Assembly (NCBI GenBank): GCA_030272585.1
Contig: BSYQ01000006.1
Location: forward strand, 5,729,001-5,793,000
DNA length: 64,000 nucleotides
Direction: 5' to 3'
From: Bryopsis sp. KO-2023
Lineage: Eukaryota > Chlorophyta > Ulvophyceae > Bryopsidales > Bryopsidaceae
Positions 1 to 64,000 of the stretch are shown here, piece by piece. Positions within the stretch are counted from its first letter, which is position 1. Each line of letters begins with the position of its first letter. Made by a program: the position numbers and the translations under genes. The notes beneath the pieces are model-generated. The model had not been told where the DNA came from and did no database searches. It saw nothing but the letters and a program-made list of their open reading frames with translations.

Positions 1-124
1 GCTATTATCGTTTGCTACAAACACTGTGCCGTGAAGTTTTAATTTTTGTTTTGTTCGTTTGATTCTGAATCGAGTTGCATATCAATCAGCGGTCTGATTG
101 TTGGAAAGGACCCAGCATGAACAG

Positions 125-1464
125 TGCTGGATTTAAAATTCTTACCTTTGATGGAAATTCCACCAGGTCTCCACCATTGGCAAGCTCAATTGGCGAAGGG
201 GCACGACAACTTGCAGAACCCCCAGGTCAAAAGAGTGTGGTCGCTCAAGTGGGACAATCTTCTCAGTTTGAACCTGGAAATTCAAAACGGAAGCGATGCC
301 CTGGCCATTTTCTCCAAAACTCGGTGCAACTCCTTCAACAGCGCTCTGGTTCAAATCATTCTAACGGAGAAAGGAGTGGCCCAGGAATTACGAAACGATC
401 TTTGGGCGGCCATGGGGAGGTCCCACCTGGATAAGAGTTCGTTGGTGAGATGGGCTGGGGCCATGGAGTCTGGGGTTGCTCCATTTCGGACCGAGTGCGG
501 GGATTTTGCGATCGTGTGGAAATCGCATCATGGCTTCGCTCAACGGATTTCGATTTGGAGGTTGAAATGCCCAGCAGGTGAGGAGGACCACCATAGCAAG
601 AGAAACTCACGTATTCGAAGCATATAAATGAAGCTCCTGCAGCCATCAGCAAGTTTTTGATGGACCGTCGCCAGGGGCTGGCTAGCAATAGGTTCCACAG
701 AAACCTTCATCCCAAGCTGCCATCATTGCCATGAGGGGGGGGCCGGATGTTGGTGTGGGGATCTAGTGAACGTACTTTTGCTAGGAATCTTTTAGGAATC
801 TTTTTACACTTGAGGGGGCCGCTATGGCTGCACACCTGGGGCCTGTTTCAAGTCTCAATCAATGAGCTGTACATGCGCACCACCATCCTCATACCCATCC
901 TCACCAAGTATATTAGTTGCTTCGTTTCCACATATTCCCTAATACGGATGATATGCTTATCCTTTTCATGTAGGTTATGCATCATTGGGGCATGTGGTCG
1001 GATCACCAAATCCCCCAAACACCGTGCCAGTGTTTTGGGACGATTCAGAATCGCAGAACGGGGGCGCAGCTCCGAAGCTAGCCATCCCTTTGGGTTTCTC
1101 TCTCATTTTCCGTGACACAAATCCACAGACCGGAAAACTGACAATCTGGCGCCCCCTCGCACCCAAAGGATATGTGGCCGTTGGGCTGTTGATCGTTCCC
1201 GACATTTGCATGCCATCTCTGAATGACGTGCGATGTTTGAGGGAGGACCTGTGTGTGAGAACGGATTTTGAGGACCACATGATTTGGAGGGGGGGCAGCT
1301 CCGATTTGGAGGATTTGCAATGTAGTCTTTGGACGAAGGAAGGGGATCCGCTGCATACTTTCCATGCCGTTCGGAGCTTGGAAAAACCTGACAGGCGATT
1401 TGCATGGGTTGCGATGAGGGATGTGGTCACACCCGGGACTCCGAAATTCGAGTCTCTGATTTAG
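125..1464 (+). CDS. VPS13/Vps62-type protein, C-terminal part (partial at 5' end)
   Basis: Two exons, 125-577 and 974-1464, close in frame across a GT-AG intron; the gene enters from the left of the window. The splice joins CPAG to a YASLGHV-like stretch, and further on comes IWRPLAPKGYVAVG. These are two copies of the Trp-rich 'IWRP..P.GYV.LG' blade found in the Vps62/DUF946 domain and in the VPS13 adaptor-binding region (SHR-BD of plant VPS13/SHRUBBY). A VRCLREDL stretch follows, as in Vps62 proteins. VPS13 proteins move lipid at membrane contact sites. Here the reading frame stops soon after the blades, without the C-terminal helices and PH domain of canonical VPS13, so this may be a shorter relative. 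The family call is fairly firm; full-length VPS13 identity is not shown. The intron holds a dispersed repeat. Confidence 0.7.
803..904 (+). repeat. dispersed 102-bp repeat, copy A
   Basis: This stretch matches 19113-19214 in the same orientation, about 85% identical by eye. Both share TTTTACACTTGAG, CGCTATGGCTGC, GGGGCCTGTTTCA and TCTCAATCAATGAGCTG. It lies in the intron of the Vps62-type gene. It has no coding frame of its own and looks like an old short interspersed element. Confidence 0.7.
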
Positions 1465-2844
1465 GGACGGTCTTCTCAAGGTGGTTTTTTTTCTTCTTCT
1501 ATTTTGATGGGGATTTTTTTTAAAAGAAAGTTTTGGGAGGAATAATGTCGGTGGGTAGGAAAAACATATTTTTTTGTGTGTGCTCGTTTATATGTTTGTA
1601 GGTCCTCTCGTCCCCTTAAAGGAGAAAGTGGGGTGGTGGTGTTTGGGCATCCATCGTTTTTGTTGATTGAAGTGTGAGTTTTGTACTTCGCTAAGATGGG
1701 CTGTGTAAAATACAACTTGCCAAGATCTCATGAAAATGAGTGTTGCGGAAAATGACAGTTATTGTGCATTTGGGGTCTAAAGGATGGTGTTCAGTCTGGT
1801 GAATGCCTTTCAAGCTTGTTAGGAAAGATTCTTTCCTCCATTTGAAAATATGTGACAGAGGCCTGCTCAAAACATTGTCGTTGGGGTCTTTGGAAATGTG
1901 TCTGGTGAACCATGCGGAGAGCAGCCACTTTGCTTAAAATGTGTGAACATCGACAGCAAAAATTTATGATTTTCTGTAAAGAAATAATGTTGTACAATAT
2001 TCTAAAAAATTGTATAATATTGTACAGGTCTGGTGATTACAAGGTGACCAAAGTCACATATAACACTTCTCCTCCAGAGTCCGCCCCCTTTCCATCCAAT
2101 GCCAACACCAGCTCCAGAAATACTTTTTCCAACATCCCAAATCGACAAAAAAGGAAAAGAATTCCCCCCAAACGTCAGCCTTCCAAAAACTCATTGCTCC
2201 TTTATTCTTGGATGTATGGTTCCAACCCAAACCCTGAGAGTCCAAAACTGACACAACACCCAAAGGCAGACACCAGCAATCATCCACAGCAACCCAAAAC
2301 CTGATATGATTCTCTCGATATCTTAAACCCACACTTCATTACCAGAGTTCAAAAATTTTCACTGACAGTACTGTTTCCAGGTCATCCATGTCAGACCCAT
2401 CCACCAAAACTTTCTTTTTTTCTGTCCACCTTTTTTATTCGAGATTGTGTCTGCAAAATCTCGTCAGTTTCAGGAGCAGCATTATTCTATCTTTGCTCTT
2501 CTCAGCAATGCTCGCAATGCACATTTCAGTGCAAAAAAAATCCCCATCTGCCCCAGTCATTCCGCACGCAATATAAACCCGTGAATAAAACTTCATTCGT
2601 TAACCAAAGAATTCTTTCGTCTCAGATTTCCTCCTTTTCACTGACATTTTTTCCCACATCCATGGCCACATTTCAATGCATTTTTTTTTCTATCTGACAA
2701 ATCGATCAATAATAATAAATTGGGGTGGTGTGCGTTTTTCAGCACGTGCATTTCCCAGCACGATTTTGTGCTTTTTCAGCACTGCACCAAACTTTTTTTT
2801 TCGGGTTTTTTTCAACCCTCCCCTTTGGATTCAATGGTCGTTTT
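1465..2844. other. intergenic, no gene seen
   Basis: This is the 3' flank of the Vps62-type gene followed by AT-rich sequence with T and A runs. Short open frames lack splice-consistent extensions or recognisable motifs. Confidence 0.5.
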
Positions 2845-3357
2845 TCAGACCATTGAGTCATCCCACATCCTCCCCCTCATCCATCCGGCCACGAACTCCG
2901 CGACGTCCGACTGACGACCCCGGAAGAAGAGTTCGCGCCTTCCGTCGCGCAGGGTTATTTCGACGTTGGTCGAAACCCTGGCGACATCCTCCACCTCCCG
3001 GATGTGGTACGAACGCGGACGTTGTGAGCAGGCGATGAACCACCTGCCCACGACCACATCCGCGTTCGTCCTCCTAGCCCTCCCGCACCCCTCTCCGACG
3101 ACAAGGACCACGCCGACGCAGAGCCAAACGCCGCCGAACCACCTCTGGTTCATCTCCTCCACTTTCGCCACGGCAAATCCGATTCCCCCGACGAGCAGGA
3201 AGAATGCGGACATCGCCGCCCAGAGCGTCTTGAGCGACCTCCGTGCGCCCGTTATCCTCAATCCAGAGTTTGGGCGCCCACTGAATGTCACGGAACGGAC
3301 GCACGGAGGGACGTCCAGCTCGCCAACCAGCGGTGCTTGCATGGTCACGGAGTGCAT
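2845..3357 (-). CDS. small two-helix membrane protein, hypothetical
   Basis: Single-exon frame of 170 residues starting at the ATG at 3357; a second ATG lies five codons further in. The stretch is GC-richer than its surroundings, which favours real coding. Two hydrophobic segments sit near residues 43-65 and 73-95 (LWAAMSAFFLLVGGIGFAVA; FGGVWLCVGVVLVVG). A basic 75-residue tail follows with alternating strand-like segments (EVEDVARVSTNVEITLRDG). The order, a hairpin of two helices then a small beta-rich domain, resembles bacterial PH-like (bPH2/YdbS-type) membrane proteins, but this is a shape resemblance only. I do not recognise a specific family. It stands alone in an otherwise gene-poor stretch. 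Confidence 0.5.
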   Translation of the reverse strand: MHSVTMQAPLVGELDVPPCVRSVTFSGRPNSGLRITGARRSLKTLWAAMSAFFLLVGGIGFAVAKVEEMNQRWFGGVWLCVGVVLVVGEGCGRARRTNADVVVGRWFIACSQRPRSYHIREVEDVARVSTNVEITLRDGRRELFFRGRQSDVAEFVAGWMRGRMWDDSMV

Positions 3358-4799
3358 CTACGAACACAGACATTTGGACAACCGTCAAGCCCGAGCCGAC
3401 GCACATAAATTGTGACGTCGAAGGAGTCCAACGAGCCTTTTTTCTCTCACGAGTTATACTGTGGACGTTTCTATGTGATGGCTCCACAAAAACAGGTGGA
3501 ACATCCACACTGCAAGCGATGTTGCAGGATGCATGAAAATAAACCGCTTTCACCAAAGTCTTCGGAATGGCTGTCGGAAACCCAAACCAAAGCAGTTTCC
3601 TTCAGCAGGACTCGCGCACTAGGATTCTCCGTTCTTACCTTGCCGCTTTTTGTGTAGAAGCGCAAAGGCGTGTGGGCGTGCGGGTGTGCCACAGACAGTG
3701 AACGCGCGCCAGAAAGCCTTACTCATGTATCCCTGCACGCCAACCAACGCACTGGTGTCGTACTGGGGTGCCAATCTAAAGAGCACGTGCTATCTCGTGT
3801 CGTCATCCACCAACCGACTTCATCCCTCGCACTTCGTGACTGAAAGCACCCTGTTCAGAAAGCCTTGCCGAAGCTGAAAGTTTCAAAGGTGTAAACACAG
3901 CGGGATCTTGTCGTGCATCTTTTTATTCTTGCTCCCCAGTGTATATTGGAGTTTCTGGCGCAATAGAGGGAGCCTGAGCGCTCTTGGAGGTCGACTGTGG
4001 GCGTTCAAGAGGGACTTGCACTGCTGACGAAGGAGGTAAGATTGAAGAAAAAATAATATCAGCATGGAATTGGACGGGACATAAGGCAAGAAAAACAAGA
4101 AACAATGACTTGAAAGCTTTTATGTACAAGTATATTTTTCTGCATTCTGGCCACAACCCAGTTGTTCATTAGGAGATAGCAGAGAGGAGATAGGAGAGAT
4201 AGGAGATTTTCAGTTGTTCATTTTTCCGCTTTAAGTATGTTCTGATGCTATGATCTGTTTTATGAATGCAGATGTTATTGGAGGTTGAACGGGAAAACGT
4301 AAACCAGTGGGGGACCCTAGAGAAACAAAAACATGAAGTCAAGGCTGGTGGTAAAGTTTCGTTGATAAAAAAAAAAGAAAAGCCGAAGAAAAAGTCAGAG
4401 TGTAACATGCAGTTTTTTTTCTGTTGAGTGTCTTTTTGTTTTCTTTTCACAAGCTCACAGCATCTTCATGTATGTATTCTACAACTTCAGTTTATTTTTA
4501 TTCCTTTTGATTTCAATTTATTGTATTGTTTGTACGTACAATGTTTTGTTTTTTCACTCCACTCCAGTTTGTGGTGTTTTTTTTCTGAACTTTTCGCTTT
4601 TCACTTTTTTTTCTGGCTGCAGTTGATACAGACGAATAACCTCTGAACCCCGAAACAAAAAACAATGATATATTGAACACAAGTCATGATTATTGTTTCT
4701 TGTTTTTCCTAGGACAGGCTCTCCAAAACGTGCAAATTTCCAAACGCATCGTTTTCTTCCAATCCACACTTCTATATCTTTTCGCGGAAAAATCACTAC
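3358..4799. other. intergenic, no gene seen
   Basis: Moderately GC-rich up to about 3880, then AT-rich with long T runs. It probably contains the promoter of the small membrane protein (-) and that of the mTERF gene (+). No frame here could be supported. Confidence 0.45.
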
Positions 4800-6233
4800 A
4801 TGATGGATTTGCTTGGTCGTTTCTTCCTCAACACGAAAGCAAGGCTGTTTTCGATTAGTAACACAATCCGTATCCCCAGTCCGATGATGACTAATGAAAT
4901 CCCATCGCCAGCAATCGTTTTTAGTCAAATTAGGGGGGCTTTTTTTGAGCAAGGTCTGATGACTAAGCATGTCAGGTGCTGGTCAACAACAATGGATCGA
5001 TTCACAGGTGGTTTTCTGGCGGGGAGAGGATCTGGCTTTCCACCCCCCACCAACACCATATTTGGTTTTTCTATTGGAAGGCGTTCATTTTCAGATGGCG
5101 ATTCGGATCTTGGCTCCACCACGGGTAACCGAAACTTTGTGAAGGAAAAACGAATGTTTTTGGACAGTAATTCGGACTTGCTTCGTTCCTTGGGGATTGC
5201 CGATCGCGAGATTAAATTTCGTTCCAAGTTTTGCCTTAATGATGTGCAGCATTTGAGTTCTGGTGGCGATGGTAGGAGGAGCATCGAGCCAGAGGTTTCA
5301 TGGTTGGTGAACGAGCTGGGCTTCGGGAAAAAAGACGTCTTGAAAGTCATACAGACATCCCCTCAACTCTTCAACATGCGAAACGGACTGTCGAGAATGA
5401 GGGCGTTCATGGATACTTTTCTGGAGGAGCCCGGTTGCTCCAAGGCGTTGGTCAAGAAAATGATCTTGCGACATCCCCTCATTCTGCGTTACCCCGACCG
5501 TTTTGAACCTCGTTTTCGGTTTCTGGAATCCACGATTGGTGTGTCGAGGGGGGAAATGCTGAAGATAATCTTGACACAGCCTCAAATTTTGGGATTGTCG
5601 TTACCTTTGAACATGGAGAAAAAGATTCGCCAATTGTTTGAGTATGGGTTATCAAAGCAGGACATCAAGCAGCTGGTGATGAAGTACCCAGTCATACTGT
5701 GCAGGGATATCCAGCAGCACATGTTTGATAAGGTCGACTGGATGTGCGAAGAATTGGGTTTCGAGAAGGAGGAGGGGATCCATATGTTTGTCAAGCAGCC
5801 GATGTATTTGATATCGAGCCTCGAAGTCATTCGTGCAACACACAGCTGGTTCATGTCGCTTGAGTCTGACATAGACCCTGACATATTCCGCAAGAACTTC
5901 ACCATCTTGTGCCTTCGGCAAGAAAACGTGGAAAAGAAGTTCAACTTCGCTAAAACCGTGTTGAAGAAGCCGACGGAGGAAATCCTGTCTTGCGCCTCCT
6001 ACTTCACCTTATCGTTGGAAGACAGAATCATGTTTCGAACCTGGTTTCTGCAATCCATTGGGAGGGATGTGAGCAGCATGGCCCTTGTGACAGCGTTCAT
6101 TTTTTCGAATGCTAGGTTTTTTGAGAAGTATGCCAAGGATGGGATTGTGTCGCAGAAAGCATACTGGGACGGTCTAGATCTGCAGCAGAAGTACTCGGTT
6201 TTTGATATCGGGGTTTTGGAGTGGAAGTTTTAA
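4800..6233 (+). CDS. mTERF-domain organelle gene-expression protein
   Basis: Uninterrupted frame of 477 residues. From about residue 160 it is built of repeated roughly 32-residue units of two or three helices with the mTERF signature of Leu/Pro-rich turns: VIQTSPQLF, MILRHPLILRYPDRF, IILTQPQILGLSL, LVMKYPVIL, MFVKQPMYLI. mTERF proteins bind organellar nucleic acid through such a superhelix and act in transcription termination, splicing or ribosome biogenesis in plastids or mitochondria. The first 100 residues are basic and Ser/Phe/Arg-rich, as in a targeting peptide; which organelle cannot be told. Two adjacent ATGs (4800, 4803) can serve as the start. It is the only intronless housekeeping gene in this half of the window. 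Confidence 0.85.
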   Translation: MMDLLGRFFLNTKARLFSISNTIRIPSPMMTNEIPSPAIVFSQIRGAFFEQGLMTKHVRCWSTTMDRFTGGFLAGRGSGFPPPTNTIFGFSIGRRSFSDGDSDLGSTTGNRNFVKEKRMFLDSNSDLLRSLGIADREIKFRSKFCLNDVQHLSSGGDGRRSIEPEVSWLVNELGFGKKDVLKVIQTSPQLFNMRNGLSRMRAFMDTFLEEPGCSKALVKKMILRHPLILRYPDRFEPRFRFLESTIGVSRGEMLKIILTQPQILGLSLPLNMEKKIRQLFEYGLSKQDIKQLVMKYPVILCRDIQQHMFDKVDWMCEELGFEKEEGIHMFVKQPMYLISSLEVIRATHSWFMSLESDIDPDIFRKNFTILCLRQENVEKKFNFAKTVLKKPTEEILSCASYFTLSLEDRIMFRTWFLQSIGRDVSSMALVTAFIFSNARFFEKYAKDGIVSQKAYWDGLDLQQKYSVFDIGVLEWKF

Positions 6234-7077
6234 ATAATATTTCAAGTCTTTTTTAAAATAGTTCCCGAAAAAGCAATGAGTGTTTTTGCACGGAGCATGT
6301 TAGTACACATTGATCACAGGTTTGTTGAAAAACAAAAGGCATGTCCATTTTTTTTTTTTTTTTGGGGGGGGGAGCATGCAAAGTATATAAAAGAATAATT
6401 CTGAGCTGGAGGTGGAGTAGAAAACTTGCTTTGGAAGAATGAATTCTGGAACGTTGCTCAATTGGTTGCTGAGGCCAGTCCCTCGGCTGGATCAGGAAAA
6501 TCATCGACACTTTCCTTGCGTGCGAATTAGCAAATAAGCACTGATCGAGATAATATGTGCTGGGAAATGCCATTTTCTGTCTCTGGTGCTCTCCAAATTC
6601 AAGCCCTGGGTCAAGATATGCCTATTAATCGCTGTTGATTACACCTGGCCTGGGACCGTCTGAACACGTGAGAAAAAGACAATTCTCTATTGGTTGTGCG
6701 CCTCTTGGACCGGCTGCTTTGGCACTGGAAAAAACAGAGATAATTAAAATTTTGTGAACGTGGATTGGCGGCTGGGCGATAGAGTGTAAAAATTTGCATA
6801 CCTCGATCGAAGCAACACATATCTAACAACAAGTGATGAATATGTGTGCGTGTTTTCAAACTCGGATCTCAGCCACAATCGCCCCCCCTTCTGGAAAGGG
6901 GGTTCGAGAAAATTGAAACAGGCACAATCAAAAATTCGCTTTGATTGACCTGACGGCTTTTCACTCATTCGGTGACGAGGCTGTGGGGCAAGTTCTCTCT
7001 GTCTCTGTGTGTGTTGCACTGGGTGGAGCTCCCAACGAAGAAGGTCGCTTCTCCTCTGTGGACGAACTTTGGAAAAG
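6234..7077. other. intergenic region with poly-T/poly-G tract
   Basis: The 3' flank of the mTERF gene contains a run of T directly followed by a run of G near 6347-6373. The remainder should hold the promoter of the SET gene. No coding frame is supported. Confidence 0.5.
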
Positions 7078-9422
7078 ATGTCATCGGAAAAACGCCCTAG
7101 GCTTGAGACGGGGATCCCGTCGTCTCACGACGACCAGGAGCTCCTGAAGGCTCTGGAAGAGATGGACGACTGCCAAGACGACTTGGATAAAGTGGGTGAC
7201 ACTTCCACAATCCCTTTTTTTTGTTCTCTGGGGCGAATTCTTTTTCGTTCTCGGCGAAGTGAGGGATGGGATATCGAGATTTTTTGTTTGCTTTTTGTTT
7301 TCTCTTCCAAAGGTGAACGACGAAGCGAGCGATAAGGTGATGAAAATACAGCAAGAGTACAATAAGATTCGGGAACCTCTGTACGTCAAGCGGAACGCCA
7401 TCATCCGCAAGATACCGGAGTTTTGGAAAACTGCGCTCCACAATCACCCGACGTTTCGCGACGTCATCACGGAAGACGACGAGTCGGCGCTGTTCTACTT
7501 GACGGAGGTGGGTGTTTTTGCGACACTGCAAAAAATAAGGAGACGTCCCCGCATCTCAAAAAAGAATATCCGTTTCTGTGTTAGCCATCCTCAAAACCCT
7601 CGCACTCTTTTTGATTCGGTTTGTTTTCGCGCGTCCCCCACTTTTTGTTCACTCTTGACGGTTAGGTGCTGGTGGAGGATGCGGAGGATATGAAGAGCGG
7701 CTTCAAAATTGTGTTCAAGTTTGGGCCCAACCCGTTTTTCAAAGACCGCGAGCTTCTCAAAACCGTGGCGTTCTCTGAGGAAGGAACTGTGACGGTCGAC
7801 GGAACGCCACCCCAGTGGCTTGAAGGAATGGTACGGCAGTCGTCAGAAAATTCCGTCCCGATTCTGGCTGATTAACCGAACATCGATTGCTACATTGGAT
7901 TGAACAATTTAGAGCATTATTGTTTCTAGATTGTTACAATGCAAATTGCAAAATTTGCTAATTTACAACTTTTTTTTCTTAAAAAAGTACAGGTTTTTCT
8001 CGTGCTGAGCAATGGTCTTCCATTAGCCCCCCCCCACCCCCACCCCCCAAAAAAAAAAGGAAAAAAAAATCCACAGCGATATGCTCAGAAGAAAAAATGT
8101 ATGTGAATATATTTTTCACCAACATTAAAAAATAGTCGCTCATGTCTTTTTCGATTCAGTGGATCCAGAAGAATGGAGATTTTATCTGGGAAATGTTGAG
8201 CCATGTTCTCTCTCTTTTCTTGCGCATTGTAGGGGCCGAATGACAAACCAAGTGCTGGGGGGCACAAAAGAAGCCGGCCAAACACTTACAGTTTTTTGCA
8301 ATGGTTTGCTGAGGCAGGTGTAATGGAAAATGGGCATCAAGACGAAGTGGCTGCGATAATCAGGGATGAGATTTGGCCCAACCCGCTCAAATACTATCAA
8401 GAGGACGAGGATGATGTGAGGATTCGACAAAAACGTTTTCGATTGCACACATGAATTATTATTAAATGTGTTCTGAATGGCGAGAATCTATAAATAAGTG
8501 GAAATCCACACTGCGAAATGCTCTGTTCGCTTGTTTCAGAAGCCACGTCTTTCGACAAAATTCCTGCCAATTCCCGACTCTGAAATCCCACCAAAAGATT
8601 TTTTTTTTGTTAGTTTGGATATTAATTTTTCGTCTTAATTTGTATGTTCTTTTTTTATTATTTGAAAACCTTTATTTTTGTCTACCATGCACCCCATCCA
8701 CTGTCGAGCAAATTATAGTATCTCAGGAAACCTTCGTTTGGTTGTTTGTTTTTGTCATTGTATTTCATTGCTGTAAATCACACACTGTTTTCTTGTGCTT
8801 TTTAAATTCAGGACTACGATGTGTCCTACCCTGCTGATGGCCAAGTGGATCAAGAGGAATATGACGATGAAGGTGAAGCATTCTAAATTATGTCAAAACT
8901 GCAGTGTGCCAATTCATGATATTTTTGTTGAGCTTGTACATGGGGTATCAGCTCATATCAGATTTCCTTGAGAATGGGAAGACTTCTCTACTTCAGTCTT
9001 GCCATATTACACTTTGACACACTTAAGCCTTTAGTTAGGAGAAGAACCCCACGAGTTCATGAGTTTTACTTTCATCTCATCGAATGAGGGGATGTGTTGT
9101 GGATTGTCAGCACCGATGTCTCTATTTGCCTTCAAATACAATGTTTTTCGAGTTTGAAAATGAGATCAGGGTGCAATGGTCCATACGATTTCAAGAAAAG
9201 GATTAGAAGATAAGATGGAACACCTCCACTACTGCAACATGTTTTCGAGTCAAATACCTCAATGTACTCCTGACTTGATGTGGAATTTCTCATCATGTTA
9301 TGGGTCTTGATGCATTCTTGCTGGGCTTAGATTTTGACGAGGATGATGATGATGATGATGACGATGGCTCCAGGCTATCCCCCACTTCCAAGCCTAAGGA
9401 ACAATCCTCCAAAGATCTGTAG
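7078..9422 (+). CDS. SET/NAP1-family histone chaperone (NRP-like)
   Basis: Six exons keep frame: 7078-7191, 7313-7507, 7666-7830, 8233-8415, 8812-8872, 9331-9422, giving 269 residues, near the 250-290 usual for SET/NRP1. An N-terminal dimerisation helix (KALEEMDDCQDDLDK ... QQEYNKIREPLYVKRN) is followed by the earmuff core: IPEFWKTAL.NHP, EVEDAEDMKSGFKI-like strand, FGPNPFF, FLQWFAEAG and IRDEIWPNPLKYY, all hallmark SET/NAP1 motifs. The tail is an Asp/Glu run (DEDFDEDDDDDDDD) as in acidic histone-binding tails. The product should bind H3-H4 or H2A-H2B in the nucleus and cytoplasm. Reading straight through exon 3 would stop at 7875 and lose the WF and NPLKYY motifs, so the splice at 7830/8233 is preferred. 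The last exon starts inside the acidic tail. Confidence 0.9.
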
Positions 9423-10610
9423 ATGTGTTTTCAATTGGGGGAAAAAAGGCCAAATCCAATTTCTTTCAAATTGGTACTCTACGAGGTTAAGCAGGGCTTT
9501 TTTTCCCTTCCATTGAGCGGAGGCGGGCAAATTGCCTCCCACTAGTGTTTCTTTTTCTCTCTCTCTCTCTCTTTCTTGCTGTTTTGTTTGAGAAGAAGTG
9601 CATTAAGGTTTGGTGTTTATTTGGTTTCTGGGGTGAATGGAAGGGTTTTTTAGGAGTTCATACAGGGATGAAAGCCAAAGTCTCTCATCTTTTATGGATT
9701 GAATTGAACATTTTTGTGTTTGGGAGGGAGGGGATGGATGCTTTTAGAACTAGTTTTTTTTTTAAGCTCCGAAAGGAAGGATCATAGTTATATACTCCAA
9801 GGAGATGGAGGGGACATGAGGAGGTCCATATAGTAAGGATAGCGCCATAACTTGTAGATCTTAAAGCCATTGCGATCCAAGTCTTTTGCAGCCTGCCAAG
9901 CTGAAGAGTATAGACTGTCACTTCACTTCATTGGTCATTGTTCTATTCAAAGAAGCAGCACGCCATCCAAAGAAATCAGAAATGTGTGCTGCGTTTCTGT
10001 TTCAACCAGTTGTGCAATTTGGGAATCTGACAGTGTTTCTTTTGAGCGGCTTTGGGGAGGGCATCATATGATCATTGAAACAATCCAGAAACATTAAATG
10101 GAAAAGACAAGCAAAGACTATTATTTTGGTTTTAGGAGCTCTTTCGATTAGTCGATTAGCTTTCTATTCTAAGTATTGTATTGCGTTGATATTTCTAGGC
10201 TATGGAGGGCCGACCTTCTAATTTTCCCCCTCCGGAAAATTAGAGATTTCTCTGAAGACCTCCGCTGGCTGAATCGCACAACTGGTCAACAGGGGAGAGG
10301 GCAGCTCTTTCTTGCAAGAAAGGAATAAATCATGTCCAAACAAAACTTAGGAGCCCAAGTTTTGTATCAGATTGGCTCAGATTATGACTTTAAAATCGTT
10401 CTCCTTGAAAAATCAACAGCTGTTGTATATTATCCGTTTTTGAAGGGATGGCCCGCTACATCTTCTTTCCAGAGCTGAAAAAAGCATGGTCAAGTTTTCC
10501 GAAAAAGAGCTTTGTTGGTTTTGGGGGGTTATGTGTCATTGTTCTTTGGAGTAACACATCAGGCTTGCCCAGCTACCGAATTTCCAGCTCCAGGGACTGT
10601 GATTGAGCTG
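9423..10610. other. intergenic, no gene seen
   Basis: The 3' flank of the SET gene, including a (CT)n microsatellite near 9556-9573, runs up to the left LTR of the retrotransposon. Short frames show no family motif. Confidence 0.5.
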
Positions 10611-10936
10611 TGTTGTTACTGGAAGAACGAGCCTTCCGCAAAAAAGTCTTACAACAAAAAGACAACCCCGAACTCCCGTTCACAGACTTTCCTTCCCGAC
10701 TCACTCAACTCTCACACTTCCTCCACTGACTCATACCTCGTACTTCTAACGTAAAACCCCTACTGCCATGGGGCCTCTCACCCGCACTGACCAGTCGATT
10801 CAACAGATTTGACATCGCTCTCAGAGTCAAATCGTGTGGTAGTACTTTCATTAGAAATGAGTGTCCGTTGTGTGAATTTGTTGATGTGACGCTCTTATGT
10901 CTGTCTTTCAGTACTTGTGTTCTACCCGGTCCAACA
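10611..10936 (-). repeat. 3' LTR of the Ty3/gypsy element
   Basis: 326 bp, TG...CA ends, identical to 18343-18668. In element orientation this is the downstream LTR. Just inside it (10937-10970) the element strand reads a moderately purine-rich stretch, a weak polypurine-tract candidate. Confidence 0.95.
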
Positions 10937-11138
10937 CGCTTCACTGCCTCAAACCTCCGAAAAAGTTCTACTCGTGGTAGAATAAACTAATATCCTCACT
11001 TCCACACCAGTGTAGCCTTCTCCTACACTGTGTTTCATCAGAAAAAAAAACATCCCTCACCGGATGTAAAAGAAATCTTCTCTCCTCCGTTTACTATGTC
11101 TTCTGGTCCTACCTATTCTCTCATCACCACCATTCTAC

Positions 11139-14021
11139 TCAGAAGCAGTGCCTGATCTGTGATTTGTGCACTTCTAGGAAAGGTTTCCTACCCCTCCTGA
11201 GTTTGCCATTGATTTCCTCAATCCTGACTCGACTGGGGGAAATCAGTTCCACTATTTTATATGGTCCCTTCCAACTTGCACTGAATTTCTGATCCTTTTT
11301 TTCAGCCCTTGCTGAATCATATAAAAGGACCTCCTCTCCCAGAAAATGATTCCAGTCAGACAATTTTTTCTGTGCATTCACCTTTTCTCTGCTTTCCTTC
11401 AATCTCTGTTGAATTCTATCCCACTCCTTGCTTGATAGTGTCCACACTTTGCATGGTGGCCATCCAGTGGTTCTATTCACCATGTTGCAGACCATCCAGT
11501 TGGCCTTCTGCAGCCAATCATCCCAATACCCTCCATGATCCAACAACAGTACTCTGATTTTAGAAATCAGAGCTCTGTTCCTCCTTTCCACCACTCCATT
11601 CGCTCTGTGGTGATAAGGGGGTGTCCTCCAAACCTGAATGTGGTTGTCTTTGTACCATGCTCTCATGTCCTTCGAATGGAAGTAGGCAGCTCCATCACAT
11701 AATAGGTTGTCTGGAGATCCATGAGTCGCTATCCACTCACCTAAACACTCTCTGACCTGTTTTCCCTTCACCTCCTTTGTCTTCCAAACCATCGAATCAC
11801 GAGAGAGGTGGTCCACCACCACTACTATATGATTGTGGCCAGACCTACCAGAGGGTAGTGGACCGATGATGTCCATGCCCACTGTTTGACCAGGGTGGGT
11901 TAGATGCCCAGCTCCCCTAAGAAGTTCTTTTTCCTTCTTAGGGGCTACCCTCTGGCAGGTCTGGCAGTACCTCTGAATTTCCTCCAGATCTCCTCTATTA
12001 GCCTTCCATCCATGTTGTGCACACAGCCATAGCAATTTTTGTGGGCTCCAGTGTCCCTCCTTGTGCAACCGTTCCAGCTGATCTCTGCTCAGCTCTTTCC
12101 CTTCCGCTATCTTGCCCAACTCCTCTCCCCTTGAGCCTCCTGTATATGCATGTCCCAACTCTGTGTTTCCTGACATGCCAGACCTTCCTGAATCACTCTC
12201 TTTAGAGTCCACTGCCTCAGCCTGCTCCAGCACCTGTTCTGTTGATCTGTTGGATCCTCCTGATTCCATGCTTGTGTTTTTACTGATATGCATCTCTTGT
12301 GGTTCAAGTGCACACACCTGCCCTTGTGTTTGTGTTGGCCTACTGTACCATCTAGACAGGAGATCAGCCCAAGGGTTAGATGTCCCTGGCAGGAATTGAA
12401 CCCTCAACCTTCCAGGGGAGGGGTAGTTCTCTGCCAACCAAGCCAAGAGACGCACCACTCTGATGTCCTCCACGACTTCTTTCGGTGCTAACTTCGTAAT
12501 CCTTTGCACTGCTGAGTTCGAATCAGTGTGCAGGGTTAGCTGACCCCCAGCCACCACCTGTGAAACCGATTTCAATGCCCATATGAGAGCTTGAAGCTCC
12601 CCCAAATAGGAGCTGACTTTTTCTCCTCCCTTATCCGCACACTTTCGACTGTTGAGGCTGACGATACACCCCTCTGAGGGGGTACCTCTGAACAGAACAT
12701 ACCCCCACCCAGAGGATGACCAGTCTGTAAACAGATTATACTCTCCAGAATCTGAATTACCCAACTTGACATTATTAGTCAGTATGGATTTCCATGCTTC
12801 TGCCACCAACTGTTGCATGAGTTTCGGATTCGATCCCTTGGGAAGCTCCAGCAGAGGTTGAATGATGTTATGGAAATTCGGGCAAACTCCCCTGCAGACA
12901 TTAAGCATGCCGACGAATTGACGGACGTCCCTGACGTCGCGCATTTCTGGCAACTGACGCACTTGGTCGTCGACGTAGCGTCGAAGGCCGTAGCTCCCCT
13001 TCGTGACCGTGTACCCCAAGTAGGTAACCTCCTTTTGTCTGACGACCGCCTTTGCCCTGTTTATCCGTAATCCCATTTCGTCGAGCCTGGTCAGAACACG
13101 TCGCAGGTTCCTGTCATGGCCTTCGACGCCTTCTCCGCCGATTATGAGGTCGTCGACGAAGTTACGACCGGGGTATCCGTGGATAGAGCTCCGGATGCGG
13201 GAGTGGAACAGCCCTGGCGAACAGTTCCATCCCTGTGGAAGGCGGAGGTAAGTGTAGTCCCCCTCTCCGGTTTCAAACGCGAAGAGGGGCTGGAGCGAAT
13301 CGCAAACGTCCACCTGGAAGAAGCCCTGCTCCAGATCCAGGACGGTGAAGTAGTCCCACTCCGGTGGGATCGACTTCAGCACATCCCGGACATGGAGCAG
13401 GGACGTCTTCCAGGCGTCGGAGTACGAGTTCAGCAAACGAAAATCCACCGTCTTACGGACCTTTCCATTCGGCTTCCTTAGGAAAAGTACGGGGGAGAAC
13501 AGAGCCCGCTCGCCGACGCCCAGGGGACGGATGACGCCTTGCCCCTGCAACGAGGTAAGCAGTTTTCGAATCTCCTTAGGCGCGACGTCGGTGGCGTAGT
13601 ACCGTATCCCCGTGTTGTGCAGCGGAATCCTGTGGAAGGGAACGCGCCATTTCACCTCCCTGTGGCAAACCCGAAGAGGAGCAGCAGTCGCCTTTGCGTC
13701 TCTGCTAAGGTCGTCACGAATCACGTTCGGAAATTCGCGTCGCCAGTATTCCACTGAGCCTGTATCCTCCGTCTCTGACTGCGTTTCCGACGTGCAGGCA
13801 GGTTGTTCCTGAGTGGTTTGCACCGTAGCAGTATGTCCGTTCCAGAGTCTTTCCCCTGTCCCTACTGCTGTGGTGTTGTCGAGAAGGTCGTCAGCCACCT
13901 CCTCCCAAATCGTCGTCAGGTGAGATAAAGGGGATGTAGTGTGTTCGCTAAAACTTCTGCCTGGTGGTTTCCCTCTGAGGGCTTCCCAGTACTTCCAGAG
14001 ATCAAGGTGCTCCTGTTCCAC
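11139..14021 (-). CDS. retrotransposon Pol: reverse transcriptase, RNase H, integrase
   Basis: About 960 residues. Reverse transcriptase: the active-site box near 13141-13161 reads FVDDLII instead of the usual Y.DD, preceded by VDFRLLNS and YLRLPQGWNCSPGLF. RNase H follows (NLFTDWSSSGWGYVLF ... LHTDSNSAVQ). Integrase has an HHCC finger (LHKEGHW ... RYCQTCQR) and the D-D-E triad in VGMDIIGPLPSG, LCDGAAYF and NGVVERRNR, then a C-terminal SH3-like tail (SASWKGPYKIVELI). The apparent start is a GTG at 14021, but the frame is open up to the transposon edge at 14114, so this is the 3' half of a Gag-Pol polyprotein cut off by the insertion and not an independent gene. Every catalytic motif is present and I see no stop or frameshift. 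Confidence 0.92.
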   Translation of the reverse strand: MEQEHLDLWKYWEALRGKPPGRSFSEHTTSPLSHLTTIWEEVADDLLDNTTAVGTGERLWNGHTATVQTTQEQPACTSETQSETEDTGSVEYWRREFPNVIRDDLSRDAKATAAPLRVCHREVKWRVPFHRIPLHNTGIRYYATDVAPKEIRKLLTSLQGQGVIRPLGVGERALFSPVLFLRKPNGKVRKTVDFRLLNSYSDAWKTSLLHVRDVLKSIPPEWDYFTVLDLEQGFFQVDVCDSLQPLFAFETGEGDYTYLRLPQGWNCSPGLFHSRIRSSIHGYPGRNFVDDLIIGGEGVEGHDRNLRRVLTRLDEMGLRINRAKAVVRQKEVTYLGYTVTKGSYGLRRYVDDQVRQLPEMRDVRDVRQFVGMLNVCRGVCPNFHNIIQPLLELPKGSNPKLMQQLVAEAWKSILTNNVKLGNSDSGEYNLFTDWSSSGWGYVLFRGTPSEGCIVSLNSRKCADKGGEKVSSYLGELQALIWALKSVSQVVAGGQLTLHTDSNSAVQRITKLAPKEVVEDIRVVRLLAWLAENYPSPGRLRVQFLPGTSNPWADLLSRWYSRPTQTQGQVCALEPQEMHISKNTSMESGGSNRSTEQVLEQAEAVDSKESDSGRSGMSGNTELGHAYTGGSRGEELGKIAEGKELSRDQLERLHKEGHWSPQKLLWLCAQHGWKANRGDLEEIQRYCQTCQRVAPKKEKELLRGAGHLTHPGQTVGMDIIGPLPSGRSGHNHIVVVVDHLSRDSMVWKTKEVKGKQVRECLGEWIATHGSPDNLLCDGAAYFHSKDMRAWYKDNHIQVWRTPPYHHRANGVVERRNRALISKIRVLLLDHGGYWDDWLQKANWMVCNMVNRTTGWPPCKVWTLSSKEWDRIQQRLKESREKVNAQKKLSDWNHFLGEEVLLYDSARAEKKDQKFSASWKGPYKIVELISPSRVRIEEINGKLRRGRKPFLEVHKSQIRHCF

Positions 14022-14105
14022 TGTCCCCCCTACCCCCCCCCTGGGTGAGCAGAGTAATTTTTCCTCTTGAAGGTGAGAGACTGAACTCTGGTTTTTCCCC
14101 AGTAT

Positions 14106-14113
14106 GTCACTGT
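14106..14113. repeat. 8-bp target-site duplication GTCACTGT, left copy
   Basis: GTCACTGT occurs here and again at 15242-15249, directly flanking the nested element. The Gag-Pol linker repeats show that only one copy belongs to the uninterrupted retrotransposon. Confidence 0.92.
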
Positions 14114-15241
14114 CATACTATGGATCCGATCACGATCAGATCGGTCTCCGATCAACCGGGAGACCGATCATGATCGTGATCGGCCGATCACCGATCTGAT
14201 CGGTCGCCGATCAGACCTGCCAGGGCCGATCATCGATCAGGATCGGCCGATCATCGATCAGATCGGTCGCCCCACCTGATCGGCAGTTTTTGATCGGCCT
14301 GATCGTGGTCGGCCGATCAAAAACTGCCGATCAGGTGCCGACGGGGTCCGACGCTTGATCGAGATCGTGATCGGGATCGTATTATCCGATCAGATCGGTA
14401 TCATGATCAATTGATTCCGATCATGATCGGTCCCATAATCAATTGATCGGTCAATTGATCGGTTTACGAAAATGCCCACAAGTCACCACCCGAAGGTGTT
14501 TCTGGAGGTGTAAGGACTCGAACCTAGGACCTCACTGACTGGAATCAAGCAAATCAACGCTTAGACCACTCTGTGCCACGATCACTAGGTCCTCCGTGTT
14601 ATTATATACCTCAGTTTGTCGGACTGACTGATCAGGTATATAATGACACGGAGCACACTCTAACCGTAGCTCAGAGTGGTCTAAGCGTTGATTTGCTTGA
14701 TTCCAGTCAGTGAGGTCCTAGGTTCAAGTCCTTACACCTCCAGAAACACCTTCGGGTGGTGACTTGTGGGCATTTTCGTAAACCGATCAATTGACCGATC
14801 AATTGATTATGGGACCGATCATGATCGGAATCTTAAATTTAATTCCGATCAATTGATCCATGGCCGATCATGGTCGGAGCTGATCGGATCAACGGCCGAT
14901 CAATCGGCGTTTCACCGATCTTGATCGACCGATCACGTGCCGACAGGTCGCGACGCTTGATCGTGATCGTGGTCGTGATCGGAGCTGCCGATCAGATCGA
15001 TAATCGGAAGCCCGATCCCGATCACGATCAGGCTTTGATCGGCCGACCACGATCATCGATCAGGTTTTAATCGGCCGATCACGATCACGATCATCGATCA
15101 TGATCGGTAAAAAAAAAAAAAAAAAAACCGATCATTTTTAGAATCATGTGGAACGAGATCGTGTCAGGTCAGATCAGTGAAACGACCTGTCCTGACATCG
15201 AAAATGGACGGCCGATCATTTCCGATCACGTCCATAGTATG
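14114..15241. mobile_element. non-autonomous DNA transposon (MITE-like) nested in the retrotransposon
   Basis: 1,128 bp with terminal inverted repeats starting CATACTATGGA at both ends, flanked by GTCACTGT duplications. An 8-bp duplication with CA-starting ends suits the hAT or P superfamilies; I favour hAT. No transposase frame is present. The outer thirds are packed with GATC-centred palindromes (CCGATCATGATCGG and variants); the centre is a long fold-back with tRNA-like arms. It sits in the Ser/Thr-rich linker between protease and reverse transcriptase and brings a stop at 15164 in the Gag frame. The host LTRs are identical, so this insertion is also young. Confidence 0.9.
14461..14784. 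repeat. central fold-back with tRNA-like Pol III boxes in both arms
   Basis: The left arm (about 14461-14612) is the near-perfect reverse complement of the right arm (about 14635-14784), with a spacer near 14613-14634. Each arm carries a tRNA-like A and B box. On the minus strand the left arm reads TGGCACAGAGTGG (14566-14578) and GGTTCGAGTCC (14514-14524). On the plus strand the right arm reads TAGCTCAGAGTGG (14667-14679) and GGTTCAAGTCC (14721-14731). The boxes point outward. The T stem and acceptor stem do not pair well, so these are tRNA-derived remnants rather than working tRNA genes. The arms agree closely, differing mainly around the A box and by A/G in the B box. Confidence 0.75.
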
Positions 15242-18200
15242 GTCACTGTTAGTGGGACTCTCAGTAGTTACAGTCTGTCCCTCATTGTGTGTTTGTTCCA
15301 CTGCCCCGACTACCCCCCCCCTGGGTGAGCAGCCCCCTTTTTCCTTTTGTGAACTCTGAACTGTACTCTGGCTCTGTCCCAATGTTTCCCTGTCTGTAGG
15401 ACTCTCAGTAGCTACAGCTTTGCTTTCTTGCAGCAGAGTGCTGTGTGCAGTCAGGCTGTTAGGTGTGAGGACACTCTGGGTGCCTTGGTTTTCCCCACAT
15501 GTCTGTCCCTCTCTCCCCCTTGGTAAGTCCCTCCATTGATCCTGCTGGGGGGTGGAGAATGTACCCTGGCTTGTCCCCAGTGTAGCACTGTTTGCAGGAC
15601 TCTCAGAAGCTACATTCTCCTCCTGTGTGTGGAATTTCGACTGCTGTACCCTTCCCTGAGTATCTGACTTGGGTAAGTGATGTACAGCCTCTGAACTGCT
15701 GGTTTGTAAGCCAAAAATCTTTCCTCCCTTCTCCCTAGCTGAACTGATGAACTGTCCAGTAGCATTATAGCTATTGGGCTGACATTCAAAGTCTGTGTTT
15801 GATGTCTGTGTTCTCCCCTCATTCTCAGAGTCTTTCCCCTCAATCCTGTCCCTGAGTGGATAGTGCGTAGCAGAACTCACATCCAGTTCTGTGAGAGAGG
15901 CTGTGCTCTGGCTCTTCCTCAGTGTTGCACTGTTTGTTGGATTCTCAGTAGCTACAGCCTCACTGTTCTGTGTTGTTAAACTCCGTAACACACACCCATC
16001 CCCTGAACTGAGATGCTGTTCTCCAGAGTCGGAACTGATGGTCGGTATATCCCTGTTTTGGGCAGAATTCGATAGTACTCTACTGTCCCCCTCTGGGCTC
16101 AACTGCTGTTCAACAGATGCAAGCTGGCCTGTTTGTGAATCCCAGTCCTGATTCGACTGCATTGTGCCCCAACTGCCCTTTGAACCACTGGTTCTGTCAA
16201 ACACTTCCAGTGACCCACAGTCATTCTTTGGTGGTGGAAAAGAAACCTTTTTACATCCTCCATCTCCCTGTTTTTCTATTCCAGAACACCCCCCCTCCTC
16301 AGATTCCACTTCCTGTGGTGGAAAAGAAACTGTTTGACATCCTCCATCTCCCTTCTTTTCAATCCCAAAACACCCCTCCTCCTCAGGTTCCACTTCCTCC
16401 TTCTCTCTGAGATCCAAACCATGGGGCAGTAAACCATCCTCCTCCTGTTCGACACATTCCTCCTCTGCTCCTCCTTCCTCTATCACCACCGGCGTTCCCT
16501 CAGCCACCCTGAAGCTAACCAAACACAGTTTTGCAGTAAGCATCCTCGCCTCCAACTGGGCGTTATACAGCGTGAGTCGAACTCTTCCGTCGGAGTTCGT
16601 CGTCACAGAGTGAAGGAGGTTGTGGGGTTGTCCTATGGCCATTAACGAAAACAGGCCAGGCCCAGTAATTCGAAAAGGAAGAACAACCGTTTTAATCGCG
16701 TAGGGTCCCAGAACCAACGACGAACCCAGGGGTAACCGAAACTCCCCATCCTTCCCCACTAAACGAATCCTGCGTCCTTTTTTCGTGAGGGGGTCTTGCA
16801 GCACTCGAACCACACCCCGCTCTAACTCTCCCGACTTCTCCCCTACCTTCATGACTGCGTGGCAAGGGATGGACGTTCCGTTCTTGCCCCAGAGGCAGTT
16901 GCGAGCGCAGTCGACGGTGAGGGAAAGGTGTGCGAGGAGGGGGACGCCCAGAATAATCTGGGGTGTGTTTTCCGAAACCAAAAATACTTCCTTCCCCTCC
17001 CACGGTCCTACTTTGACGTCGAGCGTCACCGTCCCTCGCACGCTCTCCTTGCTTCCATTGAACCCGGTCAGCGTTAGCACTCCTTTCGGAGGAGCGACTC
17101 CCCATCCGTGCCTTTGACAAACCTTCCATGGCATGATGGAGCATCCACTTCCGCTGTCGACCAACGCTTCGAAAAGGTGGTTACTCCCTCCCTGTTCTCC
17201 TTCCAGCCTGAGTTTCACCCGAAGTTGTTTTCGCACCGTATCTCCGGCGGGCGTTCCTGCTGCGACCGAATGGCACGACGACGACGGCTGCTCTTGCTGT
17301 ATTGCCTCCAGCAGCTCGCCGAAAGCATCCTCTTCCACACTCGCCACCTGCGCTCTCCTCTTCGTCCGGCACTGCGCTTCCCAGTGCCCCTTCCGCCCGC
17401 AAAACTGGCAGTACGGAATCTCTCCCGTCCGAGTAGGTGGCCTGTCCGCCACCAAAACTTTCGTCCCCACCTTAGGTTCTGCTTTGGCATCCACTTTCAC
17501 TTCTTCCTTTCCCTCCTCCTCCTTCTTTACTTCCGCGAGAACTGCTTCCCTGTATTCCGTCCTCCTCTTCATTCGATCCAAAAGCTCCCGAAGTCCGCTG
17601 AAGGTAAGTTTTTCGAACTCTGTTTCCAACACGACGCGGCTCAACACCCTCCCCGGTAACCGGGCCACGAGTAGCTTGACCGCTTTTTTCTCCTCTTCCA
17701 CCTCCGCCGCTTGTCCCGTGTTTAAGAACATCAGGAAAAAACGCTGCAAAAACTCCAACTCTGTCTCCTCCTCCGTTTGTTGCAACCGCCGAAGTCTGTC
17801 CAACGTAGCTGATCCCTCCGTCGAAACTGAAGCCGCAGGCGCCGCACTCCCGAGCTCCAGGACTTCCCTTCTCATCGCCGTCTCTGTTCTACGCCGCCGT
17901 AACCATGCAGAACCTTTGTCGAGGAACTTCAGTAGGTACCCCAGCAGAAGCGAGGAGGCGATCCCTGCTCCGACCAGGTTGGCGTTGGATCCCCGCAGGA
18001 CACCCCAGAGCTTGTGCATCCTGTCTGCGAGCTGCACAAGCTCCAGGGTGTCCCACGCAGCAGCGGGGTTCGGTGAAGGGGAGGGTAGGGCACGATGTGA
18101 GTGTCGATGTCTGATCGACCACATCAGCCTCTGCCAGAGCTCGTGTGGAGACGTTCTGGGCGTGTGAGGCGTAGAGAATGGAGGAGGTGATGGGGGATAC

Positions 18201-18343
18201 GTTGCTGGCGCCCTTCCGGCTGGTGTTGCCGGCGCCGCATTTTGATCTGATATCGTCGGTGGTCGCTGTAACAGCAGCGACATACCGGCTAGTAGAGCCA
18301 AGCCCCCAAAGGCCAGGATCCACCCTGTTCGCTCCGAAACCAT
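15164..18343 (-). CDS. retrotransposon Gag-protease, truncated by the nested transposon
   Basis: The first ATG in this frame is at 18343 and straddles the junction of LTR and primer-binding site. The frame is open further upstream into the LTR but only with a GTG. The protein starts with a hydrophobic segment (GWILAFGGLALLAGMSLLL) and has a second one near residue 90 (LVGAGIASSLLLGYLL), unusual for Gag. A CCHC zinc knuckle (CQFCGRKGHWEAQC) lies near 17368-17412 and the protease active site DSGSG near 17148-17162. A long Ser/Thr/Glu-rich linker follows with several copies of a 15-residue motif close to ESPTNSATLGKSQST. The genuine element sequence ends at 15250; the last codons to the stop at 15164 are transposon sequence. 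Protease and knuckle residues are intact. Confidence 0.9.
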   Translation of the reverse strand: MVSERTGWILAFGGLALLAGMSLLLQRPPTISDQNAAPATPAGRAPATYPPSPPPFSTPHTPRTSPHELWQRLMWSIRHRHSHRALPSPSPNPAAAWDTLELVQLADRMHKLWGVLRGSNANLVGAGIASSLLLGYLLKFLDKGSAWLRRRRTETAMRREVLELGSAAPAASVSTEGSATLDRLRRLQQTEEETELEFLQRFFLMFLNTGQAAEVEEEKKAVKLLVARLPGRVLSRVVLETEFEKLTFSGLRELLDRMKRRTEYREAVLAEVKKEEEGKEEVKVDAKAEPKVGTKVLVADRPPTRTGEIPYCQFCGRKGHWEAQCRTKRRAQVASVEEDAFGELLEAIQQEQPSSSCHSVAAGTPAGDTVRKQLRVKLRLEGEQGGSNHLFEALVDSGSGCSIMPWKVCQRHGWGVAPPKGVLTLTGFNGSKESVRGTVTLDVKVGPWEGKEVFLVSENTPQIILGVPLLAHLSLTVDCARNCLWGKNGTSIPCHAVMKVGEKSGELERGVVRVLQDPLTKKGRRIRLVGKDGEFRLPLGSSLVLGPYAIKTVVLPFRITGPGLFSLMAIGQPHNLLHSVTTNSDGRVRLTLYNAQLEARMLTAKLCLVSFRVAEGTPVVIEEGGAEEECVEQEEDGLLPHGLDLREKEEVEPEEEGCFGIEKKGDGGCQTVSFPPQEVESEEGGCSGIEKQGDGGCKKVSFPPPKNDCGSLEVFDRTSGSKGSWGTMQSNQDWDSQTGQLASVEQQLSPEGDSRVLSNSAQNRDIPTISSDSGEQHLSSGDGCVLRSLTTQNSEAVATENPTNSATLRKSQSTASLTELDVSSATHYPLRDRIEGKDSENEGRTQTSNTDFECQPNSYNATGQFISSAREKGGKIFGLQTSSSEAVHHLPKSDTQGRVQQSKFHTQEENVASESPANSATLGTSQGTFSTPQQDQWRDLPRGREGQTCGENQGTQSVLTPNSLTAHSTLLQESKAVATESPTDRETLGQSQSTVQSSQKEKGGCSPRGGVVGAVEQTHNEGQTVTTESPTNSDHTMDVIGNDRPSIFDVRTGRFTDLT
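15242..15249. repeat. 8-bp target-site duplication GTCACTGT, right copy
   Basis: Direct repeat of 14106-14113 next to the right inverted terminus of the nested element. Confidence 0.92.
18331..18342 (-). promoter_or_regulatory. primer-binding site, initiator tRNA-Met type
   Basis: Directly inside the 5' LTR the element strand reads TGGTTTCGGAGC. It matches TGGTATCAGAGC, the complement of the 3' end of plant-type initiator tRNA-Met, at 10 of 12 positions and has no spacer from the LTR. Confidence 0.7.
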
Positions 18344-18668
18344 GTTGTTACTGGAAGAACGAGCCTTCCGCAAAAAAGTCTTACAACAAAAAGACAACCC
18401 CGAACTCCCGTTCACAGACTTTCCTTCCCGACTCACTCAACTCTCACACTTCCTCCACTGACTCATACCTCGTACTTCTAACGTAAAACCCCTACTGCCA
18501 TGGGGCCTCTCACCCGCACTGACCAGTCGATTCAACAGATTTGACATCGCTCTCAGAGTCAAATCGTGTGGTAGTACTTTCATTAGAAATGAGTGTCCGT
18601 TGTGTGAATTTGTTGATGTGACGCTCTTATGTCTGTCTTTCAGTACTTGTGTTCTACCCGGTCCAACA
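18343..18668 (-). repeat. 5' LTR of the Ty3/gypsy element
   Basis: 326 bp, identical to 10611-10936, TG...CA ends. In element orientation it holds the promoter. Its last base supplies the A of the first Gag ATG. Confidence 0.95.
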
Positions 18669-19540
18669 GCTGCAAGTTGCAACCCAATTGGCAGCCAATC
18701 GCAATACTGTGACAACGTTTCTGAGGGCATTTTTTTTCTCGAGAGATATATGGATACGATTAAGGATTCTAGGTCGACGAATTTTTGGAGCAATTTTTAT
18801 TTTATTTTGTTTTTTGTTTTGAGGAAATTTGTGAAACCACCAGTGAATATCAAACGTAGAAGACAGTGAACAGAATCTGTCTTTTCGGAAAAGCCGCCCC
18901 TACTCGCACAGGCCCAATTGTGTTGGCCGATCCAGAAACGTGCCGACGGTTGATAAGGCTCTGTCCAACATCCTCGACAGGGCAACGCAGTTCTACAATC
19001 AGTTTCAATTTTAACCTTGAAAAAGGCTATCCCTTACACCTTTACGTGCAAGCGACTCGCGACTGTCTTCGGAAGACATATCTGTATGCAGATGTTAAAA
19101 ACCAGGAATCAGTTTTACACTTGAGGAGGCCGCTATGGCTGCGCGCCTGGGGCCTGTTTCAGGTCTCAATCAATGAGCTGTTCGTGCGCACCATTATCCT
19201 TAAACCTATCCTCAGATATATGATATATGCAGATGTATGTATGCAGATGTATTTTGTAAAATACTTTTGTGCCCTATTCACAAGTCCCGCCTAAACATGT
19301 TTGTGCTACAAAACCAAACCAAAAATGTTTGTTGAAACGCACAAGGACAAACTTCTCATTTTGCACATCTCCACATTTGGAAAACTAAATCCCAGCAAAC
19401 CTAAACCCATGTCGCTGCCAGATCGGAACTCGTACTCTTTCAAAATATATTTAGATGCGCACACAAGCTATGCAGAGAGAGTCTACTTCTCATCAAAGAA
19501 AGTTTATTGCACACGCTTGTTCATCCACTGTGGATTACTG
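18669..19540. other. retrotransposon flank, mostly unassigned
   Basis: Starts with the GCTG target duplication. An open frame at 18869-19294 (+) is unrecognised and runs through the dispersed repeat, so it is not called. The rest is AT-rich. Confidence 0.45.
19113..19214 (+). repeat. dispersed 102-bp repeat, copy B
   Basis: Second copy of the 803-904 repeat in the same orientation. Similarity fades outside this interval apart from an AGGAATC a few bases upstream in both. Confidence 0.7.
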
Positions 19541-19810
19541 TCAATCTCTTTTCGTATTAAATGCACATGATACGGACAACAAACACAAACTTTGTTGGGC
19601 GACAGAAACACGCCTGTTTCTCCTATTTCTTGAACCCTGTCGGGTTTCAACCGTCAACCTTGCTTCACACTCAACTCCACTTCCGACCTTATTGGCCTCG
19701 ACAGGATCTTGAGAACAATACTTTGAGGAGGGGTAAAACGCGTCTGTGACGCTCACCAGACAGAGAAAAAACAATGCGACGGCAAGGTAGTGTCGACAAG
19801 AATGGGTCAA
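19541..19810 (-). CDS. possible small secreted protein
   Basis: Frame of 89 residues from the ATG at 19810. The N terminus is a textbook signal peptide (MTHSCRHYLAVALFFLCL, cleavage likely after VTDA), followed by a Cys-containing, later Arg-rich stretch. A donor-like GT after EANK (about 19688) means the true gene may splice elsewhere, so the 3' half is doubtful. It lies head to head with the collagen-like gene, the two starts 77 bp apart. No family is recognised. Confidence 0.35.
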   Translation of the reverse strand: MTHSCRHYLAVALFFLCLVSVTDAFYPSSKYCSQDPVEANKVGSGVECEARLTVETRQGSRNRRNRRVSVAQQSLCLLSVSCAFNTKRD

Positions 19811-19887
19811 TGCTGTGTAAGCGAGATTTTATGCATTCTGTACTCCCTGAATTCAGTCAACGACGCTTCCGTCTGGCGCTCGCAGGA

Positions 19888-22800
19888 ATGGACGGACGGG
19901 TGGTGTCCCGTTGGGTGGTATTTGTGCTGTTATGGCCGCTTGTGAGAGGAATAGTCCCAGGACAGGGATCCTCAACGGAAATGAGCCCAATAAATAATCC
20001 AGGTGATACTGCTCGGCCCAGAAGACCAGGAAAGTCTCGAATGCCAGAAAGTTAACAGTGTTAACTTGACACCAGGACATCAAGACTCAGACTCACTAAA
20101 GTCAGACAACTTTTGAAACGCAGGGAGTCCAGGAAACCAACGCAGTCCTGGAAACGCAGGAAACACAGGAAACTCGGGTAGCCCAGGAAATCAAGGCAGT
20201 CCTGGAAACGCAGGCAGCCCAGGAAACTCAGGGAGTCCGGGAAATTCGGGTAGCCCAGGAAATCAAGGCAGTCCTGGAAACTCAGGAGGGAACTCAGGAA
20301 ATTCGGGTAGCCCGGGAAATCAAGGCAGTCCTGGAAACTCAGGAGGGAACCCAGGAAACTCAGGGAGCCCGGGAAATCAAGGCAGTCCTGGAAACTCAGG
20401 AGGGAACCCAGGAAACTCAGGGAGCCCGGGAAATCAAGGCAGTCCTGGAAACTCAGGAGGGAACCCAGGAAACTCGGGTAGCCCAGGAAATCAAGGCAGT
20501 CCTGGAAACTCAGGAGGGAACCCAGGAAACTCAGGGAGCCCGGGAAATCAAGGCAGTCCTGGAAACTCAGGAGGGAACCCAGGAAATTCGGGTAGCCCAG
20601 GAAATCAAGGCAGTCCTGGAAACTCAGGAGGGAACCCAGGAAACTCGGGTAGCCCAGGAAATCAAGGCAGTCCTGGAAACTCAGGAGGGAACTCAGGAAA
20701 TTCGGGTAGCCCGGGAAATCAAGGCAGTCCTGGAAACTCAGGAGGGAACCCAAGAAATTCGGGTAGCCCAGGAAATCAAGGCAGTCCTGGAAACTCAGGA
20801 GGGAACTCAGGAAATTCGGGTAGCCCGGGAAATCAAGGCAGTCCTGGAAACTCAGGAGGGAACCCAGGAAACTCAGGGAGCCCGGGAAATCAAGGCAGTC
20901 CTGGAAACTCAGGAGGGAACCCAGGAAATTCGGGTAGCCCAGGAAATCAAGGCAGCCCAGGAAACTCAGGGAGTCCGGGAAATTCAGGTAGCCCAGGAAA
21001 TCAAGGCAGTCCTGGAAACTCAGGAGGGAACTCAGGAAATTCGGGTAGCCCAGGAAATCAAGGCAGTCCTGGAAACTCAGGAGGGAACCCAGGAAACTCA
21101 GGGAGCCCGGGAAATCAAGGCAGTCCTGGAAACTCAGGAGGGAACCCAGGAAATTCGGGTAGCCCAGGAAATCAAGGCAGTCCTGGAAACTCAGGAGGGA
21201 ACCCAGGAAACTCGGGTAGCCCAGGAAATCAAGGCAGTCCTGGAAACTCAGGAGGGAACTCAGGAAATTCGGGTAGCCCGGGAAATCAAGGCAGTCCTGG
21301 AAACTCAGGAGGGAACCCAAGAAATTCGGGTAGCCCAGGAAATCAAGGCAGTCCTGGAAACTCAGGAGGGAACTCAGGAAATTCGGGTAGCCCGGGAAAT
21401 CAAGGCAGTCCTGGAAACTCAGGAGGGAACCCAGGAAACTCAGGGAGCCCGGGAAATCAAGGCAGTCCTGGAAACTCAGGAGGGAACCCAGGAAACTCAG
21501 GGAGCCCAGGAAATCAAGGCAGTCCTGGAAACTCAGGAGGGAACCCAGGAAACTCAGGGAGCCCGGGAAATCAAGGCAGTCCTGGAAACTCAGGAGGGAA
21601 CCCAGGAAATTCGGGTAGCCCAGGAAATCAAGGCAGTCCTGGAAACTCAGGAGGGAACTCAGGAAATTCGGGTAGCCCGGGAAATCAAGGCAGTCCTGGA
21701 AACTCAGGAGGGAACCCAGGAAATCAAGGCAGTCCTGGAAACTCAGGAGGGAACCCAGGAAACTCGGGTAGTCCAGGAAATCAAGGCAGTCCTGGAAACT
21801 CAGGAGGGAACCCAGGAAACTCAGGGAGCCCGGGAAATCAAGGCAGTCCTGGAAACTCAGGAGGGAACCCAGGAAATTCGGGTAGCCCAGGAAATCAAGG
21901 CAGTCCTGGAAACTCAGGAGGGAACTCAGGAAATTCGGGTAGCCCGGGAAATCAAGGCAGTCCTGGAAACTCAGGAGGGAACCCAGGAAACTCAGGGAGC
22001 CCGGGAAATCAAGGCAGTCCTGGAAACTCAGGAGGGAACCCAGGAAATTCGGGTAGCCCAGGAAATCAAGGCAGCCCAGGAAACTCAGGGAGTCCGGGAA
22101 ATTCAGGTAGCCCAGGAAATCAAGGCAGTCCTGGAAACTCAGGAGGGAACTCAGGAAATTCGGGTAGCCCAGGAAATCAAGGCAGTCCTGGAAACTCAGG
22201 AGGGAACCCAGGAAACTCAGGAGGGAACCCAGGAAACTCAGGGAGCCCGGGAAATCAAGGCAGTCCTGGAAACTCAGGAGGGAACCCAGGAAATTCGGGT
22301 AGCCCAGGAAATCAAGGCAGCCCAGGAAACTCAGGGAGTCCGGGAAATTCAGGTAGCCCAGGAAATCAAGGCAGTCCTGGAAACTCAGGAGGGAACTCAG
22401 GAAATTCGGGTAGCCCAGGAAATCAAGGCAGTCCTGGAAACTCAGGAGGGAACCCAGGAAACTCAGGAGGGAACCCAGGAAACTCAGGGAGCCCGGGAAA
22501 TCAAGGCAGTCCTGGAAACTCAGGAGGGAACCCAGGAAATTCGGGTAGCCCAGGAAATCAAGGCAGCCCAGGAAACTCAGGGAGTCCGGGAAATTCAGGT
22601 AGCCCAGGAAATCAAGGCAGTCCTGGAAACTCAGGAGGGAACTCAGGAAATTCAGGTAGCCCAGGAAATCAAGGCAGTCCTGGAAACCCAGGGAGTCCGG
22701 GAAACCCTGGCAGGCCTGGAAAACCGATCAGAGCAATACCACGGAGGCTTATACGGGCAGTAGCAAGAAGCGAATCAAAACGAAGAGATACGCTGTTTCG

Positions 22801-23915
22801 GCGAAGAGGATTCAAAACTGTGCGCTATCAGAATGTGAGTTATGCCAGTAGAAATCAGTTTTGGTGTTGGCACCAGGATCCCCATTCGTGTTTTTGCCAA
22901 AAGTTCAGTGTTTATTTTCACACAGGTGGTTTGTAACTCCCCCGCATTCTGTTTCTATTGCTCGATGGCGAACTTGAAAGGAGGATTCTTCTCTACTGAC
23001 GATGGATCGCAAGGGGAAACAATCAATGAGGTGAAAGGAGTGCACGACCAGCAATTCTCAGAAAACCGGAGCGCTCAATAACATTGCTCAGCACTTTAGT
23101 GCCACCATGCCATCACAAATCCCAGTCCAGGATGCAGTGTCAATTTCACAGCATCACCTCTTCGTTTTCCCGCCTCCATTGGCTGCTCACTGTGCTTCTG
23201 GTTTTTATTTTCTTTCATTGCTTCAATTGCGCCGGCGCCACGCTGTGTTGTCATAACTTGGCTATTTTGTACAGGTGGGGAAAAAATGCTTGCTGTCTCT
23301 GTCAGACTCATATGTCGGGGATCTCCTGTCTCGCCCAGAGTATGGCCTTCTGATGGCCATCAACCCGCAAAATGAACGAAACCCGTTCTTTTCGAGCCTT
23401 GCCAAACTCGCTGTTAAGAAAAAAGAGTCAATCGCCAACCTCGCGTGCAGCAATGAGGTGAGTTGGGTTGGAAAACTCCGACAAAAACTTAATTTATTCT
23501 GTGTCAGTGAGGTGATTGTTACAAGGCTCCATATGTTAAGTCGCTGGTCGCTTTGCAAGCGACAATTGTGAGTTATATTGGTGAATGTGAATAGGGAGCA
23601 AAGGATGCCCGCGATGCAAGCTACTGCGTAGCGTGCCAGAGAGGCTCCGAGGGGTGCCTTCAAGAGGTTCAGAAACTGTGCGAGGAGGGATATGTGCACA
23701 AGAATGGATACCAGCTGAAGGGGGTCTACAACTACCACGCCAACTTCTTCTGGAAGAGACTTCACGAAAACGCGCCGACTATATGTCAATCCCTGCAGCT
23801 CCTATCGACGTCGGAAGGAAACAATGATTCGTTCAAAAGGATGTCAAAATCCGCCATCGCGGATGTTATAACTGCACAGTGTGAAGAAGATAGGAGCTAT
23901 ATTTCTTGCTATTGA
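19888..23915 (+). CDS. secreted collagen-like repeat protein with Cys-rich C-terminal domain
   Basis: Five exons keep frame throughout: 19888-20002, 20124-22834, 22926-23030, 23275-23457, 23595-23915, giving 1,144 residues. The start at 19888 puts a signal peptide (RWVVFVLLWPLVRG) at the N terminus; an upstream in-frame ATG at 19774 would bury it. Exon 2 encodes about 860 residues of a 19-residue unit, GNQGSPGNSGGNPGNSGSP, that is (Gly-X-Y)3-Gly-(Gly-X-Y)3, then an Arg-rich segment (PRRLIRAVARSESKRRD). The C-terminal part (about 200 residues, 12 Cys: FCFYCS, YCVACQRGSEGC) matches no family I know. It is probably an extracellular matrix, wall, scale or mucilage protein that can form interrupted triple helices. 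The plus frame is preferred because splicing, signal peptide and C-terminal domain all join in register. Confidence 0.8.
20124..22715 (+). repeat. 57-bp coding minisatellite, about 45 copies
   Basis: Tandem 57-bp units (19 codons) with few variants: CCA or TCA after GGGAAC, and TCAGGGAGC or TCGGGTAGC. Some units are partial (missing 6 or 12 codons), always by whole codons, so the frame holds. Larger blocks recur, for example the partial-unit block near 20953, 22073, 22318 and 22563, which suggests expansion by unequal exchange. Because 57 is a multiple of three, the antisense is also open for 419 codons. Confidence 0.95.
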
Positions 23916-24127
23916 AGGTTGATGTTCGTTTTCCCCTTTAATTAAGTTGTTTCTTTCTTTTGAAAAGAATTCAGGGAGGCAGCCAGTGTTTTTCAGGCTG
24001 CCCTTTATGTATAAACATAAACCAAAAAAGTTACCCAAAACACCAAACCACAGATTGGGAACAATTTTGATGATGGAGTTCCGGATGTGTTGTTGTCACA
24101 ACCAATCATCAGTGGAATTCTGCGGAT
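23916..24127. other. 3' flank of the collagen-like gene
   Basis: Short AT-rich gap between the stop at 23915 and the convergent minus-strand frame ending at 24128. No further feature is seen. Confidence 0.5.
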
Positions 24128-24472
24128 TTAAAAATCATGCTGCCCAGAGCAGCTCCCAAGGAAGTTATGTTTCTTTCTTCCATAAACATCTTGACATATG
24201 TCGGCGATGATGCAACTCAGGATCAAAAGAACCAAGACCGCAACACTCACAGCAACAGGCACCCTGATATCCTTCCTTTCGGCTTCTTTGTCTGTTGGTT
24301 CTTTTGATGTGGAATGGGAATAGACATCACAAGGTTCTCCCAGGTGCCACACATTCTTGGCAGTTCCCTGTGGTTTTGGAAATAAAACCACAGGGGAAGA
24401 AAATTTGCAGTCACTGGAAGACTCTACCTCACAATTCACATCGTGAAGGCGGCATTTACCAATCATCATCAT
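24128..24472 (-). CDS. possible single-pass membrane protein, 3' exon
   Basis: Open frame with Cys residues (KCRLHDVNC, SSDCKF, GEPC), a charged stretch, a strong transmembrane segment (VPVAVSVAVLVLLILSCIIA) and a short basic tail ending at 24128. This is the layout of a type I membrane protein. A preceding exon may lie at 24612-24869 (-), which ends in a good GTAAGC donor, but its phase does not match the best acceptor (about 24485), so the model is open. It converges with the collagen-like gene. No family is recognised. Confidence 0.35.
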   Translation of the reverse strand: MMMIGKCRLHDVNCEVESSSDCKFSSPVVLFPKPQGTAKNVWHLGEPCDVYSHSTSKEPTDKEAERKDIRVPVAVSVAVLVLLILSCIIADICQDVYGRKKHNFLGSCSGQHDF

Positions 24473-25056
24473 TTTCAGACCTGGTATTCACTCACAGTCA
24501 GACATGACAGCATCCTCCAGGTGTAGCAATTTTCAAAAGTTTTCCACTAGGGATCCATGGATGGATTGATCAGCCTGATGCAATCCTGTGTGAGTTGACT
24601 AGCTGTCTTGCTTACGTTTCAGCTGAACCCGTCAACTGTTTTGATTTAGGGATGGTGGAGCCTGGTTGCAGCCAACAGGTTTCCCCTTTGATGGGGACTC
24701 TGCGTTTCGAGTCCACCCTTTCCCCCATAAAACAAAAACAAAAAGAAAGACCTGCCATCGAAAATGATTGGGAGATATCAGAAACAGGACTTGTCGCCGT
24801 TTGAGGTCGCTTGACGATGATTTTGTTTTTACCGAAATTTTCCCACGCAGTCCTGTCTAAGGATTTCACGACTCATACATACATACGTCTCGTTTTTTTT
24901 TTTCGCGCAAAAAAACGCATCCATCTCCTCTCACGTCGCCTTCTTCCCAAGCGCACGAGCCGTCACAGCGAAAGTCGCCCCACCTCACCAGCTCCACCAG
25001 CCATCGCCTCCCCGTTCGATTGCTTTGGAACAGTATTTTCAATGCCACGGCAAGAA

Positions 25057-25341
25057 TCAGATCATCGGGGCTCTGGTGTCGTCGAACACCACAGCGTCGT
25101 CGATCCGGTTTTCAGCCTCCACCTCTGCCATATTTTTGTTCAAAAGCTGGGTTTCGTGATCCACCACCTTATCGCCGACAGCATTGCCGCGAACTTCTCG
25201 GTGGACAAAATTTGCAGCGCGAGCGAACCCTCCCCAGCAAGAAAGAACCACCGTTTCCACCAAAGCGCCGTCGTCCTCCGCTTCCTTTTTTATTAAACTG
25301 TATCCGCCGTTTACATCCGCGCGCCATTCCGACTCCAACAC
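25057..25341 (-). CDS. hypothetical 94-residue protein
   Basis: The frame starts at the ATG at 25341 and is acidic toward the end (KNMAEVEAENRIDDAVVFDD). The stretch has higher GC than its flanks, but the opposite strand is also open, so coding strand and reality are uncertain. I recognise no family. Confidence 0.25.
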   Translation of the reverse strand: MLESEWRADVNGGYSLIKKEAEDDGALVETVVLSCWGGFARAANFVHREVRGNAVGDKVVDHETQLLNKNMAEVEAENRIDDAVVFDDTRAPMI

Positions 25342-25885
25342 GCTCTATCAATGGTGGGTGGCTTCGTTTCCATGCGCGGAGGCGTTCTTGGAGAGGTTTT
25401 TTTTTGTTTCAGCTCGAGGCGCTCTAAGTGGAAGAACAACAACAACAAAGACTACACACACAGAAAAACGGGAGTGCTTTTGGAACGTACGCTGCCGCGA
25501 AAAGCTTTGGACCGTCACGTCCAGTGTATGCGCAAAGTGTTAAGGAGGAAAAAAGTACGAAATGATCTGACGAGTGTAATTCCTTGACTCAATACTCGCA
25601 CCAAACCGACAAATCGATGGATTTCATCGATCATCCGTGAGATCCATGATCCGTTGATCCGCTTTGTTGTTTTCTTCAAGTTCAATTCGTTTTAAAAGTT
25701 CAATTCTCGCACATTTTCCGTCTTGATTCAAGTTTACATTTTTGTTCGAAAGTTCGTTTTCTCTTCAATGATCGTTCTTGTTTTTTTCAAAGTTTCGGTT
25801 TCCATGAAGTCGGTCCGTTTGGTGGTGGACGTTTTGCACTTCCAAAAAAAAAGTTTAGAAAAAAAAAGAGTGCTTGGAACTCAAA

Positions 25886-26215
25886 GGCTCTAGGAAGCCG
25901 TTTTAGGAGAAAAAAAAATCCTATATGGAAGGCTCGAGTGGTGGATAAATGAGAAGGAAAGGAGGAATCCAATAAGGTAGTCGGTTTCTTTTATAACTTT
26001 CTTTCCCGACTCATAAATAAGAAAAGTAAAAAATCCTCGTAAAACGGGTGGTCGGTTTTTTTTTTTTGCTTTTGTTTTCCGACCCATAAAAAAAAATAAA
26101 AAAAGGAGTGTTAAGTCACTTCACGGGCTCTAGGAAACCCGTTTTTGAAAGTTCTTTTGAAAAAAAACCTATCACGGGAGACTCGAGTGGTGGATAAAAT
26201 GATTGGAAAGGAGAT
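25886..26215 (+). repeat. degenerate duplication, period about 245 bp
   Basis: GGCTCTAGGAA and CTCGAGTGGTGGATAAA occur near 25886/25933 and again near 26126/26182, with similar A/T-rich sequence between. The two copies have diverged. They lead directly into the 116-bp tandem array. Confidence 0.5.
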
Positions 26216-26246
26216 ACCCAAGGGTTTTTTTTCATATAACTTTCAT

Positions 26247-26590
26247 GTTGGTGCCTTGTGGGAAGAAACGAAAACGACTGGAACTGCCTCAAAACTCGAC
26301 CCAGCGCCTGTTGCACGCGAGAGATGCAATATTTTTCCTCGATCCCTTGGATCCCTTTGATGTTGCCGCCTTGTTGGAAGAAACCAAAAACGATTGGAAA
26401 CGCCTCAAAACTCGACCCAGCGCCTGTTGCACGCGAGAGATGCAATATTTTTCTTGAATCCCTTGGATCCCTTTGATGTTGCCGCCTTGTTGTTGGAAGA
26501 AACCAAAAACGATTGGAAACGCCTGAAAACTCGACCAAGCGCCTGTTGCACGCGAGAGATGCAATATATTTTTTCACAGACCAAAACTCG
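26247..26590 (+). repeat. three tandem copies of a 116-bp unit
   Basis: Units begin near 26247, 26362 and 26478. They share GAAGAAACCAAAAACGATTG, CTCGACCCAGCGCCTGTTGC and ACGCGAGAGATGCAATAT. The first copy is more diverged. Overlapping frames on both strands are shadows of the repeat. Confidence 0.85.
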
Positions 26591-27146
26591 AGTCAAACCA
26601 ATCGTATTTCAAACCAGTTCAGCAAAAATAAAACTTGGGTGGGAATGCCTGTCACACAAAGTCGACGGCCTAATGGACAAACTGCCCGTCAGATCCAGGT
26701 CTTTACACAGCCCCCTTTGTCTATCAACCCCATTCTACCATCCCCAAAGTCCATTCAACACAGCTTGCGATCTGATAACCCTCATCAGAAAAGCCACCAA
26801 AGCTTGCTGCATCCTTGAAGTCCAGACCCCCTTCAAGGATTCCCTGAATGCACACATCTCCACCAATTCTTTCTATTTCACTTCAGCCCTCGATCAGTAG
26901 GGATGCCCTCGATCTGCTCAGCCATCCACAAGTTCCAGAAGAACTTGGATGCAGCTTTTCCTCACAATACGCTCCATGTGACTGGAAACTCCCTGGTCAA
27001 CCCACACACCAGATGTCAAAACATGGCCGTGATTTCATAGCACTCAGACTGAACCACTGCATTGCACTGGATTGCTTCTAGATGAACTCAACACATATCA
27101 GAATATACTAAAAAAGGGGGGGGGGGATGCACAGTCAGATTACGAG
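26591..27146. other. unassigned sequence
   Basis: Open frames of 77-168 codons overlap the tandem repeat or end within it, with no recognised motif. It may be transposon remnant. Confidence 0.4.
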
Positions 27147-27332
27147 CATAGGCGCAACCAGGGGGGGGCCTGGGGGGGCCTGGCCCCCCTAAAAAAAATT
27201 CTGGCCCCCCCAAGAAAGCAGCAAGGAAAAAAAGAAAAATCGTATTCAGCAGATTTTTCACTGCAAAAACAAAGTGGCCCCCCAAAAAACTTTTTTGGCC
27301 CCCCCTCCCACGAGATCCTGGTTGCGCCTATG
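27147..27332 (+). mobile_element. hAT-like MITE, copy 1
   Basis: 186 bp with inverted ends CATAGGCGCAACCAGG / CCTGGTTGCGCCTATG, flanked on both sides by ATTACGAG (27139-27146 and 27333-27340), a perfect 8-bp target duplication. The inside is runs of G and C. No coding capacity. Confidence 0.92.
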
Positions 27333-27571
27333 ATTACGAGTCAATCTCACCAGCAACGTGAAAGTGCTTGTCCTGAGACATTTAGTTGATCATCATTCGA
27401 TGCATCCAGAAAATCAAGCATGGCACAAATCACCCCACTTCCCCCATTCCCCCCCCATGATTTAGATTTCATACCTCTATCAAGGCCGACAGAATGACCT
27501 TCAACGTCGCCTCAGGAAGTTTTAGCACCACACCATCCAGCTTGGGGGACTAGGTTGTTTGGGGCTAAAAT

Positions 27572-27758
27572 CATAGGCGCAACCAGGATCGAGGGGGAGG
27601 GGGGGCCAAATTTTTTTTGGGGGGGGCCACTTTTGTTTTTGCAGTGAAAAATCTGCTGAATACGATTTTTCTTTTTTTTCTTGCTGCTTTCTTGGGGGGG
27701 CCAGATTTTTTTTCGGGGGGGGCCGGCCCCCCCAGGCCCCCCCCTGGTTGCGCCTATG
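27572..27758 (-). mobile_element. hAT-like MITE, copy 2 (inverted relative to copy 1)
   Basis: 187 bp, same termini and interior as 27147-27332 but in opposite orientation. It is flanked by GCTAAAAT (27564-27571 and 27759-27766), again a perfect 8-bp duplication. Confidence 0.92.
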
Positions 27759-27766
27759 GCTAAAAT

Positions 27767-29399
27767 CAGTACCTGCACTTTCAGAGGGAGCAACAGCATG
27801 ACTGCCACTTGGTTCTGCAACAACATGCCAGCTGCATCGTTCCCCATCAAAAACTTGAGGTGCTACGCCGACAAAGACACCTTGAGCAAAAAATTTGAAA
27901 TTGAAGGCCGGTTCTGTGGGTAGGCAAAATTTGCAACATCTTTACAACAATCTGGGTGGAAAGCCTGTTTTGCATGTGTTGCCGGCATTCCGATATCGTG
28001 AACATCCTTTCAACATCGACAACCGATGGCTTCTTGTTCTGCGATAGAGGCGACCTTTGCCTCCTTTTTCTCAGTGATTTCATCTCATCTTGAAGAAATA
28101 GATCCAGCACGGAGATTGGATCCCAGGAGGGGAAGAAACAAATGGCAGACAAAGGCTTCACCAACTACAAAACTGGCCAGATCAGCCAATCTCTGCGATC
28201 CAAACATATAAATTTCTGACACCCCTTTAGTGGGCACTCACTTCGACAGGGTGGAGGATCCCTCTGGAATCCACAAATGTGGCCACCACTCCTGCTGGAT
28301 TTCCGCCATTGGTTACCGAGGCTTTTGCAGAAAACGCAGATCTGGAACACCAGGGCGACCAGCCTGTGGTTGGCATTCGGGATGTCCCAGAAGGTCACAA
28401 TGACTGCCAGAAGCCAAGGTTTCAAGATGGTGGGCTCCCTGCAAGGGATCTCTGCGATGATTGCCAACGGAGGATTTGAGCGTGGCTTGCAATTCTAGCT
28501 GAATTAAATGCGAAATTTGATGAGTCTGAATCCAAGTTGCCCTTTTGTCTTGCAGAGAATGTATGGAGTGGACGCTTCTCGCCTACGTGTGTTCGACGCC
28601 TTTCGAGAACATGACGATTTTTCTTTTCAGCTGAGTTGCAAAGTCTTAACAGTTGGATAGTGTGTGGTAGTCTCCTCCCACAAAAATCTATCATGCAGAC
28701 TGAAAGCTTCTCTGCCACAGTTTTGATTATTTCTTTTAGGGAGTGCTCCAGCCCCACTATTCATGTCCAGATAGACACCAACATACACAAAAAATATTTC
28801 TTCTGGAAACCACAATCTTTCACAAGCCTTTCCCACTCTCCCCCCAAAAAATCGAAATTTGATTCCTCCTTTCAGAAATCAAATTTGAGAAGCCCCACAA
28901 AACCAGTTTTGAAATTATTTCCTTTCAATGGCCTTCTCACATAGATGGTGTCGCCACATGACACTTTCGATGATTACAGAGGCTGATTCCTTGGCCAAAC
29001 CCCTCCACAACCACCCAAATTCCATATCCCTCTCTACTTTCTTCCCCCCCTTTCCACACTTTTTGCCACGATTCTATCTTCCCCCAAAAAGTGTGAGAAG
29101 AAACAAAAAAAAAGAGGTGAAAGCAATATAGAAGGGGGAAAAAGACCAAAGGAAATGAAATCTCTTACAACAAAACCATGGCCCCTCCAAAATTTCTTCC
29201 CCCAATTTACCAATTTTCTGCTCTGGGTGAAAATACGCTACCTATTTTGCACCCGCCAAATTGTCGTATGTTACAACACAACTCCGAATGGGGAATGCAA
29301 TATTTCGATTCTCCTTTTTCTTTTCTTCCCCCTTTTCCTTGGTGGTTCTTATCAATTACACTCCATACAAAAAAAACCTCACGAAAAGTTTTTGCTTGC
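27767..29399. other. unassigned, gene-poor
   Basis: Several frames of 60-110 codons on both strands (for example 28165-28467 minus, 28277-28498 plus) overlap one another without motif or consistent splicing. From 28850 the sequence is AT-rich and includes the 3' flank of LHCA3. Confidence 0.4.
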
Positions 29400-31101
29400 T
29401 TAGAGTTGGCCGTAGACGGAGGTCCAGTTGGTGAGGATGTTGTTGTTGAAAGGATCGGCAAGATGGTCCAAGAGGTTCTGGTATGGGCCCTTTCCGGTGA
29501 GGATGGCCTGGGAGCCGAATCCGAACATGGCCATCATAGCCAATCGCCCGTTCTTGATTTCCCTGGTCTTCATGACCTTCATGGACTCCTCAGTCTTACC
29601 CAAGTTGAACATGTTGAAGAAAGCACCACCTATGCAACCATGCAAAAAGTTGGTAAGACAAGCCCCAAGCATCTTTATAATCTCCCCCCTCCCCAAACAG
29701 AATAGAAAAAAGAAAAGGTTCCTGCATGCAGGTTTGGATAAAAAAGACTCCCTTGATTTCACGTTGTAGGTTTTCCACTGTGTGCAGACTCTGATGTTCG
29801 CCTGTATCACAGTGGGAAAAGGCCCACCGCACCATAAGTTCCAGGTTGTTGCTGGATTCCTGCTTTCATTTTTATCCCAGCCGCTGAATTATTCCTCCTC
29901 CCCCCCCCCAAACCCCTCCCCTTTTCTTTCCAAAAAAGGGAATAATCTTTTCTTTCATTTCCGTATAGCCCCAATTGCAGTCCCCATAACCCCTGAAATG
30001 AACAGCCAATATCACTGCTGATCGACTTTATTAGTGCTCCCCCCCCTAAACCAACTAGAATCTAGATTGTGTTGGGCCCGGAACACCATCAATTGGATCT
30101 GGGCATTAATCAGGATTGAGAAGAGGGCCCACCTGGGTAGGAAGGATCACCAGATCCACCAAGGACACCCTCCATTCCGAGGAAGTATTGCTTGCCCATG
30201 GAACCAGGCTTTCTGTAGTCCTGGAGTCTCCTCAACTCGGCGAACTGCATGGCAACCACCTCCACGAAGAACAAAGTGTATGGGTCGCACCAGTACACGT
30301 CAGAGGAACCCGCTGGAGGGATCACTCCGTTCCTGTACCAGACGATTCCAGTGGACTCGGGAATGACGCCGAGGGAAGAGAGGATCTCAGGGGTGATGCA
30401 CCCGGCCGCTCCGAGCATAGCGAAACGTCCGTGGATCACCTCGGAGTACCTCAACCAGCTGGGGTTGATGAAACCAACATCGCCATTGCCGGGCTCCAAA
30501 AGACCGAAGGGATCGAAGCCGTAGTCGCCGGGGAGGGTACCGTCCAGATAGGTCAGGGAGTTCTCGTCAGCGAAGAACAAGGTGTCCTTGGAGCGGTCGA
30601 CCTGCGACGAACGCCGCGACAGATACTCGTCGGAAAAAAAATATGGACTCAAATGCTGTATCGCGCACGTTCCGAAGTTGACAAAAGTATCCATCTTGTT
30701 TTTTCTTCAGATAGTTCTGTAGACTTCAGAGCTGTCAATCGACGAGCGTCGATTTCTTCGACCCACCGTTGCGACCTTGCCACCCTCCTCGGCTTTCACC
30801 CTCAAAGAAGCGCCCAAACCATGGACGGTTGGGTTCACCTTTGGGGTGGTGACGAACTTAGGCTTGGCAGCCTGCGAACGACGCAACCCACAGATCTTTA
30901 TACACCCGCCCAGAATCACCATAACCAGCGAAACAAAAGCCACTCGATAACAATTCCCAAGTATTCAACCCCCTAAAAGTAGGAGCTCCTCGAAAACCAT
31001 GTCGTGCAGTAGCGCCAAGAATCGCTGCAAGATTCGGACAGGCATTTTTCGGATACCTGAACGCCGGCAACGACAGGGCTGGAAAGGAGAGCAGCCGCCA
31101 T
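29400..31101 (-). CDS. LHCA3: photosystem I chlorophyll a/b antenna protein LHCA3
   Basis: Four exons keep frame: 31057-31101, 30767-30871, 30133-30601, 29400-29629, giving 282 residues. Exon 1 and part of exon 2 form a plastid transit peptide ([13 protein letters not shown] ...) with no upstream signal peptide. The mature part shows the three LHC helices: first [14 protein letters not shown] with its Glu-Arg chlorophyll ligands, third [14 protein letters not shown]. Between them lie LHCA3 signatures: [38 protein letters not shown] and [17 protein letters not shown] near the C terminus. The product binds chlorophyll a/b in the thylakoid and feeds energy to photosystem I. Length is as expected for LHCA3 (about 270-280). 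The start is 436 bp from that of the divergent HEMK2 gene. Confidence 0.96.
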
Positions 31102-31537
31102 TTTAGAAGCTACGAGAGGTGGCGCACGAAAGTAGGAGCAGGCGGTCGAAACGAGTGAGGATGTTGCGTTGTCCGGCGACCAACGACTATATGCAACGCC
31201 TTGGGTAGATGGGAACGCACGACTCCAGCCTCTGTCGGAGATCTGACTTTGCCCAAAATCATGACATTCGAGATCACGACGACGTGGATCATTAAAAGTC
31301 CAATTTCCCCCCAAAAAAAAACTTCATAAAAACACCAACTGCACCATTCAGAAGCCACTACGCGATTGCCCAGGCACTGCCCAGACACTGTCCTGAGCGT
31401 TTGGGTTTGGGGGATTGATCCTGTTTGTTTTCTAAATCCATATTTGAGAAGTGAAGGAGGATTGGCGTATCGAGATCGGGGGTGCGCTGCGATAGGGTGC
31501 ATTTGCTTGGGTGCATTGAGTGTTGGATTTGTTTCAG
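31102..31537. promoter_or_regulatory. shared upstream region of LHCA3 (-) and HEMK2 (+)
   Basis: 436 bp between two divergent start codons. It holds both promoters and 5' UTRs. No TATA box could be assigned with confidence. Confidence 0.4.
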
Positions 31538-32671
31538 ATGGCCAAGTCGACGCCTCGTGAGTCAATTGCGACGTTTAGCACAGTAAGTGGATCGAAACGA
31601 AAAGGATCGACTCGCCCCACAAGTCAATGAAACTTCACGTTTTGTGTGTGTTTCTTCATGTTGAAGTGGACTTTACTTTTTCTTGAAGGGTGAATGATTA
31701 TATGTATACAACAACAGAATCAAATTGTGTTCTGGGTGAGGATCAGGTTCAATTCGGGGCGAACATAGGCCTCCAGGGGGAGTTCTGTGATGTAACATAC
31801 CCGTCTAATTCTGGCATCAAGAATTGATATGGCAGTGAAAAAAACAATTCTTATTTGAAGTGGCAACAGGGCCTACATATCTCAGTCGCACAAGGATGGC
31901 CTGTATGAAGCTCCATTTGGAGGCATTATTGTTAGCAATAATAATCATCCGGAAAGCGATATCATTCCCTGTGAACGCAGAGTGTTTTTGTGTGTGTGTG
32001 TGTGTGTTTTTCCATCAGTTATATCTCTTCCTCAAGCCAGCATCGCCTTGACTGACTGGGGCTCCGAAGTTTATCCACCATCCGATGATAGTTTCGCCCT
32101 TGTGGATGCTCTGGCAGAACACCTCGTCAATCGCACCACCCCCACCTCACTGTGCCTAGAGATCGGCTGTGGCAGTGGATTTGTCGTCACATCCCTAGCA
32201 CTCATGCTCAAAAGCCTCGAGGTTTTCCCACACATCATCGCTACGGACATCAACCCAGCAGCAGGGCTTTCCACAGCCACCACCCTCTCGAATCACAATG
32301 TTAAATCAGTGGATGTGGTTTTGATGGACCTGGTGGGGGGGTTCGCACAGAGGTGGTTTGGGAAGGTCGACATTTTGCTGTTCAATCCTCCGTACGTTCC
32401 CACACCCCATGAGGAGGTCGGTCGGAATGGAATTGCCAGAGCTTGGGCGGGGGGTGCTCATGGTCGGGAAGTTATCGATCGTTTGTTGCCATTGATTTCG
32501 AAATTGTTGGCACCTGGGGGGGATATGTTTATGGTGACGGTGGCTGAAAACCGGCCCGAGGGCATTGTGAAAGAAATGGAGGGATATGGGCTGAAGGCGG
32601 AGGTGGTTTTGATCAGAACAGCAGATGAAGAACGGCTCCACATTTTAAGAATCGGAAAAGGAGGGTTGTAA
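31538..32671 (+). CDS. HEMK2-type (N6AMT1/MTQ2) protein methyltransferase
   Basis: Two exons, 31538-31556 and 32019-32671, join in phase 1 and give 223 residues, near the 214-220 of HEMK2. Motifs: EVYPPSDDSFALVDAL, the SAM-binding LCLEIGCGSGFV, ATDINP, and the catalytic NPPYVPTP, then GIARAWAGGAHGREVIDR, a HEMK2 hallmark. With TRM112 the enzyme methylates the GGQ glutamine of eRF1 in translation termination. The tiny first exon uses a strong GTGAGT donor; a later GTAAGT donor would break the frame. A TG microsatellite lies just before the second exon. Confidence 0.92.
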
Positions 32672-33331
32672 ACAGTGCTATGCAGTTTGATTGTTCTGTG
32701 CGGTGGTTTTTCTGGTTTTGTTTTGTTAGTGGTATTTTTTTTGGAAGCGAGTCTCGTTTGCTGAATGGTTAAAGGAGGCTGTATCCAAAGCTCATGCGCT
32801 GGTGTTTTCTGTGTTGCAATTGATAGAAAATAGGTTGGAAGTCGAGGAGTGAAAACTCTTTTGTTCACGCCATATCGACACACTTTGCAATTTCACACTG
32901 ACATCCCCATGTTTTTTGGGGGGTAGCCAGGCTTTGAATTGGACAGTTTGGAAAATGTGTTAGTGCACTTAAAATGAATGGACATGGAGCGAACTCCGGA
33001 ACATCAACACCAAGTTTGATTTTGCCTGGCATCATATTTTTTTCCCACAGGAAGGAAAGACCCCAGCAAGCAATTCCTCTTGCAAGAGCCATCCAGAAAT
33101 CCAAAACTTGCCTTCAGCAGTTTTTCCTTCGCCACCCACAAACGCACCACCCCCTCCGTTCTGCTCCGCGTTCAAAGTACAGGCTTTCTCGATGCTCAGA
33201 TGGAGTTCCCATTTTTCCCCATCGTATTTGCTGATGTGGCAAACTTACGTAACAGCGTCGATATCTATTTAGGGTGTCGACGAAATTGTTGTTTCGGCTC
33301 TGGGACTTCGTTGCTTTGACGCTGTGTAAAG
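32672..33331. other. intergenic, no gene seen
   Basis: 3' flank of HEMK2 and promoter of FCF1. Short frames are not supported. Confidence 0.5.
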
Positions 33332-35889
33332 ATGGGGAAGCGGAAAAACAGGTCGAAATTTGCGGCGGTCAAAAGAATGGGACCTGCAAAGAGTGAAGCA
33401 CCGTAAGTGGCGGCTTTTTCCTTTTCTAATGTTTTCTTTGCTGCTCTGATTTTCACAAAGAAGTCACTGCCTTTTTTTTCAGTTCTGATCTCCCATGTCT
33501 TCCTGATTTTTTTATTTTCTTGGGGGGGGGGGGGGGGGGGGTTGCCATCCTTTATTTGTTTTAGACCAGCCTTTTTTAAAAAACTATTATTATCGACAAT
33601 TTATGCCACCCCCAAAAGCACAGCATGTCTTTTTTTTTCCTGTAGTCTTTGGGAAAATTGTACTTACAGATTAATGGAATATTTTTTTTTTTTTTTTTGA
33701 ATTAGGAAGCGTTCATTCTTTTTTCCTTTTGTATATATTTTGACAGTTCTGGCCTCAAAACATTTTCATGGTGGACAGAAATGCTGTTGTTGTTTTTTCG
33801 GATGGGTGTGTCTTATTTATTTTTTCGCTTTTGATTATCTTGAACATTTATGTGTTTATTTGCTTGTTTTTTATCCGAAGGGAAAAAAAGAAAAGGAAAG
33901 TGGAGGCTAAGAAGAAGGACGGAGAGGAGGAGGTGAAACATGTGTAAGTGGAAAAACTCGAAGAAGAAAAAAAAATTAAAAGAAACTAAAAAAATTATGA
34001 GTGTAGACCTCGTTTTCACAGGAAAAACACATCGAAAAAATTCTGTAAAATTCTGAGCAATGGACCCCTTCTTTTGAAAATTATTTTATATGGCAACTTG
34101 AAAAGCAATTCTTTACTTCTCAAATTAGTGAATATTATTGAACAAATTTTTGGAAAAGAGTTTTTTAACTTTGTTCCAGGGAGCGGCATTCATCTGCGTT
34201 GTTTTTCAAATACAACACGCAATTAGGCCCACCTTATCAAGTTCTCGTGGATACCAATTTCATTCATTTTGCCTTGAAAAATAAGGTAAAAAAAAAAAGA
34301 AAAAAAAAAGAAACTGGTGGAAAGAAAGGAATTTACAAAAAAATAGTCAACTTTTATTTTTTCTTCTCGAAAGAAGCACTTGCATATAAGCCCCTGCTTT
34401 TTATTTTTTATTTGCATTGAGCAATCGAAAAAGTCTATCTGCAGTTCAGCTGCTTTTATTTCAGATGGGTACATTTCTATTGAAATTTCGTCCTTGCGAA
34501 AAAGTGTACCCGTTTTCCCCTGGCATCAGTAAATATATATGCGTATTTGTGTATATTTATTTTGGTTTATGTTTTTTTGGGGGGATGTTTGTGTGTGGGG
34601 AAGGACATCTCGTTCATTTACCTGTTCGTGCTGAGTCTTTTTTTCTAAGTTGATTTCTATTGTTTTACAGATTGATGTTTTCAAAGGATTGATGGATTGC
34701 TTATATGCCGAGTGCATTCCTTTCATCCCTGAATGCGTCATGGCAGAAATGGAAAAGCTTGGACCCAAATATAAAGTCGGACTCAAAATTGCTAAGGTAA
34801 CAGTTTTTTTTTTTGAAAGAAAAGGACTCATTCAATGCGCTTTTCTGTTCATCAAGATGCAAATATTTCCCTATTTTTTTATTTTTATTAATTTTTTTTT
34901 GGGGGGGGGTGGGCTCGATATGGAAGAAGATATTCCAAAGTGTAAAATTCTGTATTTTAAAATGTTAAATCATATGAAATGTTCATCCTCAAAACAGATA
35001 TTTGGAATTTATCTTGTCGATCCTTGAAAGACGGCTTTTTTTTTCTATTCTTTCAAATCTTTTCTTTTTTTTCGATCCTGTTCCTTTCAATCTTGTTTTT
35101 TATTTTATTTTCTCTGCTTTTTTTTTTTTTTTAATTTGCAAAAAGGCATCCAGACATTTCAAGTTTTTCCATGAAATTTCTTTTCCCAATTGCAGGATCC
35201 ACGATTCAATCGGCTCCCATGCACTCACAAAGGAACGTATGCTGATGACTGTCTGGTCGAAAGAGTGACCAGGCATAAGTGTTACATCGTAGCCACGTGC
35301 GATCGAGATTTAAGAAGAAGAATACGCAAGGTTGGCTGGGGGAGGGGGAATATATATTTTTCGACGAAAAAATAATAAGAATGAATTGCTGTGTTTGTAC
35401 TTGAGTGTGTCGCCTCCCTCCGTTTTTGTTTTTGTCGAAACCTCAAAAAAACCCAAAAAAACCACAGCTTTTCATTGAAAACCAGCGAGTACGAAGGGGT
35501 TCAATTTTCACATGTGGAGAAGGGATGTTATTTTGACAGCGGGCTGAATAGAGAATATTTCTGGATAAAATGCAGTCATGAGTCGATTAAATCTGAATTA
35601 AATTATGTTACTAAGCTAAATAATCGATAACCACATTTTATTCAAGGCACCTCCAAAGCAAAGGACAAAAAAACATTACTGATGCACTCTTGATTTGTTC
35701 TTGTGGCGGCTTTTCCTATCTTTTCCCCCTCCCCCCAAATCAATGCATGCCTTTTGATTGATAGTGTTGATTTTTTTTTGCTTGTTGGGTATACAGATTC
35801 CTGGCGTGCCAATCATGTACATCCAAGCCCATAAATTCACCATTGAAAGATTGCCAGAAGCCACAATGGGTGGAGCCCCCCGAATATAG
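33332..35889 (+). CDS. FCF1: FCF1, PIN-domain rRNA-processing factor
   Basis: Six exons keep frame: 33332-33402, 33881-33943, 34180-34285, 34671-34796, 35196-35330, 35797-35889, giving 197 residues (human FCF1 has 198). A basic N terminus ([31 protein letters not shown]) leads into the PIN domain: [20 protein letters not shown] with its acidic residue, [45 protein letters not shown] and GVPIMYI. FCF1 is part of the nucleolar SSU processome, needed for early 18S pre-rRNA cleavages. The match continues through the last exon. Introns are extremely T-rich; intron 1 carries about 20 consecutive G residues at 33522-33541. Confidence 0.97.
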
Positions 35890-36326
35890 AATGTTACACC
35901 TTTGTAATGGTCCCCTCTTGTCTTAGAGCAATTTGGCATATGAGGTTGTCTTGGTTTCTTTAGTGGGAAAACTTGGATTCTTTTTGTCTTTTTTGGCAGA
36001 GTTTTGGGTGCAAGCTACGCTACGTTTGTTCCCACCACCTCAATCATTAATTAAATCTCTCTCAATGGACGGGTTGATCAATTGCACACAAGCTGAAAAA
36101 GAGTCTCTTACCAGCCACTAATGTTGAAGTCCATTGTAAAAATCTGGAAATGAAAGCCATATGATAAAATTTTCATACATATGTACTAAAAGAAACTAAT
36201 CCGCACAAATAGTTGGAACAGCCTTGACAAACACCCATCCAAGAAATAACCCCCCTCGGCAAAAAAAAACACACCAAGAAATCAGAGAAAATACAAGAAA
36301 AACCGGAATCATGCCCTTTACCAATA
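35890..36326. other. convergent intergenic gap between FCF1 and GH1
   Basis: 3' flanks of two genes running toward each other. No further feature is seen. Confidence 0.5.
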
Positions 36327-39300
36327 TCAAAGCAGCAGATGATGAACCCAACCCAACCAAGATTTGGGCTCCCCTTCCCACTCATTTTTGACGATGTCGA
36401 CAAACTCAGGTATATCGGCACTTGCGGCGAAACGCTTCATTTCCTCCAGATTTTCTGGCCAGGCTTCGTAGATTCTTTGCAGAAGTTTTCCGCCCTGCCT
36501 GAGTTTTCTATCTACAGAGCCATCCGGTTCCCATTGATAAACCCCAAACCGAGTTTTATAGCCCATGTTCCATTCGAAATTGTCGACCAGAGTCCAGTAC
36601 ATGAATCCTCGCAAATCGTAGCCATCCTTCACTGCTCGAATGACCTATTATGCAGTCGTGCAGTGAACCCACACAAATATGTTGAGCTGGCCGTATTACT
36701 AAACTCCGAACTCAATAGTATTAATATATTAATTTAATAGTTAAAAAAATCTAATAATTTAACTTAACAATTTGATTTGATTTGATTTACGGGCAAAATG
36801 ACCCCTGGAAGAAAAGGAAAAATGAATCGACACAACGAGCATTCCTCAACCAAGGTCTACAGACTTCTTTTTATTATTTCCTCTAACAGTAATCATAACA
36901 AAATTTAAGTTGCATCTTAGCACTGTACGCCTGCTTCAACGCATCAGAAGAAAACTGAAAAAAAGAGTTCTTTTCAGTAATCGCTTTTTTGGTTTTTCTC
37001 TTGGTTTAGGTCCTATTTCATCATCCCCCTTGCCTAGAAAGAAACTTCTTTGATTTCCTACGCGAAAAAAAGGAGAAAAGAAAACCCACCGAATTTTGTT
37101 TCGATTTTTTCCTACCTCATTGGTGTAACCCTTGATCATGATATTTCTTTTGCTGTCCCCCATATCGGCGACACCTGTTTCGGTGATGTACATGGGTACC
37201 CCCAATTCACTGGATTTTTTTATGGCTTCATAGAGTCCATCGGGGACGATGGTATACCCCATGTCTGTCATGATTCCACCTTCATTGGTGACTGGTTGGA
37301 GTGTTGGTGAGATGACACCCCTGGGAAAAAAACAAAAAACAAAGATGTAACGTCCAGTCTCTGTTTCATTCATGTGGGTCTCAACCCACAAAAAAAAAAA
37401 AGAAAAAGAAATATTTGTATAAATTAAAATAATAAATTACAGAGCATTGGAAGAGGTCTGGTTGGGAGAAATTTTATTAAAGACTGAATTTCAGTATGGA
37501 ATAGGATCTAAACCAAGAAGAAAAAAAGCAAAAAAACGACTGAAAAGAACTTTTTTTTCCAGTTTTCTTGTGGATGCAAATTGCGCATTCTCTAAAGCAA
37601 TCAGGTCAATTTTTCTTCCTTTTCTTAAACAAAAAAAAATGTATTTTGTGAAAAAACGACATCATGGAAAACAAAAACCGATGGTGGTGCAGAATTTTCG
37701 GTGATTTTTCTACTTTTAAATTTTTTGGAGCCTTATATATTAACTCACATTGTGTAGTAATTGATTCCCCAAAAATCCAAAGGCGGCTTCCCATCGTGAT
37801 CATATTCATACTCTATGCTCTTTCCAAAAAATGGCATTGACCAAGTGAATTTTCCGGTCATCATGAAGGTATGCACGACCTCCCAGCCCCACCAATAAGT
37901 GAACCAATCTGCAAAAAACCTAAAAAAGCCCACTCAGTCCATACGATTCAAAATCAGAGTTTTTTCGTCTCGAGGAAAAAAAAAAAGCAGCAACTCAGCG
38001 CATGAGTTCCTTCATTTTTGGAAAACACAGAAACCTTTCTGAAAATTCTTTTACCCTACAAGCGTTACTGTCATTCTTTTCAACTTTTACTCTTTTTTTA
38101 TGTGTGTGTGTTGGGGGGACTACACTTACACCAAAAAAACGTGCATGATTTGAAGAAGTTCAATCGAATTATATAATGAAACGAGCAACGATCGTCGGGG
38201 CATGTATATTCACCAGCCCCCAACAATCAAAACTGTCGAAAAAAAAGTCGCTGAACGAACAAAGCACAAACACCGCTCACTTCACATGGACGTATTTCCA
38301 ATTCTCTCCATATGGCGCAAATCGTACGTGGTGATGTACCAATCCAATCATTGCTTCTTTTCCCCCCTCCATCGCTTTCATTGCTCTGTAAGCCACCACA
38401 TGTGCCTTCAGCATGTTTTTCATCACCACCCCCGCCATGAAAAAGCAAAAACTCTTCCCCGGGGAGTGCAGCCCCGCCATGTAGGAACAGAAAGTGTAGC
38501 AAGTGGGTTCGTTGAAGGTGGCCCAGTGGCGAATGCGATGGCCGAACTCCGAAAACATGAATTTGGAGTAGTTGACGAAGAGGGGCACGGAGTCGTCCGA
38601 TTCGAAACCACCCAGATCTTGGAACCACCCCGGGTGAGTGAAATGATGGAGGGTGGCCACTGCAACGAGGCCGTTTTCCTTCATGCAATCCAAAAGGGAA
38701 TGGTATCTGCAAGCGGAAAAACAGCAAAAATCACTGAAAAGTTTGGGTTATTTTTTTTGCCTTTCTTTCAACAGCAATATTTGGTTGAAAATACGATTCA
38801 TCGATCATATGAAAGCACTGTTGTTCTGATCGATCCAAAATTGGAAGTATATATTATTATTATTGTATATCTCGAAGTTGGCAGTAGGTTGCTAAGTTTT
38901 GGTTTGATTTCCAAAAACCTAGATAAACGAGTGCTGTTTTCGCTCAAAACAGCAATAAGAAAATATATATTTAGAGCAATAATAAATGAAGGATGGATTG
39001 CAACCTGGGCTACCTTGCGACGACTGTCCGATCAATTTCCCCTCTCTTTGGTTCGATCTGCGCCCACTCGAAGGAAAACCTCAAGCAATTCGAACCCAAC
39101 TCTTTCGCACCACGAATATCTTCCTCATATCTAGACACCGAAATACAGACTTGACTCCCTCATAAGAAATGTGTTTATAGATGACTTTTGCAATTCTTTT
39201 CCTTTTTCATTTTCATGGGGAGAACATCTCTGAATTATGAAGACTCCTGTTTTTTTTTCAGAATCTTTCTAGGGATGCAAACAATCAAGTTTTCGCTTCA

Positions 39301-39609
39301 ACGATATTTTTCAAGGAGTGGCCATCCCTTACGAGGATCCACACACCCTGTTCACCTGTCCCAAAAGCCTGGAAAAGTGTCTTTCGCACCATCGGCGATA
39401 GTGCTCCTCTCTCCGAAGAGACCTCTTTTCTTCACTCCCGTGAATCGAGTCCAGTTCGAGTCGCAGTCGTCCCCGCCATTCTGCCACAAGGATATCGCGA
39501 ATCCTTTCAAGAATTTCCCCTCGTGGCCTACGGGGGCTCCAGAAACGTCATCAAGCGGAGCGGAAACCGTCTGTGGATCCCCAACCGACTCGTCTTCCAA
39601 TGCAGACAT
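36327..39609 (-). CDS. glycoside hydrolase family 1 beta-glucosidase-like enzyme
   Basis: Six exons keep frame: 39356-39609, 39014-39130, 38281-38706, 37749-37919, 37116-37320, 36327-36644, giving 496 residues, a normal GH1 length. Motifs in order: RYEEDIRGAKELGSNCLRFS, LHHFTHPGWF, acid/base Glu in ATFNEP, DFWGINYYT, nucleophile Glu in YITETGVAD (ITENG in most GH1), then GYDLRGFMYWTLVDNFEW with substrate-binding Trp and Glu. The start at 39609 (MSALEDES) is chosen because the upstream sequence is the first exon of the divergent gene. No signal or transit peptide is evident, so a cytosolic site is likely. The N-terminal strand reads FAISLWQNGGDD rather than the usual FLWG.ATS..Q.EG. The substrate cannot be told. 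Confidence 0.9.
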
Positions 39610-39831
39610 CTATATTTTTGGTTTCTCTCTTTTCGACTCTGGTGGTGTTCTCCGACCCCCAAGCGACGTCCAGGGGAAAAAGCTTCCAAGAAAAAGTATC
39701 TCACATTTTCTAGAAAACCTTGGACATTTGCAATACCATTACACTTTTTGAGACAGGAAAGTACATTCTTGAAAAAACACACAACCACATCGATTTCTTT
39801 CACTCTGGGCTCGCTGGTCGAACAGAAAACC
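39610..39831. promoter_or_regulatory. short divergent promoter region
   Basis: 222 bp separate the start codons of the GH1 gene (-) and the plastid-targeted protein gene (+), so both core promoters and 5' UTRs must fit here. No defined motif is assigned. Confidence 0.45.
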
Positions 39832-41908
39832 ATGCATTCGTCCGTTCGTCTGGTTGGCGGGACGCTGGCCCCCCGCCGACCAAGCATCGCCATCGGAAAA
39901 CGCGTGGCGTCGAATGTCTGTGGTTTCATGAGGCAGAAGCGCCATGGTCGTCGCGTTTTGCGACCGGTGTTTGCAGGTGAAGGTCCAGGCACTCACTTTC
40001 TGGTTGAAATTCTGTATGGAATGGACAATATCCCCCCCCTCCAAAAAAAAAAAGAAGAAACAAAAACAGAAAAGAGGAAAATAAAATAGTTATCTGAATA
40101 GTAGTAATTCAGAATGTATCATGTCCCTTCTATGCTGTCTTTCCAGGATAGGCACTAGGTGGCCGGTTTCAGATTAAGGGAGGGAGGGAGTGTGGTTTTT
40201 TCAAACAACTTTATGCCATGCATTTGCTACAACACCAGTAAAACACCATGGGTGTTCTTTAAACAACCCTTAATTTCCAAACCCCATTTTCAGGGTTTTT
40301 TTTCTGTCCTACCACCCGACGTTTTATTTTTTGACACCGTGCAATATCACAGGTGTGTGTGGGACATGAGCTATTCTCAAAAAATATTTGAAAAAAATCA
40401 AACTGTTGGCCTGACCGCAAGGTTCTTCGCTGCCCTCCAGCCTGGTAACTTCCAAAGAAGAGATCCTCTCCACCGCCCAAAATTTGAACAAACCCTACCG
40501 GGATGCTGTGGTCGATCGGCTGGAAAAAAAGGGGGAAATCTTTCTGGAAGCTTTCGAAAAAGTCCGTTCTCAGGCACCTAGTGTCGCCCTGGATCAAATT
40601 CTGACGGCCCAAGCTTTCGATGGGAGGGACGACCTGGTCGACAGCGGAGGGGTTGAAATCATGGCCAAAGGTTTGGAGTATCTGTGGATGATCGACCCCT
40701 CCAGCGATTCCGGGAATCTGTGTCTGTATCAGCTGTTGCTGGCGCACGATTTCGGAGGCCATGTTTCGAAAACGGAGGAAATTTTGAAAGCGAAAGAAGG
40801 GTTCGATGCATCGAACTTCGTCAATGATTTGGACTCGCTGTTTCGGACGTTCCGGTGGCACAAGGTGGATAGGTACTTCTATGCAAAGACGGATTTGGTG
40901 TCGGTTTTGCTGAGCCATCGCTGGCTCATGCAGAAAGCTGAGACACTGAAAGGCGATGCGAAACTGTGGAGGTGCTTCTCGGAATTCGTTCGGTTGAAGC
41001 AAAATTTCGACGAACGCATGTTGGAGGAATTCATCACACATTTCGACGAGCTGGAATCAATCGTTTGGGAGCTGGGCTGGACGTGGGGGGTGTATCGATG
41101 GGACCGACAAGAAATCGCCGAATGGGAAATACACAAGCTGCTGACTTTGGATGCAGCCTGGGCTGTCAAGAAGAAATCCGGCATGAGTTTCGCAGCATTC
41201 AGAGGGAATTTTCTGATCCTCATGATGGATCATGCACAAGCCTTAAAGGAATCCTTCCAGCACGACGAGGGGTTGTGGAGTGGTGAGGCATTTCTGACTC
41301 TTTTCCCGGATTTCGATATGGAAAAAGACAGGGCTGCTCAAGTGGGGGCACGGTGGATTTGCGGTTTTCATGACTCCCCTGAGTTCATGAAATACCTGAT
41401 TGAGACCGATGCCAGGAAATATTCCAAAAGGGAGCTGCTGAGATTGCATGTGTTTGGGACGAAGCTGCTGAACACCGAAACCATCTTACTCGAAAAACAT
41501 CAAGTGGATTACGAAGCTTTCGACGGTCGATTGGAGGCTTGTCTAGAATTTTTCCCCGGTTGGGCTGCACACGACCCTTATTTTTACACAGGGGATAACT
41601 TTGCCAGGATCCTTGCCCACCATGAGCTGGTTTTCGAAAGGGTGGGGAAGGCGATGCTGAGTTGCAGCTGTTGGGAAAAATACCAGGACATGCACAGGTA
41701 CCTGGAAATCATCGTCGAAGCTGATGGTCCCCAGTTTGAGGAGTTTCTCAGTGTTTTTGACGAGTTCAAAGGGGATCAGAAATCCCTGGGGGATGCGAAT
41801 TGTGAAGGGCTGGGTTCGATCTGGGATGCTTGGCACAAGAGGCGACGTGAAGGGGTTCCCTTCAGAACATCCTTGGAAGCGTGGCAAGAATCCTTGAAGG
41901 AGCAATGA
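39832..41908 (+). CDS. plastid-targeted protein of unknown function
   Basis: Two exons, 39832-39976 and 40422-41908, join in phase 1 and give 543 residues. Exon 1 (MHSSVRLVGGTLAPRRPSIA ...) is basic, Ser/Arg-rich, free of acidic residues and ends RVLRPVFAG, a typical chloroplast transit peptide. The mature part is acidic, alpha-helical and Trp/Phe-rich (LESIVWELGWTWGVYRW, DEGLWSGEAFLTLFPDFD, YDMHRYLEI-like helices), with no transmembrane segment and no motif I recognise. An internal TTG near 40484 is only a frame artefact; the open frame continues upstream to the acceptor at 40421. It is divergent from the GH1 gene. Existence is well supported; function is unknown. Confidence 0.75.
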
Positions 41909-42467
41909 TGCGTTTCTTATTCTTTGATTTTGGCTCACCCTTGGGAACTCGTTTTCGGTGTGCCGATGAATGTTGATGAGCGATGCCAGGAATCTCTCGG
42001 TTGACCTTATTCGAACTTAACGATTTGATGGTAGGATTTGTAAAATTGGTGCTGGATAGGATTGTCCTTTACATCAACATCCATGGGTTGAGATACGAGG
42101 TCTCCCTTCCTCTTGACTGTGGCCGTCTTAGTCATCAACGTGTGGATTCCAGCCGTTGGGATGCCTGAGGGGCCTCAATGCGACCTCGATTTTCTTCATT
42201 GTCCAGTTTGATGCGACTGCGTCTTGAATGTACTCGTGAATTTTTCTGCTTTCCCCCAATGTGCTGTTACCGCTGAATGGATTGGACAGATCCCATCCTG
42301 CATTCAGTGGAATAGTATGTTAAATTCGTATTTATTAGCAGAATTTGAAATGGCAGCTGTGGGGCCAACTCTTTTATTTGAGTACAATGTACAAACTACA
42401 GGTGGCTTTCAGGCTTGATGTAATGCCAAGTAAAAACCACTGCAAAAAAGGATTGAAATTTGCAGGG
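41909..42467. other. convergent intergenic gap
   Basis: 3' flanks of the plastid-protein gene (+) and the unrecognised gene (-). No further feature is seen. Confidence 0.5.
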
Positions 42468-44403
42468 CTAAGCTTTCAGAGGATTTAGACTAAGATTCTT
42501 TCGCTTTTTCTGCATACCAGAATTCTGCTTCTGGCCACCATCATCGTCCCCATCGAAAGGCTGGGCCCCAAAATAGTTCATAATCGAGCTGTGTTCGTTC
42601 GGAACGTTTTCAGTTTCGTTCAGCAGCAGCTGTTGTCTCGAGGGGAGTCGATGCTCTCCAACTCTCGTCTCCACTCGATCATCCTTGATCAATCCTTCTC
42701 GTATTATCTCGTCAAGAGTGCCTTCCATGTACACACCCGCTTTGTACTCCCATTGAGATTTTGCTCTCGCCTTCTGTTTCTGCTGGCGCCGCCATTTGTG
42801 ATTGTTCGTTGGGGTCGGGGTCCTGCTACGCCTGTACCTTTGCAGGTGCTGAACAACATCTATGCAAAGGAAAACAAAGCGTTACACAGTATCTTATGCA
42901 CCAAGGACCAAGTCCTGAGAGTGGGCTATTTTTCCATCCAAAATGGCTGATGCAACGTGTGTTCAAGGCTTCATACTCGATTGCGTTTGCATGATTCCTT
43001 GACGGCGTCCAGCTCCGGACCGAGGACCCATCAGTTGGCCGACTGGGCTCCCAAGCATAGCCCTACCCTTTGATGGGGGTGCTTTGTGTATCTTTCCAGA
43101 ACCTTTTTCCACTTCAACAGCGTCAGTTTCCTCATGTTTGTCCGTGTGAAAGCTGATTTCAGATGGCGCCCCTGTTTCTAGGTCGGCGTTGGTGGAAGGA
43201 ACTGGGGAAGTAGTTGAAGGCACAGGGGAGCAGGACTGTGGCAGAGATGGATATGGACCCCCGTCCTCCTCCGATTCAAGATGAAACTCTTGGTCTGGAA
43301 GACCTGATGATGGGGTCGCTTGGCTAGGATGTGGTGGTGGATCCTGCATGATACAAAATAAACTTCAGGCTTCACCCAGGGTCCAATATTTCGCTGTTGA
43401 AGCGAGGAATACTGAAAAGATCAGACATGATACGGGCACCCAAAACTGAAATAGAAAATAACACAAGTTGAGAGGAGGATTTCCCCTTTCGACATCTTTT
43501 GGAGTATTCCGACTCTTACCAATAGGTCGACTTCATTAACATTCATGTTTCTCAGAGCCATATTGATGGAAGGCTGACCCCTCTCCACCTCCACGCCATG
43601 GAATTTTTCTTTCAGGGAGGGCCGCACTTGTTCTGGCGATTCGTGTCGTGGGGATGGAGGCGTGAGAGTGGGGAGCGAAATCCTTTCAGTTTGCACATCG
43701 ATGACTTGAAGCCATGACGCTTCCTAGGACAATCTGACACTCCACGACCTTATAAAAATGCAATGTGCATGCAACAGACGTGTATGCATCTGATTCCAGG
43801 TCTCCAAAACAAATCATTCACTTTGCAGAAACAGCCGACACCCACGAGAGTTTTATTCACAGCTCGGATCAACTCTCTTTCTTGCTTTTGCGATTTCTCC
43901 TGCCTTTCCACATCCTTCACAGAGAGCAGACCCTGTCTCAACGTGGAGCTGAAATCGCCGCGTGAAGTCGACGCCGCGATTGGGGAGTAGTAGAGGACTT
44001 TCCACACTTTGAAATCATCCGTGGACGACTTGACATTCCCAAGACTCTGAAGCTTTATCGTTTGGTTCCGATCCTTAGGTCTGGATCCGTTCGGGAGGGT
44101 GAACGAATTGAGTTGATCCTGTGCAAGTGGGCGCTATCATTCAATATCAAACTTCCACCCGAAAGGGAGACATCGCTGTTTCGCAAAGCTCGTTTTTTTT
44201 CAAACAATGGAAGGTAGGCAAATTATGCATGTTTTGAAACCCATCCACATCCATAGGCACTTGCGGCGCCCCACAACCGATATGAGCTTTGACGACGCTG
44301 GAGGGTTTACCTGAATTTTCTTTTGGAGGCGCGTTGGCCGTCGTTCCCTCCACCAGTGGGTGTCATCAACTGCGACCAAAAAGAGATCCTTGCTTTCCTG
44401 ATT
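42468..44403 (-). CDS. unrecognised multi-exon gene, probably disordered protein (5' end unresolved)
   Basis: Five exons keep frame: 44311-44403, 43846-44118, 43520-43723, 42977-43343, 42468-42859 (442 residues). Upstream exon(s) with the start codon could not be fixed; candidates lie at 44404-44640. The first half has hydrophobic and charged blocks (DDTHWWRERRPTRLQKKIQ; KVWKVLYYSPIA; SVKDVERQEKSQKQERELI). The middle is Pro/Ser-rich and likely disordered. The last exon is basic (RYRRSRTPTPT, KWRRQQKQKARAK) and ends KKRKNLSLNPLKA, so a nuclear location is likely. I recognise no family. The U1A gene starts about 670 bp beyond in the other direction. Confidence 0.65.
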
Positions 44404-45071
44404 CTAAAACGCACGCGATCCAGCGAATGGGAATTGAGAGGGAAAGCAAACTCGTGACTGAAGGAAGTACCCCTGCTGTGTTTTCTTCCGAATTTGCCCT
44501 GCCCCTGTTGCACTGTATACGCAGGGGCGGAGGCGAAATTGTCGAAGGCCCCATAAGGCTGCGATTGCGATGTCATTGATTTCACTCCCCAACAACGGTT
44601 GATCAACCGAAATCTGAAAGGATACTCTCTTGTGAGGCAAGCGCGTGTTGGATCAAGGGCTCGAAGTGTGGGGTTTTATAGCAACCCTTCGGGGCTGGTT
44701 GACAACTCGTATTTCTTTGGGTGGGGTTGAATTCAGCGTATTCGCTGTGTTGACCGGTTTTTGACCTTCCTTGAGTTTTGGGCGCCTCGCGAAGGAGTCC
44801 AGCTACATTTTAGCAGCGAACATGCAGAACATTCTGCTGCGCGCACAAAGCAGCAGTGATTGCCTGTCAGGATCTGGTTCAGCAGAAATGAGAAGAATGG
44901 GGGGGGCAATGAAGTCAGCACGTGCCTTCCTTGGGAGCGACCTGTACGGCATGCATTTCGTATTTGCCAGCAACTCTTCCCCGACGACCATTTTCCTCGT
45001 TCCTGTTCGAGTTTCTTTTGTTTCGTTTCGTTTCGTCTGTGCGGTTAAGGCGCGAGGAGCGCGCAGGAAAA

Positions 45072-45737
45072 ATGGCGATGGCGAACCAGACTATCTACGT
45101 CAATAACATATACGAAAAGATGGGGATGCAGAAACTGAAAAAGTGCTTGACCGCGATGTTCACCCAGTTCGGGCCCATCCTGGATATCGTTTGCAGCGAC
45201 AGTCAAAAGATGCGTGGACAAGCTTGGGTGGTGTTTTCGGACATCAACGCTGCGACGAACGCGCTTCGCACTATGCAAGGTTTCCCGTTTTTCGAGAAGC
45301 CGATAGCGATTCAGTACGCAAAAACAAAGTCCGACGCCGTGGCGAAGCTGGACGGAACTTACCAAAAGAAAGAAAAGAAGGGTGGCGAGACGGGCGCGAG
45401 CGGGAGGGATGAGAATCCCAAGAAAGCTGCGCATGGCGCGAATTCTCGAGTCGATCTACAGTTGCAACCTATGCAGGCGGTCGGGCCCACTGGACAAGTG
45501 CTGCCCAACAAGATTCTATTTGTTCAGAACTTGCCCGAGACGACGAACGAGATGATGCTGAATATGTTGTTCCAGCAATATCCCGGCTTCAGGGAAGTTC
45601 GAATGGTGGAGAGTCGACCGGGAATCGCGTTCGTGGAGTTCGAAAACGAGCAGCAGTCGTCCACAGCGATGGAAAACTTGCAAGGGTTTCAAATCACCCC
45701 CCAGTTTGCTATGAACATCAGTTATGCAAAACAGTGA
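45072..45737 (+). CDS. U1A/U2B''-type spliceosomal RNA-binding protein
   Basis: Single exon of 221 residues. Two RRMs: the first with IYVNNIYEKM (RNP2) and RGQAWVVF (RNP1), preceded by the MANQTIYV start typical of U1A/U2B''; the second with ILFVQNLPETT and GIAFVEF. The linker is Lys/Gly-rich. KMRGQAWVVF and FEKPIAIQYAKTKSD are diagnostic of the U1A/U2B''/SNF family, which binds a stem-loop of U1 or U2 snRNA. Algae often have a single SNF-like protein doing both jobs; sequence alone does not settle which. Intron-free, unlike its neighbours. A T-run then G-run lies in the 3' flank near 45778-45797. Confidence 0.95.
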   Translation: MAMANQTIYVNNIYEKMGMQKLKKCLTAMFTQFGPILDIVCSDSQKMRGQAWVVFSDINAATNALRTMQGFPFFEKPIAIQYAKTKSDAVAKLDGTYQKKEKKGGETGASGRDENPKKAAHGANSRVDLQLQPMQAVGPTGQVLPNKILFVQNLPETTNEMMLNMLFQQYPGFREVRMVESRPGIAFVEFENEQQSSTAMENLQGFQITPQFAMNISYAKQ

Positions 45738-47493
45738 TAAATAGAAAACTACTTGTTCTTGTTTTTTTTCTCTTTGTTTTTTTTTGGGGGGGGGGGCGAG
45801 GGGTGAAGTGCTCTGACCAGCTTCTAAGCAGGGCTCTTTCCAGGTGAGATTTGGTTTGATTTTCTTTTCGTAGAGTAGTGGTGGGGAAGGAATGGGAAAA
45901 AACTCTATTTGGATATAGAACAGTAGCAGCATTGGCACTCTGTGCTTCAATGAATAGTAGTGTAGAAAGCTCAGCAGTTTCAATTCAGCATGGAGAACAT
46001 TGAACTCGAGTGTTGAGACGCCCAATTGCAACAAGACAGACAATTATGAGGTGGATCGCTCTCCAGCACCATCATGAATGATGTGAAAAAACTGTCGAAA
46101 CATGTTTTCGACCTTTTCTCTTTGTTCTCCAGATATGGGATGTGGGTTTCACTTTCCTCCTAAGAATTCCGAAGTTTTTTACTATTTTTTTCCTGGAGCA
46201 CCCGCAGTCGATGTTGCACGACCAGGCTATGGCTTTCGTGTGAGTGTCGATAGAAAAAAAACAATGTCACAAAGTAATGAACCTGAACAATGTCTGCCAT
46301 GTTACTCCAAGAAGATAGCCTGTTCTGTTTCCCACAAAGCTGCTCCATCCCCCAATCCAAAGCACAAACCTCTTCTCTTGGAAGGGGGGTGAGGGCTGGA
46401 CGAAAAAAACAGGAACTCCCTGCCAAGGTCGACATGTAAGCTGTTCGAATCCTCAAATGGACGATTGGAGAGTAGTGCGTGGGGTGGAAAATGTAAATGT
46501 TGTTTGTTTGTTTTGTTTGGGTGGAAAATATGAGGATGGGTATTAGGCTGATGGTGCTCATGAACCTCATTGATACAGATTCGAAAAAAGCCCGTGTGTA
46601 CAGTTGCTGTCGCTATTAGCGATCAACTCAAGTAAAAAGATTTCAGATTCCAGCACTGCCTGCCAGCGATCCATGCACCCCTGAGGGGTGTCAAGGATTT
46701 GAAAAAGCCAGCCGCCCATTCTTAATGCAGAAGAATCATCAGAAGGATTCAATCGAGCTGAGTCAACATCGCTGCCCCCCAAATTTGGGAAACGCACGCT
46801 GTGGTTTGCCCACTTGTGTTTTCTGGACTGCGAGACGTCTCTTTACTTCCCGGAATCACTGACAGCAGCAATAACCCAGCTCGTTCGCCAAGGAGTGCGT
46901 ACTTTGACGTCCATTGTAGAAGTCGAACGGTGAGCTCATCGTTTCCGTTCTTTTCTTTGTTTCTGAAATTCGCCTTGTTTCTGGCTGGGTGCCGAGATCA
47001 CACAGTAACACTTGACGTCTTTGGTTTTCGGGTTCAATCTCGCCACGAGCTCGCTCGCGTGTCTCGCAGTGTGGTGACGTCCCGAGTGTCGATCGAAGTC
47101 CCAGCGATCTATGCGTTTTTGCTGTGTTTCCTGTGCGCACCTGACCCCCCGAAGCTTCGTATTGGATCGCACGATCTTCTGTCCTATGGACAAGTTTGTA
47201 TTCGTTTCCTTGGTTGGGCTTTTCGTTTTGTTGTAGACGCGAGACCATGCGCTTTTCGCATTCGCGTCAGGGGCTGACGCTGACAAAACGCAAAGGGCTT
47301 AAAAAACCAGAAACAGATGGCGACTGACTGCTACGAGCTTATTTTCTACCTGAGCAAACTTTTCATTGAGTTTTCAACCGTGCGATGGTGTTTATGTCGT
47401 CATAGATCACCGGGAGCGGTGTTGTTTCTGTCACTGATCTAGAAGGTTTTGGGGGTTAAAAAAACAAGTTCCGCAGATCATGCTTCGACGCCT
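45738..47493. other. intergenic; one possible minus-strand exon
   Basis: 3' flank of U1A and upstream region of the GATA gene. A minus-strand open stretch at about 46567-46830 (GGWLFQILDTPQGCMDRWQ...) has an acceptor-like site upstream but no partner exon that closes in frame, so no gene is called. Confidence 0.4.
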
Positions 47494-48487
47494 ATGCGCC
47501 CACCGAATTTTTCTCAGAGAGCAAATATCCTTTCTTCGTGCAGGCTTCCAGAAGCGATGGGTGGTCGCAGTAGGAGCATGAAACGCTTCAAGATCAGAAT
47601 GGAATGCATGGGTGCGAAACTCCTGACTTCTCTACCTTCTCCGTCGGATCAGACCCCGTTGGCGTCGAACCACGCGTGGTTGAACGGGAAAGAAGCGCTG
47701 GCGATAGTTACAAACGACGAGGAATATCACCTCGCCTTGCAGTTTTCCAACATGAGAAAGAGCAAGCAGAAGATCGTAACCGCACCAAAACGCGACACGA
47801 CCAAGCAGACGAAGGTTCGATCATATTGGGGGTGAAAATGAAAGCCAAATCCTGACACACCCAACTCAAAATCTGCCTGCTGAATATGTAATCGTTACGA
47901 AGCAATTTAAAAACACCAAACGAGGTTGACCGATCACTTCTCCACTCAGGATTTTCAAATTTTAAACTTTTGCTCTTTTTCTATGGTCGAACTACCATGT
48001 GTCCAGGGCTTGAAAATGGATTTCTGACTTGAAAATAAACTCGTGTACAGGAAACCTGCATCAAGAAATGTGTTGGCTGCGGTGCAACCCAAACACCACA
48101 ATGGAGAGTAGGACACAACGGTGAGCTGCACTTTTTCAAATACAATGCTCTCCTTTTCATTGTTCAGTACGAAGCCTTGCTTCTGAGAAAATCTGCCATA
48201 TCCCGAAAGAAGACCCCATTCTGTCAAAATGCTATGGATCTGATGTGCCGATGGGAAAATATGTGTATTTTTTTGAATTTTTTTTCTCTGGCACAGGGAC
48301 GACATTATGCAATGCATGTGGGGTTCGTTATCGGAGATCCAAAGTCCCAGCCCTGGTCAGAAAGAAACAAAAGGCACAACAGCGGCAGAAAAAAAGTGGT
48401 GAGAATCTCCGAATCTGTAATACAAACTTTGATCCATTGGAAATATTCTATCGAAAGTTTTTTTTTGTCAGTGGCAATTTACACTAG
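47494..48487 (+). CDS. GATA-type zinc-finger transcription factor
   Basis: Three exons in frame: 47494-47814, 48051-48120, 48297-48487, giving 193 residues if the last exon ends at 48487. The finger is split by an intron, as C-x2-C-x17-C-x2-C: CVGCGATQTPQWR ... TTLCNACGVRYRR, followed by a basic tail (VRKKQKAQQRQKK). The core WR...LCNACGVRYR defines GATA factors that bind (A/T)GATA(A/G). Upstream is an unrecognised region with a basic segment (MRKSKQKIVTAPKRDTTKQTK). Most land-plant GATA fingers have an 18-residue loop; here it is 17. A good donor (GTGAGA) inside the last exon (about 48400) could lead to an unseen further exon, so the C terminus is uncertain. The donor of exon 1 (GTTCGA) is weak. 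Confidence 0.82.
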
Positions 48488-50323
48488 AGATTGACCAAAT
48501 TTTCGAAACGCACAAAAACATATTTTGTTCATTGTGGTGTATTTTGTCAAGGTGCCAAATCTCCATCCCATCCATTGTTGAAAACGACTTGTCCAACTCT
48601 CACCCCGAACATTGAAAAAAAACCAGAACATTGCGGAATGCATTTCCTTCCTTTGATATATCACTCATAAATGTATAATTGGATGCATTTTGAAAAACAT
48701 TCATGCCTTTTTCAAATTCTGATCTTCACTGTGTGTTCTGTACAGATGATCGAGGCATATCGATAAATCAATCATCATGCTAATATCATCCTATTATTAA
48801 TGTACATCGTATTATTAATGTACTATTACAGAATTGATTGATAACCAAATAGGTGGTCCATCCCTCACCGTTCGCTGCATTGATTGTCGATCAATCAGTT
48901 GAATGACGTGACAGGGGGTTCTAAAAATAGAAACTGGTTTGATTCCTCTTTTTCGTCCAGGAAGCAAAACCACACACAAAATCAAGCTGGCAGGAGTATC
49001 GTGTTATTATTTTTCCCTAGGTTTGCTTTTTTTTTCCTGGTGTCTCTGTTGGACCAGCAACAAGGCTGCATCTTTATTATGAAACACTGCTTTTTAACTT
49101 TTCAGCACTGGAAAAAAGAAAAAGCTTGGGGCTAATACTGAAAAAAAAAGGGTGGAAGGGAACATCAAGTGTTTTTTTCGAGTTTTTGTTGTTGTACAAC
49201 TTGTTTTGGTGGCTCCAAAGTTTGGAGTTTGGAGTCCAAACACAGATGGTGTGGTCAAAAGTAAAAAACCTCCATGAAGTAAAGGCAGAGGGGAAGGGGG
49301 CGGGATTGACGTGGTATTATTTAGGACAAAAAATAGAAGGGAACCTCGCACTTTAGGGTCGACAATTTGCCTTACTCTGGGACAAACACTGAGATATTAT
49401 AGGCCTGCACATTTACTTGTTGGTATTGCTCACGAGGGAATGGGGGGTTGAGGGAAATTTGGAGCAATTTATTGTGAAAGAGCAATCAAATTTGTGCATT
49501 CTTCTTTTTGTGGCAATGTGCCGAAATGCCTTTTGTCCCAAACTCAAGGGACAAAGGATCTTTTCAATTGGATCAGGGTTCTGTAGCAGAGAAAAGATTT
49601 CAATGGAAAAAAAACAAAGAATTCATCAAACCAAGTAACATCGATCGCAATAGATGGCATAGTGGGAAAATGTTCTTTATTGCTTTACTGTTGGATACAT
49701 GTGCAATGTTTTCATGGAACTGGATTCAAGCTATTGCCCACAGCAGTGCGATCAGAATGTTGATTGTGAAAGGATGTCCCCCCTCCAAAAGTAGCACAGC
49801 TGAAAGAGGCCAATTTTGGAGCCCCAGAGCCCCCTAAATATGTGTTACGGGCCATCGGTAAATACGTCCGATCTGTATCAGAATCACTGCAACAGTGGCA
49901 TCAATTACATATTTCAAAAACAATGGCTGTTCTAAAATCAAAAAGCCTGAATAAGATATCAATCGTTTGCAATGAAATCAACCCCAATAATCAGTCAAAC
50001 ATCACTTTTTGTTCAGAGAGATCAACAGAAATGCAGCTGGTAGAGTGACCCCCCCAAAAAAACCTACTCTATTTTGGATTCCTAGCTCCCGGGAAAAATC
50101 AGGGAAGATCATCGCCTCGATTTTCTCAAGAAACAAAAAACATAGAATCACAGCATAGAATCAGGGATAGCGACCAACCTCCTACACACAACTTCCCCCA
50201 CTCAGCATCGCCACCAGTGAAAGAATGAAGCCACACAAATCACTTGATGTCCAAGAGAACAACACAAAACCATCCTCCCTTCCGCAATCCAAACAAAAAA
50301 ATTATCCAATGACCCAAAATAAC
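48488..50323. other. intergenic, no gene seen
   Basis: About 1.8 kb, AT-rich, between the GATA gene (+) and histidinol dehydrogenase (-), which converge. Frames up to 109 codons lack motifs. An unseen 3' exon of the GATA gene could be here. Confidence 0.45.
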
Positions 50324-53008
50324 TCATTCCATTCCTAACCGAGCAGTCACAGCCCTTCGATGGGCCTCCAATCCTTCGATCTCGGCCATTTTCGCCACCG
50401 CTGGTCCGAGATTACCCAATCCATCCTTGCTCAACGTTTGCACCGTCATCCTCCTCTGGAAATCGTCCAAAGACACCCCACTGTACATTCTCGCACATCC
50501 ATAAGTAGGCAGCACATGGTTCGTACCGCTGGCATAGTCCCCAACGCTCTCGGGGGTCCATCGGCCGAGAAACACCGATCCAGCGTTGGTGATTTCGTCA
50601 AGGTATGACTCGGCGTCTGAGGTGTTGATGATCAGATGCTCAGGGGCGTACTTGTTGGAGAAAAAGATGGCTTCTGCTTTGTCTTTGGCAAGCAGAATTT
50701 TGGAGTTGGCCAGAGCAACTCTGGTGACATCGGCTCTGGGCAGGGTGGAAAGATTTTGCTCTATGGCAGTCTCGATGGCAGACACATCGGCATCCGGGAG
50801 AGTGACCAGAACAACTTGGCTGTCGGGCCCATGCTCGGCCTGACGAAAATCCAAAAAAATATGAAAGCAATTCACTTAAATGATGGAGCTAAGAAAAAAA
50901 AACAAAACAGAGATACATACATGCAAAGATCAAGGAAGAAAGAAACTCAATTGAACGTGTTTTTGACCCTTGCTGTGTCATTTTTTCTGATCTCAGCCAT
51001 GCCAGCAGAAAGATAATTTTCCCAAAAAATAGAGTACCGTTCAACAACATCTAAAACAAGCACACACACGCACCTGAGAAAGCAAATCGCAAGCAACATG
51101 GTCAGGATCAGCTCCTCCATCTGCAATCACCAACACCTCTGAAGGTCCTGCTGGCATGTCGATCGACACCATGGCCTCGCTGTTTTGCAACATCATTTTA
51201 GCTGCCGTCACGTACTGATTTCCGGGGCCAAAAATCTTGTCCACTTTCGGACAGGATTCGGTTCCCCATGCCATCGCTGCGACGGCCTGGCCGCCCCCAG
51301 CTTTGAGAATGTGGGTGACTCCAGCTTTTTTGGCACAGTACAGTACTTCGGGGGTGATGGAGCCGTCGGGGCGAGGGGGGGTGGCTAGGACGATGGTCGA
51401 ACATCCAGCCAGATTGGCTGGGATAGACAACATGAGCGCACTGGATGGAAGGACCGCCGTTCCACCGGGGACATACACTCCAACGGCCTCTGGAAATAGA
51501 AGATTCAAAAGGAGTAAACAAAGTTGATGATTTGGGGCAGATCTCGGCCATTTGTGGAGAACAGCAAGAAAATAACCGATGGCCAATTCCTGTGTGGGAG
51601 GAGTGGTGCTGAGTTCTGAGAAAAGGAGGTTCAGCATTCATGTTTGAATGGATGTTTAAGGGCTTTTTTAAAATCCAAAACAGGCGTGCAGGTGGGTTTC
51701 GATTAGCCTGACGTCTAACCCACCAGTATTTCAAAATTTTTGGAGATGCTTCTGAGTTGAACCAAGGTGTTTTTTGAGGAACTGACCGATTGGCCTGGCC
51801 ACTCTTCTGCAGACGACTCCGGGCATCGTTTCCACCTCCAAGGGCTCATACTTTTGGGCAGCGTGGAATAGCTTGATGTTTTCGTATGCTATGTCGAAGG
51901 CAGCCCTAGCATCTTCCGGAAGCTCAGGAATGTCGATATCCTTTCAAAATTAGTCAACCAAAGAAATAATATTAATTAAAAACTCAATTCTAGATCTGCG
52001 GTTTTTTTTCTTCTGAAGATCAAGCTTGGTTGTGTTCCCCTTCATTAAGAACAAAAATGGAAAGAGAAAAAAGAAAAGACTGAAGCTCTACTCAGAAACA
52101 TCCCTCAACTTCGTTCCAAATTTCGATCCACTTTCAAACCCAATGTTTCAAGGTAAAAGAAAAAAAAGAAGCAACTACATCTATTATCTCGCAGGCCTAG
52201 AGAAGATCATGGGTCTTTTGAGTCCTATTTTCCCTTCTTTCTGTTTTTTGTTTTTTAATTTTATTTTTTTTAAAACACAACTTTAGATTGTGAATGATGA
52301 TTTCCACTTGGAAAAAACCTCAATCTTCTGTCGTACCTCAATGCTCTGACAAACCCAATCCAAATCAACAGCATCAAATTTCTTTGTGTATTGCTTGACT
52401 GCAGCATCCCCATTCTGGCGGACATCTTCCACCATTGGCGAAATCTAAAAATAGAAAATAGAGTGAGGCACATTGCTTCAACAGGTAAACTCTAAAACAT
52501 CAAAAAAAATAAAAATAAAAAATTTAGGTGCAATGGATACGCATTCGATACTGCCTGCCAAATTCTATTGCAGATTTTTCCAATTTAGTTTTTCAAGAGA
52601 ACACAACAACAACAACATCATATCACCAGCGGGAGAAAAAAAATTTCAACATTCTGTGCAACTGGTCTTCTGAAAGAGCTTTGTTTTGTGTGTTTGTGTG
52701 AGGTAATTTACTGAATGTACAAATGCCAAATGCTTAAATGCATGTTGTTTTTTTTCCTTTTTTCATATTACAGTGGTCATTATCGCTCCGAAATCCTGCC
52801 TTGGCCTTGCACAGAGCTCTCGGACGGCGTCCTCAGAGAGTCCAGCCACTGCCGTTTTTTCCATCCCCATCGACTCGGCGAGGGCAGCCCTCACTTCGAC
52901 CAATCTACGGCCTCTATTGCAAACAATACGACCACACCTGTTATGGGCGCAGGAAAATGCTCCTGGGCTGACAAGCGTGCGCCCTACGATCGATTTTGCA
53001 AAAACCAT
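50324..53008 (-). CDS. histidinol dehydrogenase, plastid
   Basis: Five exons keep frame: 52772-53008, 52337-52444, 51787-51940, 51074-51489, 50324-50839, giving 476 residues (plant enzymes about 470). The N terminus ([19 protein letters not shown] ...) is a plastid transit peptide. Family motifs in order: [63 protein letters not shown], the catalytic Glu-His in NKYAPEHL, and [15 protein letters not shown] with a catalytic/zinc-site His. The zinc enzyme oxidises L-histidinol to L-histidine in two NAD-dependent steps, the end of histidine synthesis. All motifs are intact. It corresponds to plant HDH and bacterial HisD. The gene stands alone. Confidence 0.97.
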
Positions 53009-53524
53009 GATTGCAGCCAGTTCGCCAGGTTTCAGTGGGCGTCATCAATCAGAAGGGTTTTGTGCAGGAAATGCAATGTCTGACATAGGGGAGCCTGATT
53101 TTGTCATGTCGATTGGAAAGAAAGCACTTCAAAAAACTTGCAGCTAGGAAAGGGATGGCAATGTGCTTTTTGTCCTGTTTCTTTGGGTTCCTGTTTGAGT
53201 CCTGTAAGGAGTCTGACTGGTGGATTAGATCTGGTGGGAACATTGATTGGGAGTCAGACAAGGTCGCTATTTCAAGAAATATTGAGTCAGTCGCCAATAC
53301 GAACCTAGGCCTGGAGCTGTGATTTCTTTTCTTTTGTCTTGATAGGATCCCCAACCCCTCAAAGGCACTTGATGAGAAACCTCGAATCATCCATTTTAAT
53401 TACAATTCTACCTTTCTAAATGAGAATCCACCCATAATACAGTGCAGGAGTAAGGCTAAGCTCGACCACACCACCCTTCACTCCAAATCTGTCCCATCAA
53501 GCACATGTTACCCAACTATGCTGA
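53009..53524. other. intergenic, no gene seen
   Basis: Promoter of histidinol dehydrogenase and 3' flank of the next minus-strand gene. No further feature is seen. Confidence 0.5.
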
Positions 53525-54247
53525 CTAAGTACCCCCTGATCCTCCTTGAAACCCCACACTGGATTCCATTGAGCTGCAATCGGACTCCAACATCAGTGAA
53601 TCGAAGTCTTGATAATCATCCCTAGCACCCTCCCCTTCTCGCTTCACTTCCTGTTGTGGTGCTTGGATTGGTGGGTTCTCTTTTTTGGCTGGACCATCAT
53701 GCCTTGACTCCGAATCCCCATCATTGCAATTTTCATTCTGCAATCCATCCTCACCACCCGCCCCACCAGTCGCACCAGCCCTCTCTTGAACCAACCCATG
53801 ACTCCCCTCGGCACACTCCTCATCTTTCTCTTTCATTTCGTTGTACTCCGACCCGTCGAAACTCCCCTGCTCGGAGTGACCATGAGGAGCCGCCACCTCG
53901 TCTTGAACCCCGTCCCCCACCATCACGACATCTGTGTTTTGCATCATATTCAGTGATGTGGGTTTGATCAGTCTGTAGCTCTGGTCCGATGCTTTTCCCC
54001 CCCACTCGGGCCTTTTCAACAGGTAATGCGCCAGCTTGGTGATATGTGGGTTGGGATAGAGCGTCAGATTTTTGATCAGGTCGATCATCTTGAGGGCTCG
54101 GATGTATTTGGATGGGCAGCTGTGTTCGATGAGATGGTGTAGGTTCATTTTGACTGTTTCATCGGTGGCCAGGGAGGTCGTGCTGGAATCCATGGCTGCT
54201 TTTACTTTGAGCAAGATCCTCTTCACCAGTTTAACTTCATGGAGTCT
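53525..54247 (-). CDS. TFIIS-N/LEDGF-domain-like regulator, C-terminal exon (5' part unresolved)
   Basis: One exon of 240 residues starting at an acceptor at 54248. The first 80 residues form a helical bundle (RLHEVKLVKRILLKVKAA, MNLHHLIEHSCPSKYIRALKMIDLI, NPHITKLAHYLLKRPEW) with the spacing of TFIIS N-terminal/LEDGF IBD-like domains that bind disordered partners in transcription elongation complexes. The remaining 150 residues are acidic, Gly/Glu/Asp-rich and likely disordered. An upstream exon probably lies near 54440-54640 (-), where a frame reads DWYAQLDVLPLSLNFEARLD ... YPGGFLPTDATIV, possibly a Tudor-like fold, but no junction is fixed. The family assignment rests on helix pattern. Confidence 0.5.
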   Translation of the reverse strand, partial: RLHEVKLVKRILLKVKAAMDSSTTSLATDETVKMNLHHLIEHSCPSKYIRALKMIDLIKNLTLYPNPHITKLAHYLLKRPEWGGKASDQSYRLIKPTSLNMMQNTDVVMVGDGVQDEVAAPHGHSEQGSFDGSEYNEMKEKDEECAEGSHGLVQERAGATGGAGGEDGLQNENCNDGDSESRHDGPAKKENPPIQAPQQEVKREGEGARDDYQDFDSLMLESDCSSMESSVGFQGGSGGT

Positions 54248-54699
54248 CTGGAATCACGAGAGGAGATTATTGATTTGCCTTTGAAAAAAGGTCAGGGATG
54301 ACCCTACATACTCTGTGGGTGAATTAGAATAATAGGGATTTATAACTGGCTGGCTGGGTCAGTTTGGATCAGGAAAACCTGACATTTCACCTGAAGAATG
54401 TAAATGTGTCCAGATTTCTGTTGTTGGAAGAGAGGCAATCACAACAATGGTTGCGTCGGTTGGTAAAAACCCGCCAGGATATGGTCGTTCACCCTTGGCC
54501 TTCCAACAACAAGCGATATCCAGTCGGGCCTCAAAATTGAGTGAAAGAGGAAGAACGTCAAGCTGGGCGTACCAGTCTGAACGCTTCGTTGATTCTCTTT
54601 TGCGGGGGCGGTTGAAGTTGTCCAGCTTCGGCGTTTAGAACGGGACCTAGCACGAAACCACGCTCGTAAGACTTGTGGAGCGCAACGCATCCCTTCCAA

Positions 54700-55366
54700 C
54701 TCCCAGCCCTGAACGACAGTTTCTACATCAAGAAAGTCGTCGCGAAAGATGCCCCAGCAGTTCAGGGAGCGAGTTCAATCTGTGTAGTTCGTTTTTTCCT
54801 GCAAGTTTCTGGCAATATCTGCAAGGAAATACTGCGAAACGCGAGCCGAGAGAGAAATCGCCCATCCAGAGTAAAGGAACACACACGATCTACTTATGTT
54901 CACCCCGGTTTGAAGTAAAAGGACAGGGTGGGGCACGGGGAAACGAGCGCTTTCATTGTCGTCAAACGAAGGCTACTAGTCGTCACCTGGGGCTGAAGGC
55001 CTATTTGCTCGTTTTAGCGTTCCGAACGATCCCTCGCTCTCTTCGGCGTTGTGCCCCATGGTTCTTTTCACTTCAGTTTATCCAAACTCGCTTTTTGTTC
55101 TCCCTGGATAGCCAGCCAGTTTTTCGTTGGCTGTGTTGATTCTTGTTCGCAACACGAAAGCAAAATGCGATGAAAAAACACGAAATCGCTTTGGCATCGA
55201 CATAAACACGTGATGATCACGTGCTGGAAGTGATTGAAAAATTCGCTGAGTTGTGAAATCGTCAGTCGTGCTGTTTGCTGCAAAACTAACCAGCTGCTCA
55301 AAGGAGGCCTTTTTGACGCTTTTCTTCTTCGTGGGTTTCTCGAAAGCAAGATCCCGTTGAAGCAAC
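54700..55366. other. intergenic between the regulator (-) and AP-4 beta (+)
   Basis: Holds the promoter of AP-4 beta and probably that of the divergent regulator. Small frames are not supported. Confidence 0.45.
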
Positions 55367-58300
55367 ATGGTGGCTCGACCTCGCGGCGAACTGGCGGAAC
55401 TGGAGAACGTGCTAGGGACGCTTCAGAAATCTGATCGAAACAAACCCGATGTCCGAGCCAGCAAGCGTCAAGTTTTTCAAAAGATGATCGGTTACATGAC
55501 AGTGGGGATGGATATGTCGACCCTCATGCCGAAAGTGATATCGGCGGCGAACTTGAGCCCGGACGACTTGCTCCTGAAGAAAATGATGTATTTGTATCTT
55601 TGCACTTACGCCAAGCAGAACCCCGACCTGGCGCTGATGGCGATCAGCCAGCTCCAAAAAGATTGCAAGGATACGGATCCGAGTGTGCGTGGATTGGCGT
55701 TGAGGAGCTTGTGTTCGCTCAGAGTTACCAATCTTTTGGAGTACGTGGTGAGACTTCAGCAAAGAGAAGCTATAAATAGAAACTTCTGCAAAAGGGAAAA
55801 AAAAGTCGAAGGGAAACATCAGCAGAGATAAGGATTTTGATGTCATTCCGTCTCTGTCATTTTTTTTTTCAAATTATTTCCTGTGTGGTTGGAATTAAAT
55901 CACAGCTGAGGAAATTCCAGTGGATCCATTTCCACCCAATGAAAAGAAGCAAAATTCTAAATCAAGATGAAAGATAGGATTGGCTCTTTCCCTTACATGT
56001 TGTCTGTTTGGACGAAATTTTTGGTCGAAGAATAACAGCGATGGTCATCTGACCTCTCGAGATTCTTTTTTTCTTTTTTTTCAACGCGGTCACCAGAGAA
56101 TTATCAGCTGAGGTGGTTTGCTGAAATCGTTCGCTGAGCAAGTATTTCTGTTTGAAAAAGGTCGACCCCATTGTGTCAGGATTGCAAGACAGACACCCCT
56201 ATGTTGTCAAAACTGCTGTGATGGGTGTCCTCAAAGTTCACCATTTGGATGACTCAGTGGCGGAGATGAGAGGTGATTTCTTAAAAAAAAAGAAGAAACA
56301 CAATTAACGAATTAAATTAAAATGAAAGATTTTGATAAGATCAAATTTTCTCTGTGTGACTGTTAAGAATGTTATTAATTTTTGGATCTGATCGATGAAA
56401 ATGAAGAAATCGGGCAGCAATCAACCAATGATCTTTCTTTAAATTTCATTTTGAATAGAAAATCTGGGTACACATTTTACATATTTATTTTTTGATGGAA
56501 GAAATCCGGATCTCGGTGGACCATCATTTTCATTGTTTTAAACAGTCGATTTCCCAGTCCGTTGTTTTCTATTATTCAATGACACAAGGACTTCGATTTT
56601 TTTGCTGATTGTTCGTCCATTTTTGCTTGCAAAGGTCTGGTGGATCAGCTTCGAGTTCTTTTGCTGGACGCGGAAGACCCTGGAGTTTTGGGAAATTGTG
56701 TCTCCGTGCTTGCAGCAGTGAGTGTCTTTTTTTTTTTTTTGGAATTTAAGGGGGTTCAAATCCTGGTTTAATGGGTTTTCCCCCATGAGAATCAGACGCA
56801 ACTGAGGAATTTTTGCATCATCAAAATTGTTTTGATTTCTGTGTTCGTGGTCGAGGGGCTTCCACAGAAATATGGACATTGAATAATTCATTGCATACTT
56901 TGATAAAGTTTTTCGACAGGGGAATTGCTTATTGCCTTCTCTATTTTTGCACGCAGATCGAAGCTCCGTCAAAGCTGTCGACAAAACCTATTGTATACAA
57001 ACTCCTCAACAAAGTCAAGGTTCGATATTTCAGACTGAATTTTTTCTTTTTTTAAATTTAAAACCCAATACTGGTTAATTTCACAAGAAAGAGGGAATCA
57101 AACAGATCGATTTTCCAGGTTTGAAGATTCCAATCACTTGTTTTGACATAACCTATTGTGAAAATTCTCAAATTCTTGAAGCATGGTCAATCAATAGATT
57201 GGTTTTTGACTTTTTTTGCCCCCCTTTCCCCTGTATTCAGGAATCGTCGGAATGGCTGCAATGCCAGGCCTTGGAGGTGGTTTCTCACTACCGTCCCCAA
57301 GGGGAAAACGAAGTGTTTGATATCATGAACGTTTTGGAGGACCGATTGACCTCCACAAATTCGGCGCTCGTTTTGGCCGTCATTAAAGTTTTTCTTTTTC
57401 TCACCATCAACATGCCTGCCACCCATCAGCAGGTAACAGCGATTTTTATGAAGGGAATAATGACTCCATATCACGTATTTGCACATTTGGATAGACTACA
57501 CGGGGCTTTCAGCCAACATTTGAAAAAATAAATCAAAAAAAGTGATGGGAAGAATTCTAGTTCCTACTGGTGTTGATATTCATTATGTGACACTCCGGTG
57601 AAAGTTAGTTTTTTCCTTCTATTGTGATTCTTTCATTTCTCGAGGGATGTGGTGCGCTTTTTGTGCCATGTCAGTCCATGAGATTTGTAAACCCATGAAT
57701 CATACCTGTGCGTCTATGCAATTTTCTTTATTTTTTTTCTCTTGTCTTTTTGCTGGTGGCTGGGGGAAAAAATAGGTTTTGGAGCGAATTCGAGAGCCCC
57801 TGAGAATGATCATTTCTCGAGACAATGCTGGTGTGACCTACACCGTTTTGCTGCACATTCTGTTCATTGCACAGAGAGCCCCAGTTATGTTTTCTGAGGT
57901 GAGTCAGCGTGGTGCAAATTCGTATCATTCGTTGACTATCCATATTTGAAACTGATTGAGCCAGGGGATATTGATTGGTTTAGCTGATCGTCTAGTTTCC
58001 ATGGATGTTTTGCAACTGTAAAAAGTTGCATAAGTTTATTGAATGAAAAGTCGAATGTCGACTTTTTTCTTTTAGTTCGTTTCGTTCGTTCGTTATCTTT
58101 TTTCTTCTACTTGAAAAGGGCATTATCTTTTATTTTTTTTTTTATTCCTTTTTTTTGGAGGGGGGGGAGTTGGAGGAAATTGAATTTTTTAGTCGATTGA
58201 GGTGTGTTTTTTTTCTCTGCTGCTATCCAGGATTATGCAACTTTCTACTGTAGGACGGACGACCCCATGTACGTCAAGAGAGTGAAAATGGATATCTTGA

Positions 58301-60438
58301 CTGTTATTGCGGATAACAGCAATGCTTACGAAATCGTTTCGGAGCTGACCGAGTACGTCCGTGACATAAACCCAGCAATGGCGAAAGAAGCAGTCGCAGC
58401 TGTTGGAAGGGTCGCTTTGGTGGTGAGAAATCAAAAAAACGAAAAAAAAAAAAGTTCACCTGGACCAACCCATACCGAAAACAGAAAGCTCCGAGCGAAA
58501 CCTGGAAACCTTTTTTCTGGCGTCCAAACTAGGCTGTTGTAACATTCTTGAATTGGAGGGATGAATGTTTTTGTTCATGCTTTGATATCGATGGTATGGT
58601 GAAAAATCTTGGGGGGGGGGGGGAAATAAAGAAACGGTGATATGTGTGTGGTTTTGTTCATAGTATAGGTGCCTGATGTGAGTGGCATTGTGGAGCGGCT
58701 TATCAATTTCTTGGAATCTGCGGATCCTGACATTGTGGCCGAAACGCTGGTCCAAATGAAAGATCTGTTGAGGCGATACCCAGACATGTCCGAGGTTTGC
58801 CTTCCCAGCTTGAACGATATCGTTCCATCCACCTTGGGCCACACTCCAGCAAAGGCAGCCTTCATCTGGATATTGGGTCAACACGGGGAAAGAATAGAGG
58901 TAGGGTTTTGCCCCTAAAAACTCGAAACAGCATCGAAAGACTGGTTTGGAGTTTTCGACCCGACCGTAGAGAACTTAATCATAAAGAAAATTAGTCAATT
59001 ATTTATTTTAATTGAGAAAGTAGGTTTGCTTACGTCCAATCTGCGGCGATCGATACACGTAAGTGAGAAATTGATCGTTTGCTTCATGTGGGGGTGCAGG
59101 ATGCCCCTTACATTCTGGAATCCATCGTGGAGGAATATGCTACGGAGGACCCCTCCGTTCGTCTGGCATTGATCACAGCCGCCACCAAGCTGTTCTTCAA
59201 GCGAGCCCCTGAATGCCAGAAATTGGTGGGCTCCGTTTTATCCTATGGAGTTAATGACGAAAACCAGGATGTACATGACAAAGCCCTCCTGTATTACCGC
59301 CTCCTGCGGCACAACGTTCACGAAGCCGAGAAAATCATTGCCCCCGCCTTGCCCACCGTCTCAGATTTCGCAGAAGAGATGACCTCCGAAATGAAAGACC
59401 GGATTTTCGACGAATTCAACTCTTTGTCGATCGTGTACCAAGCTCCAGCCAGCACTTTCGTCGATAAAGAATCGGGGGTGTTTCAAGAAGAGGTCGAAAT
59501 GCCAGCGACGGCTGCAACTCCACCAGCAGACAGTGAGAGCACCTTGTTGGCTGAAAAAGGCCCATCCACCGAAGCCGATCTGTTGGACATGGGGATGTCG
59601 AATTCATCGGCTGCGGCCGATAATGCAGCCTCCACCACCGCAGGAGGTGGATTGCTCGATCTGGACGACCTGTTGGGTGGGGCTTCGGCAGCCCCAGCTC
59701 CTTTGGTAGGGATTTTGACTGCTGACCTTTTTCTCTTGATGGCTGTATGTATGTCTGGAGGTCCAAGCAGGAGAAGAGGAATTTTCACGATCGCTTCTGG
59801 CTTGATTCAATGCAAAGAATCGATGACTAATATTCCCATCGTTGGACCTCCAGGCTCCAAGAATCAATCTGAGGCCGGAGGTCACGATCACTGCACCCGT
59901 GTTTCAAGGATTTTGGAGGGACCTTTCTGAGTCCACGCAGTTCACGCAAGCATTGCGACCTTTGGCGATGGCTGCTCTCCCTCAAAACAATCATCAATCG
60001 TTCTGCCAACATATGAAATCAGGCCACATCCAGACAATGGCATCTGGTGGAGGGGGTGCCCTGTACAAGTGAGTATGCCCATTTCGAAATCGAAATGCAG
60101 TGGTGAAGAAAAATCGTGTTTGGACTTGATTGATGAATCCCGGATATCGATTCGTCTTTGGTTTATGGTGTTGAGAAAATGGAGGTTTGATCACCCCTCC
60201 AGCCGAGGTATCGTTCTTTGTTAGTTTGGGGGCATATCAATTCGAGGAGCCTTTTGTTCACAGGTACTACTTTTATGCCCAACCGATGGGGTCGCCCAGC
60301 GTTTGGTTTCTGGTGGAAATGATTGCCAACACTGCTTCACGAGAAGCTCGCATCACGATCAAAAGCCAAGATGCACAAACCGCCGCCGGGCAATTCGCCG
60401 ACTATTTCAAGTCCCACCTCAACCAATTCATGCCCTGA
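55367..60438 (+). CDS. AP-4 adaptor complex subunit beta
   Basis: Eleven exons keep frame: 55367-55747, 56161-56272, 56635-56717, 56957-57019, 57241-57432, 57776-57898, 58231-58422, 58669-58899, 59100-59705, 59854-60068, 60264-60438, giving 790 residues (human 739, Arabidopsis about 841). The adaptin trunk shows KRQVFQKMIGYMTVGMDMS, KMMYLYLCTYAKQNPDLALM, DPSVRGLALRSLCSLRV, DIMNVLEDRL, AKAAFIWILGQHGE, DAPYILESIVEEY and DRIFDEFNSLSIVYQ. A short hinge (ADLLDMGM, LLDLDDLLGG) leads to the small beta4-type appendage without the sandwich subdomain of AP-1/2 beta. AP-4 sorts cargo at the trans-Golgi without clathrin. The short appendage and plant-like trunk favour AP-4 over AP-1/2. Several introns have T-run/G-run tracts. 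Confidence 0.95.
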
Positions 60439-61243
60439 GTAGAGCTCCGTGAGGCAGTCTATGATGTTTCTGGATGATTGTGAATTTCTTTTCTCCGGCT
60501 GGGATGTTTGAATCGTTATTCGTTTTGAAATTGGGGTTGAATTTTTGGAGGAGGGGATGTGTTTGTCAAGCATTGTAAGTCGAATTGTTGCACACATTTG
60601 GAGGTTGTCCGTAAGTTAATAACCCTCCTAGCCGACTGAGAACGATGTCTTGCTTGAACAAATGAAAAATCTATACAGCCCAGCAAATTGAACCCAAAAT
60701 TTTCCCCACCCTTCAATTTTCACACATCCATTTTTTTTTTTTTGCTCCACCCCAAAAAGAAAAAGAAAAGAACAAAACTAATGAAATGAAATGGGGAGCC
60801 AATCCAAGGCATATTTAAAAAAAACTTGATCATGTTTTGAACGAATTGTATGGACCCACCCCCTCGATTTCAAACAAAACTGTTCCCTTATAGCTAAAAA
60901 ACTGCCAGGTTGAATTAGAATTTCTACTCTATTTCTGTTGGTTTCTTGAGGTCCTAATATAAAAATACAACTGTTTCACGTTGCTTCTTTTCTTCCTTGA
61001 AACTGGGCATCCACGACTGTATGTCTGTACTTCGATCGATGCGCCCTAACCAATCTCAGTCCACAGTGATGACCTCGGCAAAGCCTTCTTATTCTGACCT
61101 ACGGATACAAACCACAAAAGCGATACGTCCATCAAATCTGAGAATTTAAAACTGGTGCAACACAATTCACACAGCACTTATGGAAAAACCTATTCTGTCA
61201 ATATTCATATTTTTTTTCCACCGAAAACCAACACAGCATACAA
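60439..61243. other. convergent intergenic gap
   Basis: 3' flanks of AP-4 beta (+) and the large unrecognised gene (-), AT-rich with A and T runs. No further feature is seen. Confidence 0.5.
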
Positions 61244-64000
61244 CTAGCGACACTCACTCTTGTGCAGCTCTCGTTCCACAACTGGTGCCGACGCTTTTCC
61301 TTTTTGATGTGCTTCTGAAGGCCGCATTCTGGGGTTGTCCACATTGTTCATACTAGTGGATCTAGCCATCGCACCCATTGTTGGATGTTGCATCATGTGC
61401 TGATCTTGCCTGGCTTGCTGCTGTTGGGCCAACATAGTTGCACGGCTTATCACCTCCTTTAAGGATCCGGTCCGCTGAGTACCCCCCGACCTATCGAAGG
61501 GAAAACAGAAAAAAAAAGGAGCAGAAATTAGTTTCATAGGTTTGTCAGGATTTAGTCAGACATATATATTCCAGTGATTGGTGCTCAATGCAAAAGTACC
61601 TGATGGGGTTGTTGCGGTGAACATGACTGTTGCTAGGAGCAGCTTGCACTTGATGGGTGCTCGACTCCATCTGGTTGCCTCGACATTGGATGCTGGGCCT
61701 GGGTGCTGGCTGTCTGACTTGAGAAGGGGGGTTTTGGTATAGACTTGGAGGAGGACCTGGTGCTCTCCTAGGCTTTGCTGAAGTGTGAGCTGTTGTGTAT
61801 GGCGTTGATTGATACTGATTCAACCTTGGCCTCACGTTTCGAGTATGACATGCAGGTGGATATGGTGGACCGTCGATGACACCGTGGTCTTCCAGGGATC
61901 TCTGCAGATTTCCCAAGTGAACGTCATTTCTTAGCTGAATTGAAGGGACATGACCAAACTTGTGTACTGGCTTACTGAACGAGAAAACTAAGTTAGATTC
62001 GTTCCCAATGGGGTTTGGTGTTGCTGGTGATTGCAACTTCAGGAAAGGTAGTTTCACGGTTGAATGAACTTGCTGTAAGTATTATGAGGCCACCAGGTGG
62101 TGTTGTTAATGTTTCTTTTCCTCAAGACTTTTTTAGCACCATCTTTCACTGTTCAAAAGGTATTACCTGCGTGTCCCGGCCATCAGGATTCCCTTCCACC
62201 CTAGCAGGGGGATCGTACGGTGTACCTCCCCCATGGAAGCTTCCGGAAGATGTTCCCTGCCTGTCTGTCGGGGAGGCACTTGGGTCCCTTCCTTTCACAA
62301 TGGTTTCTCGAATCACTTTCCCATTGGCCCCCTCAATCACAATCCTTGCACCCTTCGGGAGAGTCTTGGCGGTGCTCTGTGAAGTGAACGAAGCTGGGAG
62401 AATCATTCTGTGGTACTTAGCCCCCACCCCGAGAGGTGGAGGACCAGAAACACTGCCATCTGGATTGAGCTTATATCCTAAAATCCCCGCCACCGAGAAC
62501 ATATCGTCACCCTCCTCAGGTGGCAATTCTTCTGGACACAATTCTGGCATGTTCTCCTCTATCCTCTTTTTCTGTGCCCTGGTCCGTGGTTTCTTTTCAG
62601 CCATCTGCTCTATCAGCCTCTGGGGCTTCTTTATTTCCCTGCGGGATCGAGACATCGTTTTTGGTGATACGATGCCCTCATCTTCATGCCCATGTCTGAC
62701 GTGCTCTCTCCTCCTCCCCCCCCCTTGCACATCATACAGGTAGCGCTCATCCAGTACTTCTTCATCGCAGGGATGGTACTTGCTCTGTTGAAACGGGTAT
62801 CCTCCCCTCAGACTGTGCCTATGTCTATACTGGGACTCATCCCAGTTGTTCCCACAGAGGGAGCCACCCGACATGTTGCACCCATTCACAGCCCCAACAC
62901 GATTGGCTCTGGTTCGTCTAGCGTGCGGGCTGGTAACTTCATCGCTGCCTCCATCTGGCATTTGATCCATGCTCATGGTGTCCTCACTGATGTGCTCCTC
63001 CATATTGCAGTCTAGCCCCCTCTTCAGCTCATATTGAGAGAATCTCAGTGGCCGTTTTGATAACTCTGAAGCGTTCAACCGTCTTCCATCTTGGTTTTGC
63101 CAATACCTCATGTCTTTCAGCCCACACCTGTCTCCATGGGAATACCTAGGTACACTTCCGGGATGTGGATCATCCCCGACTGGTGTCAATCTGGTGGGAG
63201 GCCGAACCTTTCTTCGCACCTTCGAGCTCGTTTTCCTCCCTTGGCAGCCCGGTGGGATTCGAACCGTTTCCACTTTTGCATCTCTGAGCTGCTGCCTCCG
63301 GATTGCCGTTTGATACAGCATCTCTTCAATACATTTCCGAGGATTCAACGTGGACCATGGGTCAAAAGGCTTCCCATGATTGTTCCTTGTGTACCTTCGG
63401 ATTATTTCCCCCACGGTGTTCACAATCTTGAACTTTCCTTTTTCAGCAAACATATCCATGAGGAGACTGCTGGGCCGACTGGCTTGTATGTTGCATGCAT
63501 GTCGTAAGGTTTCAGGGAACAGCGTCCAAGGCTCTTGGCTGGATGAATCCCTCACCCCCATGGGAACCATCAGTATGTTGGATTTATTGCCCACAGCTCC
63601 TCTGTGGTCTGTTTCTTGGAGGGATGGCTGTGGTGGAGGGAGCGGTGGTGGCATTGAGGCCATGCTGTTGGGGGCACCCAATACAATCGAGCAGAGGTTT
63701 CCCAACATGGCACCACTAGAAGTTGGTTCAGACTCCCCATCAATCACCATTGGATTGCAGGATGAGCCATGCTCCATGTGAGCAGGGTTTTCAATAAGGT
63801 TTTTGCCCGTACTTCTGTTTGGTCGAGCCTCAACCGATGTATGGCTTGTTCCAGTGATCTGGAGAGTTGAGCAGCCGACCATGCCTACCCTGTTTTCCCC
63901 AGTCGCTATCTGGTTTATGGCACCACAGCCATTTGCTGATGGAACGTTCCTCTCTCTTGGAGTCGATGTTAAAGGTCCCACTGGTTCGACATTCAGAGTT
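61244..64000 (-). CDS. large unrecognised, probably nuclear protein (5' end outside window)
   Basis: Three exons keep frame: 62167 to beyond 64000, 61600-62072, 61244-61490 (over 850 residues). It has a Pro/Ser-rich N-terminal part (MPPPLPPPQPS), a conserved-looking helical block (MDMFAEKGKFKIVNTVGEII, HGKPFDPWSTLNPRKCIEEML, YQTAIRRQQLRDAKVETVRIP), then basic segments (RKTSSKVRRKVRPPTR; SRSRREIKKPQRLIEQMAEK), an acidic patch (PELCPEELPPEEGDD), and a Gln-rich coiled end (RATMLAQQQQARQDQHMMQ). Basic clusters and disorder suggest a chromatin- or RNA-associated nuclear protein. I recognise no domain. The frame is open to the window edge. Confidence 0.7.

Follow-up and report, generated by a model that had tools for sequence, protein, structure and literature searches.

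The window analysed here is the whole 64,000-nucleotide stretch of DNA, and in it the Bryopsis gene at 19888-23915 on the plus strand is, judged from its sequence, real and unusual. Its five exons join in frame and, upon translation, give 1145 codons including the stop, that is, 1144 residues. The predicted protein runs from a hydrophobic N-terminus through a long Gly-X-Y region to a C-terminal domain with 12 cysteines, hereafter the 12-Cys domain (Table 1). The introns measure 121, 91, 244 and 137 nt, have GT-AG borders in four of four cases and lie in phases 1, 0, 0 and 0. A sequence-only reading of this DNA had joined the exons in frame at 20002/20124, 22834/22926, 23030/23275 and 23457/23595, and these junctions proved right, as three relatives in the same genome have a matching exon layout. 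The same reading had called a signal peptide, in agreement with the hydrophobic, signal-like N-terminus that we find on the basis of hydrophobicity, with a peak in exon 1 (WVVFVLLWPLV) that begins at residue 9. The start codon at 19888 is the choice of that reading and is to be taken as provisional, because three in-frame ATGs lie further upstream (19774, 19810 and 19831), with an in-frame stop at 19747.

Table 1. Positions of the exons, the repeat and the neighbouring features in the window
Feature	Position	Strand	Description
Exon 1	19888..20002	+	start codon, hydrophobic signal-peptide-like N-terminus, phase 1 donor
Exon 2	20124..22834	+	2711 nt; collagen-like repeat, then basic linker (22718-22834)
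Gly-X-Y region	20124..22717	+	57-nt unit; first Gly codon split 20002/20124
Repeat unit polymer			peptide formula (GNSGSPGNQGSPGNSGGNP)n
Exon 3	22926..23030	+	12-Cys domain begins (VVCNSPAFCFYC...)
Exon 4	23275..23457	+	12-Cys domain, middle part
Exon 5	23595..23915	+	last part of 12-Cys domain, then stop codon; the domain is not followed by a tail, unlike in the three relatives
LTR retrotransposon	10611-18642	-	LTR segments without a difference over 300 nt; repeat gene lies about 1.2 kb away, the element being upstream of it
LTR element, pol ORF	11139-14021	-	
LTR element, gag/protease ORF	15164-18436	-	
Inverted repeat	14413-14832		199 nt, 94% complementary, between pol and gag; GATCGG-type short repeats around
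Tandem array	26240-26572		116-nt unit, 2.8 copies; open frames overlap on both strands
Light-harvesting protein	30110-30694	-	PDB chain 6igz_3 (Lhca-d)
Adjoining ORF	29400-29810	-	end of 6igz_3 (residues 205-281)

The LTR retrotransposon upstream of the gene is probably a very recent insertion. On the other side lies a light-harvesting gene, which matches 6igz_3 with 358 bits vs 255 for the next chain, and supports the green alga that the sequence-only reading had named. The adjoining ORF aligns with the end of that chain (160 bits), which here ranks fourth; above it stand three very long LHCI chains from 9vfj, each matched in three or four stretches. We take 6igz to be the photosystem I of Bryopsis corticulans. 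Contamination was considered as an origin of the repeat gene and is thought unlikely, given that the gene has introns and shares its 6.7-Mb contig with a green-type LHC gene.

Composition and periodicity of the repeat

Residues 39-903 comprise 275 triplets and 40 extra Gly, and the 19-residue unit reads GNS GSP GNQ GSP GNS G GN(P/S), with 37 units of the exact type. Gly codons fill 312 of the 315 Gly slots (GGA 176, GGG 59, GGC 46, GGT 31). Of the 275 triplets, 274 have Asn or Ser at X (Asn 178, Ser 96, Arg 1), and position Y is Pro (128), Ser (99), Gln (45), Ala (2) or Thr (1), Pro thus being present at 128 of the 275 Y positions and at none of the 275 X positions. This Gly/Ser/Asn/Pro composition is almost devoid of charge, and a composition count of the Gly-X-Y region bears out the earlier remark that it has neither Lys nor aromatic residues. 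The collagen-like nature of the repeat is likewise upheld, since the Pfam Collagen family (PF01391) scores 48.3 bits over the first 143 residues vs a cut-off of 27.2; the family was matched here in the genome search too.

The interruption by an extra Gly had been described as strictly periodic, and we find it regular but not strict: only 32 of the 39 intervals between extra Gly span six triplets, the others spanning twelve (four cases), two (two cases) or four (one case). Eighteen triplets precede the first extra Gly, and one of their Gly slots holds an Arg, leaving at most 15 uninterrupted. The repeat therefore has no long uninterrupted Gly-X-Y run, the usual run being six triplets. At the DNA level, TRF reports a 57-nt unit with 46.1 or 40.3 copies in two overlapping rows. 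Across the genome searched (91.1 Mb, 28 contigs), the DNA pattern for GSPGNQGSP was matched 43 times, in 43 of 43 cases at the repeat locus, and its reversed control gave no match; a looser first pattern was non-discriminating, its reversed control being matched equally often.

The 12-Cys domain, its gene family and the origin of the repeat

When the C-terminal 241 residues were searched against the genome, nine exon-level matches were obtained, four from the gene itself and five from three genes on contig C5 (L018, L019 and L020). As modelled, these relatives have five exons with intron phases 1, 0, 0 and 0; intron 1 of L020 is modelled with a GC donor, and a GT donor lies 15 nt upstream, both in phase 1 (by eye). 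The 12-Cys domains of L018, L019 and L020 are 38, 36 and 33% identical to that of the repeat gene, and 46 columns, including all 12 Cys, are invariant in the four members. The N-termini are hydrophobic in all four gene models, and the comparison shows, at sequence level, a shared layout composed of a hydrophobic N-terminus, a variable linker exon and the 12-Cys domain. The relatives carry long tails beyond the domain, which are Tyr/Pro-rich in L018 and L019 and His/Gly/Ser-rich in L020 (by eye). Tyr-Gly-Pro motifs in the tails of L018 and L019 are suggestive of cross-linking wall proteins, and we take these Tyr/Pro/Gly-rich tails to resemble cell-wall proteins.

The C-terminal domain, rightly called Cys-rich in the sequence-only reading, matches no described family in the collections searched: no significant match was found in Pfam, NCBIfam, the PDB, viral contigs or prokaryote genomes. 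At E 0.1, Pfam returned no family for the C-terminal 241 residues, and so none of the known collagen C-terminal domains (COLFI, NC1); at E 10, it returned none for the 202-residue domain of the repeat gene and two chance-level families for the other members. The best NCBIfam match had an E value of 0.14, a profile search of the PDB gave three chance-level matches (best E 0.12) and a single-sequence search of the PDB reached E 0.77 at best. No relative of the domain was found among 154 pattern stretches in viral contigs or 25 in prokaryote genomes. With the L019 domain as a second query, the same four genes of the genome were recovered and the next match had an E value of 1.03; nor was the domain found elsewhere in the genome, the other collagen-like loci included. 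Relative to the collections searched, among which its own was the one eukaryote genome, the 12-Cys domain appears to be new. A single-sequence AlphaFold model of exon 5 was all-alpha and of low confidence (pLDDT 63 for the best of five models, 35-45 for the others), and Foldseek listed 27 matches to it, the best with an E value of 0.77 and none below 0.001, a result that is uninformative because the model is weak.

The four genes differ in the length of exon 2: it measures 194, 101 and 128 nt in L018, L019 and L020, where it encodes a linker without Gly-X-Y, vs 2711 nt in the repeat gene. Because the relatives' exon is so short (101-194 nt) and lacks Gly-X-Y, the collagen-like region appears to be a short linker exon that has recently expanded in tandem. 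Inside the array, stretches of 455 and 443 nt recur exactly, at offsets of 567 and 246, which shows recent growth of the array through segmental duplication. It also follows from these exact repeats that the periodicity need not be selected as such, and the regular spacing of the extra Gly may be a mere by-product of tandem duplication. At sequence level, the linker exon of this gene holds a collagen-like array, amplified in tandem and broken by an extra Gly roughly once per six triplets. The family of four genes suggests a way for such a region to emerge within an otherwise ordinary linker, separately from the collagen-like loci found elsewhere in the genome.

A proposed hinged trimer and its alternatives

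Bryopsis is a giant coenocyte. The protoplasm extruded from B. hypnoides is reported to regroup in seawater and to regrow (PMC3038852), which makes the proteins of the Bryopsis wall and wound matrix of interest. Our current working model, to which we give about an even chance, is that this nuclear gene of a siphonous green alga encodes a secreted wall or mucilage protein whose repeat forms a hinged triple-helical trimer. The chain would enter the ER, the 12-Cys domain would fold with disulfides and gather the chains, presumably as trimers, and the prolines, all in Y, would be hydroxylated and perhaps glycosylated. The Gly-X-Y segments would then pair into triple-helical rods of about 18 residues, bent at each extra Gly, and a homotrimer would stay in register because the one-residue shift falls at the same point in each chain. 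This would yield a long, flexible, nearly uncharged stalk bearing a 12-Cys head, set in the wall or mucilage; the scale or mucilage role named by the sequence-only reading is to be taken as a candidate. In favour of the model are the exon architecture and invariant Cys shared by the four genes, their hydrophobic N-termini, the Pfam Collagen match, the Gly kept in nearly all slots with four Gly codons in use, the Y-only Pro, the third-position bias of the copies by cells, the other collagen-like loci of the genome and the wall-protein-like tails of L018 and L019. The Y-only prolines fit the position used by collagen prolyl hydroxylases, and the genome contains ten exon-level matches over cut-off to the 2OG-Fe(II) oxygenase domain, two of them with an internal stop, a domain that also occurs outside prolyl hydroxylases.

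The helices may be regularly hinged, as the sequence-only reading had it, but a triple helix cannot be assumed, because a break strongly destabilises it: with a GQG break, (POG)10 is reported to melt at 32 instead of 64 C, and its helix to bend (PMC9898670). The same source describes triple helices bent by an extra residue in C1q and by a GQG break in MBL, and bacterial collagen-like proteins are reported to form the triple helix without hydroxyproline, some interruptions being possible (PMC8968730). Forty breaks make a stiff collagen rod unlikely, and the short segments, so often broken, nearly uncharged and lacking Pro in X, may be unstable. AlphaFold, given 190 repeat residues (ten repeats) as a single chain, returned no structure (pLDDT 35, pTM 0.13), which is uninformative for a trimer because a monomer was modelled.

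The array is open in two further frames, one per strand, and an open frame alone therefore proves nothing; this, together with the youth and repetitiveness of the array, would suit an array that is non-coding and satellite-like, or else a gene in another frame or on the other strand, in place of the protein gene as modelled. We compared 57-nt copies, of which 44 were anchored and 38 used, six having been dropped for less than 80% identity to the consensus. The types of substitution do not clearly favour any one frame: the ratio of synonymous to non-synonymous types is 5:8 in the Gly-X-Y frame, a weak signal from copies that are not independent. The two remaining forward frames give 2:11 and 1:12, and the three reverse frames give 3:10, 6:7 and 3:10, the one with 6:7 having a stop in its consensus. 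The 84 minor-allele cells of the 38 copies are, however, biased to third positions of the Gly-X-Y frame (66, vs 15 at position 1 and three at position 2). The strongest argument for the frame is that the array continues, without a shift, into the conserved 12-Cys domain, and exons 3-5 are 33-38% identical in the three relatives, with all Cys kept and the same intron phases. We regard a non-coding or otherwise framed array as very improbable.

Within a secreted protein, the repeat might alternatively lack order and serve as a hydrated, perhaps glycosylated spacer, mucilage-like or extensible, between wall-anchoring parts, its Gly-X-Y pattern being the relic of an amplified Gly-Asn-Ser/Pro seed. 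The nearly uncharged make-up and the short linkers in the corresponding exon of the relatives are in keeping with such a spacer, recent segmental duplications can render any unit periodic, and the triple helix is destabilised by a break (PMC9898670); we nevertheless consider it rather unlikely, as the retention of Gly in nearly all of its slots despite third-position changes suggests a constraint on Gly spacing, albeit among copies that are not independent. Unlikely as well is a single-chain polyglycine-II/polyproline-II bundle, layered as in antifreeze proteins of the snow-flea type, in which the extra Gly would aid a turn about every 19 residues. Gly at each third residue, small polar residues in X and Y and a regular break would fit such helix-turn units, and two IMG/VR viral contigs (L056 and L058) encode NPGN-rich proteins with Gly at every third residue (by eye); a single extra residue, however, gives the chain little room to reverse, Pro in almost half of the Y positions takes away backbone NH donors, and AlphaFold found no fold for the single chain, although at a pLDDT of 35 this is uninformative. 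The antifreeze proteins of Collembola are small, with Gly at every third residue, a known fold and no 12-Cys domain. They carry X-P-G motifs, about one-sixth of which are likely hydroxylated by mass (PMC10235112); X-P-G motifs occur in the Bryopsis repeat too.

We slightly prefer the hinged trimer, because the copies differ at third positions yet preserve the spacing of Gly. More tentatively, and as less likely than not, we propose that the gene encodes a natural collagen-like polymer with a frame-shifting break inside the repeat unit, in which about 40 short rods, mostly of 18 residues, are set on single-Gly hinges, and which arose by linker-exon expansion in a lineage-specific family of 12-Cys wall proteins of siphonous algae. 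Hinges at nearly set intervals would offer a natural test of how far the triple helix tolerates breaks of register, and the hinged chain could serve as a template for flexible collagen materials.

Collagen-like proteins in this genome and elsewhere

Pfam Collagen gave at least 91 matches in the genome (150 of 216 candidates scored); often a single gene accounts for several of them, and some fall in simple Gly repeats; the C4 locus (GSVGST repeats) and L051 were left out of the collagen count on the basis of composition. Long runs of uninterrupted triplets occur at no fewer than five other loci, on C13 (241), C7 (210-211), C3 (170), C11 (45) and C8 (45), the C8 locus being nearly identical to that of C11. 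These loci share long Gly-X-Y with the repeat gene, whereas theirs is uninterrupted and has many charged residues. Four of the five have a small Cys module, which lies within the Gly-X-Y frame or shortly before it; it is similar in C13, C7 and C11, with nine invariant columns when these three are aligned. Read from open frames, the module may be joined to Gly-X-Y in C7, C11 and C8. What looks like a membrane helix closes the C13 frame (by eye). Such a module is noted for the collagen-like loci catalogued as L031, L033, L036, L037, L024, L043 and L044.

The stalks of MBL and C1q have one break per chain. They resemble the Bryopsis repeat in having a local break of the triplets, in C1q by an extra residue (PMC9898670), whereas the repeat has 40. 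Four collagen genes have been reported in Ulva compressa and 28 in U. mutabilis (PMC9266709), and Ulva collagen genes are noted also in PMC10762512; a 2021 review treats collagens as metazoan fibrillar components and describes brown algae as lacking them (PMC8307928). Given the other loci found here and the Ulva reports, collagen as such is no novelty among algae, and collagen-like genes are already known in the class Ulvophyceae. The Bryopsis repeat gene is like PF01391 proteins, including the Ulva collagens (known to us by report, not by sequence), in its Gly at each third residue, Pro in Y, secreted-type N-terminus and separate folded domain, and differs from them by the phase-shifting Gly in most units; it further differs from PF01391 proteins in having no Pro in X, almost no charge and a C-terminal domain without a Pfam match. 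The suggestion of a possibly undescribed family hence stands for the C-terminal domain, which is unmatched, and does not extend to the collagen aspect, already reported in Ulva (PMC9266709). What is new is the frame-shifting Gly inside the repeat unit, the collagen-like matrix protein being of a known kind. Among the matches listed in the open-licence literature, none concerned Bryopsis collagen genes or a periodic collagen with inserted Gly.

The first 172 residues had no match in phage records. The repeat pattern was matched in 106 stretches of viral contigs, five loci of which encode Gly-rich proteins, and their resemblance to the repeat likely reflects convergent composition. The NPGN-rich proteins of L056 and L058 are long, and we presume that they are possibly polyglycine-II adhesins.
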